Source: Murimonas intestini (GTDB taxonomy: Bacteria > Bacillota > Clostridia > Lachnospirales > Lachnospiraceae). From it: DNA of 64,000 nucleotides. Each line of letters starts with the position of its first letter. The first letter of the stretch is position 1. The notes below the pieces were generated by a model that was given only the letters and a program-made list of their open reading frames with translations, had not been told where the DNA came from and ran no database searches. Position numbers and translations under genes: made by a program. The stretch covers positions 1-64,000 of the forward strand of contig QGGY01000013.1 of NCBI GenBank assembly GCA_003148945.1, given 5' to 3'. Shown here piece by piece: positions 1-64,000 of the stretch.

Positions 1-1
1 T

Positions 2-65
2 AAAAATACTCCTTTTCGATAAGAATTGTCATATCTTAATTCTTACCAAAAAGGAGTCATTTTTT
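2..65. terminator. Bidirectional terminator-like inverted repeat
   Basis: Two arms (about 2-27 and 38-65) are nearly perfect reverse complements around a 10-base loop. Core pairings are ACTCC(T)n and AAGAATT. Both strands end in a T run after the stem, so it can end minus-strand ywbE transcription and any plus-strand gene to the left of the window. Confidence 0.6.
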
Positions 66-89
66 TCAAAAGACACAAGTTTATTTACA

Positions 90-188
90 CTACCATCCAT
101 TAAGTTCTTGTCTTTTTGATTCGTCCCTTTTTTGTTCCTCTTTTTCTTTTTCATCACTAATTCCAGCCTTTCCATACTTCAGGTACAT
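90..188 (-). CDS. Possible 32-residue highly charged small ORF
   Basis: Immediately after the ywbE stop codon the same minus-strand frame stays open and encodes a Lys/Glu-rich peptide beginning MYLKYGKAGISDEKEKEEQ and ending at a TAG. A GAGG-type ribosome site lies a little upstream of the ATG, and GTG/TTG alternatives reach position 212. It could be a real small protein, or the remnant of a longer YwbE C-terminus after a nonsense mutation. I recognise no family. Confidence 0.25.
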   Translation of the reverse strand: MYLKYGKAGISDEKEKEEQKRDESKRQELNGW

Positions 189-212
189 AACCACGGCCGC
201 CTGTTTCCTCAA

Positions 213-407
213 CTATTCACAAATTTCCTGTACTCTGCCAACAATGCCGCCTTCCAGCATCACCTTGATACCTCTTGGATGATTTGCCGAATTTGTTAAT
301 ATACGCTGAACGGTACCTTCTGTCAGCTTACCTGTTCTCTGATCCTGTTTCTGTACTACCAGAACCCTGGCGCCTATTTTAATGCTGCTTCTTACTGTTC
401 CATCCAT
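213..407 (-). CDS. ywbE: YwbE-like small protein (DUF2196)
   Basis: This 64-residue protein has the compact YwbE pattern: an early IKIGARVLVVQKQDQRTGKL segment, then GTVQRILTN, HPRGIKVMLEGGIVGRV and a short tail. YwbE proteins are about 60-70 residues, so it looks full length. Family function is unknown; the fold is usually described as a small beta-barrel. The promoter just upstream is one of three copies of a module also found before the MNT/HEPN genes at 10.1 and 11.2 kb, and a fragment of this gene's 5' end is duplicated at about 10320-10386. This ties the locus to the toxin-antitoxin array. Confidence 0.75.
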   Translation of the reverse strand: MDGTVRSSIKIGARVLVVQKQDQRTGKLTEGTVQRILTNSANHPRGIKVMLEGGIVGRVQEICE

Positions 408-468
408 GTTTTTCCTTATCTCCTAATCATTTTGATGGTTATTTAATCACTTTTCAGACTTTATTTAT

Positions 469-497
469 ATTATATCTGAAATCCATTCCCTTTAACA
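469..497 (-). promoter_or_regulatory. Promoter of ywbE, shared module copy 1
   Basis: Read on the minus strand: -35 TGTTAA, 17-base spacer, -10 TATAAT. The -10 is framed by an inverted TTTCAG / CTGAAA pair (about 455-482) that could be an operator. The same arrangement occurs at 10171-10199 and, with a degenerate operator, at 11276-11304. Confidence 0.55.
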
Positions 498-589
498 GCT
501 TTTATTATAAGTATTGTTATCTGCCGTTATGGGTACATACTTCAGTAACTGTTTGATTACCATCTTTTTGCCTTCCATATGTAGTTACT

Positions 590-815
590 TTTCCACAGGC
601 TGTCGGCATAAGTACCCTGACAGCATTTTGGAAACCAGAATTCATACCAAGAAAGGCGCATCACTGCAAAATGTGGACCATCCATCATTATATATGCTGG
701 AAATAACGAAACAGAATTTGAAATGGAGCTGGCATGGAGCAATCGGCAAAAATCCCTGCCAACTTGGTGACAATGCGTTCCATCTGGCCTTTCCGGTTGA
801 CAATTTTAATCCTTC
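590..815 (+). pseudogene. Glyoxalase/VOC-family relic
   Basis: On the plus strand, one frame reads GNNETEFEMELAWSNRQ and the next reads QLGDNAFHLAFPVDNF. Together these match the metal-site stretch of lactoylglutathione-lyase-like VOC proteins (roughly a LELTW segment followed by LGDNEFHLAFxVDDF). The two halves are in different frames, and no start or C-terminal half is visible. It therefore looks like a decayed fragment left beside the acetyltransferase. Identification is by eye over about 35 residues. Confidence 0.4.
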
Positions 816-1381
816 TCCTTTATATCATTTTCAATATTCCGAATTACTTTGGCTGGCACTCCTCCGGCAACGCAGTTATCCGGAATATCCTTAGTGACTA
901 CAGCTCCTGCTGCAATCACAACATTATTCCCGATGGAGACACCGGGCAAAATGGTTACATTGCCGCCAACCCACACATCGTTGCCTATGCTGACAGGCTT
1001 TGCAATGCCAAGGTGCCTGCGGCGGCCAAGGGGTGAAATCGGATGATTCACCGTAGTTATCAATGTGTTTGGACCGATCATGACATAATCTCCAATACAG
1101 ACCGGCGCAATATCTAAAATCGTAACATTATAATTCGTGAGAAAATTTTTCCCAACATGGATATTTTTTCCGTTGTCACAGTTGAAAACCGGCAGGATGG
1201 TGGCGTTTTCTCCGACGGAACTAAAAAGGCTTTTTATAGCTGCCTCCCTCTCTTCTGTATTTTGCATTGGAATAGCGTTAAGCTTACGGCACCATTCTAA
1301 AGCATGGATCTTTAGGCCATCCACCTTCGGATCCCAAAAATCGTATTCTAAACCGGCATTTAATTTTTCAAGTTCTGTCAT
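806..1381 (-). CDS. Sugar O-acetyltransferase (maltose/galactoside acetyltransferase family)
   Basis: This 191-residue left-handed beta-helix acetyltransferase would transfer acetyl from acetyl-CoA to a sugar hydroxyl in the cytoplasm. The N-terminal cap (EKLNAGLEYDFWDPKV, about residues 5-20) is the Mac domain typical of Maa/LacA enzymes. Hexapeptide repeats follow (IGDYVMIGPN, IGNDVWVGGNVTILPGVSIG), with the expected catalytic His in TTVNHPI. I chose the internal ATG at 1381 because an AGAAAGGAAG ribosome site precedes it and the length matches the family; the longer frame adds 39 unrelated residues. It lies 134 bases downstream of the MATE gene and may share its transcript. Confidence 0.88.
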   Translation of the reverse strand: MTELEKLNAGLEYDFWDPKVDGLKIHALEWCRKLNAIPMQNTEEREAAIKSLFSSVGENATILPVFNCDNGKNIHVGKNFLTNYNVTILDIAPVCIGDYVMIGPNTLITTVNHPISPLGRRRHLGIAKPVSIGNDVWVGGNVTILPGVSIGNNVVIAAGAVVTKDIPDNCVAGGVPAKVIRNIENDIKEKD

Positions 1382-1515
1382 ATTTATTATCTTCCTTTCT
1401 GCAGATGAAGAGCCCTGCTTCCGCATGAAACCCGGGAATTCGCCAGAGCCATTTTTATTCATACCCTGACAGACAGTATATCTCCATAAAAATTTCATTT
1501 TTAGCTTGCCGGCTG

Positions 1516-2874
1516 CTATCTTGTAATATTTTTCAACCAGCCATACCTTTTATAATGCAAAATGGCCACGGGAACTTTTACTACTTCATCCAGATTTATA
1601 ATGAGGAACACAATAACCACCGGTAAATGAAAATAAAAGGCAGCAAGAAAACCAGCGGGAACAGCAAACATCCACATGGTTACAGTATCACAGATCAAAC
1701 CAAATTTTGAATCACCGCCGGCTGGAAATACACCGGCAATCGTCATCATATTGATGGATTTAGCAATCATATAGCAGGCGCAAAGTATCAGCATCCATTT
1801 TAAATAATCCGTAGCCTGTTCGCTCAAAACCGTTACGTTTATAATAACAGGGGACAGCGCAACTAAAAGCAGACCGGACACGATACCGCTGATCACGGCC
1901 ATCTTCCAAAGTATCCCACCGTATTTTTTTGCCTGTTCTAAGTTTCCTGTACCAAGTTCATTGCCAATAATAATGCCGCCCCCATTTGCAAGCCCTGTAC
2001 AAAAGCTTACAATGAGATTTTTTACAATATTTGTAATCGAGTTGGCCGCCACTGCGTCATTTCCCAAATGCCCCATGATCACAGAATACATCGTAAAACC
2101 CACACCCCAGACAAGATAATCACCCAGCATTGGCAGACTGTATACCCAGTAATCTCTCACCAGCTGCTTATCGGCAGAAAAGCAAAGCTTTACATGGAGT
2201 CTGGCATGTTTTTCCCGCAGAGATTCTGCCTGCGCCCAGACCAGTTCAATCAGCTTTGAAACAGAAGTGGCAAGGGCAGCGCCCGCAATCCCCATTTTTG
2301 GGAAAAAGAATAACCCGAAGATGAGTGCAATGTTCAAAAATATATTGATTACAACCGCAGTTGATCCAATCACCATGCTTTTCACTGCGTATCCTGTATT
2401 TTTCAGCACACAGAGATAAATCTGTGATATACCGGTGAACAAATATGATATTGCCACAATACGGAGATAAACAATGCCTCCTTCAATAAGTTGGGACTCT
2501 TTTGTGAAAATTCGCATCAGCATTTCCGGAGCCAATAAAGATGCAAGAAAAAATACTGTGGAAATCAAAACGGATACTTTTGTAACATAAGCAAAAATCT
2601 TTTCAATTGAGTCCATATCACCTTTTCCGTAATACTGGGCTGCCAGGATACTTGTCCCCATTGTCAGCCCACCCATAAAAAGATTAAAAACAAATGTAAT
2701 CTGCCCTGCCAGGGAAACAGCTGAAAGAGAATCCTGATTGACAAAGCCGAGCATCAGTGCATCTGATGCGCTAACTGCCGCTAACATAAATTGCTGAAAT
2801 GCGATTGGCAGAACAAGCGAGAACAGTTTTCGGTAAAAAGCAGAGTTTCCCCCGCCTAAAATTTGAGATTTCAT
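1516..2874 (-). CDS. MATE-family multidrug/cation efflux transporter
   Basis: This 452-residue membrane protein has about 12 hydrophobic segments in two internally similar halves, the MATE layout. It begins with FYRKLFSLVLPIAFQQFMLA and repeats the pattern in the second half (YWVYSLPMLGDYLVWGVGFT). Such proteins export drugs or metabolites using Na+ or H+ gradients. GGAGG sits 5 bases before the ATG. It is divergent from the AraC regulator across about 260 bases, which suggests that regulator controls it. The substrate cannot be read from sequence. Confidence 0.9.
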   Translation of the reverse strand: MKSQILGGGNSAFYRKLFSLVLPIAFQQFMLAAVSASDALMLGFVNQDSLSAVSLAGQITFVFNLFMGGLTMGTSILAAQYYGKGDMDSIEKIFAYVTKVSVLISTVFFLASLLAPEMLMRIFTKESQLIEGGIVYLRIVAISYLFTGISQIYLCVLKNTGYAVKSMVIGSTAVVINIFLNIALIFGLFFFPKMGIAGAALATSVSKLIELVWAQAESLREKHARLHVKLCFSADKQLVRDYWVYSLPMLGDYLVWGVGFTMYSVIMGHLGNDAVAANSITNIVKNLIVSFCTGLANGGGIIIGNELGTGNLEQAKKYGGILWKMAVISGIVSGLLLVALSPVIINVTVLSEQATDYLKWMLILCACYMIAKSINMMTIAGVFPAGGDSKFGLICDTVTMWMFAVPAGFLAAFYFHLPVVIVFLIINLDEVVKVPVAILHYKRYGWLKNITR

Positions 2875-3134
2875 AATTGCCTCCTATATATAGTAGTATC
2901 ACGTAACTATTATAAAGAGGGTTATAAAACAAAACAGCGCTAAAACTTAACATTACTACTGGTGTTTTCTAATATAACTTTGTATAATGAAAGTTGGAAT
3001 TAATAGAGAGGCTGGCAATATGTATTTCCGCAGTATTATGCTCCAGATACCACTATAGTTAACATAATGAGTCAGCGGCAGATGATCAATCATAGTGATT
3101 TTAATCGTTTTTTATATGAAAGAAGAGGAATGAT

Positions 3135-4091
3135 ATGGGAAAAGAAATTTTTTGTGCTTCCATCGAACAACTTCGGAAACAATTTTTAACATTAGATTGG
3201 ACCTACCACGATTTTCCTGTGGGAAGCCATTCAGAAAAAATGTTTTGCTGGCCAGGGGAGCCGGAAGAAGAAATTCTGATCTGTGTCCATCAAAGCGGCG
3301 GACGTCAGGAGCTTTTTCACCGCCATGACTTTTTTTATTTTAATTTCACCTATCAGGGCGAATATGATTCTATCAGCTATAAGTATGACAACCGTATCAC
3401 CATCAGGGAAGGAGAACTCTACGCAGGCCAGCCTTTTGCCGGGCATGCGCTCTGTGTCCATGATGATAAGGAAACGACGATCATTGGTGTCCTGATACAG
3501 CGTGAAACCTTTTTTAGGACTTTCCTGCCCATGCTGTCCTCTAACACAAAACTGTTTCATTTTCTGCTTGACCCGGCTACAAATGAATTCTCTGATGAGT
3601 ATATGCATTTCAAAATTGAACATGACTGTAACATACGGACACTGCTTGAGATGATGGTCATAGAGTATGCAAATAAACAGGAAGACACTCAGGCCGTTTT
3701 AAAGTCACTTACCCTTTCTTTTCTGCTGCAAATAGCACGGCAATTTGTCCATGCAAACCAGGCTTCATCCGCCGGGAGTTTATCAGAAAAAATTGTACAG
3801 TATATGGGCGAACATTTTGATAGTGTGACGCTTAAAGATATAGCGAAACATTTTTCCTATCATCCGAACTATGTGTCTACCCTTCTGCATCGTGAACTGG
3901 GCAAATCTTTTTCGGAAATTCTTCTGGAGCAGCGGATGGAACGGGCTGTTATTCTGCTAAAAGGAACAACTTTGCCCATTGAAGAAATTGCGGCATTACT
4001 TGGCTATAGCAACAGCAGCAATTTTTACAAAGCATTCCGGGAATACTTTAAATATTCACCTCGTGAGTACATAGCTGCTCAGAATGAATAG
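3135..4091 (+). CDS. AraC-family transcriptional regulator
   Basis: In this 318-residue regulator the first ~200 residues form a cupin-like sensing domain (RQELFHRHDFFYFNFTYQGE). The last ~100 are the double helix-turn-helix AraC domain, with the second helix ending IEEIAALLGYSNSSNFYKAF followed by YSPREYI. The start has AGAGGA nine bases upstream. It is divergent from the MATE/acetyltransferase genes and is their most likely regulator; the effector is unknown. A TATAAT at about 2983-2988 is a plausible -10 for this gene. Confidence 0.9.
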   Translation: MGKEIFCASIEQLRKQFLTLDWTYHDFPVGSHSEKMFCWPGEPEEEILICVHQSGGRQELFHRHDFFYFNFTYQGEYDSISYKYDNRITIREGELYAGQPFAGHALCVHDDKETTIIGVLIQRETFFRTFLPMLSSNTKLFHFLLDPATNEFSDEYMHFKIEHDCNIRTLLEMMVIEYANKQEDTQAVLKSLTLSFLLQIARQFVHANQASSAGSLSEKIVQYMGEHFDSVTLKDIAKHFSYHPNYVSTLLHRELGKSFSEILLEQRMERAVILLKGTTLPIEEIAALLGYSNSSNFYKAFREYFKYSPREYIAAQNE

Positions 4092-4144
4092 ATCTGGGGA
4101 TTTTTTTATCTCATCCAGCCTTTGATACTCCCTATGAAAGAATT

Positions 4145-4169
4145 AGGCAGAACCCTAAAGATTCTGCCT
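4145..4169. terminator. Hairpin between convergent genes
   Basis: AGGCAGAA and TTCTGCCT form an 8-bp perfect stem with a 9-base loop, between the 3' ends of the AraC gene and the propeller gene. It lacks a strong T run, so it may be a weak bidirectional terminator. Confidence 0.4.
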
Positions 4170-4209
4170 GGAGATATTGCTTCGCTACTATAGAAAGCGA
4201 TCAAAAATA

Positions 4210-5208
4210 TTAAACATTTCCTTCAAGCGGCAGAAAGACTGGTGTACTTCTTTCACTCAAATCAAACATTGTAACTCCCAGTTGGTCTTTGTCCCACAAC
4301 CGAGATGCACAACAAAAAATAATATCTTTATCATAGATGCTGACCGCCTGACTAATAAAAGACAGACCCTTTGAAGACCCCCACACAATACCCCCACTAT
4401 TTTTTTGAAAAATAACATTATTATGCGCTTTAAAATTCTTTGTTGTCACAATTTCTATAGGTTTTGCCACATATCCTAATGGCTCCGCAAAGGTACCGGA
4501 AAAAATCGCATCTCTTTCCACCTCTGTCCCATCAACAGAATATTTATGATAATAACGATTCCATGCTTTGTCATCATCAAAAACAAAATAGCACACCTCA
4601 TTCCCATCCTTTTCCAAAGCTGTAATACGTTTTTTTTCATTTTCATATATTGTGCTTAGTATACCTGTTTCACTATCCAAACAAATGACAGAATTCATGT
4701 TAGCCAAATATATTTTTCCGTTGTTTTCTGTAACCACACTAATGCCTCCGAACATCTTATAATCCCAACTCCAAACATTGCCTGTGTATTCCATTTTATA
4801 TATTTTGTTCCAATTGTTTAGTATGATACCATCTCCTACAACAAAAAAACGATACGAAACTAAATCCTGTCCGAAAAATTTCCCACTCTCTCCGCTATTC
4901 AAATTTTCCCAATATATAACCTTATCTTTAGTAACCTTCCATACTAAAATGCCAAACTTTATCTGTGCCTCACAGTCTTCTGGTAATTCTTTAACAAGAG
5001 ATACCCTTCTGTTCAGCAAATTAACAGACACTACATGCCCATCCAGAATGAAATATTCTTTCTGCTCTTTTTTTTCTGTTCCCTGAATTGACAGTGCAGC
5101 AAATATCTCTTCTTTACTATATCCCAATTCTGCTCCTATGGCTAATGGATTCCTTTTTCCAAAATCTTTATGTCCCCTTATTCTCTGCATAATTTCATTT
5201 TCTCTCAT
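4210..5208 (-). CDS. Conserved hypothetical, beta-propeller-like protein (last gene of WYL operon)
   Basis: This 332-residue soluble protein has no signal peptide or membrane segment. From residue ~55 on it is built of short beta-strand repeats with aromatic turns (YFILDGHVVSVNL, VIYWENLNSGESGKFFG, GKIYLANMNSVICLDSETG), resembling WD/PQQ-type propellers. The N-terminal ~45 residues look helical. The ATG at 5208 is preferred over an upstream in-frame start because GGGAGG lies 5 bases before it. It follows the glycine-zipper gene by 44 bases, so it is co-transcribed with the WYL cluster. I recognise no named family; a role as recognition or scaffold subunit is only a guess. Confidence 0.6.
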   Translation of the reverse strand: MRENEIMQRIRGHKDFGKRNPLAIGAELGYSKEEIFAALSIQGTEKKEQKEYFILDGHVVSVNLLNRRVSLVKELPEDCEAQIKFGILVWKVTKDKVIYWENLNSGESGKFFGQDLVSYRFFVVGDGIILNNWNKIYKMEYTGNVWSWDYKMFGGISVVTENNGKIYLANMNSVICLDSETGILSTIYENEKKRITALEKDGNEVCYFVFDDDKAWNRYYHKYSVDGTEVERDAIFSGTFAEPLGYVAKPIEIVTTKNFKAHNNVIFQKNSGGIVWGSSKGLSFISQAVSIYDKDIIFCCASRLWDKDQLGVTMFDLSERSTPVFLPLEGNV

Positions 5209-5252
5209 AATTGCCTCCCGCATTTATCCTTATATTTTCATATAAATCTAAT

Positions 5253-6278
5253 CTAATTCAGTTCCTCAACTATTTTCTCTGCCTGTTGTATAGACACGTT
5301 GACATCCTCACTATTTATCTTGTTCATCTCCGCATCATTATCCGCTTTTATCACAAGGTTCACCTTACACATTTTATAGAGCAGTCCCACTAACAACACG
5401 GTATTCTGTGTCGCCAGCTTTTCTTCTGGTGTAAACATATTCCAATCTGTTTTATGCACATCATTGATTGTAAATGATATCCACGCAAAATTTTCCAAGT
5501 ATAATGCTCTGACTTTTTTTAATGATTGGATATACTTGCTTGCTGTATCTTTTAAACTATTTAAATATAAGCATATTTCATTTATTGTCTTTTCTGCATT
5601 TTTCATTTCAGCGTATGTAGTATCTGCTTGGACAGCCAACTTATCAGCCGATTTAGCAAAAATAATTCCCCCAACAAAAAGAGCTGCTCCAACTGCTGTA
5701 GCACCCAAAATAGTGCTCCCCAGTGCCATTCCACCTCCGCCAGCCTTTAGTGCACCACCTCCCAGCGCGGCCAATGTTGCATTTGTTGCCGCTGCCCCAC
5801 TTAAAGAAGAAATTGCTGTCCCCGTGGATGCTGCACCGAATGCCATTACAGCAGAAGTTGCCACACCACTCGCTGCAAAGCCTCCCGCCGTTCCAAGTGC
5901 TGCTCCGCTTAATGCTCCCAAAATCACTGTTGCTCCAACAGATGCCTTTTCTAATTCCTCTCTGTCATATTTGGGAAGTTTAATACCATTCTTATTATAC
6001 TCCTTAAACTTTGGTCTATTTTGTATTTTTTCAATCGTATCTGAAAATGAACTAAAATTTTTTAATATATCCAGTTCCAGATTTCCCAGTTCATCCATCA
6101 TTCCACTTGTTAATTCATTCGTTGTTTCAAACCTGTTTATATTACTCTGATGTTGTTTTTCTGCACTTTTTAAAGTATTATTGGCCTCCCCCATTTTCGC
6201 TCCACCATATGCACCTGCTACAACACCTCCAGCACCTGCAATCGCTGCTCCTATCCCCAAAATTAATGGCAATGGCAT
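5253..6278 (-). CDS. Glycine-zipper membrane protein of WYL operon
   Basis: This 341-residue protein starts with a Gly/Ala-rich hydrophobic hairpin (LGIGAAIAGAGGVVAGAYGG, residues ~6-25). A predicted coiled-coil stretch (LKSAEKQHQSNINRFE) follows, then a second long Gly/Ala/Ser-rich hydrophobic block (~residues 125-215, with TVILGALSGAALGTAGGFAA) and a helical C-terminal domain. Glycine-zipper hairpins typify pore-forming or membrane-inserting proteins. The ATG at 6278 has GGAGG seven bases upstream; that ribosome site overlaps the end of the preceding YkgJ-like gene, implying translational coupling. I recognise no experimentally named family. A membrane-active effector role is inference. Confidence 0.6.
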   Translation of the reverse strand: MPLPLILGIGAAIAGAGGVVAGAYGGAKMGEANNTLKSAEKQHQSNINRFETTNELTSGMMDELGNLELDILKNFSSFSDTIEKIQNRPKFKEYNKNGIKLPKYDREELEKASVGATVILGALSGAALGTAGGFAASGVATSAVMAFGAASTGTAISSLSGAAATNATLAALGGGALKAGGGGMALGSTILGATAVGAALFVGGIIFAKSADKLAVQADTTYAEMKNAEKTINEICLYLNSLKDTASKYIQSLKKVRALYLENFAWISFTINDVHKTDWNMFTPEEKLATQNTVLLVGLLYKMCKVNLVIKADNDAEMNKINSEDVNVSIQQAEKIVEELN

Positions 6279-6280
6279 AT

Positions 6281-6529
6281 TCATTCCTCCTTCTGCAATT
6301 TTCTGCACATTTCTTTATTTAATTTGTAATATTGCTCCCGCCCCATGAAATTTCTGAAATATAATTCATAGCAAAGGTCTACTCTGCATAATACAGGTCT
6401 GTCTTTATAAATAGAGCATATATTATCCTGTAAATATTTGCAAACTCCATCTCCTCGATCCAACTTACGGTACAATGAAGATTTGCTTAAATTCCGGCAA
6501 CAGCAACCGCATTTTTCACATTTAAACAT
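6281..6529 (-). CDS. YkgJ-type CxxCxxCC metal-cluster mini-protein
   Basis: This 82-residue protein begins MFKCEKCGCCCRNLS, then GDGVCKYLQDNICSIYKDRP and LCRVD. That is the Cys spacing of the YkgJ/UPF0153 zinc- or iron-chelating domain. Its start codon shares one base with the stop of the upstream 435-residue gene (TAATG), so the two are translationally coupled. Its stop overlaps the ribosome site of the next gene. This tight packing makes it an obligate member of the five-gene operon. Family function is unknown; a metal-dependent maturation or redox-sensing role is plausible. Confidence 0.75.
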   Translation of the reverse strand: MFKCEKCGCCCRNLSKSSLYRKLDRGDGVCKYLQDNICSIYKDRPVLCRVDLCYELYFRNFMGREQYYKLNKEMCRKLQKEE

Positions 6530-7836
6530 TATTCAAATTCCAAAGTTCCGTTTTTATCTGACATATGTTCATCAAAATCTCCTTGCCATGCTTTTTCAAT
6601 CTTTAGACTCTCATATGTATGAAATAGTTTCTTATTTAATTCTTCTGCATTTTCCGCAGATTCAAAAATTTTTATTACGATATTATACTGCTCCGTTTCT
6701 TTCTTAAATGATTCTGCATCAATTCTCTTTAATTCATACAAATATTCCTGCAGCGCCTCATTGATTCTTTTATATGCTTCAATTTCTCTCTGAAGGTCAA
6801 TTCCAAGTCCTACTCTAATACAAACCTCTTTTAAAACAAGCATAACCAAACGAAGCCATGCAACCAGATTTAATCTCATAAAAAGCAATAACATATTTCC
6901 CCCGGAACGTATGCCTGCATCAATACCATCAATGACACATAATGTTCCATTCCCTAAAAAAAGCATTATCCGAAAATCTGCATACTGGCTGGACGGAATA
7001 CATTCTCTCAGCGGCATATGATATTGAAAACGCCTTCTAATTGCCCATATTAATCGAATAGCAAGTTCTGTTATAACAACTGGAATTGCCTGTGCTAAAC
7101 CAAAACGAAAATCCATTCCATTTTGAAAAGCTCTTGTAGCGATTGTTGCTAAATCCTGCCTATCCTTCCCAACATCGAATTTTCCAAATGTGCAAAAGCC
7201 AAACAATTCATAAAATGGCATTACTATCCCGGTTCCTCTGCCCTTAGCTCCAGATGATCCCGCCACATCAGACATCAAATGCCCAAACCAATTTGCAATA
7301 CCACAAAAAATTTTTGCAATAAAGTTCCCTCCTTGCAATCCAGATCCATCTGTGGCAATATAAATTAGTTCTCCCTGGGATATAAACGCAGATGTATTCG
7401 TAAACTGGTTTAAAATCGAAAAAAATAAGCCTACAGGATCGGGAGAGTGAGCTATTGATTTCATATGATGATTTTTCGTAGTCATACCTGACAATTTATC
7501 TTTATTTAATCCCCCTATATCACTTACCGATCTCTGATCATAATTCACTTTATAGTTTCTTTCCAAATAACCTATCGCACTAGAAATGTTATTTTCTTTT
7601 CCTTCTCCTGGTTTCCAGCCTACTTTTCTCGCAAATGCTAACACTGTCTTATCGATTTGAGCATCTGTCCAGCCTCCCAACACACTCTCACCTGGCGCAC
7701 CTACTAAAAAAATATCTACTAAGCCTCCAACAGCACCACAGGCTACTGCTGCTAAATAGTCATATTTATCACATTTATCCTTCGTTTGCAATAATTCCCT
7801 ATTCTCTGTAGATTCCTTAATAATCTTTTCGTACAT
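6529..7836 (-). CDS. Conserved hypothetical membrane-associated protein of WYL operon
   Basis: This 435-residue protein has a hydrophobic Gly-rich N-terminal segment (YLAAVACGAVGGLVDIFLVG, residues ~23-42). Further hydrophobic stretches follow in the middle (AIPVVITELAIRLIWAI; MLLLFMRLNLVAWLRLVMLV), and the C-terminus (from ~340) is charged and helical. Residues ~85-150 contain SPDPVGLFFSILNQFT and FISQGELIYIATDGSGLQGG, which read like a conserved globular core. I moved the start from 7857 to the ATG at 7836 because AGAGG lies eight bases before it and nothing precedes the outer ATG. I do not recognise a named family. It sits between the WYL regulator and the coupled CxxCxxCC gene. Confidence 0.6.
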   Translation of the reverse strand: MYEKIIKESTENRELLQTKDKCDKYDYLAAVACGAVGGLVDIFLVGAPGESVLGGWTDAQIDKTVLAFARKVGWKPGEGKENNISSAIGYLERNYKVNYDQRSVSDIGGLNKDKLSGMTTKNHHMKSIAHSPDPVGLFFSILNQFTNTSAFISQGELIYIATDGSGLQGGNFIAKIFCGIANWFGHLMSDVAGSSGAKGRGTGIVMPFYELFGFCTFGKFDVGKDRQDLATIATRAFQNGMDFRFGLAQAIPVVITELAIRLIWAIRRRFQYHMPLRECIPSSQYADFRIMLFLGNGTLCVIDGIDAGIRSGGNMLLLFMRLNLVAWLRLVMLVLKEVCIRVGLGIDLQREIEAYKRINEALQEYLYELKRIDAESFKKETEQYNIVIKIFESAENAEELNKKLFHTYESLKIEKAWQGDFDEHMSDKNGTLEFE

Positions 7837-7910
7837 ATTTGTATTCCTCTCGCTCATAGTACAAACTGTATTTGTATTTTTTGCAATTTGTAATTATAAA
7901 CGTTTTCTAC

Positions 7911-8864
7911 TCAATTTATAATCTCAATCATTTCTCCCTGACTTCTTAGCCACATATCAACCCCTTTACCAAATACTTCTGCTGATAAGGTATAGACACC
8001 ATTTTCTTCAGAAAGTATTTGCGCAGTCGGCAAGCGATCCATTACAGCATCAATGTCTGCGCCAAAATACTTAAACCTGACTTTATGCAGACTGCCTCCA
8101 TACATAAACTGAACCCGTTTTCGAAACTCTCCTTCCTCAAATCTGCTACTGTATGGAATGTAGAATTTTTCATTCAAGACTGTCATACTTCTTATACGGT
8201 CAATCCGGTAGATAGTTGGACTAGAATCATTAAGTATATCAAAGTTTATCCGAACATCCTCATCGTCGATAAATGCTGTAAGGTAAAAATAGTATTCCGA
8301 AAACATGATAGCCACAGGCTTCAATTTTCTTTTTACAATGGTTCTATCTTTCATACGGGTATACTCAATCTCAATATATTTACATCCCCGGATTGCCAAC
8401 CCAATATCCCAGATTGTATCAATAAACTTAGTTTTATGCCGTGGCTCTATATAGTGAAATGCCTCATTACTGATAAGATCAGCTACCAACTTCTGATTTT
8501 CTTTAGGAACACAACAGGATATCAGCTTATTCAATATTTCCATCATTTCCTGTTTTGTAAACGCCCGGCTATCCAGCAGGATTTTGCACAATGCCAAAAT
8601 CTCTCCATTTGAAAACTTCATTTTGTATACCTGCTCCAATCGATACCCTTTACTAATACGGTCATATATAACGGAATTAATGCACCCTTCTCTTTCACCA
8701 TCTATTCCAAGATAATTACGGATATCATCAATATCTCTCTGAATGCTGCGTTCATTTACACCATAGTTAACGGATTCTTCTGCTTTGCTAACAAGGTATC
8801 CATTCATAAGTTTTGTATATATACCAAGTACTCGTTCAATTTTGTTGTTTTTAAAATCTTCCAT
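7911..8864 (-). CDS. WYL-domain transcriptional regulator
   Basis: The 317-residue protein has an N-terminal winged helix (ERVLGIYTKLMNGYLVSKAE, then NERSIQRDIDDIRNYLG). The WYL region carries IEIEYTRMKDRTIVKRKLKPVAI and YYFYLTAFIDDE, followed by a WCX-like C-terminal domain ending VFGKGVDMWLRSQGEMIEII. WYL regulators sense nucleic-acid or nucleotide ligands and often control phage-defence loci (for example CapW and BrxR). The ATG at 8864 follows GGAGGTGACT; the outer ATG overlaps that site. It leads the five-gene operon and probably autoregulates it. Confidence 0.9.
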   Translation of the reverse strand: MEDFKNNKIERVLGIYTKLMNGYLVSKAEESVNYGVNERSIQRDIDDIRNYLGIDGEREGCINSVIYDRISKGYRLEQVYKMKFSNGEILALCKILLDSRAFTKQEMMEILNKLISCCVPKENQKLVADLISNEAFHYIEPRHKTKFIDTIWDIGLAIRGCKYIEIEYTRMKDRTIVKRKLKPVAIMFSEYYFYLTAFIDDEDVRINFDILNDSSPTIYRIDRIRSMTVLNEKFYIPYSSRFEEGEFRKRVQFMYGGSLHKVRFKYFGADIDAVMDRLPTAQILSEENGVYTLSAEVFGKGVDMWLRSQGEMIEIIN

Positions 8865-8886
8865 AGTCACCTCCATCTATGGTTTT

Positions 8887-8917
8887 ATTATACATCTTCA
8901 CTATGACAGATTGTGTC
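8887..8917 (-). promoter_or_regulatory. Candidate promoter/operator of WYL operon
   Basis: On the minus strand a TATAAT (8887-8892) lies about 20 bases before the ribosome site. Just upstream is GACACAATCTGTC (8905-8917), a GACA/TGTC inverted pair in the position expected for a repressor or activator site. The -35 is poor, which fits a regulated promoter. Confidence 0.4.
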
Positions 8918-8967
8918 TTTTTTATTTATTATATGACTTTTTTCTCCAATTTCTATGCACGCCTACA

Positions 8968-9174
8968 TCACGTTCTAAATTTTATGTTAAAATTATCTAT
9001 CCCCACATTTTTAGATAAAAAAAGCCTGTGGAACATATTCGTTCCATAAGCTTTTCTTATATTTCTATTCAGTTTTGCTCCAGCCAGAATCTTAGCGGAT
9101 TTCATATCGCTCTTTGCAGTCTCAATTCGATACAAGGCCAAATCTTTTTTTGTTCCAATGTCATTATGCTGCAT
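8968..9174 (-). pseudogene. HEPN-domain gene, 5' fragment (decayed copy)
   Basis: The first 30 residues (MQHNDIGTKKDLALYRIETA then KSDMKSAKIL) match the intact HEPN protein at 10373-10795 almost exactly. Similarity then stops and the frame runs into unrelated sequence with no HEPN catalytic region. It is a truncated duplicate. Confidence 0.75.
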
Positions 9175-9330
9175 TAAACAATTTTACTCCTTCTTTCTCC
9201 ATATTTGAATAAAATGGATATGCGCTTACCCGCTTTTTAAAATGCTCCTCACTTTTTGCTATGTGCTTAATGCCAATATCTGAATCCCTCGTATAATCAC
9301 CTCTGGCATAAAATTTCTCCCATCATAATA
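9162..9330 (-). pseudogene. MNT nucleotidyltransferase gene, double-deletion relic
   Basis: This stretch is closely similar in DNA to 10782-11140 but lacks two blocks. One break falls at taatgtcaatatc and the other at ctggcata. In the intact copy these strings occur as direct repeats at 10886/10985 and at 11020/11117. The losses therefore look like deletions between short direct repeats, and the GSYARG core is gone. Confidence 0.7.
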
Positions 9331-9391
9331 AAAGGTGCAGTTAAGAGGCCATCTATCATTACTTCACCAAAATAATCAAATTCTTCTGCTG

Positions 9392-9769
9392 TTACTTTTG
9401 GGGTTCTTCCTGCAGGTACTCCTCTATGACCGTCAGAAACTCGCGTGCTCTTTCGTACTGCTCCTTTGCATCTTGCAAAGACACGATGAAAAAATCAGCA
9501 TAATCTGTATTGTTCCTGATCTGGAACGCCTGACTAATATATTTAGAAAACTTCTTGTCAAACTTTCCAGTCTTAGTATATTCTTTCTGAAAATATGCAA
9601 TAACACCTGCATGTTTGGAAAAATCTTGACCCTCTATAGCCAGCAGTGCAAGCACAGCAGTAAACATTGCATAATAGGAGCGCCCGATAGAATCTTTGTA
9701 ACTCCCAGCCCCTAAAAGTATCTTGGAGGAATGAAGCCTTTCTTTCGCCATGTCCAGACGATACTACAT
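9392..9769 (-). pseudogene. HEPN toxin-like gene with TAG at codon 2
   Basis: The frame from 9751 encodes 119 residues of a HEPN domain (DSIGRSYYAMFTAVLALLAI and IRNNTDYADFF). By alignment to the paralogue the natural start is the ATG at 9769, giving Met-stop-YRLDMAKERL. Codon 2 is TAG, probably once GAG or AAG. Translation could resume at the ATG at 9751 and lose only six residues, so the product may survive or may be silenced. HEPN proteins paired with MNT antitoxins act as RNases or are adenylylated partners. Confidence 0.65.
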
Positions 9770-9785
9770 TAATTCTTTTCTATTG

Positions 9786-10126
9786 TCAGGCAACAATATC
9801 AACCCCTTCGTTTAGGATATTTCTATAGTAGGGCAAATCATTCTTATATTTTTCAAATTCATGAAAAGGAATGACTGTTGGAGAAACAATCGTTCCATAC
9901 TCTAACTCAAGGTCAGCTGATACATCCCAGATTTTTTAAGCTTCTCCTGCAGATCAGCTCGGTCTCCCCGTACAATTCCCACAATATCAATATCTGAGTC
10001 CACCTGGTTATCTCCTCTTGCATAGGAGCCATAAAGCACAATCTTTACAATTTTATCTCCATAGATTGCACGATAAGTTTCAGCCATCTGGTGCAGAATG
10101 CTATTCAAGTCACTTCTTGTACACAT
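9786..10126 (-). pseudogene. MNT nucleotidyltransferase antitoxin gene, frameshifted
   Basis: The N-terminal 67 residues carry the MNT motif (IVLYGSYARGDNQVDSDIDI). The frame is then lost at a run of six A (minus strand, 9932-9937). One additional A would restore IWDVSADLELEYGTIVSPTV and run on to a natural end, NEGVDIVA-stop at 9786. The downstream part is otherwise uncorrupted, so the shift is recent or reversible. Without it the gene would encode about 114 residues, as in the intact copy at 10782-11123. Confidence 0.75.
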
Positions 10127-10170
10127 TTCGTTCCCCCCCTCTTCATAATTTCTTTTCAGACTTTATTAAT

Positions 10171-10199
10171 ATAATACCTGAAACACATCCCATTTAACA
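10171..10199 (-). promoter_or_regulatory. Shared promoter module copy 2 (before frameshifted MNT)
   Basis: Minus strand: TGTTAA, 17 bases, TATTAT, with TTTCAG and CTGAAA flanking the -10 as an inverted pair. It is nearly the same as the ywbE promoter at 469-497. Confidence 0.5.
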
Positions 10200-10319
10200 G
10201 CTTTTTTAATCCTGTTTTGATTCAGGACTTTTAAAGCATGATTGCTCTTCTAATATTCTCTTTACGAATATCAATTATCCTTAAAAATCCTTAAAATAAC
10301 ACCTCATTGGTCAGATCAT

Positions 10320-10386
10320 GCTTCTGTACTACCAGAACCCTGACGCCTATTTTAATGCTGCTTCTTACTTTTCTATCCACGTTTTT
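10320..10386 (-). pseudogene. ywbE 5'-end fragment
   Basis: This stretch matches the first ~22 codons of the ywbE gene at 213-407 at about 90 percent of bases, including the region encoding IKIGARVLVVQKQ. The ATG is altered to ACG and nothing follows. It abuts the intact HEPN gene, whose last codons (KRLEKRG-stop) fall inside the copied segment. Confidence 0.75.
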
Positions 10387-10795
10387 CTAATCTTTTCCAC
10401 ACATATCTCTCTACTTGTATAATCAGTTCTTCCGCCGTTCCTATTTGCTCCTCTGTTTCTTCCTTCGTTGCAATGTAGAAGTCATCATAATCGCTAGCAT
10501 GACGTATTTCCTCTGCCTCAGCAATCCTTCTTCCCAGACTTCTGGAGAAAACTTCCGTTTTAACATAATTTTTATTGAAGTTTGCCAATGCATCCTTATG
10601 TCTCTTATATGCATTCCCATCCAATGCATGTATTGCTGAAATTGCATGATAGATTCCATAATAGGCTCTATTATTCGCTCCTCTGAACTCGCCAGCTTCC
10701 AGAAGAATTTTAGCGGATTTCATATCGCTCTTTGCAGTCTCAATTCGATACAATGCCAAATCCTTTTTTGTTCCAATGTCATTATGCTGCATCAA
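10373..10795 (-). CDS. HEPN-domain protein (toxin partner of MNT)
   Basis: This 140-residue all-helical HEPN domain contains ALYRIETAKSDMKSAKILLE, the conserved ANNRAYYGIYHAI helix and EIRHASDYDDFY, which carries the Arg and DY of the active-site region. Its start overlaps the end of the MNT gene by 11-14 bases, the standard coupling of MNT/HEPN toxin-antitoxin pairs. MNT partners adenylylate and neutralise HEPN RNases. The C-terminal residues come from a duplicated ywbE fragment, so the tail may be non-native. It appears to be the only intact HEPN copy of three in the array. Confidence 0.85.
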   Translation of the reverse strand: MMQHNDIGTKKDLALYRIETAKSDMKSAKILLEAGEFRGANNRAYYGIYHAISAIHALDGNAYKRHKDALANFNKNYVKTEVFSRSLGRRIAEAEEIRHASDYDDFYIATKEETEEQIGTAEELIIQVERYVWKRLEKRG

Positions 10796-11123
10796 ACAAT
10801 CTCACTCCTTCTTTCTCCACATTTGAATAAAATGGATAAGCACTTACCCACTTCTTAAAATGCTCCTCACTTTTTGCTATGGGCTTAATGTCAATATCAT
10901 TATCCATATTAAAATCATAAGTCAATTCAGACAGTTCATGCCGAAATCTTTTAATTTCAATGTCCGTCAAATCCAATAAAATCATAATGTCAATATCTGA
11001 ATCCCTCGTATAATCCCCTCTGGCATAGGAGCCATATAGAATAACAGATTTTAAATGCGTTCCATATATTTTTATTAATGCTTCAATATATTGGTTAAGT
11101 AAGGACTGAATTGTAACTGGCAT
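10782..11123 (-). CDS. MNT-type minimal nucleotidyltransferase antitoxin
   Basis: This 113-residue protein has the minimal nucleotidyltransferase signature SVILYGSYARGDYTRDSDID, that is GSxxRG plus the DxD metal pair. It then has a short beta/helix region and a C-terminal Tyr/Phe-rich end (AYPFYSNVEKEGVRLF). Family members bind and modify the adjacent HEPN protein. It is intact, unlike the copies at 9162 and 9786, and its frame overlaps the HEPN start. The only nearby promoter-like site is the third module copy, about 150 bases upstream. Confidence 0.88.
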   Translation of the reverse strand: MPVTIQSLLNQYIEALIKIYGTHLKSVILYGSYARGDYTRDSDIDIMILLDLTDIEIKRFRHELSELTYDFNMDNDIDIKPIAKSEEHFKKWVSAYPFYSNVEKEGVRLFDAA

Positions 11124-11209
11124 AAAATTTCTCCCATCATAGTAATTTGTAGTATTCAGACAATCTAAACACCTTCTCTCTGCACTTCCGGCAGAACTTA
11201 AATACTGGT

Positions 11210-11304
11210 ATATACTGCTGAACTTCTTGTACGCATTTCGTTTTCCCTCTTCATACTTTTATCAGACTTGTTAATATTATACCTATGATACACCCCATTT
11301 AACA
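11210..11304 (-). promoter_or_regulatory. Shared promoter module copy 3 plus MNT start relic
   Basis: Minus strand TGTTAA, 17 bases, TATAAT (11276-11304), followed by a ribosome-site region and ATGCGTACAAGAAGT, the degenerate first codons of an MNT gene like that at 10126. The relic frame stops within about a dozen codons. The module probably now drives the intact MNT/HEPN pair downstream. Confidence 0.5.
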
Positions 11305-11544
11305 GGATTACTTAAAATTCTTTATGCGATTATCAATTCTAAGTTATCCTCTAATATCCTTTAACTAACATCTCAATGGACAGATTAGGCTTCTATAAAG
11401 CATCTCTCTGTTTATTATTAGCCTTAACTAAAATGTTGCTCCTACCAACTTTATATTTATACTACCATAAACCTTTCATATCTTCAATCATTACTCTGGA
11501 ATCAAAATCATATAACATCCTGCTTAATCCAATCATACTATAGG

Positions 11545-11617
11545 GGATTATATTTCCGTATGCACTTGTGCGATACAAGGCCCGAAGCTGCGTTTTGAAA
11601 ATATCTTCTCTTGTCAG
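11545..11617 (-). pseudogene. Enzyme I (ptsI)-like fragment
   Basis: The minus-strand translation contains REDIFKTQLRALYRTSAYGN, which resembles the conserved PTS enzyme I stretch (FKTQLRAxLRASAYGN). Flanking sequence does not continue the family, and stops occur nearby. It is a by-eye match to ~20 residues in an otherwise gene-free area. Confidence 0.35.
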
Positions 11618-11757
11618 TTCCTACTTCCTTGACAGCCTTATCATACAAAAGATTTAATTGCTATTCCCTTAGTCAGCGCTGAAAAAAACGTTCCATACTT
11701 TCCTCCCTCATACTACAGGTCAGATTCAAAAAAATCTTTTATTGTAGTATAGTCATT

Positions 11758-11935
11758 TTATTCTGCCGCGCCTTCTATCCTGACATTTACCGCTTCATCC
11801 GGTACTCCTGATGTTCCATGAAGTACCAATGGAACAGATAATTCCTTTGTCTGCTTTGGGTCTGTATAAGGATTTCCGTCACCGCCGTCCAAATCATCTT
11901 CCTTTCCCCCTACTTTGAAAATAGGCACTACACAG
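11758..11935 (-). pseudogene. Class II ketose-bisphosphate aldolase relic
   Basis: The minus-strand frame reads VGGKEDDLDGG, NPYTDPKQTKEL and VPLVLHGTSGVPDEAV. These are two landmark segments of class II aldolases that normally lie ~45 residues apart, here joined directly, so the intervening catalytic part is deleted. No start and no C-terminus remain. Confidence 0.5.
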
Positions 11936-12020
11936 GCTTACAAAATTGTACATTCCAAACAGCTAAAGGGTTATAAAGAGGGAAAGGATTGGGAAATTCA
12001 TATTCCAGAAAAACCAAAAA

Positions 12021-12050
12021 GTCCTCAGAAGCATCTGCACTCCTGAGGAC
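12021..12050 (-). terminator. Terminator of greA-lysS operon
   Basis: GTCCTCAG and CTGAGGAC form an 8-bp stem with a 14-base loop. On the minus strand it is followed by TTTTTGGTTTTT. It lies ~120 bases beyond the lysS stop. Confidence 0.8.
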
Positions 12051-12168
12051 TCAAATCATACACTATTCCTTTAATTCTCTACAAATTTTTATTTATCTGC
12101 TTTTTACTGGTACAAAATTGGTACAATGGTACATTTTTTACCGCTCAAACACTCATTTTCAAAGCCGC

Positions 12169-14106
12169 TTAATACAGCTTCGCACCTGCCGGAATCCTGT
12201 CATCTACCATCAATAAATTCAGCCCTTCTCTGCCATCTACCTCATGAACTGCTGATATCAGCATTCCGCAGGAATCAATTCCCATCATGGGTCTTGGCGG
12301 CAGGTTTGTGATTGCGATACAGGTCTTGCCAACCAGCTCTTCCGGCTCGTAATACTCATGAATACCGCTTAAAATCACGCGTTCCGCGTCTGTCCCGTCA
12401 TCAAGAACGAACTTCAAAAGCTTCTTGCTCTTAGGTACCGCTTCGCAGGCTTTTACTTTGACAGCCCTGAAATCAGACTTACTGAAGGTTTCAAAATCTA
12501 CCATCTCTTCAAATAACGGCTCGATTTTTACGTTAGAAAAATCAATCTTCTCCGGCGCTTTTTCAGCCTCCGCAGCTACTGATTTTTCCGGTGCGGCAGC
12601 TTTTTTAGAAGCATCCGTTCCTCCAATGCTCTTCATTGTCGGAAAGAGGAGCACATCGCGGATCGCCGGTGAATCTGTAAGCAGCATCACCATCCTGTCG
12701 ATGCCGAATCCGATGCCGCCTGTAGGGGGCATACCGATCATCAGGGCATTTAAGAAGTCTTCATCTATAGAGTTAGCTTCCTCGTCTCCGGCTGCTTTTA
12801 AGGCTTCCTGTGCCTCGAAACGTTCCCTCTGGTCAAGAGGGTCATTCAGCTCGGAATAGGCATTTGCCATCTCCCGGCCTGTAATGAACAGTTCGAAACG
12901 CTCAGTGTAATCAGGATTTTCCGGTTTCTTCTTTGTCAGCGGTGAGATCTCTACCGGATGATCCATAACGAAAGTCGGCTGTACAAGGTGTTCCTCAACA
13001 AACTCTTCAAAGAGCATGCTCAGGATATCTCCCTTCTTATGCCTTGCTTCATATTCTATATGATGCTTGTCAGCGAGGGCTTTTGCCTCCTCATCTGTCT
13101 TTATCTCATTGAAGTCGATGCCTGCATACTTCTTTACAGCATCCACCATCGTGATTCTCTCAAATGGCTTAGACAGATCTATTGTCACGTCTCCGTAAGT
13201 AATTACAGCAGTCCCGCAGACCTTTTCAGCTACGGTGCGGTACAGATTCTCTGTCAGGTCCATCATGCCGTGATAATCTGTAAATGCCTGGTAGAGCTCC
13301 ATCAGGGTGAACTCAGGGTTGTGCCTTGTGTCAGTGCCCTCATTTCTGAATACACGTCCAATCTCATAGACACGCTCCATACCGCCTACTATGAGCCTCT
13401 TCAGATAAAGCTCAAGTGAAATCCTCAGATTAACGTCCTCATCCAATGCATTAAAATGAGTTGTGAACGGCCTTGCAGCAGCGCCGCCTGCATTTGCTAC
13501 CAGCATTGGAGTCTCTACTTCCATAAAGCCCTGTCCGTCCAGGAAATTACGGATTTCCCTGATGATCTGGGAACGCTTTATAAACGTATCCTTAACCTCA
13601 GGATTCATGATAAGATCCACATATCTCTGACGGTAGCGAAGGTCTGTATTCGTCAGGCCATGGAATTTCTCCGGCAGAGTCTGAAGGCTTTTGGAGAGGA
13701 GTGTGACTGCTGATGCATGGATGGAAATCTCGCCTGTCTTTGTTTTAAAGACTTCGCCCGTGATTCCCACAATATCACCAATATCCATTTTTTTGAATGC
13801 TTTATACACTTCTTCACCGACAGAATCCCTTGCCACATATGACTGGATGCTGCCTTTAAGATCCTGCACATTGCAGAAAGAAGCCTTGCCCATAACCCTT
13901 TTGAACATCATACGTCCTGCTATGGTTACGGTCCTGCCTTCCATCTCTTCGAAATTCTCTTTGATACAGGCACTGTGGTCCGTTACATCAAATTTTGTGA
14001 TCTGAAATGGATCCTGTCCATTCGCCTGAAGCTCAGAAAGCTTCTCCCGGCGGATTTTGAGAATCTGATTCAAATCCTGTTCCTGTACATTCTTTTGTTC
14101 TGCCAC
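12169..14106 (-). CDS. lysS: Lysyl-tRNA synthetase with C-terminal tRNA-binding domain
   Basis: This class II LysRS charges tRNA-Lys. An N-terminal OB fold ([20 protein letters not shown]) precedes motif 2 ([20 protein letters not shown]) and motif 3 ([13 protein letters not shown]). After an Ala/Lys-rich linker (~residues 505-535) comes an extra EMAPII/Trbp111-like tRNA-binding domain ([36 protein letters not shown]). At 645 residues it is ~150 longer than ordinary bacterial LysRS because of that appended domain. The start is the GTG at 14106, eight bases after AAGGAG; the outer GTG overlaps the site. It forms an operon with greA, 16 bases upstream. Confidence 0.95.
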
Positions 14107-14122
14107 CGTCTTCACTCCTTAT

Positions 14123-14605
14123 TTATATCGATCTCTGAATTGCTAAAACTTTATATCTGATTTCTCCTGCCTGGGTCTCAACTGTCACTTCATCCCCGGC
14201 TTTTGCTCCTATCAGCGCTTTCCCTACAGGTGATTCATTTGAAATCTTGCCCTGAAGGCTGTTAGCCTCTGAAGAGCCCACAATGCGGTATTCCAGTTCT
14301 TCGTCATATTCCGCATCCAGCAGCTTTACAGTACATCCCACGCTGATTTTGTCCAGATCTACTTCATCCTCAACAACTACTTCAGCGTTTTTCAATATTT
14401 TTTCAATCTCTTCTATCCTTGCTTCAATATCCCTCTGCTCATCTTTAGCAGCGTCATATTCTGCATTTTCAGATAAATCGCCCTGTTCCCTTGCTTCTTT
14501 AATCTTCTGAGCAACTTCTTTCCTCTGCACTACCTTTAAATCATGAAGTTCATCCTCTAATGCTTTCAAGCCTGCATATGTGAGCAGATTTTTCTTTTCT
14601 TCCAT
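14123..14605 (-). CDS. greA: Transcription elongation factor GreA
   Basis: This 160-residue GreA rescues backtracked RNA polymerase by stimulating transcript cleavage. The N-terminal coiled coil carries the acidic tip region (EQGDLSENAEYDAAKDEQRD). The C-terminal FKBP-like domain has SPVGKALIGAKAGDEVTVET. Length is standard. It lies directly upstream of lysS, a common clostridial pairing. Confidence 0.95.
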   Translation of the reverse strand: MEEKKNLLTYAGLKALEDELHDLKVVQRKEVAQKIKEAREQGDLSENAEYDAAKDEQRDIEARIEEIEKILKNAEVVVEDEVDLDKISVGCTVKLLDAEYDEELEYRIVGSSEANSLQGKISNESPVGKALIGAKAGDEVTVETQAGEIRYKVLAIQRSI

Positions 14606-14742
14606 TTCTTATTCTACACCCTTTCAAGTCTGTTTTTTGGAACGCGGGACGTTCCTTCCACCAATAATCACAGTATTATATCCTATTGGCCCGCGATTGT
14701 CAACCATAATATATGAAATCTTGCTCCTGTATATACCTGGAA

Positions 14743-14871
14743 AAATTACTGTTCACTCCGTGACCAGCAACACGCTCCGTGATGCACACAAAATGCTGCA
14801 TACAGCATTTTGGCGCTGCAAAACTCGGGATTTTCGCACTGCAATCCCCAGGATTCTCTTGCCTTCCTGTT
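14743..14871. repeat. Dispersed REP/MITE-like repeat, copy A
   Basis: It begins TTACTGTTCACTCCGTGACC and continues with an inner hairpin (AAATGCTG/CAGCATTTT) and CTCGGGATTTTCGCAC. It is related over ~100 bases to the better preserved element at 61189-61334. It lacks the right-hand terminal repeat and ends at the dusB stop. Short open frames across it are not genes. Confidence 0.6.
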
Positions 14872-15843
14872 TCACTGCTTCCCTTCAAAATTTCCCTCAA
14901 GGAGCTTTTTCAGGTCATCCATTGTCTCAATCTCATTGACCCGCTGGCGGAGCCTGGCTGAATGGGGATATCCGGCAGTATACCATGCTACATGCTTTCT
15001 CATCTCTCTCATTCCCGTATACTCTCCCTTGCACTCCAGCAGTCTGGCAGCATGGCGCAGTATCATCTCTTTTACTTCTTCTATGTCAGGCCCCGGCAGC
15101 TCATTCCCTGTCTCCAGGTAATAATTGATCTCGCGGAATATCCAGGGATTTCCTCTGGCAGCCCTGCCGATCATGAGGGCGTCACACCCTGTTTCCTTAA
15201 GCATTGCTGCTGCGCTGGGTCCATCTGTCACATCTCCGTTACCAATCACAGGGATCTTTACAGCTTCTTTTACCTGCCTGATAATATCCCAGTCAGCTCT
15301 CCCTGAATAATACTGCTCTCTCGTCCTGCCGTGGACCGCCACTGCCGCGGCTCCGCAGCCCTCAGCTATACGGGCTATCTCCACCGCATTTACGCTCTTG
15401 TCATTGAAACCCTTCCTTATTTTAATTGTCACAGGCTTTTTTACTGCCTTCACTACGCTTGTGATCAGTTCTTCTGTTAAACGGGGATTTTTCATCAGCG
15501 CTGAACCTTCTCCATTATTAACCACCTTAGGTACAGGGCAGCCCATATTGATATCCAGGATATCAAAGGGTCTCTCCTCTATCCGGCGGGCCACTTCCCC
15601 CATAAGCTCCGGCTCTGACCCAAACAGCTGCAGAGAGACGGGATTTTCTCCTTTCTCGATTTCCATAAGATCCTCTGTATTCTTATTATGGAAGGAAATG
15701 GCTTTTGCACTAACCATTTCCATGCATACGAGACCTGCTCCCATTTCCTTACAGAGCAAACGAAATGGCAGGTCGGTTACTCCTGCCATGGGCGCTAATA
15801 CTAACTGGTTTTGTATAACAGTATTTCCTATCTTAATCTTCAT
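14872..15843 (-). CDS. dusB: tRNA-dihydrouridine synthase DusB
   Basis: This FMN enzyme of 323 residues reduces specific uridines in the tRNA D-loop. TIM-barrel landmarks are VLAPMAGVTDLPFRLLCKEM at the N-terminus, DINMGCPVPKVV (with the catalytic Cys), KIRKGF, VHGRTREQYYSG and IGNGDV, then GRAARGNPWIF. The ATG at 15843 follows GGGAGAGGAAT; the longer frame is upstream-gene sequence. Its start overlaps the preceding 111-residue gene by 11 bases, so they are co-translated. Confidence 0.95.
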   Translation of the reverse strand: MKIKIGNTVIQNQLVLAPMAGVTDLPFRLLCKEMGAGLVCMEMVSAKAISFHNKNTEDLMEIEKGENPVSLQLFGSEPELMGEVARRIEERPFDILDINMGCPVPKVVNNGEGSALMKNPRLTEELITSVVKAVKKPVTIKIRKGFNDKSVNAVEIARIAEGCGAAAVAVHGRTREQYYSGRADWDIIRQVKEAVKIPVIGNGDVTDGPSAAAMLKETGCDALMIGRAARGNPWIFREINYYLETGNELPGPDIEEVKEMILRHAARLLECKGEYTGMREMRKHVAWYTAGYPHSARLRQRVNEIETMDDLKKLLEGNFEGKQ

Positions 15844-16168
15844 ATTCCTCTCCCAGGAAAAATACTTTATAATACATTTCAATAGCTTCCAAAAGCTCTC
15901 TTTTTGTATTCTGAAGTTCTTTTATCTTGAGGACACTCCCAATCTCATCATAAGAGAAATCTCCCTCTGACGCCTCTGTACGGAACTGCAGGTTGCCATC
16001 CTCATCAAATTCCAGCACAAGTATCCCGCCAACATCCTGAGTATACAGGACACACATGATTTTCAGCTCGTCTTTTACACTGTCAGGCAGCGCATTAAAA
16101 TTCTCGTCCAGGTAAAATTTTTCTTCATATGCGCTTGCCGCACATAAAACCACATTATCTGAGTACAT
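15833..16168 (-). CDS. DUF6145-like conserved hypothetical protein
   Basis: This 111-residue acidic soluble protein has MYSDNVVLCAASAYEEKFYL at the N-terminus and a beta-rich middle (GGILVLEFDEDGNLQFRTEA). It resembles a Lachnospiraceae family I associate with DUF6145; no function is known. AAGGAG precedes the ATG. It sits between birA and dusB and overlaps dusB, suggesting a conserved housekeeping operon. Confidence 0.7.
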   Translation of the reverse strand: MYSDNVVLCAASAYEEKFYLDENFNALPDSVKDELKIMCVLYTQDVGGILVLEFDEDGNLQFRTEASEGDFSYDEIGSVLKIKELQNTKRELLEAIEMYYKVFFLGEEYED

Positions 16169-16207
16169 GCTTCCTAACTCCTTTTTTCTGATTCTTATTG
16201 CTGTCTT

Positions 16208-17188
16208 TTATACATATCCGTAAATACCGCGCACAGATACTTCTCCTGCGTAAACCTCTTTGATGCTGCCGTCTTCAGTCTCGATCAGCAGCTCTCCTTC
16301 TTTATTTATCCCCCTGGCAGTCCCCCGGTATTCATTCCCCGGCTCCATGACGCATACTTCACGCTCCCTGTTAACCAGCAGGCTGTTGTATTCTTCCATA
16401 AGCCCTGTCATATCCTGTGTTTCCATAAATATGTCATAGCACTTTTCAAATTCTTCCAGGCAGTACTGGATAAGCTGGGCCCTGGATACACGTTTTCCCA
16501 GCTCTGCCAGCAATGAGGTAGCCATATCCGACAGCTCCTCCGGGAATTCTTCTATATTAACATTGATCCCTGTGCCAATAACAAGATAATGGATTTCATT
16601 CATCTCCGCCCCCATCTCAGTGAGGATGCCGCACAGCTTCTTACCGTTTATCACAATATCATTGGGCCATTTGATCTGAACATCCAGTCCCGCCGCCCGC
16701 TTACATGCCCTGGCCACTGCAAGCCCCATGACAAGTGTTATCATGGACGCCTTCTCAGGCCTCATACACGGTCTCAGCAGAAGGGTCATTGCTACCATCT
16801 TCCCTTTTGGCGAAGACCACACTCTGCCCCGGCGGCCTTTTCCGCTCTCCTGCTCATCTGCAACCACTAAAAGCCCGTGCCCGGCCCCTTCATCTGCCAT
16901 TTTCTTGGCATACTCATTCGTCGAATCTATTGTCTCGAAATATTTTACAGTCCTGCCGGCCCACTTCGTATTCAGCCTGCTGCTGATCTCACTTGCAGAG
17001 ACAACATCTGGAAATCCTGTAATATGATATCCTTTATTAGGGACAGCTTCTATTGAATATCCCTCACTTTTGAGCTGATTGATCACCTTCCAGATTGCTG
17101 TCCTGGATACGCCGAATTCCTCACACAGCTCCTGTCCGGATACATAGCCGTCCGCACTTCTTAAGGCACTCAATACCTTTCCCTTCAC
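16208..17188 (-). CDS. birA: Bifunctional biotin ligase / biotin operon repressor
   Basis: This 326-residue enzyme makes biotinyl-AMP and attaches biotin to carboxylases. The N-terminal winged helix (VSGQELCEEFGVSRTAIWKV) marks it as the DNA-binding group II type. The ligase core shows QESGKGRRGRVWSSPKG (biotin-binding loop), QIKWPNDIVINGKK and GTGINVN, and an SH3-like C-terminal domain follows. The start is GTG, ten bases after AAGGAGG. It follows argF and a small membrane gene in one minus-strand run. Confidence 0.95.
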   Translation of the reverse strand: MKGKVLSALRSADGYVSGQELCEEFGVSRTAIWKVINQLKSEGYSIEAVPNKGYHITGFPDVVSASEISSRLNTKWAGRTVKYFETIDSTNEYAKKMADEGAGHGLLVVADEQESGKGRRGRVWSSPKGKMVAMTLLLRPCMRPEKASMITLVMGLAVARACKRAAGLDVQIKWPNDIVINGKKLCGILTEMGAEMNEIHYLVIGTGINVNIEEFPEELSDMATSLLAELGKRVSRAQLIQYCLEEFEKCYDIFMETQDMTGLMEEYNSLLVNREREVCVMEPGNEYRGTARGINKEGELLIETEDGSIKEVYAGEVSVRGIYGYV

Positions 17189-17200
17189 GGTCTAACCTCC

Positions 17201-17470
17201 TTAACGCGCAAGTGCCGGGAGGAAGACAGCTGCCAGACAGATGAGAACTGCCGCTATGCAGACTCCTCCCAGCACATAACGCCCTTTTCTAATGTTGATC
17301 CAGGCAAGGAATGCATCTAACACTGTTCCCAGCCAAAATATGATTTCAAAGAACAGAGAACCGCCCTCCATGTCAAACACTGATGCTGCGGAAAACACAA
17401 GTATCAGAAATGACACAGCAATGACAAGCATATCCAGTTCAAATGTTCTTTTCCCATTTATCTTTTTCAT
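17201..17470 (-). CDS. Small three-helix membrane protein
   Basis: This 89-residue protein has three hydrophobic segments (LVIAVSFLILVFSAASVF, FFEIIFWLGTVLDAFLAWI, VLGGVCIAAVLICLAAVFL) and a short basic N-terminus. The ATG at 17470 lies two bases after the argF stop, and argF's last codons (GGTGAG) serve as ribosome site. Function is unknown; it is coupled to argF. Confidence 0.7.
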   Translation of the reverse strand: MKKINGKRTFELDMLVIAVSFLILVFSAASVFDMEGGSLFFEIIFWLGTVLDAFLAWINIRKGRYVLGGVCIAAVLICLAAVFLPALAR

Positions 17471-17471
17471 A

Positions 17472-18407
17472 TTACTCACCAAGAGTTGCAACCATTACCG
17501 CCTTTATCGTGTGCATTCTGTTCTCAGCCTCATCAAATACTACTGAAGCCGGTGACTCAAATACTTCCTCTGTGACTTCTTTTCCTTTTACTGCAGGCAG
17601 GCAGTGCATAAAGATCGTTGTATCCTTGCCTGTTTTATCCATCAGCTCTTTATTTATCTGGTAATCAGACAGAAGTGCAATACGTTCAGCTGCCTTATCT
17701 TCCTCACCCATTGAACACCACACATCTGTATAGAGGACATCAGCCCCCTTTACCCCATCTGTGGAATCGGTGATCTCAATGCTGCTTCCTGACTCCCCGG
17801 CGTATCCATTGCAGAGCTCCACAAGCTCGTCTTTGGGCCAGAGCTCCTTTGGCGCGATAATGGTAAAATTAATGCCTACCTTTGCGCAGCCGATCATCAG
17901 GCTGTTTGCCATATTGTTGCGCCCATCTCCAAGGTACACAAAATTAAGCCCTTTCAGATAACCAAAATGCTCCTTCATAGTAAGCATATCCGCCAGGATC
18001 TGTGTGGGATGATAATCATCCGTCAGCCCGTTCCAGACAGGAACGCCTGAATACTCGGCCAGTTTTTCTACTGTCTCATGCTTGAACCCGCGGAATTCGA
18101 TACCGTCAAACATCCTTCCCAGAACCCTTGCCGTATCTTCCACGCTCTCCTTATGTCCCAGCTGGATATCATCCTTCCCAAGATATTCCGGATGTCCGCC
18201 CTCATCAACACAGCCTATGGTAAATGCGCATCTTGTCCTGGTTGACGGCTTTTCAAATATAAGGGCCACATTCTTGCCTTTCAGGCTGCTGCCTGTTACA
18301 CCCTTTTTCTTTCTGGCCTTCAGCTGACCCGCCAAATCCACCAGATATTCAATTTCCTCCGGTGTAAAATCCTTCAATGTTAAAAAGCTGCGTCCTTTTA
18401 AATTCAT
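17472..18407 (-). CDS. argF: Ornithine carbamoyltransferase
   Basis: This 311-residue enzyme joins carbamoyl phosphate and ornithine to give citrulline in arginine synthesis. Motifs are [12 protein letters not shown] (carbamoyl-phosphate site), [28 protein letters not shown] and [10 protein letters not shown] with the ornithine-site Cys. It has a good ribosome site and starts a short run argF, small membrane protein, birA. No arginine-repressor box is clear upstream. Confidence 0.95.
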
Positions 18408-18555
18408 ATCTGCTTCCTCCTATCTGAACTGCCCTTCCAGGACTATTACATAACCTGCATTCTATCAGCCTTTTCCCGGCCATGATAAGATAATAACACT
18501 CTTCCCTTATTTCTTCAATCACTTTCTGGTATAACTCAAAGCAAATAACATTAAA

Positions 18556-18580
18556 GGGCGCTGCATTTCCTGCAGCACCC
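18556..18580 (-). terminator. Terminator after SPFH gene
   Basis: On the minus strand GGGTGCTGCA and TGCAGCGCCC form a 10-bp stem with one mismatch and a short loop, followed by TTTAATGTTATTT. It ends the NfeD-SPFH transcript. Confidence 0.7.
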
Positions 18581-18640
18581 TCCTGAAACAACCTAACATG
18601 CAAATTTTTTATTTACCTGCCTGTATACCGTAACCGCGGA

Positions 18641-19585
18641 TCATTCCCCATCCTTAGCCACTTCTGTTATGGACTTCACAAGTCCCGCCATGTTCTGGAT
18701 CTCAGACGGTATGATGATCTTTGTTGCTTTGCCGTCTGCAACCTTCTGGAACGTCTCAAAGCTCTTTAATGCAAGCACTGACTCATCAGCCCCTGCTTCC
18801 TTCAGGAATCTGATACCATCCGCATTTGCCTGCTGTACTTTTAAGATAGCCTCTGCCTGGCCTTCTGCCTCGCGGATCATCTTTTCCTTCTGAGCCTCAG
18901 CACGGAGGATGGCTGCCTGTTTCTCAGCCTCTGCATCCAGGATCACTGATGCCTTCTTACCTTCTGCCACAAGGACGGTTGATTTCTTCTCGCCCTCTGC
19001 CCTCAGAATCGCTTCTCTTCGTTCACGCTCTGCCTTCATCTGTTTCTCCATGGCATCCTGGATGGCTGCCGGAGGTATGATATTCTTCAGTTCAACACGG
19101 TTTACCTTGATTCCCCACGGGTCTGTGGCAATATCAAGTGATGCCCGCATCTTCGTATTAATAACCTCCCTGGAGGTGAGAGTCTGGTCCAGTTCCATAT
19201 CACCAATGATATTCCTGAGCGTGGTGGCTGTCAGGTTTTCAATTGCCATGATAGGATTCTCCACACCATATGCAAAAAGCTTCGGGTCTGTGATCTGGAA
19301 AAATACAACCGTATCAATCCTCATGGTAACATTATCCTTTGTGATAACAGGCTGGGGAGCGAAATCTACTACCTGCTCCTTCAGTACTACTCTCTTTGCG
19401 ATCCTGTCAATAAACGGCACTTTAAAATGAAGACCTACTGACCATGTACCCTGATATCCTCCAAGCCTTTCTACAACCATCGCTGTGGCCTGGGGAACGA
19501 TCTTGATACAGGAGATGACCAGCAGTATAATTATAAGAATTAAAGCAACGATCAATATTGGTCCTAAATAATCTCTTATTTCCAT
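18641..19585 (-). CDS. SPFH (stomatin/prohibitin-like, QmcA-type) membrane protein
   Basis: This 314-residue protein has one N-terminal membrane segment (PILIVALILIIILLVISCIK) followed by the SPFH domain (VVERLGGYQGTWSVGLHFKV, LKEQVVDFAPQPVITKDNV) and a long Ala/Glu/Lys coiled coil (~residues 175-260). Such proteins form oligomeric membrane microdomain scaffolds. It lies four bases after the NfeD gene. NfeD-SPFH pairs are a well-known conserved couple. Confidence 0.92.
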   Translation of the reverse strand: MEIRDYLGPILIVALILIIILLVISCIKIVPQATAMVVERLGGYQGTWSVGLHFKVPFIDRIAKRVVLKEQVVDFAPQPVITKDNVTMRIDTVVFFQITDPKLFAYGVENPIMAIENLTATTLRNIIGDMELDQTLTSREVINTKMRASLDIATDPWGIKVNRVELKNIIPPAAIQDAMEKQMKAERERREAILRAEGEKKSTVLVAEGKKASVILDAEAEKQAAILRAEAQKEKMIREAEGQAEAILKVQQANADGIRFLKEAGADESVLALKSFETFQKVADGKATKIIIPSEIQNMAGLVKSITEVAKDGE

Positions 19586-19588
19586 TTC

Positions 19589-20032
19589 CTATTCCTCCCT
19601 CACCTTTTTAACAATAACTTTAACGCCGCTGATTTTCTGGACTGCCACTACGCTTCCGGCTTTGATGATCTCATCCGGATTCTCTGAACGGGCCGTCCAC
19701 TCCTTGCCGTCCAGCCTCACCTGTCCTTCTTCTCTCAGATTATCTATGTCAGTCAGCACAATTGCCTTCTGGCCGATAAGGCTGTCAACATTTGTCTTTA
19801 TCCTGTTCTTATTGACGTATTTCACTGCCAGCGGCCTTGTAAAAAACAGCAGAACTACGGATACTGCCAGGAACAAGACTACCTGCACTGCAATTGAGGC
19901 TCCCAGAAGTGATGCTATAAAAGCAATTAACGCACCTCCGGCAAACCAGATCGTCGTAAGTCCCAGAGTGGCCAGTTCTATGATCACCAGGACAATAAGG
20001 ATGCCCAGCCAGCAAACAGACTCTAATTCCAT
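19589..20032 (-). CDS. NfeD-like membrane protein
   Basis: In this 147-residue protein the first ~70 residues form three hydrophobic helices. A C-terminal OB-fold domain follows (SLIGQKAIVLTDIDNLREEG, VRLDGKEWTARSE, GSVVAVQKISGVKVIV), the NfeD arrangement. It is the short NfeD type without a ClpP-like protease and partners the adjacent SPFH protein. Confidence 0.9.
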   Translation of the reverse strand: MELESVCWLGILIVLVIIELATLGLTTIWFAGGALIAFIASLLGASIAVQVVLFLAVSVVLLFFTRPLAVKYVNKNRIKTNVDSLIGQKAIVLTDIDNLREEGQVRLDGKEWTARSENPDEIIKAGSVVAVQKISGVKVIVKKVREE

Positions 20033-20146
20033 TCCACATCCCTCGCTTTCTGTTATCTGTGTTATCTGATTACTGTTTAATCCATTCTACTATATTCTGA
20101 ATTGAATTACAACATGAAAGCGATTTATATAAAACATAAATTTTTC

Positions 20147-20974
20147 TTAATCTGTCAAAAAGCCAAATTCTGCGGTTCCTCTGTCCCAGGTCCCTGTGAT
20201 CTGATAAACATACCCTGCCTGCACACCTGTGATATAGTAGCCGCCGTCCTTCTCCTGTATCTCTACAGTCTCACCCTCCGGGATTGCAGCTCCGTTTACT
20301 TCGTCTTTTCTTTCACTGTCCGGCCACCTTACTGCTGTCACTGATTCCGGTTTTTCATCGAATGCAAGCTTCAGATCGGCAGGCTCCTGGAGCCTTATAT
20401 CATTTATTTCTTTCCATTCCAGCACATGTGCAGAGTCAGCCACCACATGCTGTTCCTGCCCGTCCTCATCTGTATATGACCATGAATAGCCTCCTCTTGT
20501 TATTACCGCGGATACATTTGCCAGCTCAGTAGAATATTCCACATTCAAATACGGAGGCTGGGAAGGATCCGGTGCCTGATAGATGCCATCAACGATCTCC
20601 TGATACTTGTCAGCATCTGACGGCTTCCCCTCTTCTATGACTTTTATTTTAGTCACTCCGGGGTACTGTCCCGGATAAGACTCCAGCATAATGCCGTTTC
20701 CATAGATTTTTACTATATTTCCCTTTTGGAGGCCATCCTGCCCTATCTTCCTGCCGCCTGCATCGTATATCTCCTCAGGCATATGCACAGTAAACACTGT
20801 TCCTTTTTCTGTATCCACAAATATATATCCGCCTTCCCCGTATGGGACATACATGGCCCTGACTGCACCTTCTTCTTTAGAGTTTTTCTGCCAGACCATC
20901 AATGCTCCAAGCGCACATATGATCAAGATCAATATGGCAGCTATAATAATAACTGTTTTTTTCTTTTTATCCAT
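20147..20974 (-). CDS. Membrane-anchored extracytoplasmic hypothetical protein
   Basis: This 275-residue protein has a basic start (MDKKKK) and one N-terminal membrane helix (TVIIIAAILILIICALGALM). The rest is a beta-rich extracellular domain ending VYQITGTWDRGTAEFGFLTD. The ATG at 20974 has GGAGG seven bases upstream. No catalytic motif or named family is recognised. A transcriptionally separate cell-wall hydrolase lies upstream, so an envelope role is plausible. Confidence 0.65.
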   Translation of the reverse strand: MDKKKKTVIIIAAILILIICALGALMVWQKNSKEEGAVRAMYVPYGEGGYIFVDTEKGTVFTVHMPEEIYDAGGRKIGQDGLQKGNIVKIYGNGIMLESYPGQYPGVTKIKVIEEGKPSDADKYQEIVDGIYQAPDPSQPPYLNVEYSTELANVSAVITRGGYSWSYTDEDGQEQHVVADSAHVLEWKEINDIRLQEPADLKLAFDEKPESVTAVRWPDSERKDEVNGAAIPEGETVEIQEKDGGYYITGVQAGYVYQITGTWDRGTAEFGFLTD

Positions 20975-21135
20975 CCCGTTCCTCCTTTTATGCCCCTGCA
21001 TACAGCCGCAATGCAGAAGGCTTTCATTTATAACTGCTCACTGTCTTCACAGTCACACTAATTTCTATATTATTATAACACACGGCTTACTTTTAATACA
21101 TGAAGGCCATATTAAAAAAAACCTAAAAATGTCAA

Positions 21136-21159
21136 AGGCCGCTGCTTACGCAACGGCCT
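21136..21159 (-). terminator. Terminator of the SleB-type hydrolase gene
   Basis: Minus strand AGGCCGTTGC, loop GTAA, GCAGCGGCCT (10-bp stem with one G-T), then TTTGACATTTTT. Confidence 0.85.
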
Positions 21160-21204
21160 CTGTTAGCACTTGCAATCACTTTCTCCTCTTAAGCCTGCAG
21201 GCTT

Positions 21205-22638
21205 TTATGAGAACCAGTGAGCTCCAATCTTTACACTGCCATATGCAGTATTAAAATAATACATTCCAGGTACCGGGTCCTCCCCTGATAGCGCTGCCTG
21301 GGCTGCCTCGTAGCAGTCACTCGGTACTCCGTTTGCCAGAGCGCTTGCCAATGAACCGCTGTATGCCGGTGTAAACTGGCCGCTCTGATAAATTACATCA
21401 TGAATATTGTTCGGGAAACTGTCGCTGTATACACGGTGCATAACAACCGCACCTACTGCCACCTTGCCTTCACGGCTCTGGTTGCCTGCTTCACAGTAGA
21501 TAATCGCTGCCAGAAGATCTACATCGCTGCCGCTAGCCTCTGTGCCTTCAGTCTGCGGCGCCTCTGTCTGAGGTGCTTCTGTCTCTTCTATGTAGTCTGT
21601 CTCAGGCGCTTCTGTATATTCTGTCTGCGGTGCCTCTGTATATGGAGCCTCTGTCTGGTCTATATACTCTGTCTCAGGCGCTTCTGTGTATTCTGTCTGC
21701 GGTGCCTCTGTGTACGGCGCTTCTGTCTGGTCTGTGTAGTCTGTCTCAGGCGCTTCTGTGTATGGCGCTTCTGTCTGCTCCGTATACTCTGTCTGCGGCG
21801 CCTCTGTGTATGGCGCTTCTGTCTGTTCTGTATAGTCGGTCTGTGGTGCTTCTGTCTGTGAGGACTGACCTGTGCTTGTCCCATCTGTGTAGCCGTTTCC
21901 TTCTGTCTGCCCTTCACCAGCGTTGGAATCTGTTGAACCATTCGTATCTGCCGGTACGTAAGCGCCTTCAAAAGCCCCCTGGCTTCCTGTCTCGCTGCCC
22001 GTTGAATACGGAACGGCCTTATCCAGAAGTAAAGTTTCTTCTACATCTTCAGCCGGAACATATGCCATAGTATCGGCATTCAGCTGTACGAAATACCAGT
22101 GTCCTTCCCGATTAAGGACCTGTAATTCTTCCCCCTCATTCACTGTCCTGACAATCTTTGATGCCGGATCAGCACTTTCAAATATATTGACATCATTCCA
22201 GGATGCTTCGACTCCCTGTTCTCCGTAGACTTCTGCAAGTTCCTTTGCATCATCCCCGAATGCCAGATAATCCGTCTTAACATACCCTTCGATATCTCCA
22301 GACTTTATGTAAGTCCATTCTTCCCCTTTGTCGATGACATCTGCCACTCCTGCTTTAGGCAGAACTCCGACAATCCTGCTTTCAGTTGAGGTATTGGACC
22401 TGATATTGATAGCCGTGTCCACATCCGCAACTGAACGATACGTCCACTTGTCCTCTGTAACGGCAGCCCCTGTACTAGTAGTATCGGTGCTTTCCTGTTG
22501 TTCTGTTTCTGATGTCTGCATTCCGACTCCAGCCCCTACTAAGGTTGACGGATATGCAAACGCCACAGCTGATGTAAACATGGAAAGTGCAAGTGCTGAT
22601 ACTGTACAGCCAATCACAGGTTTCATTTTACCCTTCAT
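21205..22638 (-). CDS. Secreted cell-wall hydrolase with SH3 domains and Thr/Glu/Pro repeat linker
   Basis: This 477-residue exported protein has a signal peptide (residues ~1-29). Two SH3b-type domains follow (VADVDTAINIRSNTSTESRI; SWNDVNIFESADPASKIVRT), then a ~100-residue linker of TEAP[QYE]T-type repeats (~263-366). The C-terminus is a SleB/CwlJ-like Hydrolase_2 domain with LLAAIIYCEAGNQSREGKVA and the putative catalytic Glu. It probably cleaves peptidoglycan glycan strands. The linker repeats are near-identical in DNA, so their number could vary between strains. GGAGG lies six bases before the ATG. Confidence 0.9.
   Translation of the reverse strand: MKGKMKPVIGCTVSALALSMFTSAVAFAYPSTLVGAGVGMQTSETEQQESTDTTSTGAAVTEDKWTYRSVADVDTAINIRSNTSTESRIVGVLPKAGVADVIDKGEEWTYIKSGDIEGYVKTDYLAFGDDAKELAEVYGEQGVEASWNDVNIFESADPASKIVRTVNEGEELQVLNREGHWYFVQLNADTMAYVPAEDVEETLLLDKAVPYSTGSETGSQGAFEGAYVPADTNGSTDSNAGEGQTEGNGYTDGTSTGQSSQTEAPQTDYTEQTEAPYTEAPQTEYTEQTEAPYTEAPETDYTDQTEAPYTEAPQTEYTEAPETEYIDQTEAPYTEAPQTEYTEAPETDYIEETEAPQTEAPQTEGTEASGSDVDLLAAIIYCEAGNQSREGKVAVGAVVMHRVYSDSFPNNIHDVIYQSGQFTPAYSGSLASALANGVPSDCYEAAQAALSGEDPVPGMYYFNTAYGSVKIGAHWFS
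21540..21850. repeat. Coding tandem repeats in cell-wall hydrolase
   Basis: About a dozen units encode TEAPxTxYT, TEAPYTEAP and related blocks. Third-base differences are few, so the array is recent or kept homogeneous by recombination. Confidence 0.8.
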
Positions 22639-22836
22639 TTTTTACCTCCTGAATAATTGCAGATTTTAGGTAATTGCTTACCCTTTTACAATTATTACAA
22701 ATTTGTTAAATTTGTTACGTTTGTATTGTATAACACTTCACCCAGTTTGTCAACCTTCTTTTAAGAACTTATTAAGAAATCGACCGCAAAACACGCGTTT
22801 TTCCTGGGTTTTCCATGTTTTTATCCTCCATTTTGA

Positions 22837-23610
22837 CTAATTCCGCTGGCGGCGTGCCTCAAACATCAGGATTGTGGATGCCACAGCGGCGTTTAATGAT
22901 TCCACCCTGCCGCACATGGGTATTAATATATATTTATCCGCCTTTTCCGCCATTTCTCTGCTCAGGCCATTCCCCTCATTTCCAATAAGGAAAGCCGTGC
23001 CTTCCGAGTAATATTCTTCTGTATAGGAAGATTTCCCTTTCAGGTGTGCAGCGTACACTCTCACACCTGCCTCCTTTATCTTATCTATATCCGCATATAT
23101 ATCTTCACTTCTGACACACGGCACCCTGTAGACAGAGCCCATGGTAGAACGTATAGTCTTTGGGTTATATATGTCCACAGTCTGGCTGCTCATGATGATG
23201 CCTGTCACTCCTGCCCCCTCAGCCGTTCTGATGATCGTTCCCAGATTTCCGGGATCCTGCAGATTTTCCAGTATCATAATAAGAGGCTTCTCTTCCTTTA
23301 AAATATCTTCTATCTTATCGTGCCTCTGCCTCACTATGCACATGATGCCCTGGGGCGTCTTTGTATCTGACACATAATCAAAAATACGGTCCTCCAGAAC
23401 CTCTGCATCCTTCAGCCCTTTTATACTGCTGTTTTCAGGATTTTTCAGAAAACTTTCTGATATATATGTCCTGACGATCTTATCCTGAGGCGCTTCCTGG
23501 TACATCTTCAGGCCTTCTGCAATAAAAACATCCTGGTCTTTTCTGGCCTTTCCTTTCTTCTGCAGCTGAACCAGATTTTTTATCTGCTGATTTGCTGTGC
23601 TGGTTATCAT
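22837..23610 (-). CDS. TrmH/SpoU-family RNA 2'-O-methyltransferase
   Basis: This 257-residue enzyme would methylate rRNA or tRNA ribose using SAM. The N-terminal substrate-binding domain (DVFIAEGLKMYQEAP) precedes the knotted SPOUT domain, with ILENLQDPGNLGTIIRTAEG, FLIGNEGNGLS and IPMCGRVESLNAAVASTILM. GGGGAGG lies upstream of the ATG. Whether it acts as RlmB or another target-specific enzyme cannot be read from sequence. Confidence 0.9.
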   Translation of the reverse strand: MITSTANQQIKNLVQLQKKGKARKDQDVFIAEGLKMYQEAPQDKIVRTYISESFLKNPENSSIKGLKDAEVLEDRIFDYVSDTKTPQGIMCIVRQRHDKIEDILKEEKPLIMILENLQDPGNLGTIIRTAEGAGVTGIIMSSQTVDIYNPKTIRSTMGSVYRVPCVRSEDIYADIDKIKEAGVRVYAAHLKGKSSYTEEYYSEGTAFLIGNEGNGLSREMAEKADKYILIPMCGRVESLNAAVASTILMFEARRQRN

Positions 23611-23630
23611 TTTTTATCCTCCCCGCAAAA

Positions 23631-23657
23631 ACGGCGCTGTCTACTGCCCAGCGCCGT
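23631..23657 (-). terminator. Terminator of pfkA-ktrA operon
   Basis: ACGGCGCTG and CAGCGCCGT pair perfectly over 9 bp with a 9-base loop. On the minus strand TTTTTGC follows. The stem lies directly before the ribosome site of the methyltransferase gene. Confidence 0.85.
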
Positions 23658-23670
23658 CATTCTTCTAAGT

Positions 23671-24321
23671 TCAATTCTTAATTTTCTGCAGTTTGTCATT
23701 GTTCCCTACTGTAAGCAGGACCTGATTTGCCCTCATAGGCTCGTCAGGGTCCACGTTTGCATTGATGTTTTCGCCTTCCTTCAGCGCAATGACATTGACA
23801 CCATATTTATTGCGGACATTCAGCTCACGCAGAGACTTGCCTACCCATTCGGAAGGCACCTGCATCTCCACCATACTGTATGTTGAGGAAAGTTCAAAGG
23901 TATCCATGAATTTTCCAAACACCATATTCCTGGCTACACGGGAACCCATCTCCTTTTCCGGAAATATGATATCGTCGGCCCCGACTTTTGCCAGTACAGT
24001 TGCATGGATCTTCGTATTCGCCTTTGCCAGCACATAGGGGATGCCTGCCTCTTTTGCCAGTATAGTTGCCATAACGCTGGCCTCCATATGGTCAGATACA
24101 GCCACCACAGCGCCGTCCATATTTCCCAGCCCAAGGCTTTTGAACACCTCAGGGTCTGTCACATTAGCTTTGACGGCATAGGTGACGTCATTTGCAATAT
24201 CAGCCACCCTGTCTCCATCTATGTCTACGGCCAGCACGTCACAGCCGTTGGCATACAGGGAAGTCGCTACGCTGTAGCCGAATTTCCCCAGTCCGAATAC
24301 AACAAAAGATTTTGCTGCCAT
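23671..24321 (-). CDS. ktrA: Potassium-uptake regulatory subunit KtrA/TrkA type
   Basis: This 216-residue cytosolic RCK protein gates a Ktr/Trk potassium channel. The Rossmann RCK_N domain begins FVVFGLGKFGYSVATSLYAN and includes VLAVDIDGDRVADI. The RCK_C domain (~residues 135-216) ends QVLLTVGNNDKLQKI. No membrane partner (KtrB) is adjacent; it follows pfkA by 15 bases. It is therefore an orphan subunit in this window. Confidence 0.88.
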   Translation of the reverse strand: MAAKSFVVFGLGKFGYSVATSLYANGCDVLAVDIDGDRVADIANDVTYAVKANVTDPEVFKSLGLGNMDGAVVAVSDHMEASVMATILAKEAGIPYVLAKANTKIHATVLAKVGADDIIFPEKEMGSRVARNMVFGKFMDTFELSSTYSMVEMQVPSEWVGKSLRELNVRNKYGVNVIALKEGENINANVDPDEPMRANQVLLTVGNNDKLQKIKN

Positions 24322-24336
24322 TTCCTTTTTATCCTC

Positions 24337-25311
24337 CTATATGGAAAGTGCCCGGCTGACCTCAAACTGATATTCGGACACACTCTTGTGCATTGCAAGA
24401 GCCTCATCAATATCAAAATCGGTATATTCACCGTCTTTATACCCGACGACTCTGTCGCTCTTCCCGTCAGCAAGCAGATCTACTGCATATGCCCCCATCA
24501 TGGAAGCATATACTCTGTCCTTACATGTGGGACTTCCGCCGCGCTGCATGTGGCCCAGGATGGTAGCCCTTGTCTCCACACCTGTGGCGGCTTCAATCCT
24601 TCTGGCCATACTTGTCGAATGGCCGATACCCTCTGCATTGATAATGATATGATGCTTTTTGCCTCTTTTTCTGTTGGAGATAATATTGTTGATCAGCTTC
24701 TGCTCATCATAATCGTATTTTTCCGGGAGGAGGATATCCTCCGCGCCATTTGCAATTCCGCACCAGAGTGCGATATATCCGGCATTTCTGCCCATAACCT
24801 CGATGATGCTGCATCTCTCGTGAGATGTGGAGGTATCACGCACCTTATCGATCGCCTGCATGGCAGTATTGACAGCAGTATCAAATCCGATCGTATATTC
24901 TGTACATGCAATATCAAGGTCGATGGTTCCCGGAACACCTATCGTATTGATCCCCAGCGCTGCCAGCTTCTGTGCCCCGGCAAAGGAACCGTCGCCGCCG
25001 ATGACTACAAGCCCGTCAATGCCGTGCTTCCTGCAGACTTCAGCTCCTCGCTGCTGTCCTTCGGCTGTACGGAATTCTGAACAGCGGGCTGTGTAGAGAA
25101 TAGTGCCTCCTCTTGAAATTGTATCAGATACGTCCCTTGCACTTAAGTCAACTATTTCTTCATTTAATAATCCATTATAACCTTTATATATACCTTTTAC
25201 GTTCAGCCCTTTGGAAATACTTCTTCTTACCACCGCACGAATGGCAGCATTCATACCAGGCGCGTCTCCGCCGCTTGTTAACACTCCAATCGTCTTGATT
25301 TCTTTTGCCAT
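24337..25311 (-). CDS. pfkA: ATP-dependent 6-phosphofructokinase
   Basis: This 324-residue glycolytic enzyme phosphorylates fructose-6-phosphate. Motifs are IGVLTSGGDAPGMNAAIRAV, VIGGDGSFAGAQKL (Gly after GGD, the ATP-using type), IEVMGRNAGYIAL and LGHMQRGGSPT. The catalytic loop reads PGTIDLDIACTEYTIGFDTA, with Leu where Asn is usual (TIDND); the catalytic Asp is kept. The start at 25311 has GGAGG eight bases upstream. Confidence 0.95.
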   Translation of the reverse strand: MAKEIKTIGVLTSGGDAPGMNAAIRAVVRRSISKGLNVKGIYKGYNGLLNEEIVDLSARDVSDTISRGGTILYTARCSEFRTAEGQQRGAEVCRKHGIDGLVVIGGDGSFAGAQKLAALGINTIGVPGTIDLDIACTEYTIGFDTAVNTAMQAIDKVRDTSTSHERCSIIEVMGRNAGYIALWCGIANGAEDILLPEKYDYDEQKLINNIISNRKRGKKHHIIINAEGIGHSTSMARRIEAATGVETRATILGHMQRGGSPTCKDRVYASMMGAYAVDLLADGKSDRVVGYKDGEYTDFDIDEALAMHKSVSEYQFEVSRALSI

Positions 25312-25388
25312 GACTTTAACCTCCATCTCAAAATAGGGTGATTCGTTACTGTTTCTATTGTTAAACCATTATCATTGTCTTACTCATT

Positions 25389-28300
25389 CTAATTCATTTT
25401 TTTCATATTTTCAATACACTTTTCTACAAGTTTTACGTTCTTCTCACCAAATCGTTCGGAGATTTCACTAAAAAGAGGTTCCCCTGCATCCACACACCAA
25501 TTCTGTGACAGACGCTTGATGGCCTTTGGCGACTTTACATAGATAACTACCGTGTCCTTGCCCTCAGACCTGCGCAGGATCTGATACATGGACTCTTCCT
25601 GCCTGAGGTACTCCTCCATATTTTCAAACTGGATCCAGATTTCTCTGGGCAGATCCTCAAATGCCCATATTTTTTCGCAGATCAGCTTGCTGGCTTTGTC
25701 ATCCTCAGAAGATACACGGCCCCGTATAAATACCTTGGCATCCTCCTCCATCAGCTCCTTGTTGCCCTCATAATCTCTTGGAAACACCACGACCTCCACA
25801 GTTCCCAGAAGATCCTCTAAGGTCAGAAAAGCCATGGTCTTATTTGTCTTTGTGTGCTTAATAGTCTTTTCGGTGATCATTCCGCCGATGATGACCTTCT
25901 GCCCATCCAGCACCTTTGTTCCTCCTGTTTCCTCATCAAACTGGAAATCCAGAGTAGTATTGGATATATTTTTTCTCCACTTCTCCTCATACTTTTCCAG
26001 AGGATGGCCGCTTATATAGACTCCCAGGACTTCCTTCTCAAAGGCCAGAAGCTGTTCTTTCTCATATTCTCCCACATCGGGCAGCCTGATTTCAAAATCT
26101 TTTTTCTCTTCCTCGCCCACCAGGTCAAAAAGGCTCATCTGGCCTGCCATGGAATACTTTTTCGTCTGATTGACATTGTCCAGAATGCTCACATAGATCA
26201 TCATGAACTGTTTCCTGGTACCGCCAAGGCTGTCCAGTGCACCGGCCTTTATAAAGTTTTCAATTGTCCTTTTATTGACTTCCTTTCCCGTGAGGCGTTC
26301 AATAAAATCCGACAGGCTCCTGTATTTTCCTCCTGCGCTGCGCTCTTTCACGATAGCGTCAATGACCGGCCTGCCAATACTCTTGATCGCCGAGAGCCCG
26401 TAGCGGATAGAATCCCCGTCTACGGAAAAAGCGCTCTCCCCCACATTGATATCCGGGGGCAGTATGGCTATACCCATCTGGCGGCAGGTCAGGATATATT
26501 CTGCTACCTTGGACGGGTTATCAATGACAGATGTCATCAGGGCAGCCATGAATTCCAGCGGATAGTAATACTTGAGGTATGCTGTCTGATAGGATACCAC
26601 TGCATATGCCGCTGCATGTGACTTGTTAAATGCATACTTGGCAAAATCTATCATGTCATCATAGATTTTATTTGCGACTTTTTCATCGATCCCGTTGTTA
26701 ATACATCCGGGCACGCCTTCTTCTTCATTTCCGTATACGAAGTTCTGCCGCTCCTTTTCCATGACAGAGGCTTTTTTCTTTGACATGGCGCGGCGGACCA
26801 GGTCGCTCCTGCCCAGTGTATACCCCGCCAGATTACGCACGATCTGCATAACCTGCTCCTGGTACACGATACAGCCGTATGTCGGCTCCAGTATCTCTTC
26901 CAGCTGGGGGCAGTCATATGTGATATTATCCGGGTTGTTTTTGCCTCTTACATACTGTGGTATAAAGTCCATGGGACCCGGCCGGTAAAGGGATATTCCC
27001 GCTATGATATCCTCCAGGCTCTGAGGCTTTAATTCCTTCATGAAGTTCTTCATCCCGCCGCTTTCCAGCTGGAATATTCCCTCAGTTTTTCCTGTACCGA
27101 TGGATAAAAGAACGTCCTTATCATTATAATCAATATGGTCTATATCTATTTTCTTTCCTGTAGACTTCTCTGCCAGACGCACTGCATCCTGGATCACGGT
27201 CAGGGTGCGAAGCCCCAGGAAATCCATTTTCAGCAGTCCCAGCTCTTCCAGCGTCGTCATTGTAAACTGGGTCGTGATAGATCCGTCACTCGCCCTGGAA
27301 AGCGGCACGTACTCATCCACAGACTTCTGGCTGATAACAACACCGGCTGCATGCATGGACGTATGGCGCGGAAGGCCCTCAAGACGCTTGGACATGTCTA
27401 TAAGCTGCTTTACCTGCTCATCCTCCTTATAGGCACGGCGCAGGTCTGAACTCATGTCCAGCGCTTTATCGATGGTAATATTCAGCTCATTGGGGATCAT
27501 TTTGGCTATTGTATCACAGAGCGCATACGGCAGATCCATAACCCTGCCCACATCCCTGATGACACCTCTGGCCGCCATTGTACCGAAAGTGACGATCTGT
27601 ACCACCCTGTCCTTACCGTACTTGCGCACCACATAGTCAATGACCTCCTGGCGTCTCTCAAAACAGAAATCTATATCAATATCAGGCATAGATACTCTCT
27701 CAGGATTTAAGAAACGCTCAAAGAGCAGATTGTACTTGATCGGATCCAGCTTTGTAATTCCCAGTGTATAGGAAACAATGCTGCCGGCCGCTGATCCTCG
27801 TCCCGGCCCCACCATAATGCCATGGTCTCTGGCATATTTTATGAAATCCCAAACAATGAGGAAATAATCCACATAGCCCATTGTCTTAATTGTATCCAGC
27901 TCATAATTCAGTCTGTCCTTCAACTCCTGAGTCACCGGGCTGTATCTCTCCTCCAGGCCTTCAAAACAAAGCTTATTAAGGTATTCCCAGGAAGTATACT
28001 CTTTAGGGACATCATATTTAGGCAGTTTTGTCACGCCGAATTCTATATCCACATGACAGCGCATGGCTATCTTGTGTGTATTCTCCAGCGCCTCAGCCGC
28101 ATATGGAAAAAGAGCGGCCATTTCTTCAGGAGACTTTACATAATACTGGCCGCCCTCATAACGCATCCTGTCCTCATCAGCCAGCTTCTTCCCTGTCTGT
28201 ATACAGAGCAGGATATCGTGGGGCGCCACGTCCTCCTTATAAGTGTAGTGGACATCATTTGTAGCCACAAGTCCGATGCCTGTCTCTTTGCTCATCCTGA

Positions 28301-28871
28301 GCAGCTGGGGATTGACCATTTTCTGGTCCGGTATTCCGTGATCCTGCAGCTCCAGAAAGAAGTTATTCTCCCCGAAGATGTCCCTGTACTTCAGGGCAGA
28401 CTTCACTGCCTCCTCGTACATCCCTCTGACAAGATACCTCTGTACTTCTCCCGCCAGGCAGGCGCTCAGGGCTATGATCCCCTCATGGTACTCTCTTAAA
28501 ACCTCTATATCTACCCTGGGCTTATAATAGAAGCCCTCCACAAATCCTTTTGATACTATTTTCATCAGGTTGGCATAACCCTGATTATTCTCAGCTAAAA
28601 GCACCAGATGATAATACCTGTCATCCCCTGCCCCCTGCTCCTTATCGAACCGGGAACCCGGGGCCACATAGACTTCACACCCCAGAACAGGGTTGATCCC
28701 CGCCTCCCTGGCGGCCCTGTAGAAATCGATCACCCCGAACATGACTCCGTGGTCCGTAATGGCAGCGCTGTCCATCCCAAGTTCTTTAACCTTTGCCACA
28801 TATTCTTTTATTTTATTTGAACCGTCCAGAAGGCTGTATTCCGTATGGACGTGCAGATGTGTAAAGTTCAC
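25389..28871 (-). CDS. dnaE: DNA polymerase III alpha subunit
   Basis: This 1160-residue replicative polymerase is of the DnaE type. The N-terminal PHP domain (FTHLHVHTEYSLLDGSNKIK, SAAITDHGVMFG) precedes the palm, with GPGRGSAAGSIVSYTLGI and the catalytic PDIDIDFCFERR (~residue 400). Fingers follow, with YDDMIDFAKYAFNKSHAAAY, and then the C-terminal OB domain (VIIGGMITEKTIKHTKTNKT). The start is GTG with GGAGG upstream. Length and order are typical of clostridial DnaE, which works alongside PolC. Confidence 0.97.
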   Translation of the reverse strand: MNFTHLHVHTEYSLLDGSNKIKEYVAKVKELGMDSAAITDHGVMFGVIDFYRAAREAGINPVLGCEVYVAPGSRFDKEQGAGDDRYYHLVLLAENNQGYANLMKIVSKGFVEGFYYKPRVDIEVLREYHEGIIALSACLAGEVQRYLVRGMYEEAVKSALKYRDIFGENNFFLELQDHGIPDQKMVNPQLLRMSKETGIGLVATNDVHYTYKEDVAPHDILLCIQTGKKLADEDRMRYEGGQYYVKSPEEMAALFPYAAEALENTHKIAMRCHVDIEFGVTKLPKYDVPKEYTSWEYLNKLCFEGLEERYSPVTQELKDRLNYELDTIKTMGYVDYFLIVWDFIKYARDHGIMVGPGRGSAAGSIVSYTLGITKLDPIKYNLLFERFLNPERVSMPDIDIDFCFERRQEVIDYVVRKYGKDRVVQIVTFGTMAARGVIRDVGRVMDLPYALCDTIAKMIPNELNITIDKALDMSSDLRRAYKEDEQVKQLIDMSKRLEGLPRHTSMHAAGVVISQKSVDEYVPLSRASDGSITTQFTMTTLEELGLLKMDFLGLRTLTVIQDAVRLAEKSTGKKIDIDHIDYNDKDVLLSIGTGKTEGIFQLESGGMKNFMKELKPQSLEDIIAGISLYRPGPMDFIPQYVRGKNNPDNITYDCPQLEEILEPTYGCIVYQEQVMQIVRNLAGYTLGRSDLVRRAMSKKKASVMEKERQNFVYGNEEEGVPGCINNGIDEKVANKIYDDMIDFAKYAFNKSHAAAYAVVSYQTAYLKYYYPLEFMAALMTSVIDNPSKVAEYILTCRQMGIAILPPDINVGESAFSVDGDSIRYGLSAIKSIGRPVIDAIVKERSAGGKYRSLSDFIERLTGKEVNKRTIENFIKAGALDSLGGTRKQFMMIYVSILDNVNQTKKYSMAGQMSLFDLVGEEEKKDFEIRLPDVGEYEKEQLLAFEKEVLGVYISGHPLEKYEEKWRKNISNTTLDFQFDEETGGTKVLDGQKVIIGGMITEKTIKHTKTNKTMAFLTLEDLLGTVEVVVFPRDYEGNKELMEEDAKVFIRGRVSSEDDKASKLICEKIWAFEDLPREIWIQFENMEEYLRQEESMYQILRRSEGKDTVVIYVKSPKAIKRLSQNWCVDAGEPLFSEISERFGEKNVKLVEKCIENMKKMN

Positions 28872-28918
28872 TTAATCTTCTGTCCTCCTTTTCAAACACG
28901 CTCTAAGCCCGACATATG

Positions 28919-29866
28919 TTAAAAATAGAGCTCTCTTGAAGCCATATAGATAAATCCCAGGACTGCACCGGCAATAAACGGGACAGACAAAAATGTGCGT
29001 CCTCCCTCCGCTGTATCTTTATCCTGCATGATCTGTCTCATATGATCTGTTCTCCTGCAGTGTTTCATTATCCAGACAAGCACACCGAAAGCCAGGCAGC
29101 CTGACACTGCTGCAACAACTGTATAACCCCTGAGGGTATTAAAAAGCTCCGTCTGTGTATAGACATCAGTAACAGTTGTCACCGGCTGTCCCATGGCTGC
29201 CTGCATGTCCTGCAGCGCCTCGATCAGCGGCGGCAAAATCTTATTTGCAACAACGCTCCACCCATTTATAATAAAATGAGACAAAATCGTTGCATATATG
29301 CTGCCTGTTGCCTCCATAAGCGCACAAAAAACCACTCCCAGGAGCAAGGCATAAGAAAACTGGTTGAAATTCAGATGGGAAATTCCAAATGCTATACCAC
29401 AGGCGAGCGCCGCCTGCAGGAATCCTCTGCCCCGGAAAGTTCTGTAATAGATCCCTCTGTAAACCAGTTCCTCAAAAACCGCCGGAATTACCGCCATGGA
29501 CAGAAGTCCCAGCCACAGAGGCATATCAGTGAGCACACCAACAGTGTCATTCACATAGTTTTTAGCAAATATCATCGAGAACATATTCAGCCATGACACA
29601 ACCGGCATGAGAAGCGCAGTAAAGAGCACTACCATTAATGCTGTCGACAGATTAAGCCTGTTGTGGGGAATCCATTCTTTCACCTTCACTTTTGTTAACA
29701 CAATGTAGATCAGCGGCGGCAGTGCAAAAACCACTTCACTGAATATGGTATTCTCCAGCATATTCATTTCCGGCAGATACGGTGAGATCCCAAAGATCAC
29801 TGCCATAACCCAGAGAACTTCCACGAGAAACAGCCATCCGCCGGCTTTTGTCCTATTCTTCACCAT
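28919..29866 (-). CDS. CPBP-family intramembrane metalloprotease
   Basis: This ~315-residue protein with about eight membrane helices carries the CPBP (CAAX protease/bacteriocin-processing) motifs: PAVFEELVYRGIYY with the Glu pair, and GIAFGISHLNFNQF with the His. Such proteases cleave membrane proteins or confer bacteriocin immunity. The start is set at the ATG at 29866, overlapping the methyltransferase stop by 14 bases; a GTG three bases on is possible. Confidence 0.88.
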   Translation of the reverse strand: MVKNRTKAGGWLFLVEVLWVMAVIFGISPYLPEMNMLENTIFSEVVFALPPLIYIVLTKVKVKEWIPHNRLNLSTALMVVLFTALLMPVVSWLNMFSMIFAKNYVNDTVGVLTDMPLWLGLLSMAVIPAVFEELVYRGIYYRTFRGRGFLQAALACGIAFGISHLNFNQFSYALLLGVVFCALMEATGSIYATILSHFIINGWSVVANKILPPLIEALQDMQAAMGQPVTTVTDVYTQTELFNTLRGYTVVAAVSGCLAFGVLVWIMKHCRRTDHMRQIMQDKDTAEGGRTFLSVPFIAGAVLGFIYMASRELYF

Positions 29867-30464
29867 CCTCTTTATCCAATCCTCCAATTTTTCTGGCCAG
29901 CACATTTACCCACTGCCTGTCATTGCCCGGGCGTACATCGTCACTCAGCCATATATCTATGATCTCAAGTCCTCCATGCTTCTTCAGCATGGAATGGAGT
30001 TCTTCCGGTGTATACTTATTAAAAGTCCGTCCGTGTGCCTCCTCCGTGCCTTCCCCTTCAGGATACGACATATAGAGCACACCGTCAGGGCAGAGAGCCT
30101 TTTCAACCTTATCCATGATAATATCTATCTCTGATTTTGATACATGCGTAAGAGAGGCGCATGCCCAGATGCCGTCAAAGACCTCTTCAAAGTCCATCTC
30201 ACTGAATGTGAGGTTCAGGACTTCTTTATCAGTATAGATGCCTGCCAGCTCACACATCTGGGCTGAGCCGTCCATAGGCGTCACATAACAGCCCGCCTCC
30301 TCCAGCCAGACAGTATCCCTCCCGGATCCACAGCCCAGATCCAGAACCTCTGCATTTTCAGGCAAAAGTTCAAAGAAACGCTCCAGCTGTTTCGACATAT
30401 CCAGATCTACAGTAGCTTCATAATAATCATTGCTGTGCTTATCGTAATAATCAATAGAATCCAA
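29853..30464 (-). CDS. Class I SAM-dependent methyltransferase
   Basis: This 203-residue protein has a Rossmann methyltransferase fold: motif I VLDLGCGSGRDTVWLEEAGC, then VTPMDGSAQM, and a post-I segment IWACASLTHVSKSEID resembling the small-molecule methyltransferases of the tellurite-resistance/UbiE type. The start is TTG, seven bases after AAGGAG. It is translationally linked to the CPBP protease. Substrate unknown. Confidence 0.85.
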   Translation of the reverse strand: MDSIDYYDKHSNDYYEATVDLDMSKQLERFFELLPENAEVLDLGCGSGRDTVWLEEAGCYVTPMDGSAQMCELAGIYTDKEVLNLTFSEMDFEEVFDGIWACASLTHVSKSEIDIIMDKVEKALCPDGVLYMSYPEGEGTEEAHGRTFNKYTPEELHSMLKKHGGLEIIDIWLSDDVRPGNDRQWVNVLARKIGGLDKEDGEE

Positions 30465-30622
30465 AATTCTTCTCCTTTATTTTCCCGGGCAGCACTCCAA
30501 AGTCAATCCCGCCTGACCTTGGGGGCTGCCGCAAGGGTTAAATGCTTAAGATATAATAGCTGCCAATGGAGCTATTATATCAAATGTCCACACGAATAAC
30601 AAGAATGGAAGTAGTCCTGACT

Positions 30623-30675
30623 GCAGCTTTTTAATTTCATAGGAGACGAAGTTTCCAATGAAATTAAAAAGCTGC
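30623..30675. repeat. 18-bp perfect inverted repeat overlapping a terminator
   Basis: GCAGCTTTTTAATTTCAT (30623-30640) and its exact reverse complement (30658-30675) surround a 17-base loop. The right arm shares its outer bases with the adjacent terminator stem, so the two hairpins exclude each other. Confidence 0.75.
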
Positions 30676-30705
30676 GGAGGCATTTACCAAATGCCTGACC
30701 GCAGC
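30671..30705 (-). terminator. Strong terminator after the 77-residue gene
   Basis: Minus strand GCTGCGG, a 3-base bulge, GGCATTT, a short loop, AAATGCC and CCGCAGC, followed by TTTTTAATTT. It is the end of the transcript of the gene at 30749-30982. Confidence 0.8.
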
Positions 30706-30748
30706 CCTGTGTGCCTGCAACATCGCCTGATCTTCCTGATATGGCTTT

Positions 30749-30982
30749 TTAGCCATTGATCATGAAATTAACCAGCCTGTCAATGTCTTCCTTTTCATAT
30801 GCTATGATTTCCAGCTCCGGTATCTCTCCGTTTGAGAAAATGTTTGCCATTGATACATACTGGGAGAGCTTTGACTTCAGGTTGAGCCTGTCGCCCTCTC
30901 CTGTAACAAGTTCAACTTTTCCTGCACATTCATCTACGATCTTAAAAAATTTGTCAATATCTGTAATATTCTGTACCTTCAT
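30749..30982 (-). CDS. Conserved small hypothetical protein
   Basis: This 77-residue soluble protein includes DIDKFFKIVDECAGKVELVT, GDRLNLKSKLSQYVSMANIF and a hydrophobic C-terminus. It resembles small conserved Lachnospiraceae proteins of unknown function. The ATG at 30982 has GGAG nine bases upstream. It is flanked by a strong terminator, so it looks monocistronic. Confidence 0.7.
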   Translation of the reverse strand: MKVQNITDIDKFFKIVDECAGKVELVTGEGDRLNLKSKLSQYVSMANIFSNGEIPELEIIAYEKEDIDRLVNFMING

Positions 30983-31110
30983 TCCCAATAACTCCTTTCC
31001 TGCCCCATTGTCCCGGGTTCTCAAAACCCGGATCTGTTATTTGAATAGTTGCCACATTATTACTATAAACCACCTGTATGGCAAACGCAACGGATTTTTA
31101 TGAAATCCAG

Positions 31111-31485
31111 CTATTTTGTAGCAATTGCCTCAATCTCGATCAGGACATCTTTGGGAAGTCTGGCAACTTCCACACAAGAACGTGACGGATAAGGTTCTGT
31201 AAAGAATTTTGCATAAATTTCATTGATTTTTCCAAAGTCATCCATATTTTTTATAAATACTGTAGTCTTCACCACATTCTCCACAGATGTGCCTGCAGCC
31301 TTCAGAAGCTCCGCCAGATTGCCGATAGCCTGCTCTGCCTGAGCTGCTGCCCCCTCAGGGATCTCCCCTGTTGACGGCACTACAGGAATAACACCTGATG
31401 TATATACCATCCCGTTGACTTCAATTGCCTGTGAATATGGTCCGATCGCTGCCGGAGCCTTGTCTGTGCTTATGACTGTTTTCAT
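31111..31485 (-). CDS. ridA: RidA-family enamine/imine deaminase
   Basis: This 124-residue protein would hydrolyse reactive enamines made by PLP enzymes. Signature segments are APAAIGPYSQAIEVNGMVYT, SGVIPVVPSTGEIP and the C-terminal YPSRSCVEVARLPKDVLIEI, with the conserved Arg and Glu. AGGAGG precedes the ATG. Confidence 0.93.
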   Translation of the reverse strand: MKTVISTDKAPAAIGPYSQAIEVNGMVYTSGVIPVVPSTGEIPEGAAAQAEQAIGNLAELLKAAGTSVENVVKTTVFIKNMDDFGKINEIYAKFFTEPYPSRSCVEVARLPKDVLIEIEAIATK

Positions 31486-31512
31486 GATGATTCCTCCTGT
31501 AAATTATAAAAT

Positions 31513-32349
31513 TCATTTAACTTTCTTTATCCTGTTCTCTGTTATCTCGATCCTGCCATTCTTCAGCAGACGTCCCACTGCTCTCTTGAAGGCGGCCTTG
31601 CTCAGCCCAAATTCCCTCATTATGACATCCGGCGATACCTTGTCATTAAACGGCAGGACTCCCTCAAATTCTTCTATGACCTTCATGACATTTTCAGCGT
31701 CCTCGTCTATCTGGATATAGGCTTTCTCCCTGACAGTAAGATCCAGCTTTCCATCTTCCTTAACCCCTGTCACCCTGGCTTCTACCACATCTCCGGAGTG
31801 AAGCTCCGGCGGCATCACCTTTTTAGGTATGAGACCGGAATATTTGTTATCAACTGCCACAAATGCCCCAAACTCTTCACTTATAAGATACACAACACCT
31901 GTGACCTTGTCCTCCTTTTTATAGGGGGAATCTTTCTGGAGGTATTCATAGACATTCATTGTGGCGCACAGACGGCTGCTCTTGTCAATATAGACAGCCG
32001 CGAGGCATTTCTCCCCCTGGCGGACCCTTCTTGTCTGCTCCTTAAACGGCAGAAGGAGATCTTTTTCCAGACCCCAGTCCAGAAATGCACCGATATTTCC
32101 TACTTCCTTGACAGTGAGCACAGCTGCATCTCCAAGCTTCACAAGAGGTTCTCTTACAGTCGCTATAAGCCTGTCCTTTGAATCCTTATATAGGAACACC
32201 TCCAGCTCATCCCCGGCCGCTGCTCCTTCCGGCACTTCCTTGGCAGGCAGCAGCACCCGCTCCTGGGCATCAGCTGCTTCCCCCAGATAGACGCCAAAGT
32301 TTACACTTTTTACAATTTTTAGTTTTTGTCTTTTTCCTAATTCCAGCAT
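31513..32349 (-). CDS. cvfB: S1-domain RNA-binding protein CvfB
   Basis: This 278-residue protein has tandem S1-like RNA-binding domains (VGNIGAFLDWGLEKDLLLPF, LISEEFGAFVAVDNKYSGLI, DVVEARVTGVKEDGKLDLTV). A C-terminal winged helix follows (SPDVIMREFGLSKAAFKRAV, RLLKNGRIEI). CvfB homologues affect virulence gene expression through RNA. It lies nine bases after the thioesterase gene. Confidence 0.9.
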   Translation of the reverse strand: MLELGKRQKLKIVKSVNFGVYLGEAADAQERVLLPAKEVPEGAAAGDELEVFLYKDSKDRLIATVREPLVKLGDAAVLTVKEVGNIGAFLDWGLEKDLLLPFKEQTRRVRQGEKCLAAVYIDKSSRLCATMNVYEYLQKDSPYKKEDKVTGVVYLISEEFGAFVAVDNKYSGLIPKKVMPPELHSGDVVEARVTGVKEDGKLDLTVREKAYIQIDEDAENVMKVIEEFEGVLPFNDKVSPDVIMREFGLSKAAFKRAVGRLLKNGRIEITENRIKKVK

Positions 32350-32357
32350 ATTATCTC

Positions 32358-33062
32358 CTATTCAAAACGAACAACTGCATACGGCCTTCCAGACTCATCA
32401 CTCAAGGCCACACTGACTGACTTTTCTTCCTCGTAAACCCATGGGACTATTGTATCATGCAGAAGGGCTGCTTTACAATACTGCACCCTTATTTGTTTCA
32501 CAAAAAAACCTTCTGGAAGGAATTCCTGTGCCATCAGCACATATTGTCCGTTGTTTACATGCATATTTGTATCCAGATGATGCTTCTGTACCTGGATCTG
32601 TTCAGCTCTCCGGCCTTCCTGAGGCAGGCTGATCTTTCTGGGAGCCTTTTTCATAGGAAGCTCCTCCTCCAGCTGATATCCCCTGATTTCCTCCTCAGAT
32701 ACCTTAACAGGACGCCCTGTAAGGATATCCACGTATATCCAGAGTGAATTCGCATAAACGAGCAGTTCCTGATTCTCATTCATAAGCGTAAAATTCCTGT
32801 CACCATAGAAGCCGCTGAACCCATAGGGCCATGTCTGTACCCTGATATTCTCACCAAATACGGGGAGCCTGTTTATCTCTATCTGCCACGCTGAGAGCAT
32901 CCAGGCTCTTGAAGCCTCCTTCAGATGTTCTATCCCAAGCCCTATGGCCTCGGAATGGAACGTTGTCACATCCTGAAAATAATTAATGACAGATACAAGG
33001 CTCATCTCCTGCTTTTCATCTACCTCACTGTAACGCACCCTGCTGTCAAACTGATATACCAT
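32358..33062 (-). CDS. Acyl-ACP thioesterase
   Basis: This 234-residue double hot-dog protein has an N-terminal half with RVRYSEVDEKQEMSLVSVIN and AWMLSAWQIEINRLPVFGEN. The second half contains HHLDTNMHVNNGQYVLMAQE, the Asp/Asn/His region of FatA-like thioesterases. It would release fatty acids from acyl-carrier protein. The start at 33062 follows GGGAGG. Confidence 0.88.
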   Translation of the reverse strand: MVYQFDSRVRYSEVDEKQEMSLVSVINYFQDVTTFHSEAIGLGIEHLKEASRAWMLSAWQIEINRLPVFGENIRVQTWPYGFSGFYGDRNFTLMNENQELLVYANSLWIYVDILTGRPVKVSEEEIRGYQLEEELPMKKAPRKISLPQEGRRAEQIQVQKHHLDTNMHVNNGQYVLMAQEFLPEGFFVKQIRVQYCKAALLHDTIVPWVYEEEKSVSVALSDESGRPYAVVRFE

Positions 33063-33132
33063 TTTATAACCTCCCAAAATTTCCTGTCATAACAAAAGCG
33101 CCTCTCACTCATCCCTGTGAGACAAAAAGAAA

Positions 33133-33151
33133 GCGTTGCATAATGCAACGC
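33133..33151 (-). terminator. Terminator of first tRNA-Gln
   Basis: GCGTTGCA, loop TAA, TGCAACGC; on the minus strand TTTCTTTTTG follows. Confidence 0.85.
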
Positions 33152-33161
33152 CCCTGTGCAG

Positions 33162-33233
33162 CTGGGCTACAAGGATTCGAACCTTGAAATGACGGAGTCA
33201 GAGTCCGTTGCCTTACCATTTGGCGATAGCCCA
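33162..33233 (-). tRNA. tRNA-Gln (anticodon CUG), copy 1
   Basis: The 72-nt cloverleaf on the minus strand has acceptor TGGGCTA/TAGCCCA, anticodon stem ACGGA/TCCGT with loop CTCTGAC (anticodon CTG), T arm with GGTTCGAATCC, and discriminator G. The U1-A72 pair and G73 are tRNA-Gln identity features. CCA is not encoded. It is identical to the copy at 35910. Confidence 0.95.
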
Positions 33234-33285
33234 AAAGTATTGAAACTGAAAGGATCATACTGTTGAATCCTCACTGATCTTCAAC

Positions 33286-33314
33286 ATTCTACCATATGAT
33301 TCCCAAAAATTCAA
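33286..33314 (-). promoter_or_regulatory. Promoter of first tRNA-Gln
   Basis: Minus strand TTGAAT, 17 bases, TAGAAT, about 50 bases before the tRNA. Confidence 0.65.
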
Positions 33315-33357
33315 TACTTATCCCAAAATTTGCATAAAAATTGTTATTTTTTATATT

Positions 33358-34716
33358 TTACTGCCCGGACTTGCCGGAAATCTTATTTTCATCAGAAAAC
33401 CTGATCATGAAGCTGACTCCGGGCGTGCGGTTAACAACGCTGACAGATGCGCCGTAATAGTTGAAGATCTTCCTTGATATGGAAAGGCCCAGCCCAAAAT
33501 TTCCAGTTTTATCTTTATACATATTTGCAAAAATTCTGTCCAGTTTTTCCTGCGGAATAGAAGGTCCATCGTTGTAGATCTCCAGACTCCCTTCCCTGAG
33601 CTTTACACTGATCCTGGTGTCTGCATACCGAATGGCATTATCCAGTATATTTTCAATAGCCACTGTTAGTTTGTCAGCATCACACCTGATAAAAAATGGA
33701 ACAGTCTCCGTGTCCCAGTCCAGATCCGGATTGACCACTTTTATTCGTGATACAGTCTGTGAGACCAGCAGGCCCAAATCTATTTCTTCTGATTTATCTG
33801 AATATTCCAGAGAATAGCCAAGGGTGTTAAAATAGAGAAGCTGGTTTATTTTTCTGGCCAGCCTTGCAGATTCATCTTTTATAACTTGCGCTGTATTTTT
33901 TAATGAGCCAATATAAACACCGTCCAGTATGGCCTCAGCATGGCTCATTATTACCATGACCGGTGTTTTAAGATCGTGGGATATGCTTTGGAGAAAAACT
34001 TTTTCTTCCTGATCCGCCCTTCTTAAATCCTCCTGCATTTTATTCATGGCACAGGCCAGCCTCCCTGTCTCATCTTCCCTGTGTACATCAACAGGAGGGC
34101 CAAACTCCCTGGCTGCGATACTGGAAGTAAAATCTTCCAGCTCCTTTAAGGGACGTGCTATATTTTTGGCAATGATCTTAGACGCAAAAAAACCCGCAAA
34201 GATAAAAAGGCAGGAGACAAAAAGCACGATATAAAGGATAGTGAATTCAAAATCCAGCGGAGCAGATGAGATCAGATATCCCTGGGGAACAGAACTTATA
34301 ACAATAAGATATGTCCTGCCCTGAATACTAGTTTTAAATAATTTACCATTCATTTCCCCCTGTACAACCCCCTGCGCAAATTTGACAAACTCTTCCCGCA
34401 GCGGCCCCGTGTCCATTTCATACTTAGTCCCATATTCAGGGGAATTAGATTCTTGTTTTTCCGGACCCAGCCATATGAAATGATCACTCTCTTTTAAAAA
34501 CTCTGATTTTTCAAAAATCTGCTGTTCCTGAGGCTCCCCATTCTTCATAATATTATGCAGATACATCAGGTTTCTGCCTTCAGTCTTTTCATGAACTTTC
34601 TGAAAGACCACAAGATAAATCAGGCTGATGCATAAGATCAGGCCGAGGATCAGAGCTGTGAGTATCAGCCATATCCTGGCAGCCAGTGATTTTGTCTTGA
34701 TCATCTCTCTTCTCAT
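33358..34716 (-). CDS. Sensor histidine kinase
   Basis: The 452-residue protein has two membrane helices (AARIWLILTALILGLILCIS and FTILYIVLFVSCLFIFAGFF) around an extracellular domain (~40-165), then HAMP. The HisKA domain with SISHDLKTPVMVIMSHAEAI carries the phospho-accepting His, and the ATPase domain has IENILDNAIRY and GNFGLGLSIS. Its start overlaps the response regulator stop (ATGA). The stimulus is unknown; the exported peptide gene upstream is a candidate partner. Confidence 0.93.
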   Translation of the reverse strand: MRREMIKTKSLAARIWLILTALILGLILCISLIYLVVFQKVHEKTEGRNLMYLHNIMKNGEPQEQQIFEKSEFLKESDHFIWLGPEKQESNSPEYGTKYEMDTGPLREEFVKFAQGVVQGEMNGKLFKTSIQGRTYLIVISSVPQGYLISSAPLDFEFTILYIVLFVSCLFIFAGFFASKIIAKNIARPLKELEDFTSSIAAREFGPPVDVHREDETGRLACAMNKMQEDLRRADQEEKVFLQSISHDLKTPVMVIMSHAEAILDGVYIGSLKNTAQVIKDESARLARKINQLLYFNTLGYSLEYSDKSEEIDLGLLVSQTVSRIKVVNPDLDWDTETVPFFIRCDADKLTVAIENILDNAIRYADTRISVKLREGSLEIYNDGPSIPQEKLDRIFANMYKDKTGNFGLGLSISRKIFNYYGASVSVVNRTPGVSFMIRFSDENKISGKSGQ

Positions 34717-35390
34717 GGCTGCACCGCCAGTCTGTATCCGTATCCATAATGTGTCTCCAGAAGAAGGGCGTCCATTTTTTTCCGAAGCCGCCGTATGGTA
34801 TCATCCACAACCCGGTCAGAGCCATAATAGTCTGTCCCCCATACCCCGTCTAAGATCTGATCCCTGGTGAGCACTAAATTTTTATTGGAAACAAAATATA
34901 TTAAAAGTTCAAATTCATTATTAGTGAGAACTACCTGTTCTCCGTTCAGAAAAACTGTTCTCTGGTTCCTGCTTATCTTATAGCCGTTAATAATAATACT
35001 GTCATCATCAGGAGCATCATTGGCGCCATAAACATGCTGCATCAGCTTGTTTACACGCAGCACCAGCTCTCTTGGCAAAAATGGTTTTGGAAGATAATCG
35101 TCAGAGCCCAGTTCCAGACCCACAACCCGGTCCATCTCCTCATTCCTGGCTGACATAAATATAACAGGAATATCCCAGGATATAAGCCTGATCTGTTTCA
35201 GAATATCATATCCGCTGATATCAGGCAGCATAATGTCCAATACCCACATATCCGGCATCTGTTCTGTATACTTAAGTGCCTCCATTCCTGATTGGAATGT
35301 TGTCACTTCATATCCCTCTTTTTCAAGATAAAGCTGCAGAATCCGGCTTAAATGTATTTCGTCCTCTACAAGATATATCCTTCTGTTCAT
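34713..35390 (-). CDS. OmpR-family response regulator
   Basis: This 225-residue regulator has a receiver domain (MNRRIYLVEDEIHLSRILQL, with the phospho-Asp in MWVLDIMLPDISG) and a winged-helix DNA-binding domain (LTNNEFELLIYFVSNKNLVL, DDTIRRLRKKMDAL, THYGYGYRLA). It is coupled to the kinase gene downstream. Confidence 0.95.
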   Translation of the reverse strand: MNRRIYLVEDEIHLSRILQLYLEKEGYEVTTFQSGMEALKYTEQMPDMWVLDIMLPDISGYDILKQIRLISWDIPVIFMSARNEEMDRVVGLELGSDDYLPKPFLPRELVLRVNKLMQHVYGANDAPDDDSIIINGYKISRNQRTVFLNGEQVVLTNNEFELLIYFVSNKNLVLTRDQILDGVWGTDYYGSDRVVDDTIRRLRKKMDALLLETHYGYGYRLAVQP

Positions 35391-35430
35391 AAGTCCTCCG
35401 GCTGTACATGTTTAGTAAGAACCCCAAAAA

Positions 35431-35456
35431 GCCGGGGAACCTTCCCGGTTCCCGGC
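35431..35456 (-). terminator. Terminator after the 76-residue exported peptide gene
   Basis: GCCGGGgAACC pairs with GGTTCCCGGC around a short loop; on the minus strand TTTTTGGGG follows. It separates the peptide gene from the two-component genes, although leaky readthrough could link them. Confidence 0.8.
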
Positions 35457-35476
35457 TTCTTGACACCCACTGTGAT

Positions 35477-35707
35477 TTACTGCACTACATCTTTCACTGT
35501 ATCCATCACAGATACTCCCTCACCAAGTGTCTTGTCATAGCTTTCTTTCACATGATCCGCTGCGGCAGTATCTGTTTTAGAGGCTCCCGGGCCAAGCGTA
35601 CTCACGGCTGTCTCCTGTGGCTGGCTGGGTTTAGCAGCAAATGCGGTCAAGGATGTGCTTCCAATAATAGCTGCGGCAATTGCAAATCTCATTAATTTGT
35701 TTTTCAT
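35477..35707 (-). CDS. Small exported peptide next to two-component system
   Basis: This 76-residue protein has a clear signal peptide (MKNKLMRFAIAAAIIGSTSL then TAFA-A). The mature ~50-residue Ala/Thr/Asp-rich segment ends GEGVSVMDTVKDVVQ. AAAGGAAG precedes the ATG. I recognise no family. Its place immediately before the response regulator, with its own terminator, suggests a regulon member or a signal for the kinase. Confidence 0.7.
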   Translation of the reverse strand: MKNKLMRFAIAAAIIGSTSLTAFAAKPSQPQETAVSTLGPGASKTDTAAADHVKESYDKTLGEGVSVMDTVKDVVQ

Positions 35708-35870
35708 ATGCTTACTTCCTTTCTTGTGCTGTTTTGTTTGCTGTTTACATCCTTATTATAGAAACAAAATACGGCAGAAATTTCTTCAAATTATGTGAAG
35801 ATTATGTTATTTATTTGTCCGGTTATTTACGCGGTATTTTAATACAGGAATTTTCAATACACAAATAAAA

Positions 35871-35902
35871 CCAGTAAGTACAAGTTTTCTCGTAATTACT
35901 GG
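35871..35902. terminator. Bidirectional terminator after second tRNA-Gln
   Basis: CCAGTAA and TTACTGG pair with an 18-base loop; A/T runs flank both sides so either strand ends in TTTT. Confidence 0.65.
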
Positions 35903-35909
35903 TTTTTAA

Positions 35910-35981
35910 CTGGGCTACAAGGATTCGAACCTTGAAATGACGGAGTCAGAGTCCGTTGCCTTACCATTTGGCGATAGCCCA
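35910..35981 (-). tRNA. tRNA-Gln (anticodon CUG), copy 2
   Basis: It is identical base for base to the tRNA at 33162-33233, with the same cloverleaf, CTG anticodon and G73 discriminator. It has its own promoter and terminator. Confidence 0.95.
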
Positions 35982-36020
35982 TCATTTTAATGTTGTCTCG
36001 TTGCCGTTTCAACGTTTTGT

Positions 36021-36050
36021 ATTATATATCATCCCTCTGATAAAAGTCAA
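36021..36050 (-). promoter_or_regulatory. Promoter of second tRNA-Gln
   Basis: Minus strand TTGACT, 18 bases, TATAAT, 40 bases before the tRNA: a strong housekeeping promoter. Confidence 0.8.
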
Positions 36051-36087
36051 GCCCTTTTAAGAAATTTTTTTAATTTTTTATTCAATT

Positions 36088-36119
36088 TGATTTAACAGCT
36101 CACCTGTGAGCCGTTAAAT
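36088..36119. repeat. 15-bp inverted repeat upstream of CDF gene
   Basis: GATTTAACAGCTCAC and GTGAGCCGTTAAATC pair with one mismatch across a two-base centre. No T run follows on either strand, so an operator is more likely than a terminator. It lies between the divergent tRNA and CDF transcription units. Confidence 0.55.
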
Positions 36120-36283
36120 CACTAAGTCCCCTCTGCTTCCGGATACCGGAAAATTAAAATTAATGGCACAATCCTCCAAAAAGTAGTATAATGTTACTAT
36201 TCCTTGCCCCGCTAAATGTGCGGTTCCGGGGACAGCAGCAATATAATCATTTCAATATTATTATAGAAGATTTGAGGAATCCT

Positions 36284-37465
36284 ATGACAGAATTACTTGT
36301 AAAATTTTTTGTTAAAAATAAAGATGACATTGAAAATATCAGAGTCAGGACATCTTACGGCACTCTGGCCGGAGCAGTGGGGATCTGCTGCAATACTCTG
36401 CTGTTTGGAGTAAAGCTGGCGGCAGGCATGGCATTGCACAGCGTTGCCGTTATGGCAGACGCTTTTAACAACCTGTCAGACGCCGCATCTTCAATTATAG
36501 GACTCGTGGGTACAAGAATGGCAGGCAAGCCAGCTGATGCGGACCATCCCTTCGGACACGGGCGTATAGAGTATATCAGCGCCCTGATCGTTGCCTTTCT
36601 TGTCCTTCAGGTGGGACTTACCTTTTTCAAGGACTCTCTGGACAAGATATTCCACCCTGAAGAGCTGACTTTCAGCACTGTATCCCTGATCATCCTGCTG
36701 CTCTCTGTAGCCGTAAAGCTGTGGATGGGATACTTTAACAGAAAGCTGGGACAGCGCATCAATTCCCAGGTGATGCTTGCCACCGCCGCCGATTCTCTCG
36801 GAGATGTAGTGACAACTTCTGCAACTATCTGCTCCATACTGATCTTTCACTTCCTGGATCTGAATATTGACGGCTTTGTAGGTGTCATCGTGGCCTGCAT
36901 AGTCCTCTGGGCCGGTATCGGCATCGCCAGGGACACATTAAAACCGCTGATCGGCGAACCTGCGGATCCTAAGCTTTTTCAGGAAATCACCTCACTGGTG
37001 GAATCATATGAAGGCATAGTGGGGTCACATGACCTTATTATCCATAATTACGGGCCCGGACGCAGCATGGCCTCTATCCATGCAGAAGTTCCAAACAATG
37101 TGGATGTGGAGACATCACATGAGATCATCGACAGGGCAGAGCGGGAAGTCAGCAAAAAACTGAATATCTTCCTTGTCATACACATGGATCCTGTTGAAAC
37201 AGAAAACAGCCATATCACAGCGCTCAAAGCAGCAGTTGCAAAAACCGCAGCTCAGGTGGACTCACGTCTCAGTATCCATGATTTCCGTTTTGTTGACGGC
37301 AGAGAGCAGATCAACCTGATATTTGACATGGTAGTGCCTATTGAATACAGCAGCAGCAAAACTGAGGAACTGAAAAACCAGGTCATTTCCGCCATTAAGG
37401 GGTTGGACAAACGCTATCAATGTGTTATAACAATAGATAAAAGTTTTATCGCTGAAAATGAGTAG
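36284..37465 (+). CDS. Cation diffusion facilitator (CDF) transporter
   Basis: This 393-residue divalent-metal exporter has six membrane helices (~25-210). Site-A metal motifs are in ADAFNNLSDAASS and TAADSLGDVVTTS, and DADHPFGHGRIEYISALIVA carries the conserved histidines. A cytosolic C-terminal domain is duplicated in part (VHAEVPNN region and a further ~90 residues). The ATG at 36284 follows GAGGA. A TATAAT at about 36186 is a likely -10. The metal cannot be assigned. Confidence 0.92.
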   Translation: MTELLVKFFVKNKDDIENIRVRTSYGTLAGAVGICCNTLLFGVKLAAGMALHSVAVMADAFNNLSDAASSIIGLVGTRMAGKPADADHPFGHGRIEYISALIVAFLVLQVGLTFFKDSLDKIFHPEELTFSTVSLIILLLSVAVKLWMGYFNRKLGQRINSQVMLATAADSLGDVVTTSATICSILIFHFLDLNIDGFVGVIVACIVLWAGIGIARDTLKPLIGEPADPKLFQEITSLVESYEGIVGSHDLIIHNYGPGRSMASIHAEVPNNVDVETSHEIIDRAEREVSKKLNIFLVIHMDPVETENSHITALKAAVAKTAAQVDSRLSIHDFRFVDGREQINLIFDMVVPIEYSSSKTEELKNQVISAIKGLDKRYQCVITIDKSFIAENE

Positions 37466-37526
37466 CAAAATACTAAAATAATGAATTCATATAAATCCAT
37501 ATAAATTTATATAAAGGAGTACGAAT

Positions 37527-38990
37527 ATGAGCACAATGAATTTAACGCTGTTAACAGATTTCTACGAACTGACTATGATGCAGGGGTATTTCAAAAACCA
37601 TACTACAGAAGTCGTGATCTTTGATGCATTTTACCGCAGAAATCCCTGTGACGGCGGCTATGCCATAGCTGCCGGGCTGGATCAGGTGATCGACTACATA
37701 GAAAACCTGAGCTTCAGCCCTGATGATATCAGTTATCTGAGATCTTTAAATACTTTTGATGAAGATTTTCTGGATTACCTGAGTACCTTTAAGTTCACAG
37801 GTGATATCTATGCCATACCTGAGGGTACTGTTGTCTTTCCAAGAGAGCCTCTCCTGAAAGTTGTGGCGCCTATTATGGAAGCACAGCTGGTAGAGACTGC
37901 TCTTTTGACTATCATCAACCATCAGAGCCTGATCGCCACTAAGGCCGCCCGTGTAGTCTACGCCGCCAAGGGTGACGGCATTATGGAATTCGGCCTGCGC
38001 AGGGCACAGGGTCCTGATGCCGGCGTCTATGGGGCCAGGGCTGCCATGATCGGCGGCTGTGTGGGAACCTCCAATGTGCTGGCGGGACAGCTCTTTGACG
38101 TGCCGGTAAAGGGCACACATGCCCACAGCTGGATCATGAGTTTTCTGGATGAATATACTGCATTCAAAAAATATGCAGACCTGTACCCGGATGCCTGCTG
38201 CCTGCTGGTAGACACATACGACACTATCAAATCAGGTGTTCCCAATGCCATCAGAGTATTTACCGAGATGAGAGAAGCAGGCATACCTCTTAAAAATTAC
38301 GGGATCCGCCTGGACAGCGGCGACCTGGCTTACATGTCCAAAAAGGCGCGCAAGATGTTGGATGATGCCGGATTTGAAGATGCCTTTATTTCCGCCTCCA
38401 GCGATCTGGATGAATACCTCATCGAGAGTCTGAAAAGCCAGGGCGCGAAAATCACCTCCTGGGGTGTTGGAACCAACCTGATCACCTCAAAAGACTGCCC
38501 TGCATTCGGCGGAGTCTATAAACTGGCCGCCATCCAGGACGAGGAGACAGGTGAATTTATCCCCAAGATCAAGCTCTCAGAGAACACTGAAAAAATAACT
38601 AATCCTGGAAACAAGACGATATTCAGGATCTACGACAAAGAGACAGGAAAAATCCGTGCAGACCTGATCGCCCTTGTGGGGGAAGTATTTGATGACAAAA
38701 AGGATATGATTATCTTCGACCCGCTTGAGACATGGAAGAAAACGAAGATCCACGGCGGCACCTACGTGCTGAAGGAACTGCTCATTCCGGTTTTCCAGAA
38801 AGGCAAATGTGTCTACAGTTCACCCAGTGTTATGGACATCCAGGCATTCTGCCGCCGGGAAATGGACACCATCTGGGACGAAACAAAACGTTTTGTAAAT
38901 CCTCATGATGTATATGTGGACCTTTCAGACAAGCTCTATAAAATCAAGGCAGATCTTCTGGAAAAGATGAGCATGGACGCATTAAAATAG
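37527..38990 (+). CDS. pncB: Nicotinate phosphoribosyltransferase
   Basis: This 487-residue enzyme of NAD salvage converts nicotinate and PRPP to nicotinate mononucleotide. Motifs are TDFYELTMMQGYF at the N-terminus, EFGLRRAQGPDAG, GTHAHSWIMSF with the active-site His, RLDSGDLAYMS and SWGVGTNLITSKD. AAGGAG lies before the ATG. It follows the CDF gene by about 60 bases. Confidence 0.95.
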   Translation: MSTMNLTLLTDFYELTMMQGYFKNHTTEVVIFDAFYRRNPCDGGYAIAAGLDQVIDYIENLSFSPDDISYLRSLNTFDEDFLDYLSTFKFTGDIYAIPEGTVVFPREPLLKVVAPIMEAQLVETALLTIINHQSLIATKAARVVYAAKGDGIMEFGLRRAQGPDAGVYGARAAMIGGCVGTSNVLAGQLFDVPVKGTHAHSWIMSFLDEYTAFKKYADLYPDACCLLVDTYDTIKSGVPNAIRVFTEMREAGIPLKNYGIRLDSGDLAYMSKKARKMLDDAGFEDAFISASSDLDEYLIESLKSQGAKITSWGVGTNLITSKDCPAFGGVYKLAAIQDEETGEFIPKIKLSENTEKITNPGNKTIFRIYDKETGKIRADLIALVGEVFDDKKDMIIFDPLETWKKTKIHGGTYVLKELLIPVFQKGKCVYSSPSVMDIQAFCRREMDTIWDETKRFVNPHDVYVDLSDKLYKIKADLLEKMSMDALK

Positions 38991-39041
38991 ATTTCCGGAA
39001 ATAGTTGACATAAAACAGGCTCTCCTCTCATAAACATTTAT

Positions 39042-39079
39042 ATGCAGGATCATAATTGACTGTAATTATGATCCTGCAT
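39042..39079. terminator. 16-bp perfect palindrome after pncB
   Basis: ATGCAGGATCATAATT (39042-39057) and its exact complement (39064-39079) flank a six-base loop. TGCTTTAGAGTGTTTT follows on the plus strand, a weak T tract. It is probably the pncB terminator, though an operator for the next gene is possible. Confidence 0.5.
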
Positions 39080-39114
39080 TGCTTTAGAGTGTTTTAAGAA
39101 TTTATGAAAGGAGA

Positions 39115-39780
39115 TTGCAGCTGTTCAGCATGTCTGAGGTACTGAACAGTTACAGTAAATTTATTATGCCTCTTGTTTTCTCATATGATATGCTGGTAAA
39201 CCGAAACCGGCGGCTTTCAGAAGATTTTAAGCCCGAAAGCCTAATTTTGCCGCAGATCCCATTTGACAGCTCCGCTGCCCCGGATGATCCCAAACGTATG
39301 CTGGAGTCTGAAGCTGCCCATGCCGCAGAATCACTCTTTATACAAAGCCGCCATGACGGCCTTCATCTCTATGGAGTTTCCGGCTACCGCACCTATTCCC
39401 GGCAGAACGAATTATTCAGCCGTAATCCTGAAACCATCTATGTAGCGCCTCCCGGAGGAAGTGAGCACCAGACAGGGCTGGCCCTGGATGTCTCCTGCCC
39501 AGCCCTGAGCCTGGATCTGACAGAAGAATTTGCCCTCACACTGGAAGGGCGGTGGCTCACTAAAAATGCCCCGCTGTTTGGCTTCATACTGCGCTATCCT
39601 AAAGGAAAAGAAAATATCACAGGATATGCATATGAACCCTGGCATATCAGGTATGTTACCAGGTCCCTGGCTCTCTATCTGACCCTCACAGGACTGACCC
39701 TGGAGGAATATCACAGCCTCCGCCTGCCGGATGAAGACAGTGAGGATTATGGATGCGCTGCCTCTTCTGAGCCCTTTTGA
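39115..39780 (+). CDS. VanY/DacB-like D,D-carboxypeptidase (peptidase M15B)
   Basis: This protein of ~217-221 residues carries the M15B zinc-site motifs YGVSGYRTYSRQNELF, GSEHQTGLALDVSCP (SxHxxGxAxD) and YAYEPWHIRYV (Glu and His). It would trim the terminal D-Ala of peptidoglycan stems. No signal peptide or membrane helix is visible, unusual for the family. The start is uncertain: TTG at 39115 abuts AAAGGAGA, CTG at 39121 has ideal seven-base spacing, and the first ATG (39130) is 16 bases away. Confidence 0.85.
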   Translation: MQLFSMSEVLNSYSKFIMPLVFSYDMLVNRNRRLSEDFKPESLILPQIPFDSSAAPDDPKRMLESEAAHAAESLFIQSRHDGLHLYGVSGYRTYSRQNELFSRNPETIYVAPPGGSEHQTGLALDVSCPALSLDLTEEFALTLEGRWLTKNAPLFGFILRYPKGKENITGYAYEPWHIRYVTRSLALYLTLTGLTLEEYHSLRLPDEDSEDYGCAASSEPF

Positions 39781-39829
39781 GGGCAGTAAAAAGCGCGCAC
39801 CATCCCTCAATGATACGCGTTTTAACAAC

Positions 39830-40378
39830 TTACTGCTCCATCTGCCGTCCCAGAAAGCTGGCAGCGCACTTTGCAAGCAGGATTTCCGGCTCTCCCATCT
39901 TTGTCCGGCTTTCTTTCCCCATCACTATAACAGCTCCGATAGCGTCTCCCTCACAGATGATGGGGCAGATGACCTGGGGGAGGCTCTCGCTCCCTTCTTC
40001 ATTCGTTACCTTCACATAATTTCCGTCATCTTTATTCGAAACCACATTCTCCCGCTCATTAATAGCCAGCTCAAGCTGCTTGCTGATCTCCTTGCCCATA
40101 TAATCTTTTTTCATCCCGCCTGCTGCCGCAATAACCTGATCCCGGTCGGCGATACAGACAATATGTCCTGTAACCTGTGCCAGGGATTCGGCATATTCCT
40201 TTGCAAAGGCCCCCAGCTCTCCTATGGGGGAATACTTTTTTAATATGATCTCACCTTCCCTGTCAGTAAATATCTCCAGCGGAGCACCTTCTTTTATGCG
40301 CAGTGTCCTGCGGATCTCTTTTGGTATCACGACACGGCCGAGGTCGTCAATTCGTCTCACTATTCCTGTAGCCTTCAT
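39830..40378 (-). CDS. spoVT: Stage V sporulation protein T
   Basis: This 182-residue regulator of forespore genes has an N-terminal AbrB-type swapped-hairpin DNA-binding domain (MKATGIVRRIDDLGRVVIPK, EIRRTLRIKEGAPLEIFTD) and a C-terminal GAF-like domain. The ATG at 40378 has GGAGG ten bases upstream and gives the usual SpoVT length; the longer frame adds ten spurious residues. It indicates a spore-forming or recently spore-forming ancestor. Confidence 0.92.
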   Translation of the reverse strand: MKATGIVRRIDDLGRVVIPKEIRRTLRIKEGAPLEIFTDREGEIILKKYSPIGELGAFAKEYAESLAQVTGHIVCIADRDQVIAAAGGMKKDYMGKEISKQLELAINERENVVSNKDDGNYVKVTNEEGSESLPQVICPIICEGDAIGAVIVMGKESRTKMGEPEILLAKCAASFLGRQMEQ

Positions 40379-40530
40379 AAAATCAAATTCCTCCATTTTA
40401 CTTTTCATAATCTGTACTTCTGTACCTGAGACTATTATTTGTAAAAAGGAGGAAATTATACCAAATAAAAACTGATTTTAATCCGGAGTCAGTGTTTCTT
40501 TATTTATTCTGATAATGCTGCATTCGCTTC

Positions 40531-40586
40531 TATACACCTGCGCCCATCTGCAAGGATCTAAATTATGGAATGCACGCAGGTGTATA
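40531..40586. repeat. 12-bp perfect inverted repeat with long loop
   Basis: TATACACCTGCG (40531-40542) and CGCAGGTGTATA (40575-40586) surround 32 bases, between the surface-protein stop and spoVT. There is no T run. It may be a weak terminator or a protein-binding site. Confidence 0.45.
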
Positions 40587-40601
40587 ATATTACCTTGTAT
40601 A

Positions 40602-43600
40602 TTAGTTCCGCCGCCTTCTGATCAGTAAGAATGCGGCAAAGAGTAATACCGCCAGGCTTAATATTCCAATATAAAAAGCAATAGGTGTGGAATCACCTGT
40701 TTTCACAGGATTTGATACAGCATTTTTTGTATCAGGCTGAGTATCCGTCACCTGCTTTTTTGTTTCATCCTGGTTTTTTTTCACTTCACTTTCAGTCTGC
40801 TTTGTTTCACTTTCAGTCTGAGTTATTTCGCTTTCTGACTGTTTAATTTCACTTTCATTCTGATCTGTTTCTGTCTCAGGCTGATCTGTGTCAGTTTCTC
40901 TCTCTGTTACTTTTTCCGTCTCTGTTTCCGATTCTGTCTCTGTTTCTGGTTCCGTCTTTGTTTCCGGTTCTGTTTCCGGTTCCATCGTCTCTGATTCAAC
41001 GGGCAGAGAGTCTGTTGATACCTCCAGGGCGCCGCTGTATGGGCTGGCATATGCAGTATTTGTCTCTTTTATTCTTGTAATAACAGTATATTTTTTGCTG
41101 CTGTCCAGTTTTTCAAATTTTCCTGAATCCTGCCATGTCTTTCCGCCGTCAATAGAATATTCCTGACCGTCCACGGATTTTACTGTTACGGAATCTGCTG
41201 TGGCCTCCAGAAGTTCCGGCGTCTGAGGAGCCGTTACCTTTGATTTATCAGTGGCGGCCTTCACCGGGGAGCTGCTCAGGCTGCATCCGCTGGTGGCTGT
41301 TTCAGACACCCTGGTCACAATTTCGTAATCGGAAGCAGGACTAAGTCCGGAAAATACACCGCTCTGCTGCCATGTTGCACCATTATCAGCAGAATATTCC
41401 TGGCCAGGGACTTCTTTTACAATTATGGTGGTGTCTGTAACGCTGATAAGCTCCGGCGCATCTGGCGTTGGTGCAGGAATTTTTTCCAAAGCATCGATGG
41501 CGCTGCGAAGATCACCTGCCAGCGCATCTACTTCATTTTGGCGCCGGATATCCCAGTTATCATCAATTGGCTCCTGTGCAGCTTTCAGGGCATCATTTAA
41601 TTTATTGACCTGCTCTGGCTTATAAATGCTTAAATCGGCCGGAATTCTTTGTTTTTGCGCATTGATCTCATCTAAAACAGCCGGCCGGTACTTCATCCTG
41701 TATACTGCATCACTGAGCCTTTGGACATAGTCATCAACAAAACTCTGACTGCCTTTTAATAGTTTCCTGATGTTTGCTTCTGTGGTAAGCAGGTTACTTA
41801 TCTCAAGCATAGAGGAATACTCCAGCATTGTCAGATCTGCCGGTATCTTCTTTCTTACAATATTCAGCGCATCAAAATCGGCGGGAATCGGCGTTAAGTC
41901 CGCCCTGACTGTAATGTTTGCTCCAATATTAAAAACAAGCTCACTCCCGATTTGAGAGTATAACTCCTGCCCGTCCAGATCATTAACTGCAAATACCCTG
42001 TCCACAGAATAACTGCCAGACTGTACGGGAGTAATTTTGACAGTTATTCCTGCATTTTCCTTATAGTTTGTCATATATCCATTTGTTATGACCTCATTGC
42101 GGTCAGACGGAGTAACTTCAATATTCAAAATGAACTTATATATATCATCCAGACGGACCATGTAGTAAGAGCTCTGCTCTAACACTATATTCTCAAGAAT
42201 CAGGTCATAGTTGTTCATCGTAAATGTATATTCATACAGATACCCGTCTGTAGGATTGCCTGTCACCGAACATGCCCCTGTAAAGGTGCCGGATGCACTA
42301 AATCCTCCGGATGTAGTAACTTTTTGGCTCCAGTCTACTCCTGTAATCATATAAGTATTTACAGGCAGAACCGCGCTGATCGTTACGTTTTCGCCGCTTG
42401 TGGCTGACTGGGGAAATGACAGCTGAATATGATTTGAATCAAGGAACTGCTGCAGTCCGCTCCCTATCTCTATAGTCCTGGGGTTCTGAACTGGCACTTC
42501 AACCTTGACACTGTTTATACCGGCCCTTGTATCATCAGTTTCTCCATAACGCACAAAATATGTGCCTGCTGAAAGGTTTTGTATTCTGTCTGCATTATCC
42601 GGTACAGGCTTCCATTCCGTATCGCCCTGCCTCTGATAGTCATACTTTTTATCCGGATCAAAACCAACGATTCCCCCGTCCTGTGAATCACCTGTCGTGG
42701 CTGCGATTATGGTAAACAGATAGAAAGGCGGAGTATTATTTTGAGCTTTTTTATTGCGGTTCACTGTTATCCTGTAATTAGTTGCCTTTGAACCGTCGCT
42801 TGAAACAACTTCTAAATCAAACACATTTTCCCCGTAATCCAGCTGACGTGTATATGTATTAATATTTCCATTGATTGTTGCCTGTGCATCCACGGTCCGT
42901 GCGGTAAATCTGCTGTTTGTAGTGTCCCCGGTTTTTGTTTTGGGATCGTCCGCACTGCCAGTCCCCGGCCAGGAAAGAGAGTCCTCCTGATAACTGATAT
43001 TAGTCTCTATATTTGTCACATCAGAGAGAATCCCTGCAGAATACTGCTGTATAGGCAAAGCTGCTCCCTGTATGCGGGAAGTTTCAGGCAGTATCCCATT
43101 ACCTTCAGTATTTGTCTCTGATTCCAAAACATTGCCGTCTGCATCTGTTTCCGGCTGCAGAGTACCGCTGACTGTCTCTGTCTCTGTTTCTGATTCCGGA
43201 ATACTGTTGCCTGCCTCTGTGTCTATTTCCGATTCCAGAGTGCTGCTGCCTGACTCTGTTCCCGGTACCAGAGTGCCGCTGACTGGCTCTGTTTCTGTTT
43301 CCGGAATACCGCTGGCTGTCCCTGTGTCTGTTTCCGATTCCAGAGTGCCGCCGGCTGTCTCTGTTTCCGGTTCCAAAGTGCCGCTGGCTGTCTCTGTTTC
43401 CGATTCCAAAGTGCCGCTGGCTGTTTTCTTTTCTGACTCCTCAGATTCTGCTGCCCCGACGGCCGCCTCTGTACCTGCCCATGCTGTTTCCCTTTCTGTC
43501 CCATTCTGGATTTCAGACTCCGCATCCGGACCTGTATGGGATTCGCTCTGCGTCTCCGGCTGAAGCTGTGTTTCTCCCATATTTCCCGCCTGTACCACAG

Positions 43601-43667
43601 CCGCTATACCGCCGCCGGACATACACAAAGATACTGTCAATAAAAACGCAAGAAATTTTCTTTTCAT
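40602..43667 (-). CDS. Large Glu/Thr-rich cell-surface protein under an invertible promoter
   Basis: The 1021-residue protein has a signal peptide (MKRKFLAFLLTVSLCMSGGG...). A ~170-residue low-complexity region of SETETASGTLxPETE-type repeats follows. Next come a cadherin-like beta domain (VDAQATINGNINTYTRQLDY, YRITVNRNKK), several beta domains, a helical FIVAR-like stretch and two Fn3-like repeats (ISVTDTTIIVKEVPGQEYSA; LEATADSVTVKSVDGQEYSI). A Glu/Thr/Lys stalk leads to the C-terminal NPVKTGDSTPI, one membrane helix and RRRRN, a sortase-like anchor with a non-canonical motif. The ATG at 43667 follows GGGAGG. It is probably an adhesin. Confidence 0.85.
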   Translation of the reverse strand: MKRKFLAFLLTVSLCMSGGGIAAVVQAGNMGETQLQPETQSESHTGPDAESEIQNGTERETAWAGTEAAVGAAESEESEKKTASGTLESETETASGTLEPETETAGGTLESETDTGTASGIPETETEPVSGTLVPGTESGSSTLESEIDTEAGNSIPESETETETVSGTLQPETDADGNVLESETNTEGNGILPETSRIQGAALPIQQYSAGILSDVTNIETNISYQEDSLSWPGTGSADDPKTKTGDTTNSRFTARTVDAQATINGNINTYTRQLDYGENVFDLEVVSSDGSKATNYRITVNRNKKAQNNTPPFYLFTIIAATTGDSQDGGIVGFDPDKKYDYQRQGDTEWKPVPDNADRIQNLSAGTYFVRYGETDDTRAGINSVKVEVPVQNPRTIEIGSGLQQFLDSNHIQLSFPQSATSGENVTISAVLPVNTYMITGVDWSQKVTTSGGFSASGTFTGACSVTGNPTDGYLYEYTFTMNNYDLILENIVLEQSSYYMVRLDDIYKFILNIEVTPSDRNEVITNGYMTNYKENAGITVKITPVQSGSYSVDRVFAVNDLDGQELYSQIGSELVFNIGANITVRADLTPIPADFDALNIVRKKIPADLTMLEYSSMLEISNLLTTEANIRKLLKGSQSFVDDYVQRLSDAVYRMKYRPAVLDEINAQKQRIPADLSIYKPEQVNKLNDALKAAQEPIDDNWDIRRQNEVDALAGDLRSAIDALEKIPAPTPDAPELISVTDTTIIVKEVPGQEYSADNGATWQQSGVFSGLSPASDYEIVTRVSETATSGCSLSSSPVKAATDKSKVTAPQTPELLEATADSVTVKSVDGQEYSIDGGKTWQDSGKFEKLDSSKKYTVITRIKETNTAYASPYSGALEVSTDSLPVESETMEPETEPETKTEPETETESETETEKVTERETDTDQPETETDQNESEIKQSESEITQTESETKQTESEVKKNQDETKKQVTDTQPDTKNAVSNPVKTGDSTPIAFYIGILSLAVLLFAAFLLIRRRRN

Positions 43668-43751
43668 TCTAATGCCTCCCTTTTCCTTTAACTGGTCATC
43701 TGCTGCATTTACTACACTTGCCTCGTAACTATGGATCATCGCCGGACGATC

Positions 43752-43770
43752 ACATAATAACAATTATGTA
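43752..43770. repeat. Left inverted repeat of invertible segment
   Basis: ACATAATAACAATTATGTA, 19 bp, is an exact reverse complement of 44065-44083. Each copy is itself a dyad (ACATAAT and ATTATGT about a four-base centre), as expected for a tyrosine-recombinase crossover site. Confidence 0.85.
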
Positions 43771-44064
43771 GTAAAATACAGTGGAAGGGATTGGCGGAAA
43801 TTTCCGTAAACAAAGGAAAAAGAAGCGATGAGATTTCTGCATTCCGGGATCATGTTCTTAAGGTCTGTACAGTAAATTCACAGATCTGCCCAATAGTTAA
43901 ACTTTTTTAACTTTGTCAGCAAACAAAGTCTTATTTTTATGCATTTCTAAAAAAAGAAAATATTTTATCCTCAGAAAAGAGTATCTGACAAAAAAGGTAA
44001 TTGACACTATATGGAAAAACCATTAGAATAAAGTCATAACAACTATCTATCTAATTCTAAGTAT
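43771..44064. other. 294-bp invertible promoter segment
   Basis: It is non-coding DNA bounded by perfect inverted repeats and lies between the surface-protein start and the recombinase gene. It contains a near-consensus promoter directed rightwards (44001-44029) and no comparably good leftward promoter. Inversion would place that promoter ~130 bases before the surface gene. Confidence 0.75.
44001..44029 (+). promoter_or_regulatory. Promoter inside the invertible segment, now facing away from the surface gene
   Basis: TTGACA, a 17-base spacer and TAGAAT, five of six at the -10 and perfect at the -35. As sequenced it points to the 3' end of the recombinase gene, whose coding strand is opposite. 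Confidence 0.8.
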
Positions 44065-44083
44065 TACATAATTGTTATTATGT
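44065..44083. repeat. Right inverted repeat of invertible segment
   Basis: TACATAATTGTTATTATGT is the exact reverse complement of the left repeat. It lies 20 bases beyond the recombinase stop. Confidence 0.85.
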
Positions 44084-44102
44084 AGTAATTATTTACTTTC
44101 TC

Positions 44103-44957
44103 TCAGACAAGTCCCAGCATTTCAAGCCGTTTTTGGTATGTCTGGCTGGTGGCGGACGTATATATCCTCGTAACTTCCAGGCTGCTGTGTCCCAGCAGGT
44201 CTGCCAGGCCGGCAATATCGTTTGTCGCCGCATAATAGACTCTGGCAAACAGATGACGCAGGTTGTGAGGAAATATCTTTACTGCATCCACCCCTGCTTC
44301 CCTGTGCAGCGCTTTCATCTCTGCCCAGATATTACTCCTGTTCTTTGGCTTTCCAGTTCTTGTAACAAAAACACAGCCTTTTGTAATATGCTGTTTCTGT
44401 ACAAAATAAAGTAGCTTCATTTTAAGCGCCTTAGGCATCAGTATGATTCTTGTTTTGCCTTTGTTCTGAACCTGGATACGTCCCTGCTTAATACTGTCTA
44501 CAGTAAAATAGGACAATTCACTGACACGTATCCCTGTAGAACAGATCGTTTCTATCATAAGTGACAATGCCGGTTTTCCTTTTTCTTCCGCCGCTTTTAA
44601 GAGATGGCGGTACTCTTCTTTACTGAGCTCTTTATCCTGTATGGCAAATAAGTTCCTCTGTACATTTAAACGCTTCACTTTCAATGTCCCCGCTTCCAGA
44701 AAAACCAGAAACTGATTTAATGCCACAAGCATTGAATTCACACTTGATACAGCATAATTTCCGGCAAGCCAGTTCTTGTAATCCACAAGGCATTGCTTGC
44801 TGACATCCCTGCTTTTATCCAGAAAGCGGTAAAAGGTGCGTATATCCGTCATATATTTCCTTATAGTGGCCTCCGAGTTTTCCCGCTCATAAAGGTATAT
44901 CCTAAATTCTTGCAAGTCTTCGTCATTTATTGTGATACATATATTTTCTCTTCTCAT
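44103..44957 (-). CDS. Tyrosine recombinase (candidate invertase of adjacent switch)
   Basis: This 284-residue protein has an N-terminal SAM-like core-binding domain (SEATIRKYMTDIRTFYRFLD) and a C-terminal catalytic domain. The full set of residues is present: CSTGIRVSELSYF (Arg), FPHNLRHLFARVYY (HxxR), GHSSLEVTRIYT (His and nucleophile Tyr). The ATG at 44957 is six bases after GGAG. No excisionase, relaxase or phage gene is nearby, so it is not part of a visible integrative element. Its 3' end lies 20 bases from the inverted repeat. Confidence 0.92.
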   Translation of the reverse strand: MRRENICITINDEDLQEFRIYLYERENSEATIRKYMTDIRTFYRFLDKSRDVSKQCLVDYKNWLAGNYAVSSVNSMLVALNQFLVFLEAGTLKVKRLNVQRNLFAIQDKELSKEEYRHLLKAAEEKGKPALSLMIETICSTGIRVSELSYFTVDSIKQGRIQVQNKGKTRIILMPKALKMKLLYFVQKQHITKGCVFVTRTGKPKNRSNIWAEMKALHREAGVDAVKIFPHNLRHLFARVYYAATNDIAGLADLLGHSSLEVTRIYTSATSQTYQKRLEMLGLV

Positions 44958-45129
44958 GATAGTCTCCATTTCCTGCCATTCTTTCGGCAATATCCAACAG
45001 GTAATTTTATGTCAGTCTTATGATTGCCATTCTCCCTGGAAAGGATTCATTCTAAGTAACTGTTCAGCTGCGAAAATATCATATTGAATACCGCATGAAA
45101 AATTAAATACAGAAAAAGACAGAAAAAAA

Positions 45130-45163
45130 GCAGCTGGAAGGAATTTCACAACTCTCCAACTGC
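45130..45163. terminator. Bidirectional terminator after PrsA-like gene
   Basis: GCAGCTGGA and TCCAACTGC pair with a 16-base loop; T runs follow on both strands. Confidence 0.8.
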
Positions 45164-45184
45164 TTTTTATTATAAAATTATGCT

Positions 45185-46450
45185 CTAGGCTTCTGTTGAT
45201 GCCTCTGTTTCTGTACTGTTCTGAGCCTCTGTCTCTGCTGCTTCAGAAGTATCCTCCGTCTCTTCGGCTTTGGCAGCAGACTCACTCTCAGAAGCTACTT
45301 CTGTTGTATTTTCTTCTGTTGTATCTTCTCCCGCTGTCTGTGCCTCAGTTGCGGCTTCTGTACCTGACTCAGTCTCTGTCTCAGCAGCCGGAGCCTCTGT
45401 TGGGGCTTCGGTGGATGCTTCTGTCGGCTTCAGCGTAAATGTATCAAAGAAATCCAGTTTTGCCACTTTTTTATCATTTACTGTGAACTCTGCTTCTTCT
45501 TTCCATGCAGCAGTCACCTCTTCAAACTTGTCTGCTTTTCTCTGCTGTACGATCGTCTCTTTTCTTGTCTCTGTTGCGTCTTTGTCAAATGTAGTCTTCA
45601 TCTGAAGCACATAGTAACCTGTCTCAGCTTCCACAGGTTCATCCGCAAACTGTCCGTCTTCAAGTGTTTCTGCTGCTGTTTTCACTTCTTCCTTCAGGTT
45701 TCCGTTGTCAGTCCCATAGGAAGAGGAAATCATGGAAAGGGAGTCATCCTCCGCTTTGGCGGCAGCCTCCAGATCCTGGCTCTCTTTAGCTGCATCCAGA
45801 ATCCTCTGTGCCTTATCCTTTACCTCTGCCTTCTGCTCATCAGTCAGGTCAATCGTATTGCCTTCCTCGTCCTTCTCTGTACCTGCAGTACTCAGGAATA
45901 CATAATTTACCGTCTTCTGTGCCGCTTCTTCATCACTCACATTTGTATCCGCCTGATTGTAGATGGCCTGCTGCATCTTGGACTGCACTGCATACAATGT
46001 CATAGCCCTCTCAACGACTTCCTGGGTAGCGCACATTTCATCAAGGACAGTTTTATCATTTGCTGCAATAAAGTCTTCAGCAGCTTTTGTAAGGGATGCT
46101 TTCTCTTCATCCGTAAGAGCTACATTATACTCTGATGCATGCTTCTCCAGCAGGAGCATCTGCTCTATATTCTCAAGGATCCCCTGTTTAAATGTCTCCC
46201 CGTATGTAGTCCCGTCTCCCGCCAGGTCAGTATTGAACATATCATCCCCGAACAGAGATGCATACGGCCCTCCCTGGAACTGTGCCTGATTAAAGCGGAC
46301 CATAAATGTATATAAATCCAATTTAATATCTTCACCATCTAATGTGGCAACCGTTACCTTTGCCGGGCTGCCAGAACATCCTGTCAGGGAAGCCGCTCCC
46401 ATGCAGGCACACAGTCCCATAACTGCCAATCTCTTGCCTAACTTATTCAT
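45185..46450 (-). CDS. PrsA/SurA-like peptidyl-prolyl isomerase lipoprotein
   Basis: This 421-residue lipoprotein has a type II signal ending SLTGC and an N-terminal SurA/PrsA chaperone region (DLYTFMVRFNQAQFQGGPYA, ILENIEQMLLLEKHASEYNV). A parvulin-like region follows (VNYVFLSTAGTEKDEEGN, FADEPVEAETGYYVLQMKT). The last ~85 residues are a Thr/Glu/Ala tail of APTEAPAAETETES type, a composition shared with the two other exported proteins in the window. It would fold secreted proteins outside the membrane. Confidence 0.85.
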   Translation of the reverse strand: MNKLGKRLAVMGLCACMGAASLTGCSGSPAKVTVATLDGEDIKLDLYTFMVRFNQAQFQGGPYASLFGDDMFNTDLAGDGTTYGETFKQGILENIEQMLLLEKHASEYNVALTDEEKASLTKAAEDFIAANDKTVLDEMCATQEVVERAMTLYAVQSKMQQAIYNQADTNVSDEEAAQKTVNYVFLSTAGTEKDEEGNTIDLTDEQKAEVKDKAQRILDAAKESQDLEAAAKAEDDSLSMISSSYGTDNGNLKEEVKTAAETLEDGQFADEPVEAETGYYVLQMKTTFDKDATETRKETIVQQRKADKFEEVTAAWKEEAEFTVNDKKVAKLDFFDTFTLKPTEASTEAPTEAPAAETETESGTEAATEAQTAGEDTTEENTTEVASESESAAKAEETEDTSEAAETEAQNSTETEASTEA

Positions 46451-46599
46451 AAGTAAGTATCCTCCTAAAGTTCATAAATCGCTGCAGGGCGCAAAGACGC
46501 CTGCACCAGCTTATTATAGCCCTTTTTTGTCTCTGCCGCAATGCTTTTGTGTAAAGAAACACAATAATTTCACATTAATTGCTGTTTAGGGGAGTAACA

Positions 46600-46956
46600 G
46601 GACGCTTTGTCCAGAAGGCAGTGAGCCTTGAGTCAGGAGCAGGGGCAGGAAGAGGCCGTTGTTCTGTCCGAACCGCTGTGTCCTGAAACTCTAAGGCTCC
46701 AGACACCGCTAGAACCGCAAAAAGCGGCCGGAAACTCGACAAGTCCGCCGATGCGGACTCGTCTCAGACAGCTCCGGCCTCGAGCGCAAGCGCTCGTTTT
46801 TGCTGACCGCGCTGTCTGGAGCCTAAGAGTTTCATGTCCTCGCTATAGTCCGCCACAACGGCCTCTTCCTGCCCCTGCTCCTGACTCAAGGCTTCAAGTT
46901 TACTGGCACAAAGCTGGCTGTTATAAACAGGCCGGGACTGGGATGGAAAACCACTA
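46600..46956 (+). ncRNA. Large structured RNA candidate, copy 1
   Basis: A ~357-nt element. From outside in: GCTTTG/CAAAGC (46604-46609 with 46909-46914); a perfect 39-bp helix (46624-46662 with 46855-46893); a conserved internal loop (CTGTCCGAACCGCTGTGTCC opposite CATGTCCTCGCT); a ~21-bp helix with one fixed mismatch; GCAAAAA/TTTTTGC; GGCCGGA/TCCGGCC; hairpins AGTCCGC/GCGGACT and GAGCGCAAGCGCTC. A trailing hairpin CTGTT/AACAG follows. Copy 2 at 47074-47435 preserves every helix with different bases. Open frames across it are incidental. Confidence 0.75.
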
Positions 46957-47073
46957 TGTATATGAAGGAGTTTAATTGAAATCTTTCTCTATGTTGATTT
47001 AGAAATAGAATACCCTATATATTTTGAATATGACAAATAATTGATTCCAATATATTTCGGGAATCCAGCAAAG

Positions 47074-47435
47074 TAGTGGTCTCACCCATACCCCAGCCTC
47101 ATTACGGGAGCCAGCTTTGCACCGATAACCTTGGCATCAGTGGGAGGGACAGGCGGCGGGCGTGTGGCTTCGGGGTGAAGGACTTGAGCGAGGACATGAA
47201 AATCTTAGGTTCCAGAGTCTGCGGTCAGTGAAAGTGAGCGCTTGCGCTCAAGGGCGGAACTGTCTGAGGGGCGTTTGCATCAGGCAAACGCACCGAGTTT
47301 CCGCCCGCCTTTCACGGTTCAAGCAGACTTTGGAACCTTAGATTTTCAGGACACAGCGGTTCGGACAGAGCCCCGAAGCCACATGCCCGCCGCCTGCCCC
47401 TCCCGCTGATTCACTACCTACAATGCAAAGCGTCC
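47074..47435 (-). ncRNA. Large structured RNA candidate, copy 2
   Basis: This ~362-nt relative of copy 1 is on the opposite strand, tail to tail with it. The outer ~36-bp helix has a wholly different sequence from copy 1 but still pairs (three wobbles or mismatches). Inner helices change in compensation: GTGAAAG/CTTTCAC for GCAAAAA/TTTTTGC, GCGTTTGC/GCAAACGC for AGTCCGC/GCGGACT, TGAGCG/CGCTCA for CGAGCG/CGCTCG. Loop and flank sequences are conserved, including GGACGCTTTG, GGAAACTCG, CTCAGACAG, CTGACCGC, CAAAGCTGGCT and ACCACTA. Confidence 0.75.
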
Positions 47436-47596
47436 TCCCCGCCTCTAATCATCTAACCAGTAATTTAACCGCAAAAACCTTCCATATCAACGCAGTCATG
47501 CAGAAATAATTGTTTTGGTACTTCAAATATTTCTCACCCTGCATATATACAGAAGGTTTCCTGTTTTTATTTATTACTTCTTAAGGCTGACCGCAC

Positions 47597-48952
47597 TTAC
47601 AAGTTTTCTCCATTCATATGAATAGTCTCACGATACCATTCATATGAATCTTTCGGGATACGTTCTAAAGTTGCAAAATCTATGTAAACTAAACCGAAGC
47701 GGTCGCTATATCCCTGGCTCCACTCAAAGTTGTCCATCAGCGACCACTGAAAATATCCGGCAATATCGATACCTTCTTCTGCTGCCCGGCGCAGTCCCAA
47801 AAGATGGCGGTGCAGATAATCAATACGGGCTGAATCGTGTACCTTACCGTCTAAACTTAACCAGTCATGGCAGGACATGCCGTTTTCAGTAATGTAAATC
47901 GGCTTCTTATACCGTTCATTCAAGAATTTCACAGCCCAATACAGGCAGTCAAAATTCACATGCCATCCGATAGCCGTTTTAGGACCGCCCGCCGGATGTT
48001 TTAAAAATTCCGGCCTGCCATCCTGGCCCATGCGCACCGGGTCACCCCGGTAAATATTCTGGCCGTAGAAATCTATGGGCTGAGAGATCAGCTTCATGTC
48101 ATCCCCGCCAACATGCGGCATGTCTTTCTCCAGAATTTTCATTCCATCCTCCGGGTATTTTCCCAGCAGCACCGGATCACTCCACCATGCAACACTCCAT
48201 ACCCAGTCATCACCGCCAGGGGTTGCGAAGTAAGCCTGTCTGGCAGCCTCCTGATCCTGAAGGCTCTCACTTACCGGGACTGCCGCATTTGAGGTAGGTG
48301 CATATCCAATCTGTACACCGGGCACCTCTGCCCGCAGCGCCTGGACTGCACGCCCATGAGCCAGCAGGACATTGTGGCTCATCTGCAGACACTCCCTCCG
48401 CTCCATTCTGACTCCTGGTGCATGAACTGTCTGTATAAAGGAGCATCCGATAAACACCTGGGGTTCATTAAAAGTGATAAAATGCTTTACTTTACCCTTT
48501 AACCTCCGGCCTATCAGCGCCGCATACTCAGCAAACCACTGCGGACTTTCCGGATTCATCCAGCCGCCGCGAAGATACAGCGCATATGGCATGTCCCAGT
48601 GGTATAATGTTACATAAGGCGTAATGCCATGCTCCAGCAGCATGTCCACCAGACGTTCATAAAAATGCATTCCCGCCTCATTGACATCTCCGATTCCCTG
48701 GGGCAGCACTCTGGGCCACGAAACAGAAAACCGGTAGGCCTTAAGACCCAGATCCGCCATCATTTCTACATCTTTTTCCATGCAGTGATAATGTCCGCAT
48801 GCAGTATCGCCGGTATGGCCGTCAAATACTTTTCCGGGCTGATGAGAAAAAACATCCCAGATAGACTCTCCTTTCCCGTCTTCAAATGCTGCACCCTCTA
48901 TCTGATAAGCGCTCGCGGCAGCGCCCCAGACAAAATCCTTCCGAAAAGCCAT
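47597..48952 (-). CDS. GH1 beta-glucosidase / 6-phospho-beta-glucosidase
   Basis: This 451-residue cytoplasmic GH1 TIM barrel has N-terminal FVWGAAASAYQIEGA, acid/base Glu in HFITFNEPQVF, nucleophile Glu in PIYITENGMSC, and QWSLMDNFEWSQGYSDRFGL at the aglycone side. It would hydrolyse beta-glucosides or related disaccharides. It is the last gene of the glycan operon, five bases after nagB. Confidence 0.92.
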   Translation of the reverse strand: MAFRKDFVWGAAASAYQIEGAAFEDGKGESIWDVFSHQPGKVFDGHTGDTACGHYHCMEKDVEMMADLGLKAYRFSVSWPRVLPQGIGDVNEAGMHFYERLVDMLLEHGITPYVTLYHWDMPYALYLRGGWMNPESPQWFAEYAALIGRRLKGKVKHFITFNEPQVFIGCSFIQTVHAPGVRMERRECLQMSHNVLLAHGRAVQALRAEVPGVQIGYAPTSNAAVPVSESLQDQEAARQAYFATPGGDDWVWSVAWWSDPVLLGKYPEDGMKILEKDMPHVGGDDMKLISQPIDFYGQNIYRGDPVRMGQDGRPEFLKHPAGGPKTAIGWHVNFDCLYWAVKFLNERYKKPIYITENGMSCHDWLSLDGKVHDSARIDYLHRHLLGLRRAAEEGIDIAGYFQWSLMDNFEWSQGYSDRFGLVYIDFATLERIPKDSYEWYRETIHMNGENL

Positions 48953-48957
48953 TATCT

Positions 48958-49719
48958 CTATTCTCCTTTATCCCCGATAGCCGAATCTAAGTCCCAATCT
49001 GCGGCAGAATCTGCAGCAGTATCCAGGCTTACGATACAGTTTGGATGATTCTGCAATGCACTGGCCGGCACAGCATTTGTCACCTCACCGTACATGGATG
49101 TATGCATAATGGCCTGTTTCTTTTTCCCGTTTGCAATAACAACCAGGACCCGGCTGTCCCATATCTGTTTCATTCCCAATGTGATGCCCTGTGTGACAGG
49201 GGTTGGCTTTTGAAAATACTTTTGGGCCACCTTTACTGTAATTGGATCCAGGAGCACTGTATGTGCAGTACTGTTAAAATCACATCCAGGCTCGTTGAGA
49301 GCAATATGGCCGTTCATTCCCACTCCCATGAGTGAAACATCGATCGGCCCCTCTGCTGCCAGATATTTATTGACTCTGGCGCACTCTTCATCCAAATCTT
49401 CAGAACAGGCATCGAAAAAGACAACATTCTCTTTCTTTAATCCCAAGGGCTTCACCACATGGTCAATGATACATTTTATACAGCCGCCTTCCGTATCTTC
49501 ATCCAGTCCTGCCCACTCGTCCAGACCTATAAGCCTGCAGTCCCTAAAATCCGCCAGACCTTCACGCTGCATACGGGCCATCCAGGCATATGTCTCCGTA
49601 GGAGTGTCGCCTGCTGCCAGGCACAGCAAAGCATTTGGCTTTTTCTTTACGTATGAGGCAATAATCTTTGCGGCCGTTTTTGCCTGCTCTTCCATAGAAC
49701 CACTCACTATTTTCTTCAT
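48958..49719 (-). CDS. nagB: Glucosamine-6-phosphate deaminase
   Basis: This 253-residue NagB-family enzyme converts glucosamine-6-phosphate to fructose-6-phosphate and ammonia. Segments are LCLAAGDTPTETYAWMARMQ, RLIGLDEWAGLD (the catalytic Asp region), LMGVGMNGHIALNEPG (His) and TQGITLGMKQIW. Its ATG overlaps the stop of the GH38 gene (ATGA). Confidence 0.92.
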   Translation of the reverse strand: MKKIVSGSMEEQAKTAAKIIASYVKKKPNALLCLAAGDTPTETYAWMARMQREGLADFRDCRLIGLDEWAGLDEDTEGGCIKCIIDHVVKPLGLKKENVVFFDACSEDLDEECARVNKYLAAEGPIDVSLMGVGMNGHIALNEPGCDFNSTAHTVLLDPITVKVAQKYFQKPTPVTQGITLGMKQIWDSRVLVVIANGKKKQAIMHTSMYGEVTNAVPASALQNHPNCIVSLDTAADSAADWDLDSAIGDKGE

Positions 49720-52151
49720 GAAAAGTCTCCTTGCTGTTCTTCCATTTTAAGAACAAACGTCCTGATCTCAAATGGCGCAAACTGCAGCTGCTGTTTGTCC
49801 AGCTTTTCACCTATGTTACCATACACATCAGATTCATAGCATGACAGCCCCTCACTGCAGATCAGCCCGCACTGTGTTTCTTTTCCTAAAATCTCATAGG
49901 CTCTTACTATAAGAACACCTTTATCGCGATATGCAGCCGACACTGCCACATTAGATTTACTGAACCGCAGAAGGCTCTCCTGATTTTGTACCGAAGTCCC
50001 CGCAATACAGACTGGTGCACGGTTCAATACCGCCCCCAGTGCCACTGCTGCAGTATCTTCCTCAGGAGCATGATCTGAAAAAGCAAAATCAAATACATGC
50101 TCCCCGTTATCATAAGATCCCGGCTGCGGATACATAGTACCGTCCTGACAGTTTGTTCCGCTGCGCTGCAGGCTGATGAAAATATCCTTTCCTACCATCT
50201 GATGGCCCGGAGTACCTGTATTGGCAATTGACAATCCTGCCTGATCGTCACTGTAATCTACCCAGTGCAAAGCAGGGTAGTCACCTTTTGCGTAATTATA
50301 CACACCCGGCTGCATCGGCTGAGCTGTATCACGATATTTATACGGCACTTCAAAATACGGTTTCCGGCAGACTGCTGCAAACGGCGTATCATACAGTGCT
50401 TTCGCCTTCAGCGGATCCAGCTCTACAGGGATTCGCAGGGAAATTTTAGTATTGTATCCTGTGAAATCCACAGTCAGCCGCAGCCGGAAATATGGCAGAT
50501 ACCGCGGGAAGATATACTCTTTCTTGAAGGACAGAGAACCAAATCCCGGCCAATAGTCACCTGCGTTCCCTGAAATAGGCCTGTGGCCCGGACGCACCGC
50601 TCCTCTGGTGGTCACTTTGATAAAAAGCGGTCCTTCTTCCACATCACATACTTCTTCATCCTGAAATTCAGCGCCATAAGGAACCTCACGGAGAACTTCT
50701 GCCCACATGGAGCCACTTTCATGACGGAAAATAATTTCGCCGAAATTTTCCTGTCCAAACACAGAATGTCCATAGCGCCTGGATTTAATCTTAGGCATGG
50801 GATTTGTAAAATCAAAGGCAAAGCAATCTGTTTCTCCGCAGTAGCCTGCAGTATCTCTTTTCAGCGGGTCCACTGCTTCATCAGGGCACCCTGCTTCAAA
50901 AGTCTTTACACTGAGAGGCAGAAGTTTAGCAGTAAAGTAATATCTGTCACCGTCACGCTGGAGGGGAACTCCTGCCGGCAGCGCCCCCGCGGTAGTCTCT
51001 ATCAGCTGCTCCTCCCCGCTGGCTGAAGGATTCAGCACTGCCACAGCTGTACCTCTGCCTAATGCTTCTGCACAGGAATCTTCTGCGCAGCTTAAAGCAA
51101 ACTGCAGCTTTTTCATCACTCCCGTATTACATGCATCATGATGGCAGCCGCAGGCAGCGTCATGGAACTGGCCAAGAGCCAGCTGTCTCCACGCTTTTTC
51201 AAGATCCGGTTCTCTGTCTGTCAGGGCACATGCCAGCTCTGCATTAAACAGTGCATTCTCTGCAGCCCGAATCTGCTGTTTGACTCCAATGCGAGTCGTA
51301 TAACATCCGGTAAATACAGGATTAAATTCTCCTTTATAAACAGGCAGTATATCCTCATCCAATGTTTTACAGTAATCAGCCAGACGGCCGAACGTTACCT
51401 TGCGCTCTGCACCTGCATTTGCATTTACCGCTTCAAGATGCTTAAAAAATCTCTCATCCAGCATCTGGACCTCTGAGATGTAGTATGCCAGCACATTTCC
51501 CTTCATTTTCTGCAGGTCAGTAAATGTTTTTTCAAAACGCTCATCCTCGTCCAGCATTACAGGCACGTTTGTCACATATGATGTTTTATCAATACCTGCA
51601 CCCTGGGGAGCCACAGTCACAGATGTGCCTGCCGCACCCTGCCACACAAACGGTGCATCCACATCCAGATCTTCGGGAGCATTTGGCATACGTCCCGGTG
51701 CAAGATAATGATAACCTGCTGCTGCCAGCATCTGCGGCGTCTGGAACGGTGTGCCAAAAGAATCCATGAGACTTGCACACTGGGGTGTATATCCACATGT
51801 CTTCTGATAAAACTCACGTCCCAGCATACAGTTGCGCAGAAAAGATTCTCCGCTGATCAGATTCATATCAGGAATGCAATAGCCGCCAATAAGTTCAAGC
51901 ATACCGCGTCCTTCATCAACATATGCACGGATCTGTTCAAGCTTCTTTGGATTCCTTTCCAGGTAATTCTGAAGTACATAAGCCTGGTCAAAAATATAGC
52001 CATAGCCTGGATATTTCTCAAAAAAATCCATTACAATATTTAATTGCTCTTCGCGGATCTCATCGTACTCCTCATACGGAAACTGCCATGTAAGATCCGA
52101 GTGATGTATGGTGGTAAGAAAGATCTTGTCTTCCATTTTGTTTTCATTCAT
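49716..52151 (-). CDS. GH38 alpha-mannosidase
   Basis: This 811-residue retaining mannosidase has the N-terminal catalytic domain with zinc ligands in TIHHSDLTWQF, the nucleophile Asp in SLMDSFGTPFQTPQM and a C-terminal beta-sandwich half. There is no signal peptide, so it acts on imported manno-oligosaccharides. GGAGG precedes the ATG. It is coupled to nagB and follows the kinase gene. Confidence 0.9.
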   Translation of the reverse strand: MNENKMEDKIFLTTIHHSDLTWQFPYEEYDEIREEQLNIVMDFFEKYPGYGYIFDQAYVLQNYLERNPKKLEQIRAYVDEGRGMLELIGGYCIPDMNLISGESFLRNCMLGREFYQKTCGYTPQCASLMDSFGTPFQTPQMLAAAGYHYLAPGRMPNAPEDLDVDAPFVWQGAAGTSVTVAPQGAGIDKTSYVTNVPVMLDEDERFEKTFTDLQKMKGNVLAYYISEVQMLDERFFKHLEAVNANAGAERKVTFGRLADYCKTLDEDILPVYKGEFNPVFTGCYTTRIGVKQQIRAAENALFNAELACALTDREPDLEKAWRQLALGQFHDAACGCHHDACNTGVMKKLQFALSCAEDSCAEALGRGTAVAVLNPSASGEEQLIETTAGALPAGVPLQRDGDRYYFTAKLLPLSVKTFEAGCPDEAVDPLKRDTAGYCGETDCFAFDFTNPMPKIKSRRYGHSVFGQENFGEIIFRHESGSMWAEVLREVPYGAEFQDEEVCDVEEGPLFIKVTTRGAVRPGHRPISGNAGDYWPGFGSLSFKKEYIFPRYLPYFRLRLTVDFTGYNTKISLRIPVELDPLKAKALYDTPFAAVCRKPYFEVPYKYRDTAQPMQPGVYNYAKGDYPALHWVDYSDDQAGLSIANTGTPGHQMVGKDIFISLQRSGTNCQDGTMYPQPGSYDNGEHVFDFAFSDHAPEEDTAAVALGAVLNRAPVCIAGTSVQNQESLLRFSKSNVAVSAAYRDKGVLIVRAYEILGKETQCGLICSEGLSCYESDVYGNIGEKLDKQQLQFAPFEIRTFVLKMEEQQGDFS

Positions 52152-52169
52152 GATCTGTTCCTCCTGTCG

Positions 52170-53162
52170 TCAGCCCCATTTTACTCCGAAGCGCGGGGCA
52201 TCCTGGGCAAATTTCTCCATGGCAGAAGCCCGCTTTTGTGGTTCTAACTCATCCAGCAGAAGCAGTGCCGCCCCCGCCACCGGCTCATAGTGGGCCGGAG
52301 TACAGATGAAATTAAGACCCTTTTGTCCGATATAATGCTCAATGGCCTGAAACAATACTTCCCCGTCGCCTTTGAAAACACCACCTGTAAGCACCAGAGT
52401 CACCTGTTCATTTAGCAGCTCAAGCTTTTTGGCTGCATTTTCCATATAGCAGACCATCCGCTTTGCAGCCGTGTCAACTATATCCCTGGATACATCATCA
52501 CCCATTTTAGCGCCGCGCATTACAAGCGGACTCAGATTATAATTCTTGAATACTATCTGATTGGAAGTAAACTTTTTGTACAGCTCCGTCAGATCACTCT
52601 CACCATGCTGCTCCAAAAGAAGCTCTGTAAGCATGGTTTTTGGCCCAAGGCCCGTATAAGCATCCAGAATACTCTGCCATGCCTTTGTGCCGATGGCACC
52701 GCCTCCCTGATCCGGCGCATTAACAAAGTAGCCGTAGATATACTCTCTGCCGTCTGCTGCACGCACAGCACAGTTCATGCCAGTCCCCGCACACAGAACA
52801 GCCTGATTGCCTCCGCCGGTACCGCCCCGCATGGCTCCGATGCAATCATTTACAATTCGGATATTCTCTTCTGCCAGTCCCAGTTCATTTGACACCAGCT
52901 TGCGGAGACGTACATAATCCTCAGGCCAGTCTGCACCGTTAAGCGAACAGCAGGCCCCAGAAAGATCTTTAAGAGTAAGCTCTGCCTTTTCTGCTGCCTT
53001 CTCAGCAGCATATCTGATCCAGCGGCCCTGCAGCTGATAATAGGACTCCCCCGGCGCACGCAGATCACGGTCATCAGCAAAGGCTAAGATTCTGCCCTCC
53101 TGGGTGAAGATCAGGGCATCTGTCTTGCTTCCGCCCTGATCAATAGATAAATAATATTTCAT
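52170..53162 (-). CDS. N-acetylglucosamine kinase-like protein (BadF/BcrA ATPase family)
   Basis: This 330-residue ASKHA-fold kinase has phosphate-1 SIDQGGSKTDALIFT, adenosine-region VLCAGTGMNCAVRA and LVLTGGVFKGDG. With NagA and NagB nearby it probably phosphorylates GlcNAc at O6. The ATG at 53162 lies nine bases after GGAG; the outer ATG overlaps that site. Confidence 0.85.
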   Translation of the reverse strand: MKYYLSIDQGGSKTDALIFTQEGRILAFADDRDLRAPGESYYQLQGRWIRYAAEKAAEKAELTLKDLSGACCSLNGADWPEDYVRLRKLVSNELGLAEENIRIVNDCIGAMRGGTGGGNQAVLCAGTGMNCAVRAADGREYIYGYFVNAPDQGGGAIGTKAWQSILDAYTGLGPKTMLTELLLEQHGESDLTELYKKFTSNQIVFKNYNLSPLVMRGAKMGDDVSRDIVDTAAKRMVCYMENAAKKLELLNEQVTLVLTGGVFKGDGEVLFQAIEHYIGQKGLNFICTPAHYEPVAGAALLLLDELEPQKRASAMEKFAQDAPRFGVKWG

Positions 53163-53177
53163 AAAAGGGGTCTCCAT

Positions 53178-54434
53178 TTATAATTTAAAGTTTTTCAGCC
53201 ACTGACGGTTTGCTTCCAGAAGCTTAGGCAGCATACCTTTTACAAGTTCCCATTCCCCTACCAAAGGATGAGCCAGCAAAGCTAATTCCGCAGTCTCTAC
53301 GGAACCCGTCACAGCTGCCTCAACTGCCAGCTGTTCATAGTTCTTAACTGCGCATATCAGCCCGCGTACAGCTTTTGGAACCGGACCTGCATTTATGGGA
53401 CGGATGCCGGAAGCATTTACCATGCAGGCTGTCTCGATCACCGCATCATCCGGCAGCCAGCTAAAAGTTCCCCTGTTCGGTACATTTACAGTGATCCATG
53501 TATCTTTGTCATTGTAAATGGCAGAAATGACCCCAAGTGCAATCTCAGAGTATCCGCCGCCTCCTCTCTTCTCAATGGAAGCGGGTTTTGTCTCACAGGC
53601 CGGATCTGCATAGTCCCTGTAAACTTCTTTTTCTACGCTCAGCACTTCCTCTGCACGGCACATTTCCTTTTCCTGGAGCTCTTTGACACGTTTAGATTTA
53701 TGGTAATAATACTGCAGGTACGGTGAAGGAAGGGCACCTAGTTTAATACACATTTCTGCGTCCTGCTCGCCCCGGTATGCAGCAATAGTACGGAACTGTT
53801 CTTCCGTAAGGGGTTTCCCTTTTACTGTAATGTTGTATGCAAAGTTCAAGTGGTTCAGGCCTGCCAGATCATACCGTACACTGTCTGCATCCACATTCAG
53901 TCCCATAGCTGTCCAGTTACGTCCGTTAAATCCGCCTGCACAAAGGCCTGCGATCTTGGCATTTGAATATTTATTCACTGCTTCAGCAACGATCCCTGTG
54001 GGGTTCGTATAGTTTATGATCCATGCATCCGGGCAATATTCCTCCACTGCATGAGCAATCTCAAGCATAGCAGGTATTGTACGCAGCGCTTTCATAAATC
54101 CGCCTGCACCTGTAGTTTCCTGTCCGACCAAACCAAAAGACAGAGGAATCTTTTCATCATTGATACGTGCAGCATTGCCGCCCACGCGGATCTGGACAAT
54201 AACAAAATCTGTTCCCGGCAGTGCCTCAGACAGCTTTGTTGTGCATGCAAAGTTAACATTAAGCCCCATATGTTTTGCATAACGCCCGCAGAATCCGCTG
54301 ACAATGTTCAAACGCTCTTCATTGATATCCATCAGTGTTATATCAGTTACAGGCAACTCCTCACGCATTCCGTTCAGTCTTTCAAGAACCTCCGGCGTGT
54401 AAGAACTGCCGGCTCCAATAATCGTAATTTTCAT
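53178..54434 (-). CDS. GH4 6-phospho-glycosidase
   Basis: This 418-residue NAD+- and metal-dependent glycosidase opens with ITIIGAGSSYTPEVLERL (Rossmann). WIINYTNPTGIVAEA, GLCAGGFNG (metal Cys) and LAGLNHLNF (metal His) follow. It resembles 6-phospho-beta-glucosidases. It uses an oxidation-elimination mechanism rather than hydrolysis by two acids. The start could be GTG nine bases earlier. Confidence 0.9.
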   Translation of the reverse strand: MKITIIGAGSSYTPEVLERLNGMREELPVTDITLMDINEERLNIVSGFCGRYAKHMGLNVNFACTTKLSEALPGTDFVIVQIRVGGNAARINDEKIPLSFGLVGQETTGAGGFMKALRTIPAMLEIAHAVEEYCPDAWIINYTNPTGIVAEAVNKYSNAKIAGLCAGGFNGRNWTAMGLNVDADSVRYDLAGLNHLNFAYNITVKGKPLTEEQFRTIAAYRGEQDAEMCIKLGALPSPYLQYYYHKSKRVKELQEKEMCRAEEVLSVEKEVYRDYADPACETKPASIEKRGGGGYSEIALGVISAIYNDKDTWITVNVPNRGTFSWLPDDAVIETACMVNASGIRPINAGPVPKAVRGLICAVKNYEQLAVEAAVTGSVETAELALLAHPLVGEWELVKGMLPKLLEANRQWLKNFKL

Positions 54435-54443
54435 AGCAATCAC

Positions 54444-54603
54444 TCTTTCCTTTCTTATTATGGTTGATTTATGCTCTTTTTCAATTCTGTTTTCTGAATT
54501 TTATTATAGACTTTCCATATTGTGCTGTATAGCAGGTTTTCGGTGTATTATATCACTTTTTAAAGCCTGATCACTTGATTTTACAAATAGATTGGCGGGT
54601 GTT
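54444..54603 (-). promoter_or_regulatory. Possible internal promoter between nagA and GH4
   Basis: A 160-base gap, the widest in the operon's distal half. On the minus strand TATACA, 17 bases, TATAAT is a fair promoter, and another TATAAT lies ~45 bases upstream. No convincing catabolite-repression site was seen. Confidence 0.35.
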
Positions 54604-55779
54604 TTAATAACAATGCATCCTCACCATATCACCCTTTTTGACAAAAACCTTCTTCACCTGTATGTCTTCATCAAAAACAACAATGTCCGCGTCATATCCT
54701 TCCTGCAGCCTTCCCTTACATCCAGAAAGTCCGATCATTCGTGCAGGTGTGGTACTTGCCATCTTTACGCATTCTTCAATAGAAATGCCCACATTCTTAT
54801 GCATGATGCGCACCAGCCGGTCAAAGGTAGCTGTACTTCCCGCAAAGGCCGAGCGGTCCGTCAGTTTTGCCACTCCGTCCTCAATAATACAGGGCATTCC
54901 GTCCTGCTTGCGTCCAAGGATCGACGGTCCGTCGGGCATTCCGGCACCACGCATTGAATCCGTTACCAGACATATCTTATCGGCTCCCTTACCTTTATAG
55001 ATCAGCTGCAGCAGTTCAACAGGCAGATGGCAGCCGTCTGCGATCACCTCAACTGCCATGTCATCCAGAAGATAGGCGCTTTCCACAACTCCGAGCACAC
55101 GGTATGCATTCTTCCGTACAATGCCGGACATACCCGAATACAGATGTGTGACCATACGGCAGCCCTTTTCATATACCTTCAGAACATCTGCATATTCTGC
55201 GTCACTGTGCCCTATAGAGGGTGAAATCCCATGCTTTGTAAGGTATTCGCAAAACTCTTTTGCCCCCTCCAGTTCAGGAGCAAAACTCCATCGTTTAATA
55301 AAGCCTTTTGCACGTTCTGTTATGCCCTCATATTCGGCCTTTGCCGGGGACTTAATATATGCAGGATCCTGGGCCCCTGCCTGCTTTAAAGAAAAATAAG
55401 GACCCTCCAGATGTACCCCCGGAATATTGGGCATATCCGGTTTATCCCCTGCTTCCCTGGCGTGCCGGATTGCCGCTTCTATGGAATCCACCCCATAAGA
55501 CAAGGTGGTAGGCAGAAGTGTTGTAGTCCCATGGCTCATATGCATGGAGGCAGCCTTACATACGGCTTCCACTGTCCCGTCCATAAAATCATATCCTCCC
55601 CCGCCATGGGTATGGATATCTATAAATCCAGGGGCTATATATGCTCCCCCTGCATCAATTACCTGGGCGCCCGGGCAGTCACGGGTAGTAACCGCCGCAA
55701 TCCTGCCTCCTTCGATCCACAGGTTCCACCCCTCCAAAACCCGGTCAGCAATGATCTTTCCGTTGATAAGTTCAAGCAT
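54604..55779 (-). CDS. nagA: N-acetylglucosamine-6-phosphate deacetylase
   Basis: This 391-residue amidohydrolase has YIAPGFIDIHTHGGGGYDFM (metal HxH region), IPGVHLEGPYFSLKQAGAQD (Glu), SIGHSDAEY and CLVTDSMRGAGMPDG (catalytic Asp). It makes glucosamine-6-phosphate for NagB. AGGAGG precedes the ATG. Confidence 0.95.
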   Translation of the reverse strand: MLELINGKIIADRVLEGWNLWIEGGRIAAVTTRDCPGAQVIDAGGAYIAPGFIDIHTHGGGGYDFMDGTVEAVCKAASMHMSHGTTTLLPTTLSYGVDSIEAAIRHAREAGDKPDMPNIPGVHLEGPYFSLKQAGAQDPAYIKSPAKAEYEGITERAKGFIKRWSFAPELEGAKEFCEYLTKHGISPSIGHSDAEYADVLKVYEKGCRMVTHLYSGMSGIVRKNAYRVLGVVESAYLLDDMAVEVIADGCHLPVELLQLIYKGKGADKICLVTDSMRGAGMPDGPSILGRKQDGMPCIIEDGVAKLTDRSAFAGSTATFDRLVRIMHKNVGISIEECVKMASTTPARMIGLSGCKGRLQEGYDADIVVFDEDIQVKKVFVKKGDMVRMHCY

Positions 55780-55796
55780 TGCAATCCTCCTGTGTT

Positions 55797-55832
55797 AATG
55801 TTACTGTCCACTCCGTGCCCGGTAACATTTAA
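55797..55832. repeat. Fragment of dispersed repeat, copy B
   Basis: TTACTGTCCACTCCGTGCCC followed by GGTAAC matches the left end of the element at 61189 with a few changes. It lies between nagA and the TIM-barrel gene. Confidence 0.5.
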
Positions 55833-55845
55833 CCTCCTGCTGTAT

Positions 55846-56703
55846 CTAATTTAGTTCTCCCAATATATCCTGCAGAGCTTCCAGACATTCTTCGCTGGCC
55901 TCAAGGCCGCATTCAGAAAAATCTGCTCCTCCGGGCTGCCGCAGCAGCTCTTCTGAAATTTTTATCCCTTTTCGATAATGCGTTTCCAGACTGATATATC
56001 CTTTATAACCATCCTCTTTCAGTGCTGCAAGCTGGGCAGTCCAATCCACCTGTCCTGTTCCAATTTTAACGCTTTCTGCAGTCTCCCCCTTTTTCACGGC
56101 ATCCTTAAGATGCACATGTACGATATAGGGCCGAACATAATGATATCCCTCGGGAAATGGCTGTTCCGGAACAGGAGAATAGATATCGTTCCCTGCATCC
56201 CATAAGGCTTTTACACACGGATGCCCGATAGCCTCCACCAGCCGTGCAAGCCTCTGACCATTGCAGGCATACACAGAAGGATCCAATTCCAGCGCAAGCT
56301 CCATATCTGCTTCCTGCAGCATCTTTGCAGGCACCTTAAAAGCTTCTGCAATAAGAGGCAGCATCTTTTCAAAATCTTCCTCCTGCCAAAAACTAAATCC
56401 TCTGATGATCCGGCAATCCAGCCGTTTTGCCAATTGAATGGTCTTTTCTAAAAGATTTATCTGTGCCTCAATTTCATCCTTATTAAAATTACATTTAAAA
56501 AAGGGTGAGGAGATGGCACATACCTTTAGACCGTATCTTTCACAAATATTTTTGATCCGATCTATTTCCTTTTCTGACAACTCGTGCGGCTGCTTGTCCC
56601 ACACACTGCGCAATTCAATTCCATCTAAACAAAAGTCAGAGGCAACCTTTGCCGCCTGCTCGGGATTTTGCGAGATCTCGTCTGTGATTACTGCTGTTTT
56701 CAT
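55846..56703 (-). CDS. TIM-barrel sugar isomerase/epimerase (AP-endonuclease 2 family)
   Basis: This 285-residue protein has VITDEISQNPEQAAKVASDF at the N-terminus, CRIIRGFSFW, ELALELDPSVYACN, ALWDAGNDIYSP, YIVHVHLKDAVKKG and YISLETHYRKG. These are the metal-binding Glu, Asp and His positions of the xylose-isomerase-like barrel. Its ATG overlaps the upstream Gfo/Idh stop. Members isomerise sugars or eliminate 3-keto-glycosides; the substrate here is unknown. Confidence 0.85.
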   Translation of the reverse strand: MKTAVITDEISQNPEQAAKVASDFCLDGIELRSVWDKQPHELSEKEIDRIKNICERYGLKVCAISSPFFKCNFNKDEIEAQINLLEKTIQLAKRLDCRIIRGFSFWQEEDFEKMLPLIAEAFKVPAKMLQEADMELALELDPSVYACNGQRLARLVEAIGHPCVKALWDAGNDIYSPVPEQPFPEGYHYVRPYIVHVHLKDAVKKGETAESVKIGTGQVDWTAQLAALKEDGYKGYISLETHYRKGIKISEELLRQPGGADFSECGLEASEECLEALQDILGELN

Positions 56704-57737
56704 ATGTCCTTTTCACTCATTTCAAGGTTTACTGTTTTTCCGCTCCGTGCGGATTCATAAATTGCCAGCACAAGCTCTACTGTGCTGCATCCTGCCGCTG
56801 CATCTACCAGAAGCTCTTCCCTGCCCTCAATAGAAGCCAGCAGATTTTTAAACTGAAGCAGATGTCCTGTCACATCCAAAGCGGAGGGATCATTTGCTGC
56901 GCCTATCTGCCAATGCTCCCCGCTTTCAGGAACAGGTTCATCCGCCCTCCATTCCGTGATGGCATCCTCAGTGAGCACCGCGCTTCCCTGCGTCCCTCCG
57001 ATGTGGATTTTACGAGGACTGCCGGGCTTTATCGCTGTACTTGCCTCCACTGTACCAAGTGCCCCGTTTTTAAATTCCAAAATTGCACACAGGGTATCTT
57101 CCACCTCAATATCGTGGAATAAGGTTTTATAAAATGCACGTACCGACACTACCGGACCGCAGATATAAGAAAGAAGGTCAAGGCCGTGAATACCCTGATT
57201 CATAAGAGCACCGCCCCCGTCGCTGGACCAGCGTCCCCGCCAGCCTCCGTTCTGGTAATACTCCTCACTGCGGTAATACAGCATAGATAAGCTGCCCATG
57301 ATCATCCTGCCCAGCTTCCCATGGCGGACTGCATCCCTAAGGGCCTGTACCCCGGGAGAAAAACGCAGCTGTGAGATTACGCAGATTTTTACGCCCGTCT
57401 CCTTTTGCACCCGGACCACGGCCTGTGCATCCTCTTTATTGACCGCCAATGGTTTTTCCACTATTACATGCTTATTAGCCCTTGCAGCCGCAATAGCCAG
57501 TTCTGCATGTACTCCGCTCGGTGTACAGATATTTACCACATCCACTTCCTCATCTGCCAGCATTTCCTCAGAAGAGAGGTATACCCTGCATTGATATTTG
57601 GCTGCAAATTCCTGTACGCTTTCCGTAACCGGGCCGTATATGCCGGCTATAGCTGCATTTGGTATTTTTTGGATAGCTTTTGCGTGGATATGGGCGATCA
57701 TTCCGCTGCCCATGATTCCAAATTTATATGTTTTCAT
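56700..57737 (-). CDS. Gfo/Idh/MocA oxidoreductase, second copy
   Basis: This 345-residue NAD(P)-dependent sugar dehydrogenase-like protein has GIMGSGMIAHIHAKAIQKIP (Rossmann), VVNICTPSGVHAELAIAAAR and HVIVEKPLAVNKEDAQAVV with the EKP motif. MNQGIHGLDLLSYICGP holds the conserved His. The ATG at 57737 has GGGAG upstream. It is coupled to the TIM-barrel gene and differs clearly from the first copy. Confidence 0.9.
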   Translation of the reverse strand: MKTYKFGIMGSGMIAHIHAKAIQKIPNAAIAGIYGPVTESVQEFAAKYQCRVYLSSEEMLADEEVDVVNICTPSGVHAELAIAAARANKHVIVEKPLAVNKEDAQAVVRVQKETGVKICVISQLRFSPGVQALRDAVRHGKLGRMIMGSLSMLYYRSEEYYQNGGWRGRWSSDGGGALMNQGIHGLDLLSYICGPVVSVRAFYKTLFHDIEVEDTLCAILEFKNGALGTVEASTAIKPGSPRKIHIGGTQGSAVLTEDAITEWRADEPVPESGEHWQIGAANDPSALDVTGHLLQFKNLLASIEGREELLVDAAAGCSTVELVLAIYESARSGKTVNLEMSEKDI

Positions 57738-57750
57738 AGTGTCTCCCTTA

Positions 57751-59046
57751 CTATAAAAGAGCCATTTCACGATAGTGGGGGGCGGGTGCAAAAATTCCTC
57801 CGCTGTATCTATAGAAATTTTTATCCAGGCCGAATACTCCGTTTGAAGAGTCCACCCAGCTCTCCCATCCCATTGGATGATAGTTTTTCATTTTATTCCA
57901 GTTAATATAGTTCTGATTACCGTTTGACTCCACTACCCCCACCTTCATGCCGGGCAGACATGCCAGCCGCGCCGCTACATTTTTATTCCAGTCTACCATA
58001 AGCGGATTCACTGTTAAGTCTGCACAGAAACAGGGGATCTTTGCAGCCCCGGCACGCTCCAGGATCTCAAAGGTAACACTCAGTGTCTTTGCGATTGGCT
58101 TGAGGGCAATACCTGTATACCCCTGTGCTATGAGACGGTCCACATCATCTGCATCATGTACGCTCTCATCTGCAACAATACGGGTTGGGAAATCAAAGAC
58201 ATCAATGCCTGAATTTTCTGTAAACGGCTCTTCCAGCATTATGATATGTTCCAGCGCCCCGATCTTGTCTGCATGGTCAAACAGACGCATCACCCTGTCA
58301 CGGGAATCATACCTGCCATTGGCATCCAGATAATACGGAATTTTGCCGGATTCTGTATACGGCGTGCGGAAGTCCTTTAAAATATTGTGGATCATGGTCA
58401 GCCGCTGGCAGTCCCACTGAAGCATCTTTTCCCTGTCATTGTCATGTTCCGGATCACTTCCGATTTTTATTTTCATAAAAAACATGCCGCTTTGCGCCAA
58501 ACTGCCTACATTGACAGGAGACAAACCATATGTGATCAGCGGCACAGAAGCAAGCTGCTTTTGTCTTCCCTGCAGATACGGCTTCGCTTCATCCGGCACC
58601 AGGTCATCAAAAAAGGTAATCTTATTCTGTTCCGCATACAGGCGCCACAAAGCCATATCCACCGGCACAAGGGCATTGAGGACAAATGTCTTGCGCAGAT
58701 CATTATTGCCTGTAATCTTTTTTCCATAATCATGTACTGCCGGAAAAATGTCTTTCAGCATCTCCGTTGGTGAGGTCATGGTCTGACCCCTGAGAAGATT
58801 CACGGCATATTCTGTCAGCAGCAGCATAATGCTGTTTCCCGCAGAAGGCGAATACTGCGCAAACACTGCGCTGTCCGACCATAGTACACTCTGTACTCCT
58901 AAGCCTAAGCCCTCATTTCCATTTTCATCCTGCAGCAAAACTGCCACCTGCCAAAGTTCATTCATATGTGCTCCCTTAAAGCCAAAGGGTGCCATAAGCT
59001 TTTCCCGTTCAAATCCCATACTGGTTTTTAAAATTTTCACTGACAT
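57751..59046 (-). CDS. Enolase-superfamily enzyme (mandelate racemase/muconate lactonising-like)
   Basis: In this 431-residue enzyme the barrel shows GMFFMKIKIG (KxK acid/base), YYLDANGRYD (metal Asp), IIMLEEPFTEN (metal Glu), TRIVADESVHDADD (metal Asp/Glu) and GIALKPIAKT (Lys on the opposite face). Such enzymes abstract an alpha proton next to a carboxylate, as in sugar-acid dehydration or epimerisation. It is longer than the common ~370 residues. The substrate is not assignable. Confidence 0.85.
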   Translation of the reverse strand: MSVKILKTSMGFEREKLMAPFGFKGAHMNELWQVAVLLQDENGNEGLGLGVQSVLWSDSAVFAQYSPSAGNSIMLLLTEYAVNLLRGQTMTSPTEMLKDIFPAVHDYGKKITGNNDLRKTFVLNALVPVDMALWRLYAEQNKITFFDDLVPDEAKPYLQGRQKQLASVPLITYGLSPVNVGSLAQSGMFFMKIKIGSDPEHDNDREKMLQWDCQRLTMIHNILKDFRTPYTESGKIPYYLDANGRYDSRDRVMRLFDHADKIGALEHIIMLEEPFTENSGIDVFDFPTRIVADESVHDADDVDRLIAQGYTGIALKPIAKTLSVTFEILERAGAAKIPCFCADLTVNPLMVDWNKNVAARLACLPGMKVGVVESNGNQNYINWNKMKNYHPMGWESWVDSSNGVFGLDKNFYRYSGGIFAPAPHYREMALL

Positions 59047-59101
59047 ATTACACCTCTGAATTAAAAATTCTTTTTAGTAAGTTTATATATTTATAAATGT
59101 C

Positions 59102-60193
59102 TCAGCGTTTAATTACTTCCCACGTATGACCCTGCTGGGCAGCACTGAATTCCACACACAGCCTCATGGTTTCCGCTGCATCCTCCAAAGACAGGTACGG
59201 TGGTTCTCCACAGGCAGCCCGGCGCAGGATATCCAGATTCTGTGTCTGTGTATTGTGGAAATGCTCATGATCTCTTCCTTCATCCCAGGCATACACTTCT
59301 GTTATCTCCTCCGCTGTTTTTGTCTGGGCGGGATCGCCAGCATGGCGGTAAACGCGAAGCTGCCGCTGGAACACATCAATCTCGATGGCTCCTTTTGTAC
59401 CCGTAATGATGTAGTTCAATTTATGTCCGTCCTTATCCTGGTCGAACAGATCCGTCTTCATCTGAAGCATATCAGAATTACCTGTAGGTGCTGCTGTCAT
59501 CAGGAAAAACAAATGGCTTACAGCGCCATTTTCAAACCGGCAGCTGACATGCACATTATCTTCGATTTCAAAATATGGAATTGTATTAGGAGCTGATGTC
59601 ACCACGAACTCACTGACACGCGAACCGTTCCACCAGCGCACAAGATCAATGTAGTGGCACAGCTTTTCGTGGTACATGCTTCCTGAATTGGCTTTTTTCA
59701 CTCTCCAGCTTTCTCTCTCGTAAGGTGAGCAGGAATATGTATAATGATAGCTTACAGGTTTGCCGATACGGCCGCTGTCAATTATCTCCTTAGCCTTCAG
59801 GTACAGCTTGGAATAGCGCAGTTCCAGTCCCACCTGTATAAAAGCTCCTGTCTCCTTCTGCACGGCAAGCAGTTTATCCAGCTCAGGAATGGACAGCCCC
59901 ACCGGTTTTTCCGTCATAACTGCTTTACCTGCTTTCATTGCAGCTATAGCAAGAGGCACATGGGCGTCATTGCTTGCCGCAATATATACAAGCTTTATAC
60001 TCTCATCCTTTAAAATATCATCAAGCTGGTCTGTCACGCAGATATTATACTTTTCCTGTGTTGCTTTCAGTGCTTCCCCGCTGACGTCATAGCCGATAAT
60101 CTCTCCCAAAAATGGTGAATCCCAGATATTCTCAATAATCGTTCTGCCCATCAGCCCACAACCGAGAACCGCTGCATTAATTTTTTCATTCAT
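59102..60193 (-). CDS. Gfo/Idh/MocA oxidoreductase, first copy
   Basis: This 363-residue protein has AVLGCGLMGRTIIENIWDSP, VYIAASNDAHVPLAIAAMKA, AVMTEKPVGLSIPELDKLLA and SMYHEKLCHYIDLVRWWNGS. It is an NAD(P)-linked oxidoreductase on a sugar or inositol-type alcohol. Its ATG overlaps the nitrilase stop (ATGA), so the pair is co-translated. Confidence 0.9.
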   Translation of the reverse strand: MNEKINAAVLGCGLMGRTIIENIWDSPFLGEIIGYDVSGEALKATQEKYNICVTDQLDDILKDESIKLVYIAASNDAHVPLAIAAMKAGKAVMTEKPVGLSIPELDKLLAVQKETGAFIQVGLELRYSKLYLKAKEIIDSGRIGKPVSYHYTYSCSPYERESWRVKKANSGSMYHEKLCHYIDLVRWWNGSRVSEFVVTSAPNTIPYFEIEDNVHVSCRFENGAVSHLFFLMTAAPTGNSDMLQMKTDLFDQDKDGHKLNYIITGTKGAIEIDVFQRQLRVYRHAGDPAQTKTAEEITEVYAWDEGRDHEHFHNTQTQNLDILRRAACGEPPYLSLEDAAETMRLCVEFSAAQQGHTWEVIKR

Positions 60194-61137
60194 ACTTCAT
60201 ACTCCTTCGCCTCATAACAGCTTTTTATATACTCCATCCGCCCCAGATAATCATCCAGCCTCTCTATGGAGAATTCTTCTAAAATTTCTTTCATAGTCCG
60301 TCCGGCACTCTCATTTATCAGTATCACAGATCCCAGTCCGCCCGGGTCACGCATAGTCACGCTGTCTGCATACTTGTCCGTAAGCTCCAAAAGCTTATCC
60401 CTGTTAAAATCCAAATGTACAAGCTCATAATCCAGATTGACTGTATAAACTATTTCTGAAAAGTATCCTGTTGATCTTTCCAGCACTTCACCAGCCGGAG
60501 AAATTACAGATGCACAGCAGCCTCCGCAGGCTCCTGCAAGATACGCTCTTGCGGTAAACGCCCACATCTGCTGCATCAGTCCCCCGTCAAACAGCGATGG
60601 GAACAGCAAAAGATCCACGTTTCTCTTTCGATATTCCAGAGCCAGATCTGTATAGTTCAGATCAAAACAGATGGCCGCTCCCACACATCCCAGCTCACAT
60701 TCCAGCACCCGGGGCGCCTCTCCGGGACGGATGCCCGCCTCAAGTTCACCCAGTGTAGGATGCATCTTATCGTATACTAATGCCGTCTTTCCTTTTCTGT
60801 CAATCAGTATACAGCTGTTCCTGAAGGTTTTATCCTCCAGCTGACGCACTGTGGGATAAGCGATCCATGCATTCAGTTCTTGTGCCTTCTTCTTCACATG
60901 CTCATATACTGCCTCTGTCCTGGCCGCAATATAATGGACATAAGTCCCCATTTCCCAGCCCTCCGGCAGGTCGCACATTTCCGGCAGCACGATCAGGTCC
61001 GGCCGGCGTGCCTCTATCCCCCGGAGAATACTGTCAATATACTCTATTATAGCCGAGTCTGCTGCAGATGCAGTAACATTCTGCCGTATAGCGCCGCACC
61101 TGCGGCATGTAGACGCAATCTTAATTTTTCCAGCCAT
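60190..61137 (-). CDS. Carbon-nitrogen hydrolase (nitrilase superfamily)
   Basis: This 315-residue protein has the complete Glu-Lys-Cys triad: LIVLPEMCDLPEGW, LVYDKMHPTLGELEAG, VGAAICFDLNYTDLALEYRK. It would hydrolyse an amide or N-carbamoyl bond. The ATG at 61137 has GAAGGTGG upstream; the longer frame is not supported. Coupling to a Gfo/Idh gene implies an amide-bearing sugar or cyclitol substrate. Confidence 0.88.
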   Translation of the reverse strand: MAGKIKIASTCRRCGAIRQNVTASAADSAIIEYIDSILRGIEARRPDLIVLPEMCDLPEGWEMGTYVHYIAARTEAVYEHVKKKAQELNAWIAYPTVRQLEDKTFRNSCILIDRKGKTALVYDKMHPTLGELEAGIRPGEAPRVLECELGCVGAAICFDLNYTDLALEYRKRNVDLLLFPSLFDGGLMQQMWAFTARAYLAGACGGCCASVISPAGEVLERSTGYFSEIVYTVNLDYELVHLDFNRDKLLELTDKYADSVTMRDPGGLGSVILINESAGRTMKEILEEFSIERLDDYLGRMEYIKSCYEAKEYEV

Positions 61138-61188
61138 CTGTCCACCTTCTTTATATCGATGTCTTCTTCCCCAGTTCAATTACTCCAA

Positions 61189-61334
61189 AAGTTACTGTTC
61201 ACTCCGTGACCAGTAACACGCTCCGCGATGCACAGAAACGGCAAAAACCGCCGTTTCGCGCTGCAGCCCTCGGGATTTTCGTGCAAATACGCACGAAAAC
61301 ACCTCGCGGGATGGTGACGTGTGAACAGTAACTT
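61189..61334. mobile_element. 146-bp MITE-like element with 14-bp terminal inverted repeats
   Basis: AAGTTACTGTTCAC (61189-61202) and GTGAACAGTAACTT (61321-61334) are perfect terminal inverted repeats. Inside are three smaller hairpins (GTTACTG/CAGTAAC, GAAACGGC/GCCGTTTC, CGTGC/GCACG). Relatives lie at 14743, 55797 and 61760, possibly 63385. It encodes no protein and interrupts the operon between the CBM-like relic and nitrilase. Confidence 0.7.
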
Positions 61335-61440
61335 CCAAAGTACTGCGGTACATGAAACATCGGAATGTCTGTGCAGATAAGATTCCAGCAGCCATGATGA
61401 GGCGTCACGGAACGATCTGCGCATTTCATAAAATTACCTT

Positions 61441-61665
61441 TTATTGTATCTGAAACTGCCCACGGCTGTCTGTCAGATAGGATATATTGTTTCCCGTGCT
61501 GCCCAGCCCAATCAGCAGGGCACCTAACGGGTTGATTTCAAAGCTTAAGTAACGCGGGTCTTTCCACGGATACTGGTCAATAAACTGGAGCCCGGCCTGC
61601 TCCCAGCAGGAGCTTTCCGCTCCCACTTTTTCTGAATCTGTATATTTACATGTATACTTTCTCAT
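61441..61665 (-). pseudogene. Truncated carbohydrate-binding (CBM9-like) protein
   Basis: A 74-residue frame. Residues ~15-65 (SSCWEQAGLQFIDQYPW, DPRYLSFEINPLGALLIGLG) resemble the middle of CBM9-like carbohydrate-binding proteins (DSCVEFF...YxNFEINPxGA), which are normally ~200 residues. The N-terminal sheet and the C-terminal half are missing. It is probably a deletion relic in the operon. Confidence 0.5.
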
Positions 61666-61688
61666 TTTTTTCTTTCTGTTTTTAGAAA

Positions 61689-61731
61689 CCTGCCCATAGC
61701 CGTAAAAAATATATGTAAGGCTATGAGCAGG
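61689..61731 (-). terminator. Hairpin after solute-binding protein gene
   Basis: CCTGC.CATAGCC and GGCTATG.GCAGG pair with one mismatch around a 17-base loop; on the minus strand TTTCTAAAAAC follows. This fits the partial terminator or mRNA-stabilising hairpin common after abundant binding-protein genes. Confidence 0.5.
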
Positions 61732-61759
61732 TTCTATTTCACTTTCGTAAATCAGTCTC

Positions 61760-61795
61760 GCCTGTGCTGCCGGTCACGGAGTGAACAGCAATGCG
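61760..61795. repeat. Fragment of dispersed repeat, copy C
   Basis: GGTCACGGAGTGAACAG is the reverse complement of the left end of the 146-bp element. It sits just after the solute-binding protein stop. Confidence 0.5.
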
Positions 61796-61804
61796 CCTGT
61801 CTGT

Positions 61805-63328
61805 TTATTTAGAAGCTACAAATTCATCTACCTGCCGCTGAAGCTCATCTATGATCTCCTGCAGGCCAAGGCCGTCTAATGCTTCTCTGTACTCAGCAAT
61901 GGCAGCGTCAACGTCTTTCACATCGCCCCTGTGCAGTTCATAGGCATATTCTGACACAATAGATGAGCAGGCTGCGATCTCATTCTGGACAGCAGACAGG
62001 TCGGGAGCAAATCCCATCAGAGTATTATCCGGAGCAGTGTTCACACCGTCGCAAATTTTCTTGTACATATCAGCATCCGGCACTGCTTCCGGCGCCAACA
62101 GCATATCAAAACTGGCCATTGTGTAGTTTGGAGTTACCCAGTCATAACCGGTAAGTGACTTGAATCTGCCATCTACTTCCTCATAGTTCACACCTTTTAC
62201 ACCATAGGCAAGCATATTACGGTAATCAGCATTTGTATTGACATACTGCAGATATTTAACAGCTGCATCAACCTTTTTTGAATTCAGAGGAATACAGTTC
62301 ACGCTGCCTAATGCTGCAGTTGACTTCAAAAACGGTCCTCCGGCATCTGCCAGTATTGTGTCATAACCTACTGCTTCGCCTCCCCATACTGTGTACTGTG
62401 CGCCATCCCAGCCTACACCTCTGGAGATCACTCCGCGCGGATGGCTGTCTACCTGAGCAGCAGCGATACCGTTGGACAGACCTTCATCAGCCCACTTTTT
62501 CAACGTCTTCAGATCTTCAACATATTCCGGATCATCATACATCCACTGTACCGTAGGATGCTCATCCCCAAAGTTTTTAACACCTATCTCCAGATCCTGT
62601 GCACTGAGGATATCCCATTCGATTTTAATACTCCAGTCGCCGCGCTTGTCCATCATGTACGCATTCGTAGCCTCCTCAGCAGAACGGTTGCTTTCAGGCG
62701 CCTCTTTCATCCATGCATTTATCTTTTCCAGAGCCGGCGTCATGCTGTCCAGACGTACATTAGCCTTGTTAAAATCATCCGTAGCGCCAAGCTCTGCCAG
62801 AAGATCTTCTTCACCGATCCAGAACTGTGTCTCAGCAGTATCTTTCCATGTAGGCACACCAAATATACGGTCATTAACCTTTACGCCATCCCACAAAATA
62901 CCTGGAATCTTCTCCCACAGCTCCGGTGCCTGCTCCGGCAGTATATCTGTCAGATCAACAAAATAATTATTCATGGCAGAACCACGGTAATCTGCAAACC
63001 AGTTTGCAGATGTCACGATATCTACATCGCTGTCACCCGCTGTTAAAGCAGACACGGTGGGGGCATCATCTGAACCCTGGAATTGGAAATCCACAGTTAT
63101 CCCTATATCCTCTGCTGATTTTTCGTTCAATGCCTTTACTACGTCAGCCGGTTTATTAGGGGCTGTACCCGCAATATACCAGACCAGATTAACTGTTTCA
63201 TCTTCTCCCGCTGCCTTTACCCCTGCAGACAGATCACCGCCAAAAGTTCCAAAACTCCCGCCTGCCAGCGTAGTTGCCAGCATTGTCCCTGCCCATAATG
63301 CAGAAACCATTTTCTTTGTTCTTCTCAT
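61805..63328 (-). CDS. ABC sugar transporter solute-binding protein
   Basis: This 507-residue extracellular binding protein has a signal peptide (MRRTKKMVSALWAGTMLATT...), the opening sheet VNLVWYIAGTAPNKPADVVK and a C-terminal VPDADMYKKICDGVNTAP. It resembles CUT1-family oligosaccharide binders of the large DUF3502-like type. The ATG at 63328 follows AGGAGG. No lipobox Cys is seen near the signal end, unlike most Gram-positive binding proteins. Confidence 0.85.
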   Translation of the reverse strand: MRRTKKMVSALWAGTMLATTLAGGSFGTFGGDLSAGVKAAGEDETVNLVWYIAGTAPNKPADVVKALNEKSAEDIGITVDFQFQGSDDAPTVSALTAGDSDVDIVTSANWFADYRGSAMNNYFVDLTDILPEQAPELWEKIPGILWDGVKVNDRIFGVPTWKDTAETQFWIGEEDLLAELGATDDFNKANVRLDSMTPALEKINAWMKEAPESNRSAEEATNAYMMDKRGDWSIKIEWDILSAQDLEIGVKNFGDEHPTVQWMYDDPEYVEDLKTLKKWADEGLSNGIAAAQVDSHPRGVISRGVGWDGAQYTVWGGEAVGYDTILADAGGPFLKSTAALGSVNCIPLNSKKVDAAVKYLQYVNTNADYRNMLAYGVKGVNYEEVDGRFKSLTGYDWVTPNYTMASFDMLLAPEAVPDADMYKKICDGVNTAPDNTLMGFAPDLSAVQNEIAACSSIVSEYAYELHRGDVKDVDAAIAEYREALDGLGLQEIIDELQRQVDEFVASK

Positions 63329-63426
63329 AAGAATATCCTCCTGTTTTTTATTTATTATTAACCCCCTCAAGGAATTAATTTCCCGTAACTGTTCAGTTTT
63401 TACAGCGCGAAACGACGTTTTTGCCA

Positions 63427-64000
63427 TCAGCCCTTTACCGCACCTACAGTAAGACCTGAAATAAAGTATTTTTGAAAAAAAGGATAGATCAGCGCGATAG
63501 GTGTCACCGTAATTACTACCAGCGCCATACGTATACCATCCTCCGGCAGATTCTGCCTCATAGCTGCCATTGTCATATCTGACAGATAAGGGTTATCCGC
63601 CAGGAACATAATATCCTTCTCGATACGCATCAGCATATACTGAAGAGGCCAGAGTTTCTGATCTCCAACTACATACAGCAGCGCATTCTGCCAGTCATTC
63701 CAATAGGCAAATGAAAGAAACAGGCCGATCGTCGCCATTGCAGGCAGTGAGATTGGAATAACGACCTTGAAGAATATACGCAGCTGGGATGCACCATCCA
63801 TCTTTGCAGATTCAATAAGTTCCTCCGGAACTGTAGATGTAAAAAATGTCCGGAATACAATAATATAAAATGAATTTACAGCCACAGGCAAAATGAGCGC
63901 CCATATACTATTTCTCAGATTCAGAAGCTGTGTGTTGACAAGGTAGCTTGCTGTCAGTCCGCCATTAAATAACATGGGGATAAATACCAGCATTGTGTAC
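63427..64000 (-). CDS. ABC sugar transporter permease, MalG/CUT1 type (N-terminus beyond window)
   Basis: The last ~190 residues of a permease with about four membrane helices and the EAA loop EELIESAKMDGASQLRIFFK that docks the ATPase. The frame runs through the window edge. It ends IYPFFQKYFISGLTVGAVKG, the typical CUT1 permease end. It precedes the solute-binding gene by about 100 bases. Confidence 0.9.
   Translation of the reverse strand, partial: YTMLVFIPMLFNGGLTASYLVNTQLLNLRNSIWALILPVAVNSFYIIVFRTFFTSTVPEELIESAKMDGASQLRIFFKVVIPISLPAMATIGLFLSFAYWNDWQNALLYVVGDQKLWPLQYMLMRIEKDIMFLADNPYLSDMTMAAMRQNLPEDGIRMALVVITVTPIALIYPFFQKYFISGLTVGAVKG

Follow-up and report, generated by a model that had tools for sequence, protein, structure and literature searches.

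Dispersed units of two facing structured halves in Murimonas intestini and related gut bacteria

The window analysed here, a stretch of 64,000 nt from Murimonas intestini (contig QGGY01000013.1), contains at 46600-47435 two sequences that a sequence-only reading had described as convergent copies of an unrecognised structured RNA of about 360 nt. The locus raises the question of what these sequences are: whether the structure under selection is RNA or DNA, which strand folds, and how far the pair extends beyond this one place.

A repeated unit and its copies in the host genome

Both copies are real, and they form one pair among many. The repeated unit is the pair itself, ~890 bp at 46578-47464 (no strand), which comprises copy A, an AT-rich centre and copy B. 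It is delimited by paralogue alignments and by the matching ends of the two ~360-nt copies, which have common end sequences (ATTGCTGTTTAG...), with ATTGCTGTTTAG / CCAGTAAT at the ends of the unit. On the strands first read, copy A occupies 46600-46957 (+) and begins GGACGCTTTG; it is preceded at 46578-46599 (+) by the A-side end sequence ATTGCTGTTTAGNGGAGTAACA, common to many units of the host genome. Copy B (47070-47437, -) faces copy A across the AT-rich centre (46958-47069, no strand), and the B-side end sequence at 47437-47464 (-) reads ATTACTGGTTAGATGATTAGAGGCGGGG inward.

The long helices described for the two copies were borne out. The outer helix P1 of copy A is a perfect 39 bp, formed by a 5' arm at 46624-46662 (+) and a 3' arm at 46855-46893 (+). 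The conserved folded core of this copy (46663-46844, +) is matched by both of our covariance models, R1 and R2. It includes an inner long helix, whose 5' arm at 46684-46709 (+) pairs with 46809-46834 and places CTAAG opposite CTAAG, and the family signature AACTCG-N11/12-GATGC-N8-CTCAGACAG at 46733-46771 (+), a hairpin between conserved unpaired bases. Copy B likewise has a long outer helix (47136-47175, -, paired with 47371-47410), with 40-nt arms that are 93% complementary and a sequence unlike that of the outer helix of A; its conserved folded core lies at 47187-47369 (-). The inner arms are 26 nt long and 92% complementary in both copies, consistent with the inner helix proposed earlier. 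Alignment of A with B shows conserved unpaired stretches and different outer helices, in agreement with the single-stranded conservation first noted, and smaller helices that change on both strands are visible by eye in the alignment of copies.

Weak sigma-70-like matches in the AT-rich centre point outward (46994-47023 on the plus strand and 47036-47007 on the minus strand), from a scan of 46450-47600 that gave 3 matches against 1.0 expected (sd 1.0). No terminator was found at the unit ends; the single predicted terminator is within copy A (1.1 expected). A XerA/XerD-like tyrosine recombinase is encoded at 44103-44990 (-; Phage_integrase, 91 bits), ~1.6 kb from the unit. In agreement with the view that the structure is unrecognised, no Rfam family reaches its threshold on the element. 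A cmscan of the window from 44 to 50 kb gave a single match, which is below threshold and lies in coding sequence outside the element. Among eight loci from relatives, the sole match on an element was the plant microRNA MIR1858 on half B of locus L139, at 39.5 bits compared with a gathering threshold of 137, which we take as a chance hairpin match.

BLAST with copy A gives 57 matches in the host genome (5.75 Mb, 41 contigs), a number that includes fragments and hits to the reverse strand of the same palindromes; model R2 gives 34. We examined 31 host loci, the window and 30 further stretches around BLAST matches, all of them matched by a profile scan. Facing A/B pairs account for 17 of the 31, and in some of them one partner is truncated. 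Of the 14 loci that remain, ten sit within ~135 nt of a contig end. A degenerate pattern for the unit ends (ATTGCTGTTTAG-like, at both ends) occurs at 25 places, and the reversed control at none; two of the 25, on C18, have no BLAST match listed there. Paralogous units at different places are nearly identical (97.8% over 645 bp; 99.3% over 435 bp), and paralogue alignments that reach an outer end break off within ~15 bases of it. The genome also holds truncated units and a solo hairpin (L041). No consistent target-site duplication was found in the 14 host units inspected, of which nine had both ends recognised; a single one, L024, is readable as having a 5-nt duplication. An annotated transposon end is lacking, yet the element may still be mobile DNA, because its units are dispersed repeats whose ends match.

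The idea that the arms are guides to the host genome, or captures from it, was rejected: all 57 BLAST places lie in stretches found by the profile scan, in a search that matches shorter than ~22 nt could escape. The same extra core hairpin (TGTAAGTCCCCCTCCT...GTCGGCGGACGG) is present at the same place in two otherwise different halves, L031 and L041.

Selection on pairing and the folded strand

In each half, 230-370 nt long, an outer helix that is long and variable is followed by an internal loop and then by another long helix; the fold also has a junction with the AACTCG-hairpin-CTCAGACAG signature, and further hairpins. Two-sided changes affect 16 of 49 pairs among 20 copies from the host genome. 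With the structure of model R1 they affect 44 of 49 among 40 copies from seven genomes, which are the 40 of 55 rows kept by an E-value cut aimed at reverse-strand matches, a cut at which some rows in sense orientation, L096, L097, L098 and several B halves among them, were lost. In this 40-copy alignment, which was fitted to the R1 structure and so favours it, 93.1% of 1842 cells are paired compared with 60.7% in shuffles, two-sided cells number 607 against 175, and the covariation score is 0.735, against 0.186 in shuffles and 0.07-0.12 in slid controls. Further pair types show no excess over the shuffles in this set (113 versus 113.0). An independent MAFFT alignment of 24 copies has two-sided changes in 34 of 37 predicted pairs. 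In 18 copies from Oscillospiraceae bacterium S14_Bin4 (S14), unpaired regions are near-invariant and helices are variable, with 1657 Watson-Crick, 14 G-U and 38 mismatched cells. The covariation first seen between two copies therefore extends, far above controls, to 40 copies from seven genomes, and selection acts on the base pairing of the element.

The balance of G-U and A-C cells on each strand offers a concrete test for distinguishing structured RNA from structured DNA. On the strand first read, the 40-copy set has 20 G-U and 21 A-C among the 1562 cells of its four main helices, and 67 and 30 among the 1842 cells of all 49 pairs. The covarying pairs of a SAM riboswitch control (28 of 30 loci used, from related genomes) contain 30 and 3 among 382. 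With structures predicted separately for each strand, G-U becomes commoner, up to ~5%, because such predictions pick the G-U pairs of their own strand; on the complement it exceeds A-C in all five sets (in host A halves, 56 versus 5 of 1140 cells).

On pairs predicted for both strands, the 117 G-U-type cells divide into 36 on the strand first read and 81 on the complement, which is ahead in all four sets: 20:36 in S14 (19 distinct copies), 6:12 in A halves of Eubacteriales bacterium S27M_St_58 (S27M; 14 copies), 4:14 in host A halves (10 copies) and 6:19 in host B halves (11 copies). The corresponding control with the SAM riboswitch gave 14:2 for its true strand. The better strand has ~2 G-U per A-C on shared pairs. 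In all four sets the complement also folds more stably, with lower energies both as RNA and as DNA; in S27M the margin is small. The folded strand is thus probably the complement of the strand first read, so that the pair, described earlier as convergent, would be divergent if transcribed. The near-strict Watson-Crick pairing leans towards a DNA hairpin or cruciform, without amounting to proof, and is compatible with RNA too. Of the proposal that selection maintains an RNA or an extruded DNA structure, the selected pairing stands; RNA is not established, and folded or extruded DNA fits at least as well.

Relatives, fixed sites and neighbouring genes

Model R1, run on 397 genomes of the family, matched 6, of which three were weak, and R2 matched 1 of 391 genomes of the class, with at most six candidates scored per genome, which makes this rarity weak evidence of absence. 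In the genus around Blautia massiliensis GD8 (the Blautia genus), 10 of the 60 genomes searched were positive, and the number of matches per genome ranged from 1 to 38. The signature pattern occurs in 53 stretches of named genomes: 24 are from S14, 16 from S27M, 4 each from Candidatus Limivivens merdigallinarum (G220) and GD8, 2 from Lachnospiraceae RGIG3762 and 1 from UBA7160. The other two stretches, L103 and L134, were dropped as chance occurrences, the surrounding structure being absent by eye. G220 falls in the family set of the window's species, which accords with a place of that species in the Lachnospiraceae. S27M is a metagenome-assembled genome that also belongs to the Blautia genus set, as G413, with 38 element matches. 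No element match was found in viral contigs, searched with the signature pattern, or in plasmids and phages.

Facing second halves occur at S27M and GD8 loci and in another genome, G452 (L297); two halves face each other within one unit in at least two genera, that of the window and the Blautia group. A third genus (G042) probably has facing halves as well, and its copy L072 has alongside it a smaller facing hairpin that no model matches. None was present at three S14 loci checked. Outer helices in the relatives are 30-122 nt long and 85-100% complementary; that of L083/L095, 122 nt and 98% complementary, extends into an open frame on the 3' side. A second small repeat (GAGCGTGTTTGAAAATTG...TTTTCAAACAC) is found in or next to S27M units at L125 and L147, within or beside half B.

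Conservation, compensation and decay all occur at fixed sites. Orthologues of two copies from GD8 were identified in the sister genome G466; one pair shows 2 differences in ~290 nt and the other a single difference, at the base, and the wider stretches around them are 94-98% identical. Orthologous copies thus change less than their surroundings. At a third GD8/G466 site, half A of G466 has been deleted between GGAC repeats and half B is retained with a 16-nt deletion. This site of G466, which had appeared to be empty, is in fact a hairpin deletion, and no young insertion next to its empty site was seen. At locus L118 of GD8 (1793-4575), three ORFs that look IS66-like by eye lie at the base of an element; they are missing from the orthologous G466 locus, L175.

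G452, G437 and G416 carry the element downstream of a gene that we take, by eye, to be proC-like. The core has been deleted at a CTG repeat in G473, G452 is without the left arm, and no element is seen by eye in G459, G436 and G456. A T-A pair of G452 is C-G in G437 and G416, a compensatory change, and within the same helix a neighbouring pair is G-T in G416. A T-rich run follows the outer stem at this site.

The copies are mostly intergenic. No called ORF spans any of 20 host units, and one does at 1 of 24 S14 loci (L130); the nearest stop codon is often only tens of bases away. There is no common neighbour family among the 137 nearest ORFs of 84 loci, a set in which the nearest ORF of L148 was exchanged for the Rpn-like one behind it: among the 25 commonest of 185 families, MatE and ABC_tran lead with five each. 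A general role as a 5' leader was rejected, since the gene on the A side points away in 14 of 15 S27M cases but no such bias exists in the host genome or in S14 (10 versus 11). Orientation relative to genes varies between genomes. In G452, where the first ORF, judged by eye, is presumably DnaA-like, replication would run in the same direction as 16 of the 20 matches, assuming a terminus near mid-chromosome; genes have the same bias.

A Y1 (TnpA-REP) transposase was matched in five of six genomes searched. The sixth, G413, gave zero matches, and on this basis the transposase was rejected as a common partner; G413 contains 38 matches to the element and is metagenome-assembled, so that the absence is not final. 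Rpn-like genes adjoin four host loci and two of four GD8 loci. In the host they form a ~1.25-kb gene cassette at element ends, between or beside units (L023 3646-4888, L043 127-1380, L045 3909-4984 and L049 1897-3134), and are ~91% identical paralogues. Against TIGR01784, one of the six Rpn-like proteins scores above the cut-off (L120, 64 bits), four reach 17-22 bits and that of L045 has no match; none of the six has a Pfam match. With the six as tblastn queries, no homologue was found in 800 kb of the host genome at spaced positions elsewhere; the queries came from element loci, and the four host hits therefore arise by construction. Nor was there a homologue at 24 S14 or 16 S27M loci, in a search that more divergent Rpn genes could escape. 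An Rpn-like fragment seen by eye beside L083 (G042) has no family match and was left uncounted.

Explanations and comparison with known systems

The analysis documents a large number of copies, units that share their ends and can be nearly identical at different places, a fold that persists as the letters of its helices change, residence at orthologous sites and decay by hairpin deletion. Tentatively, and at slightly less than an even chance, we favour a family of foldback repeats, like giant REPINs or MITEs, that are non-autonomous, dispersed and mostly intergenic and in which selection sees the folded strand. The absence of ORFs across host units and of a common neighbour family, the equal rarity of G-U and A-C in the main helices, the one strand preferred in four sets, the co-directional bias in G452 and the Rpn-like genes at host and GD8 loci also speak for it. 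New copies would come from the folded strand, exposed as single-stranded DNA and processed by a trans-acting enzyme; a need of this enzyme for the exact fold could account both for the conservation of unpaired bases and for helices that are close to purely Watson-Crick. The Rpn-like proteins are its best local candidate, as yet an unproven one. Against foldback repeats of this kind, no consistent target-site duplication and no young insertion were seen, no transposase is linked to the element in all genomes, and RNA could give both the per-strand G-U counts and the ratio on the better strand. The very conserved orthologous copies (2 changes in ~290 nt) indicate that the elements are not hyperactive. 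A wider claim, which we regard as rather doubtful, is that these structured nucleic acids, dispersed through genomes, make up a new class. Its members would have a multi-helix core of ~180 nt, in which unpaired bases are conserved and pairing is almost entirely Watson-Crick, and would act as single-stranded DNA in its folded form, or else as RNA of the strand opposite to that first read. They would be spread in pairs by a system so far unrecognised; an Rpn-like nuclease is one possibility, and the natural DNA substrate of that nuclease would then be found.

The main rival, which has a real if minor share of the probability, is a multi-copy structured non-coding RNA, each half being transcribed (outward from the AT-rich centre, if the complement is the real strand) and acting as RNA or ribonucleoprotein. 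The ornate fold with its conserved unpaired motifs would suit such a molecule, as would the better folding of one strand in all four sets, a strand that has 81 of the 117 cells of G-U type among shared pairs, and the excess of G-U over A-C on the complement in five of five sets of per-strand structures. The compensatory change from T-A to C-G at an orthologous site, with a neighbouring G-T in a third species, and the two weak outward promoter-like matches in the centre point the same way. However, G-U makes up ~1% of the main helices, equal to A-C, the relatives' outer helices are 30-122 nt long at 85-100% complementarity, the unit ends are without a terminator, and the outer arm has been lost in one species and the whole core in another.

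We regard it as unlikely that the copies are BIME-like extragenic DNA structures useful to the host, whether as binding sites for topoisomerase or nucleoid proteins or as terminators or stabilisers at the 3' ends of mRNAs. Their distribution is uneven, with the genus search positive in 10 of 60 genomes, gene orientation is inconsistent between genomes, losses are tolerated, and by eye no T-run follows the host and S14 copies inspected; these points stand against the mostly intergenic position, often tens of bases from a stop codon, the slower change of orthologous copies than of their surroundings, and the T-rich run after the outer stem at the proC-like site. Less probable again are functionless quasi-palindromes, with arms complementary only through hairpin template switching that copies arm onto arm. 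Such copying would fit the two-sided changes with few one-sided intermediates, and hairpin-mediated deletions do happen, but it predicts the opposite of the unpaired bases being among the most conserved. The fold kept across genera, the elements that change less than their flanks and the single-base mismatch intermediates present in S14 copies have already weakened this explanation further.

The dispersed repeats that we favour make up a large family of structures in gut bacteria, with tens of compensatory base pairs, for which the Rfam release that we searched has no entry. A pipeline for RNA discovery would call the element RNA, though its pairing pattern fits folded DNA at least equally. 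The Rpn family is described, in passages of the literature, as a widespread 'putative transposase' of disputed role (PMC5350276, PMC10327210). If the link to Rpn were true, the element would be a natural substrate for this family.

Titles and opening lines in the literature, and passages of two studies (PMC8040213, PMC2864571), gave no description of the element family; the 250 palindromic candidates in the supplement of the first study could include it. REP, BIME and REPIN sequences are described in parts of several papers as dispersed extragenic palindromes, with facing pairs as the unit, high copy number and long-lived populations (PMC3116915, PMC8049555, PMC8266576, PMC2817692), and single REPs, in a passage of a further one, as 20-40 bp long (PMC3733652). 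Here too the repeated unit is a facing pair of extragenic palindromes (17 of 31 host loci, and also in S27M, GD8 and G452 at L297). In contrast to the REPIN/RAYT system, the halves are 230-370 nt long with a multi-helix core, and the high-copy G413 has no match to a Y1 (TnpA-REP) transposase.

MITEs and foldback elements are short and non-coding, with common inverted ends and many copies. Our element likewise is short, non-coding and present in many copies with shared terminal inverted repeats; it differs in that each half folds alone, that the core and not the ends is conserved between genera, and that there is no consistent target-site duplication. OLE, ROOL, GOLLD and HEARO are large ornate bacterial RNAs with covariation and conserved loops. 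The element shares with them a large fold, covariation and conserved loops, but it has no Rfam match to these families, is present in tens of copies and has very little G-U in its main helices. The attC sites of integrons are recognised as a folded strand, and their structure and unpaired bases are conserved while the paired sequence varies. The same is kept and the same varies here, in an element that is several times larger and, at the loci read, lies outside cassette arrays. By these comparisons, the element appears to resemble REPINs in its architecture and attC sites in the way that conservation is divided between sequence and structure.
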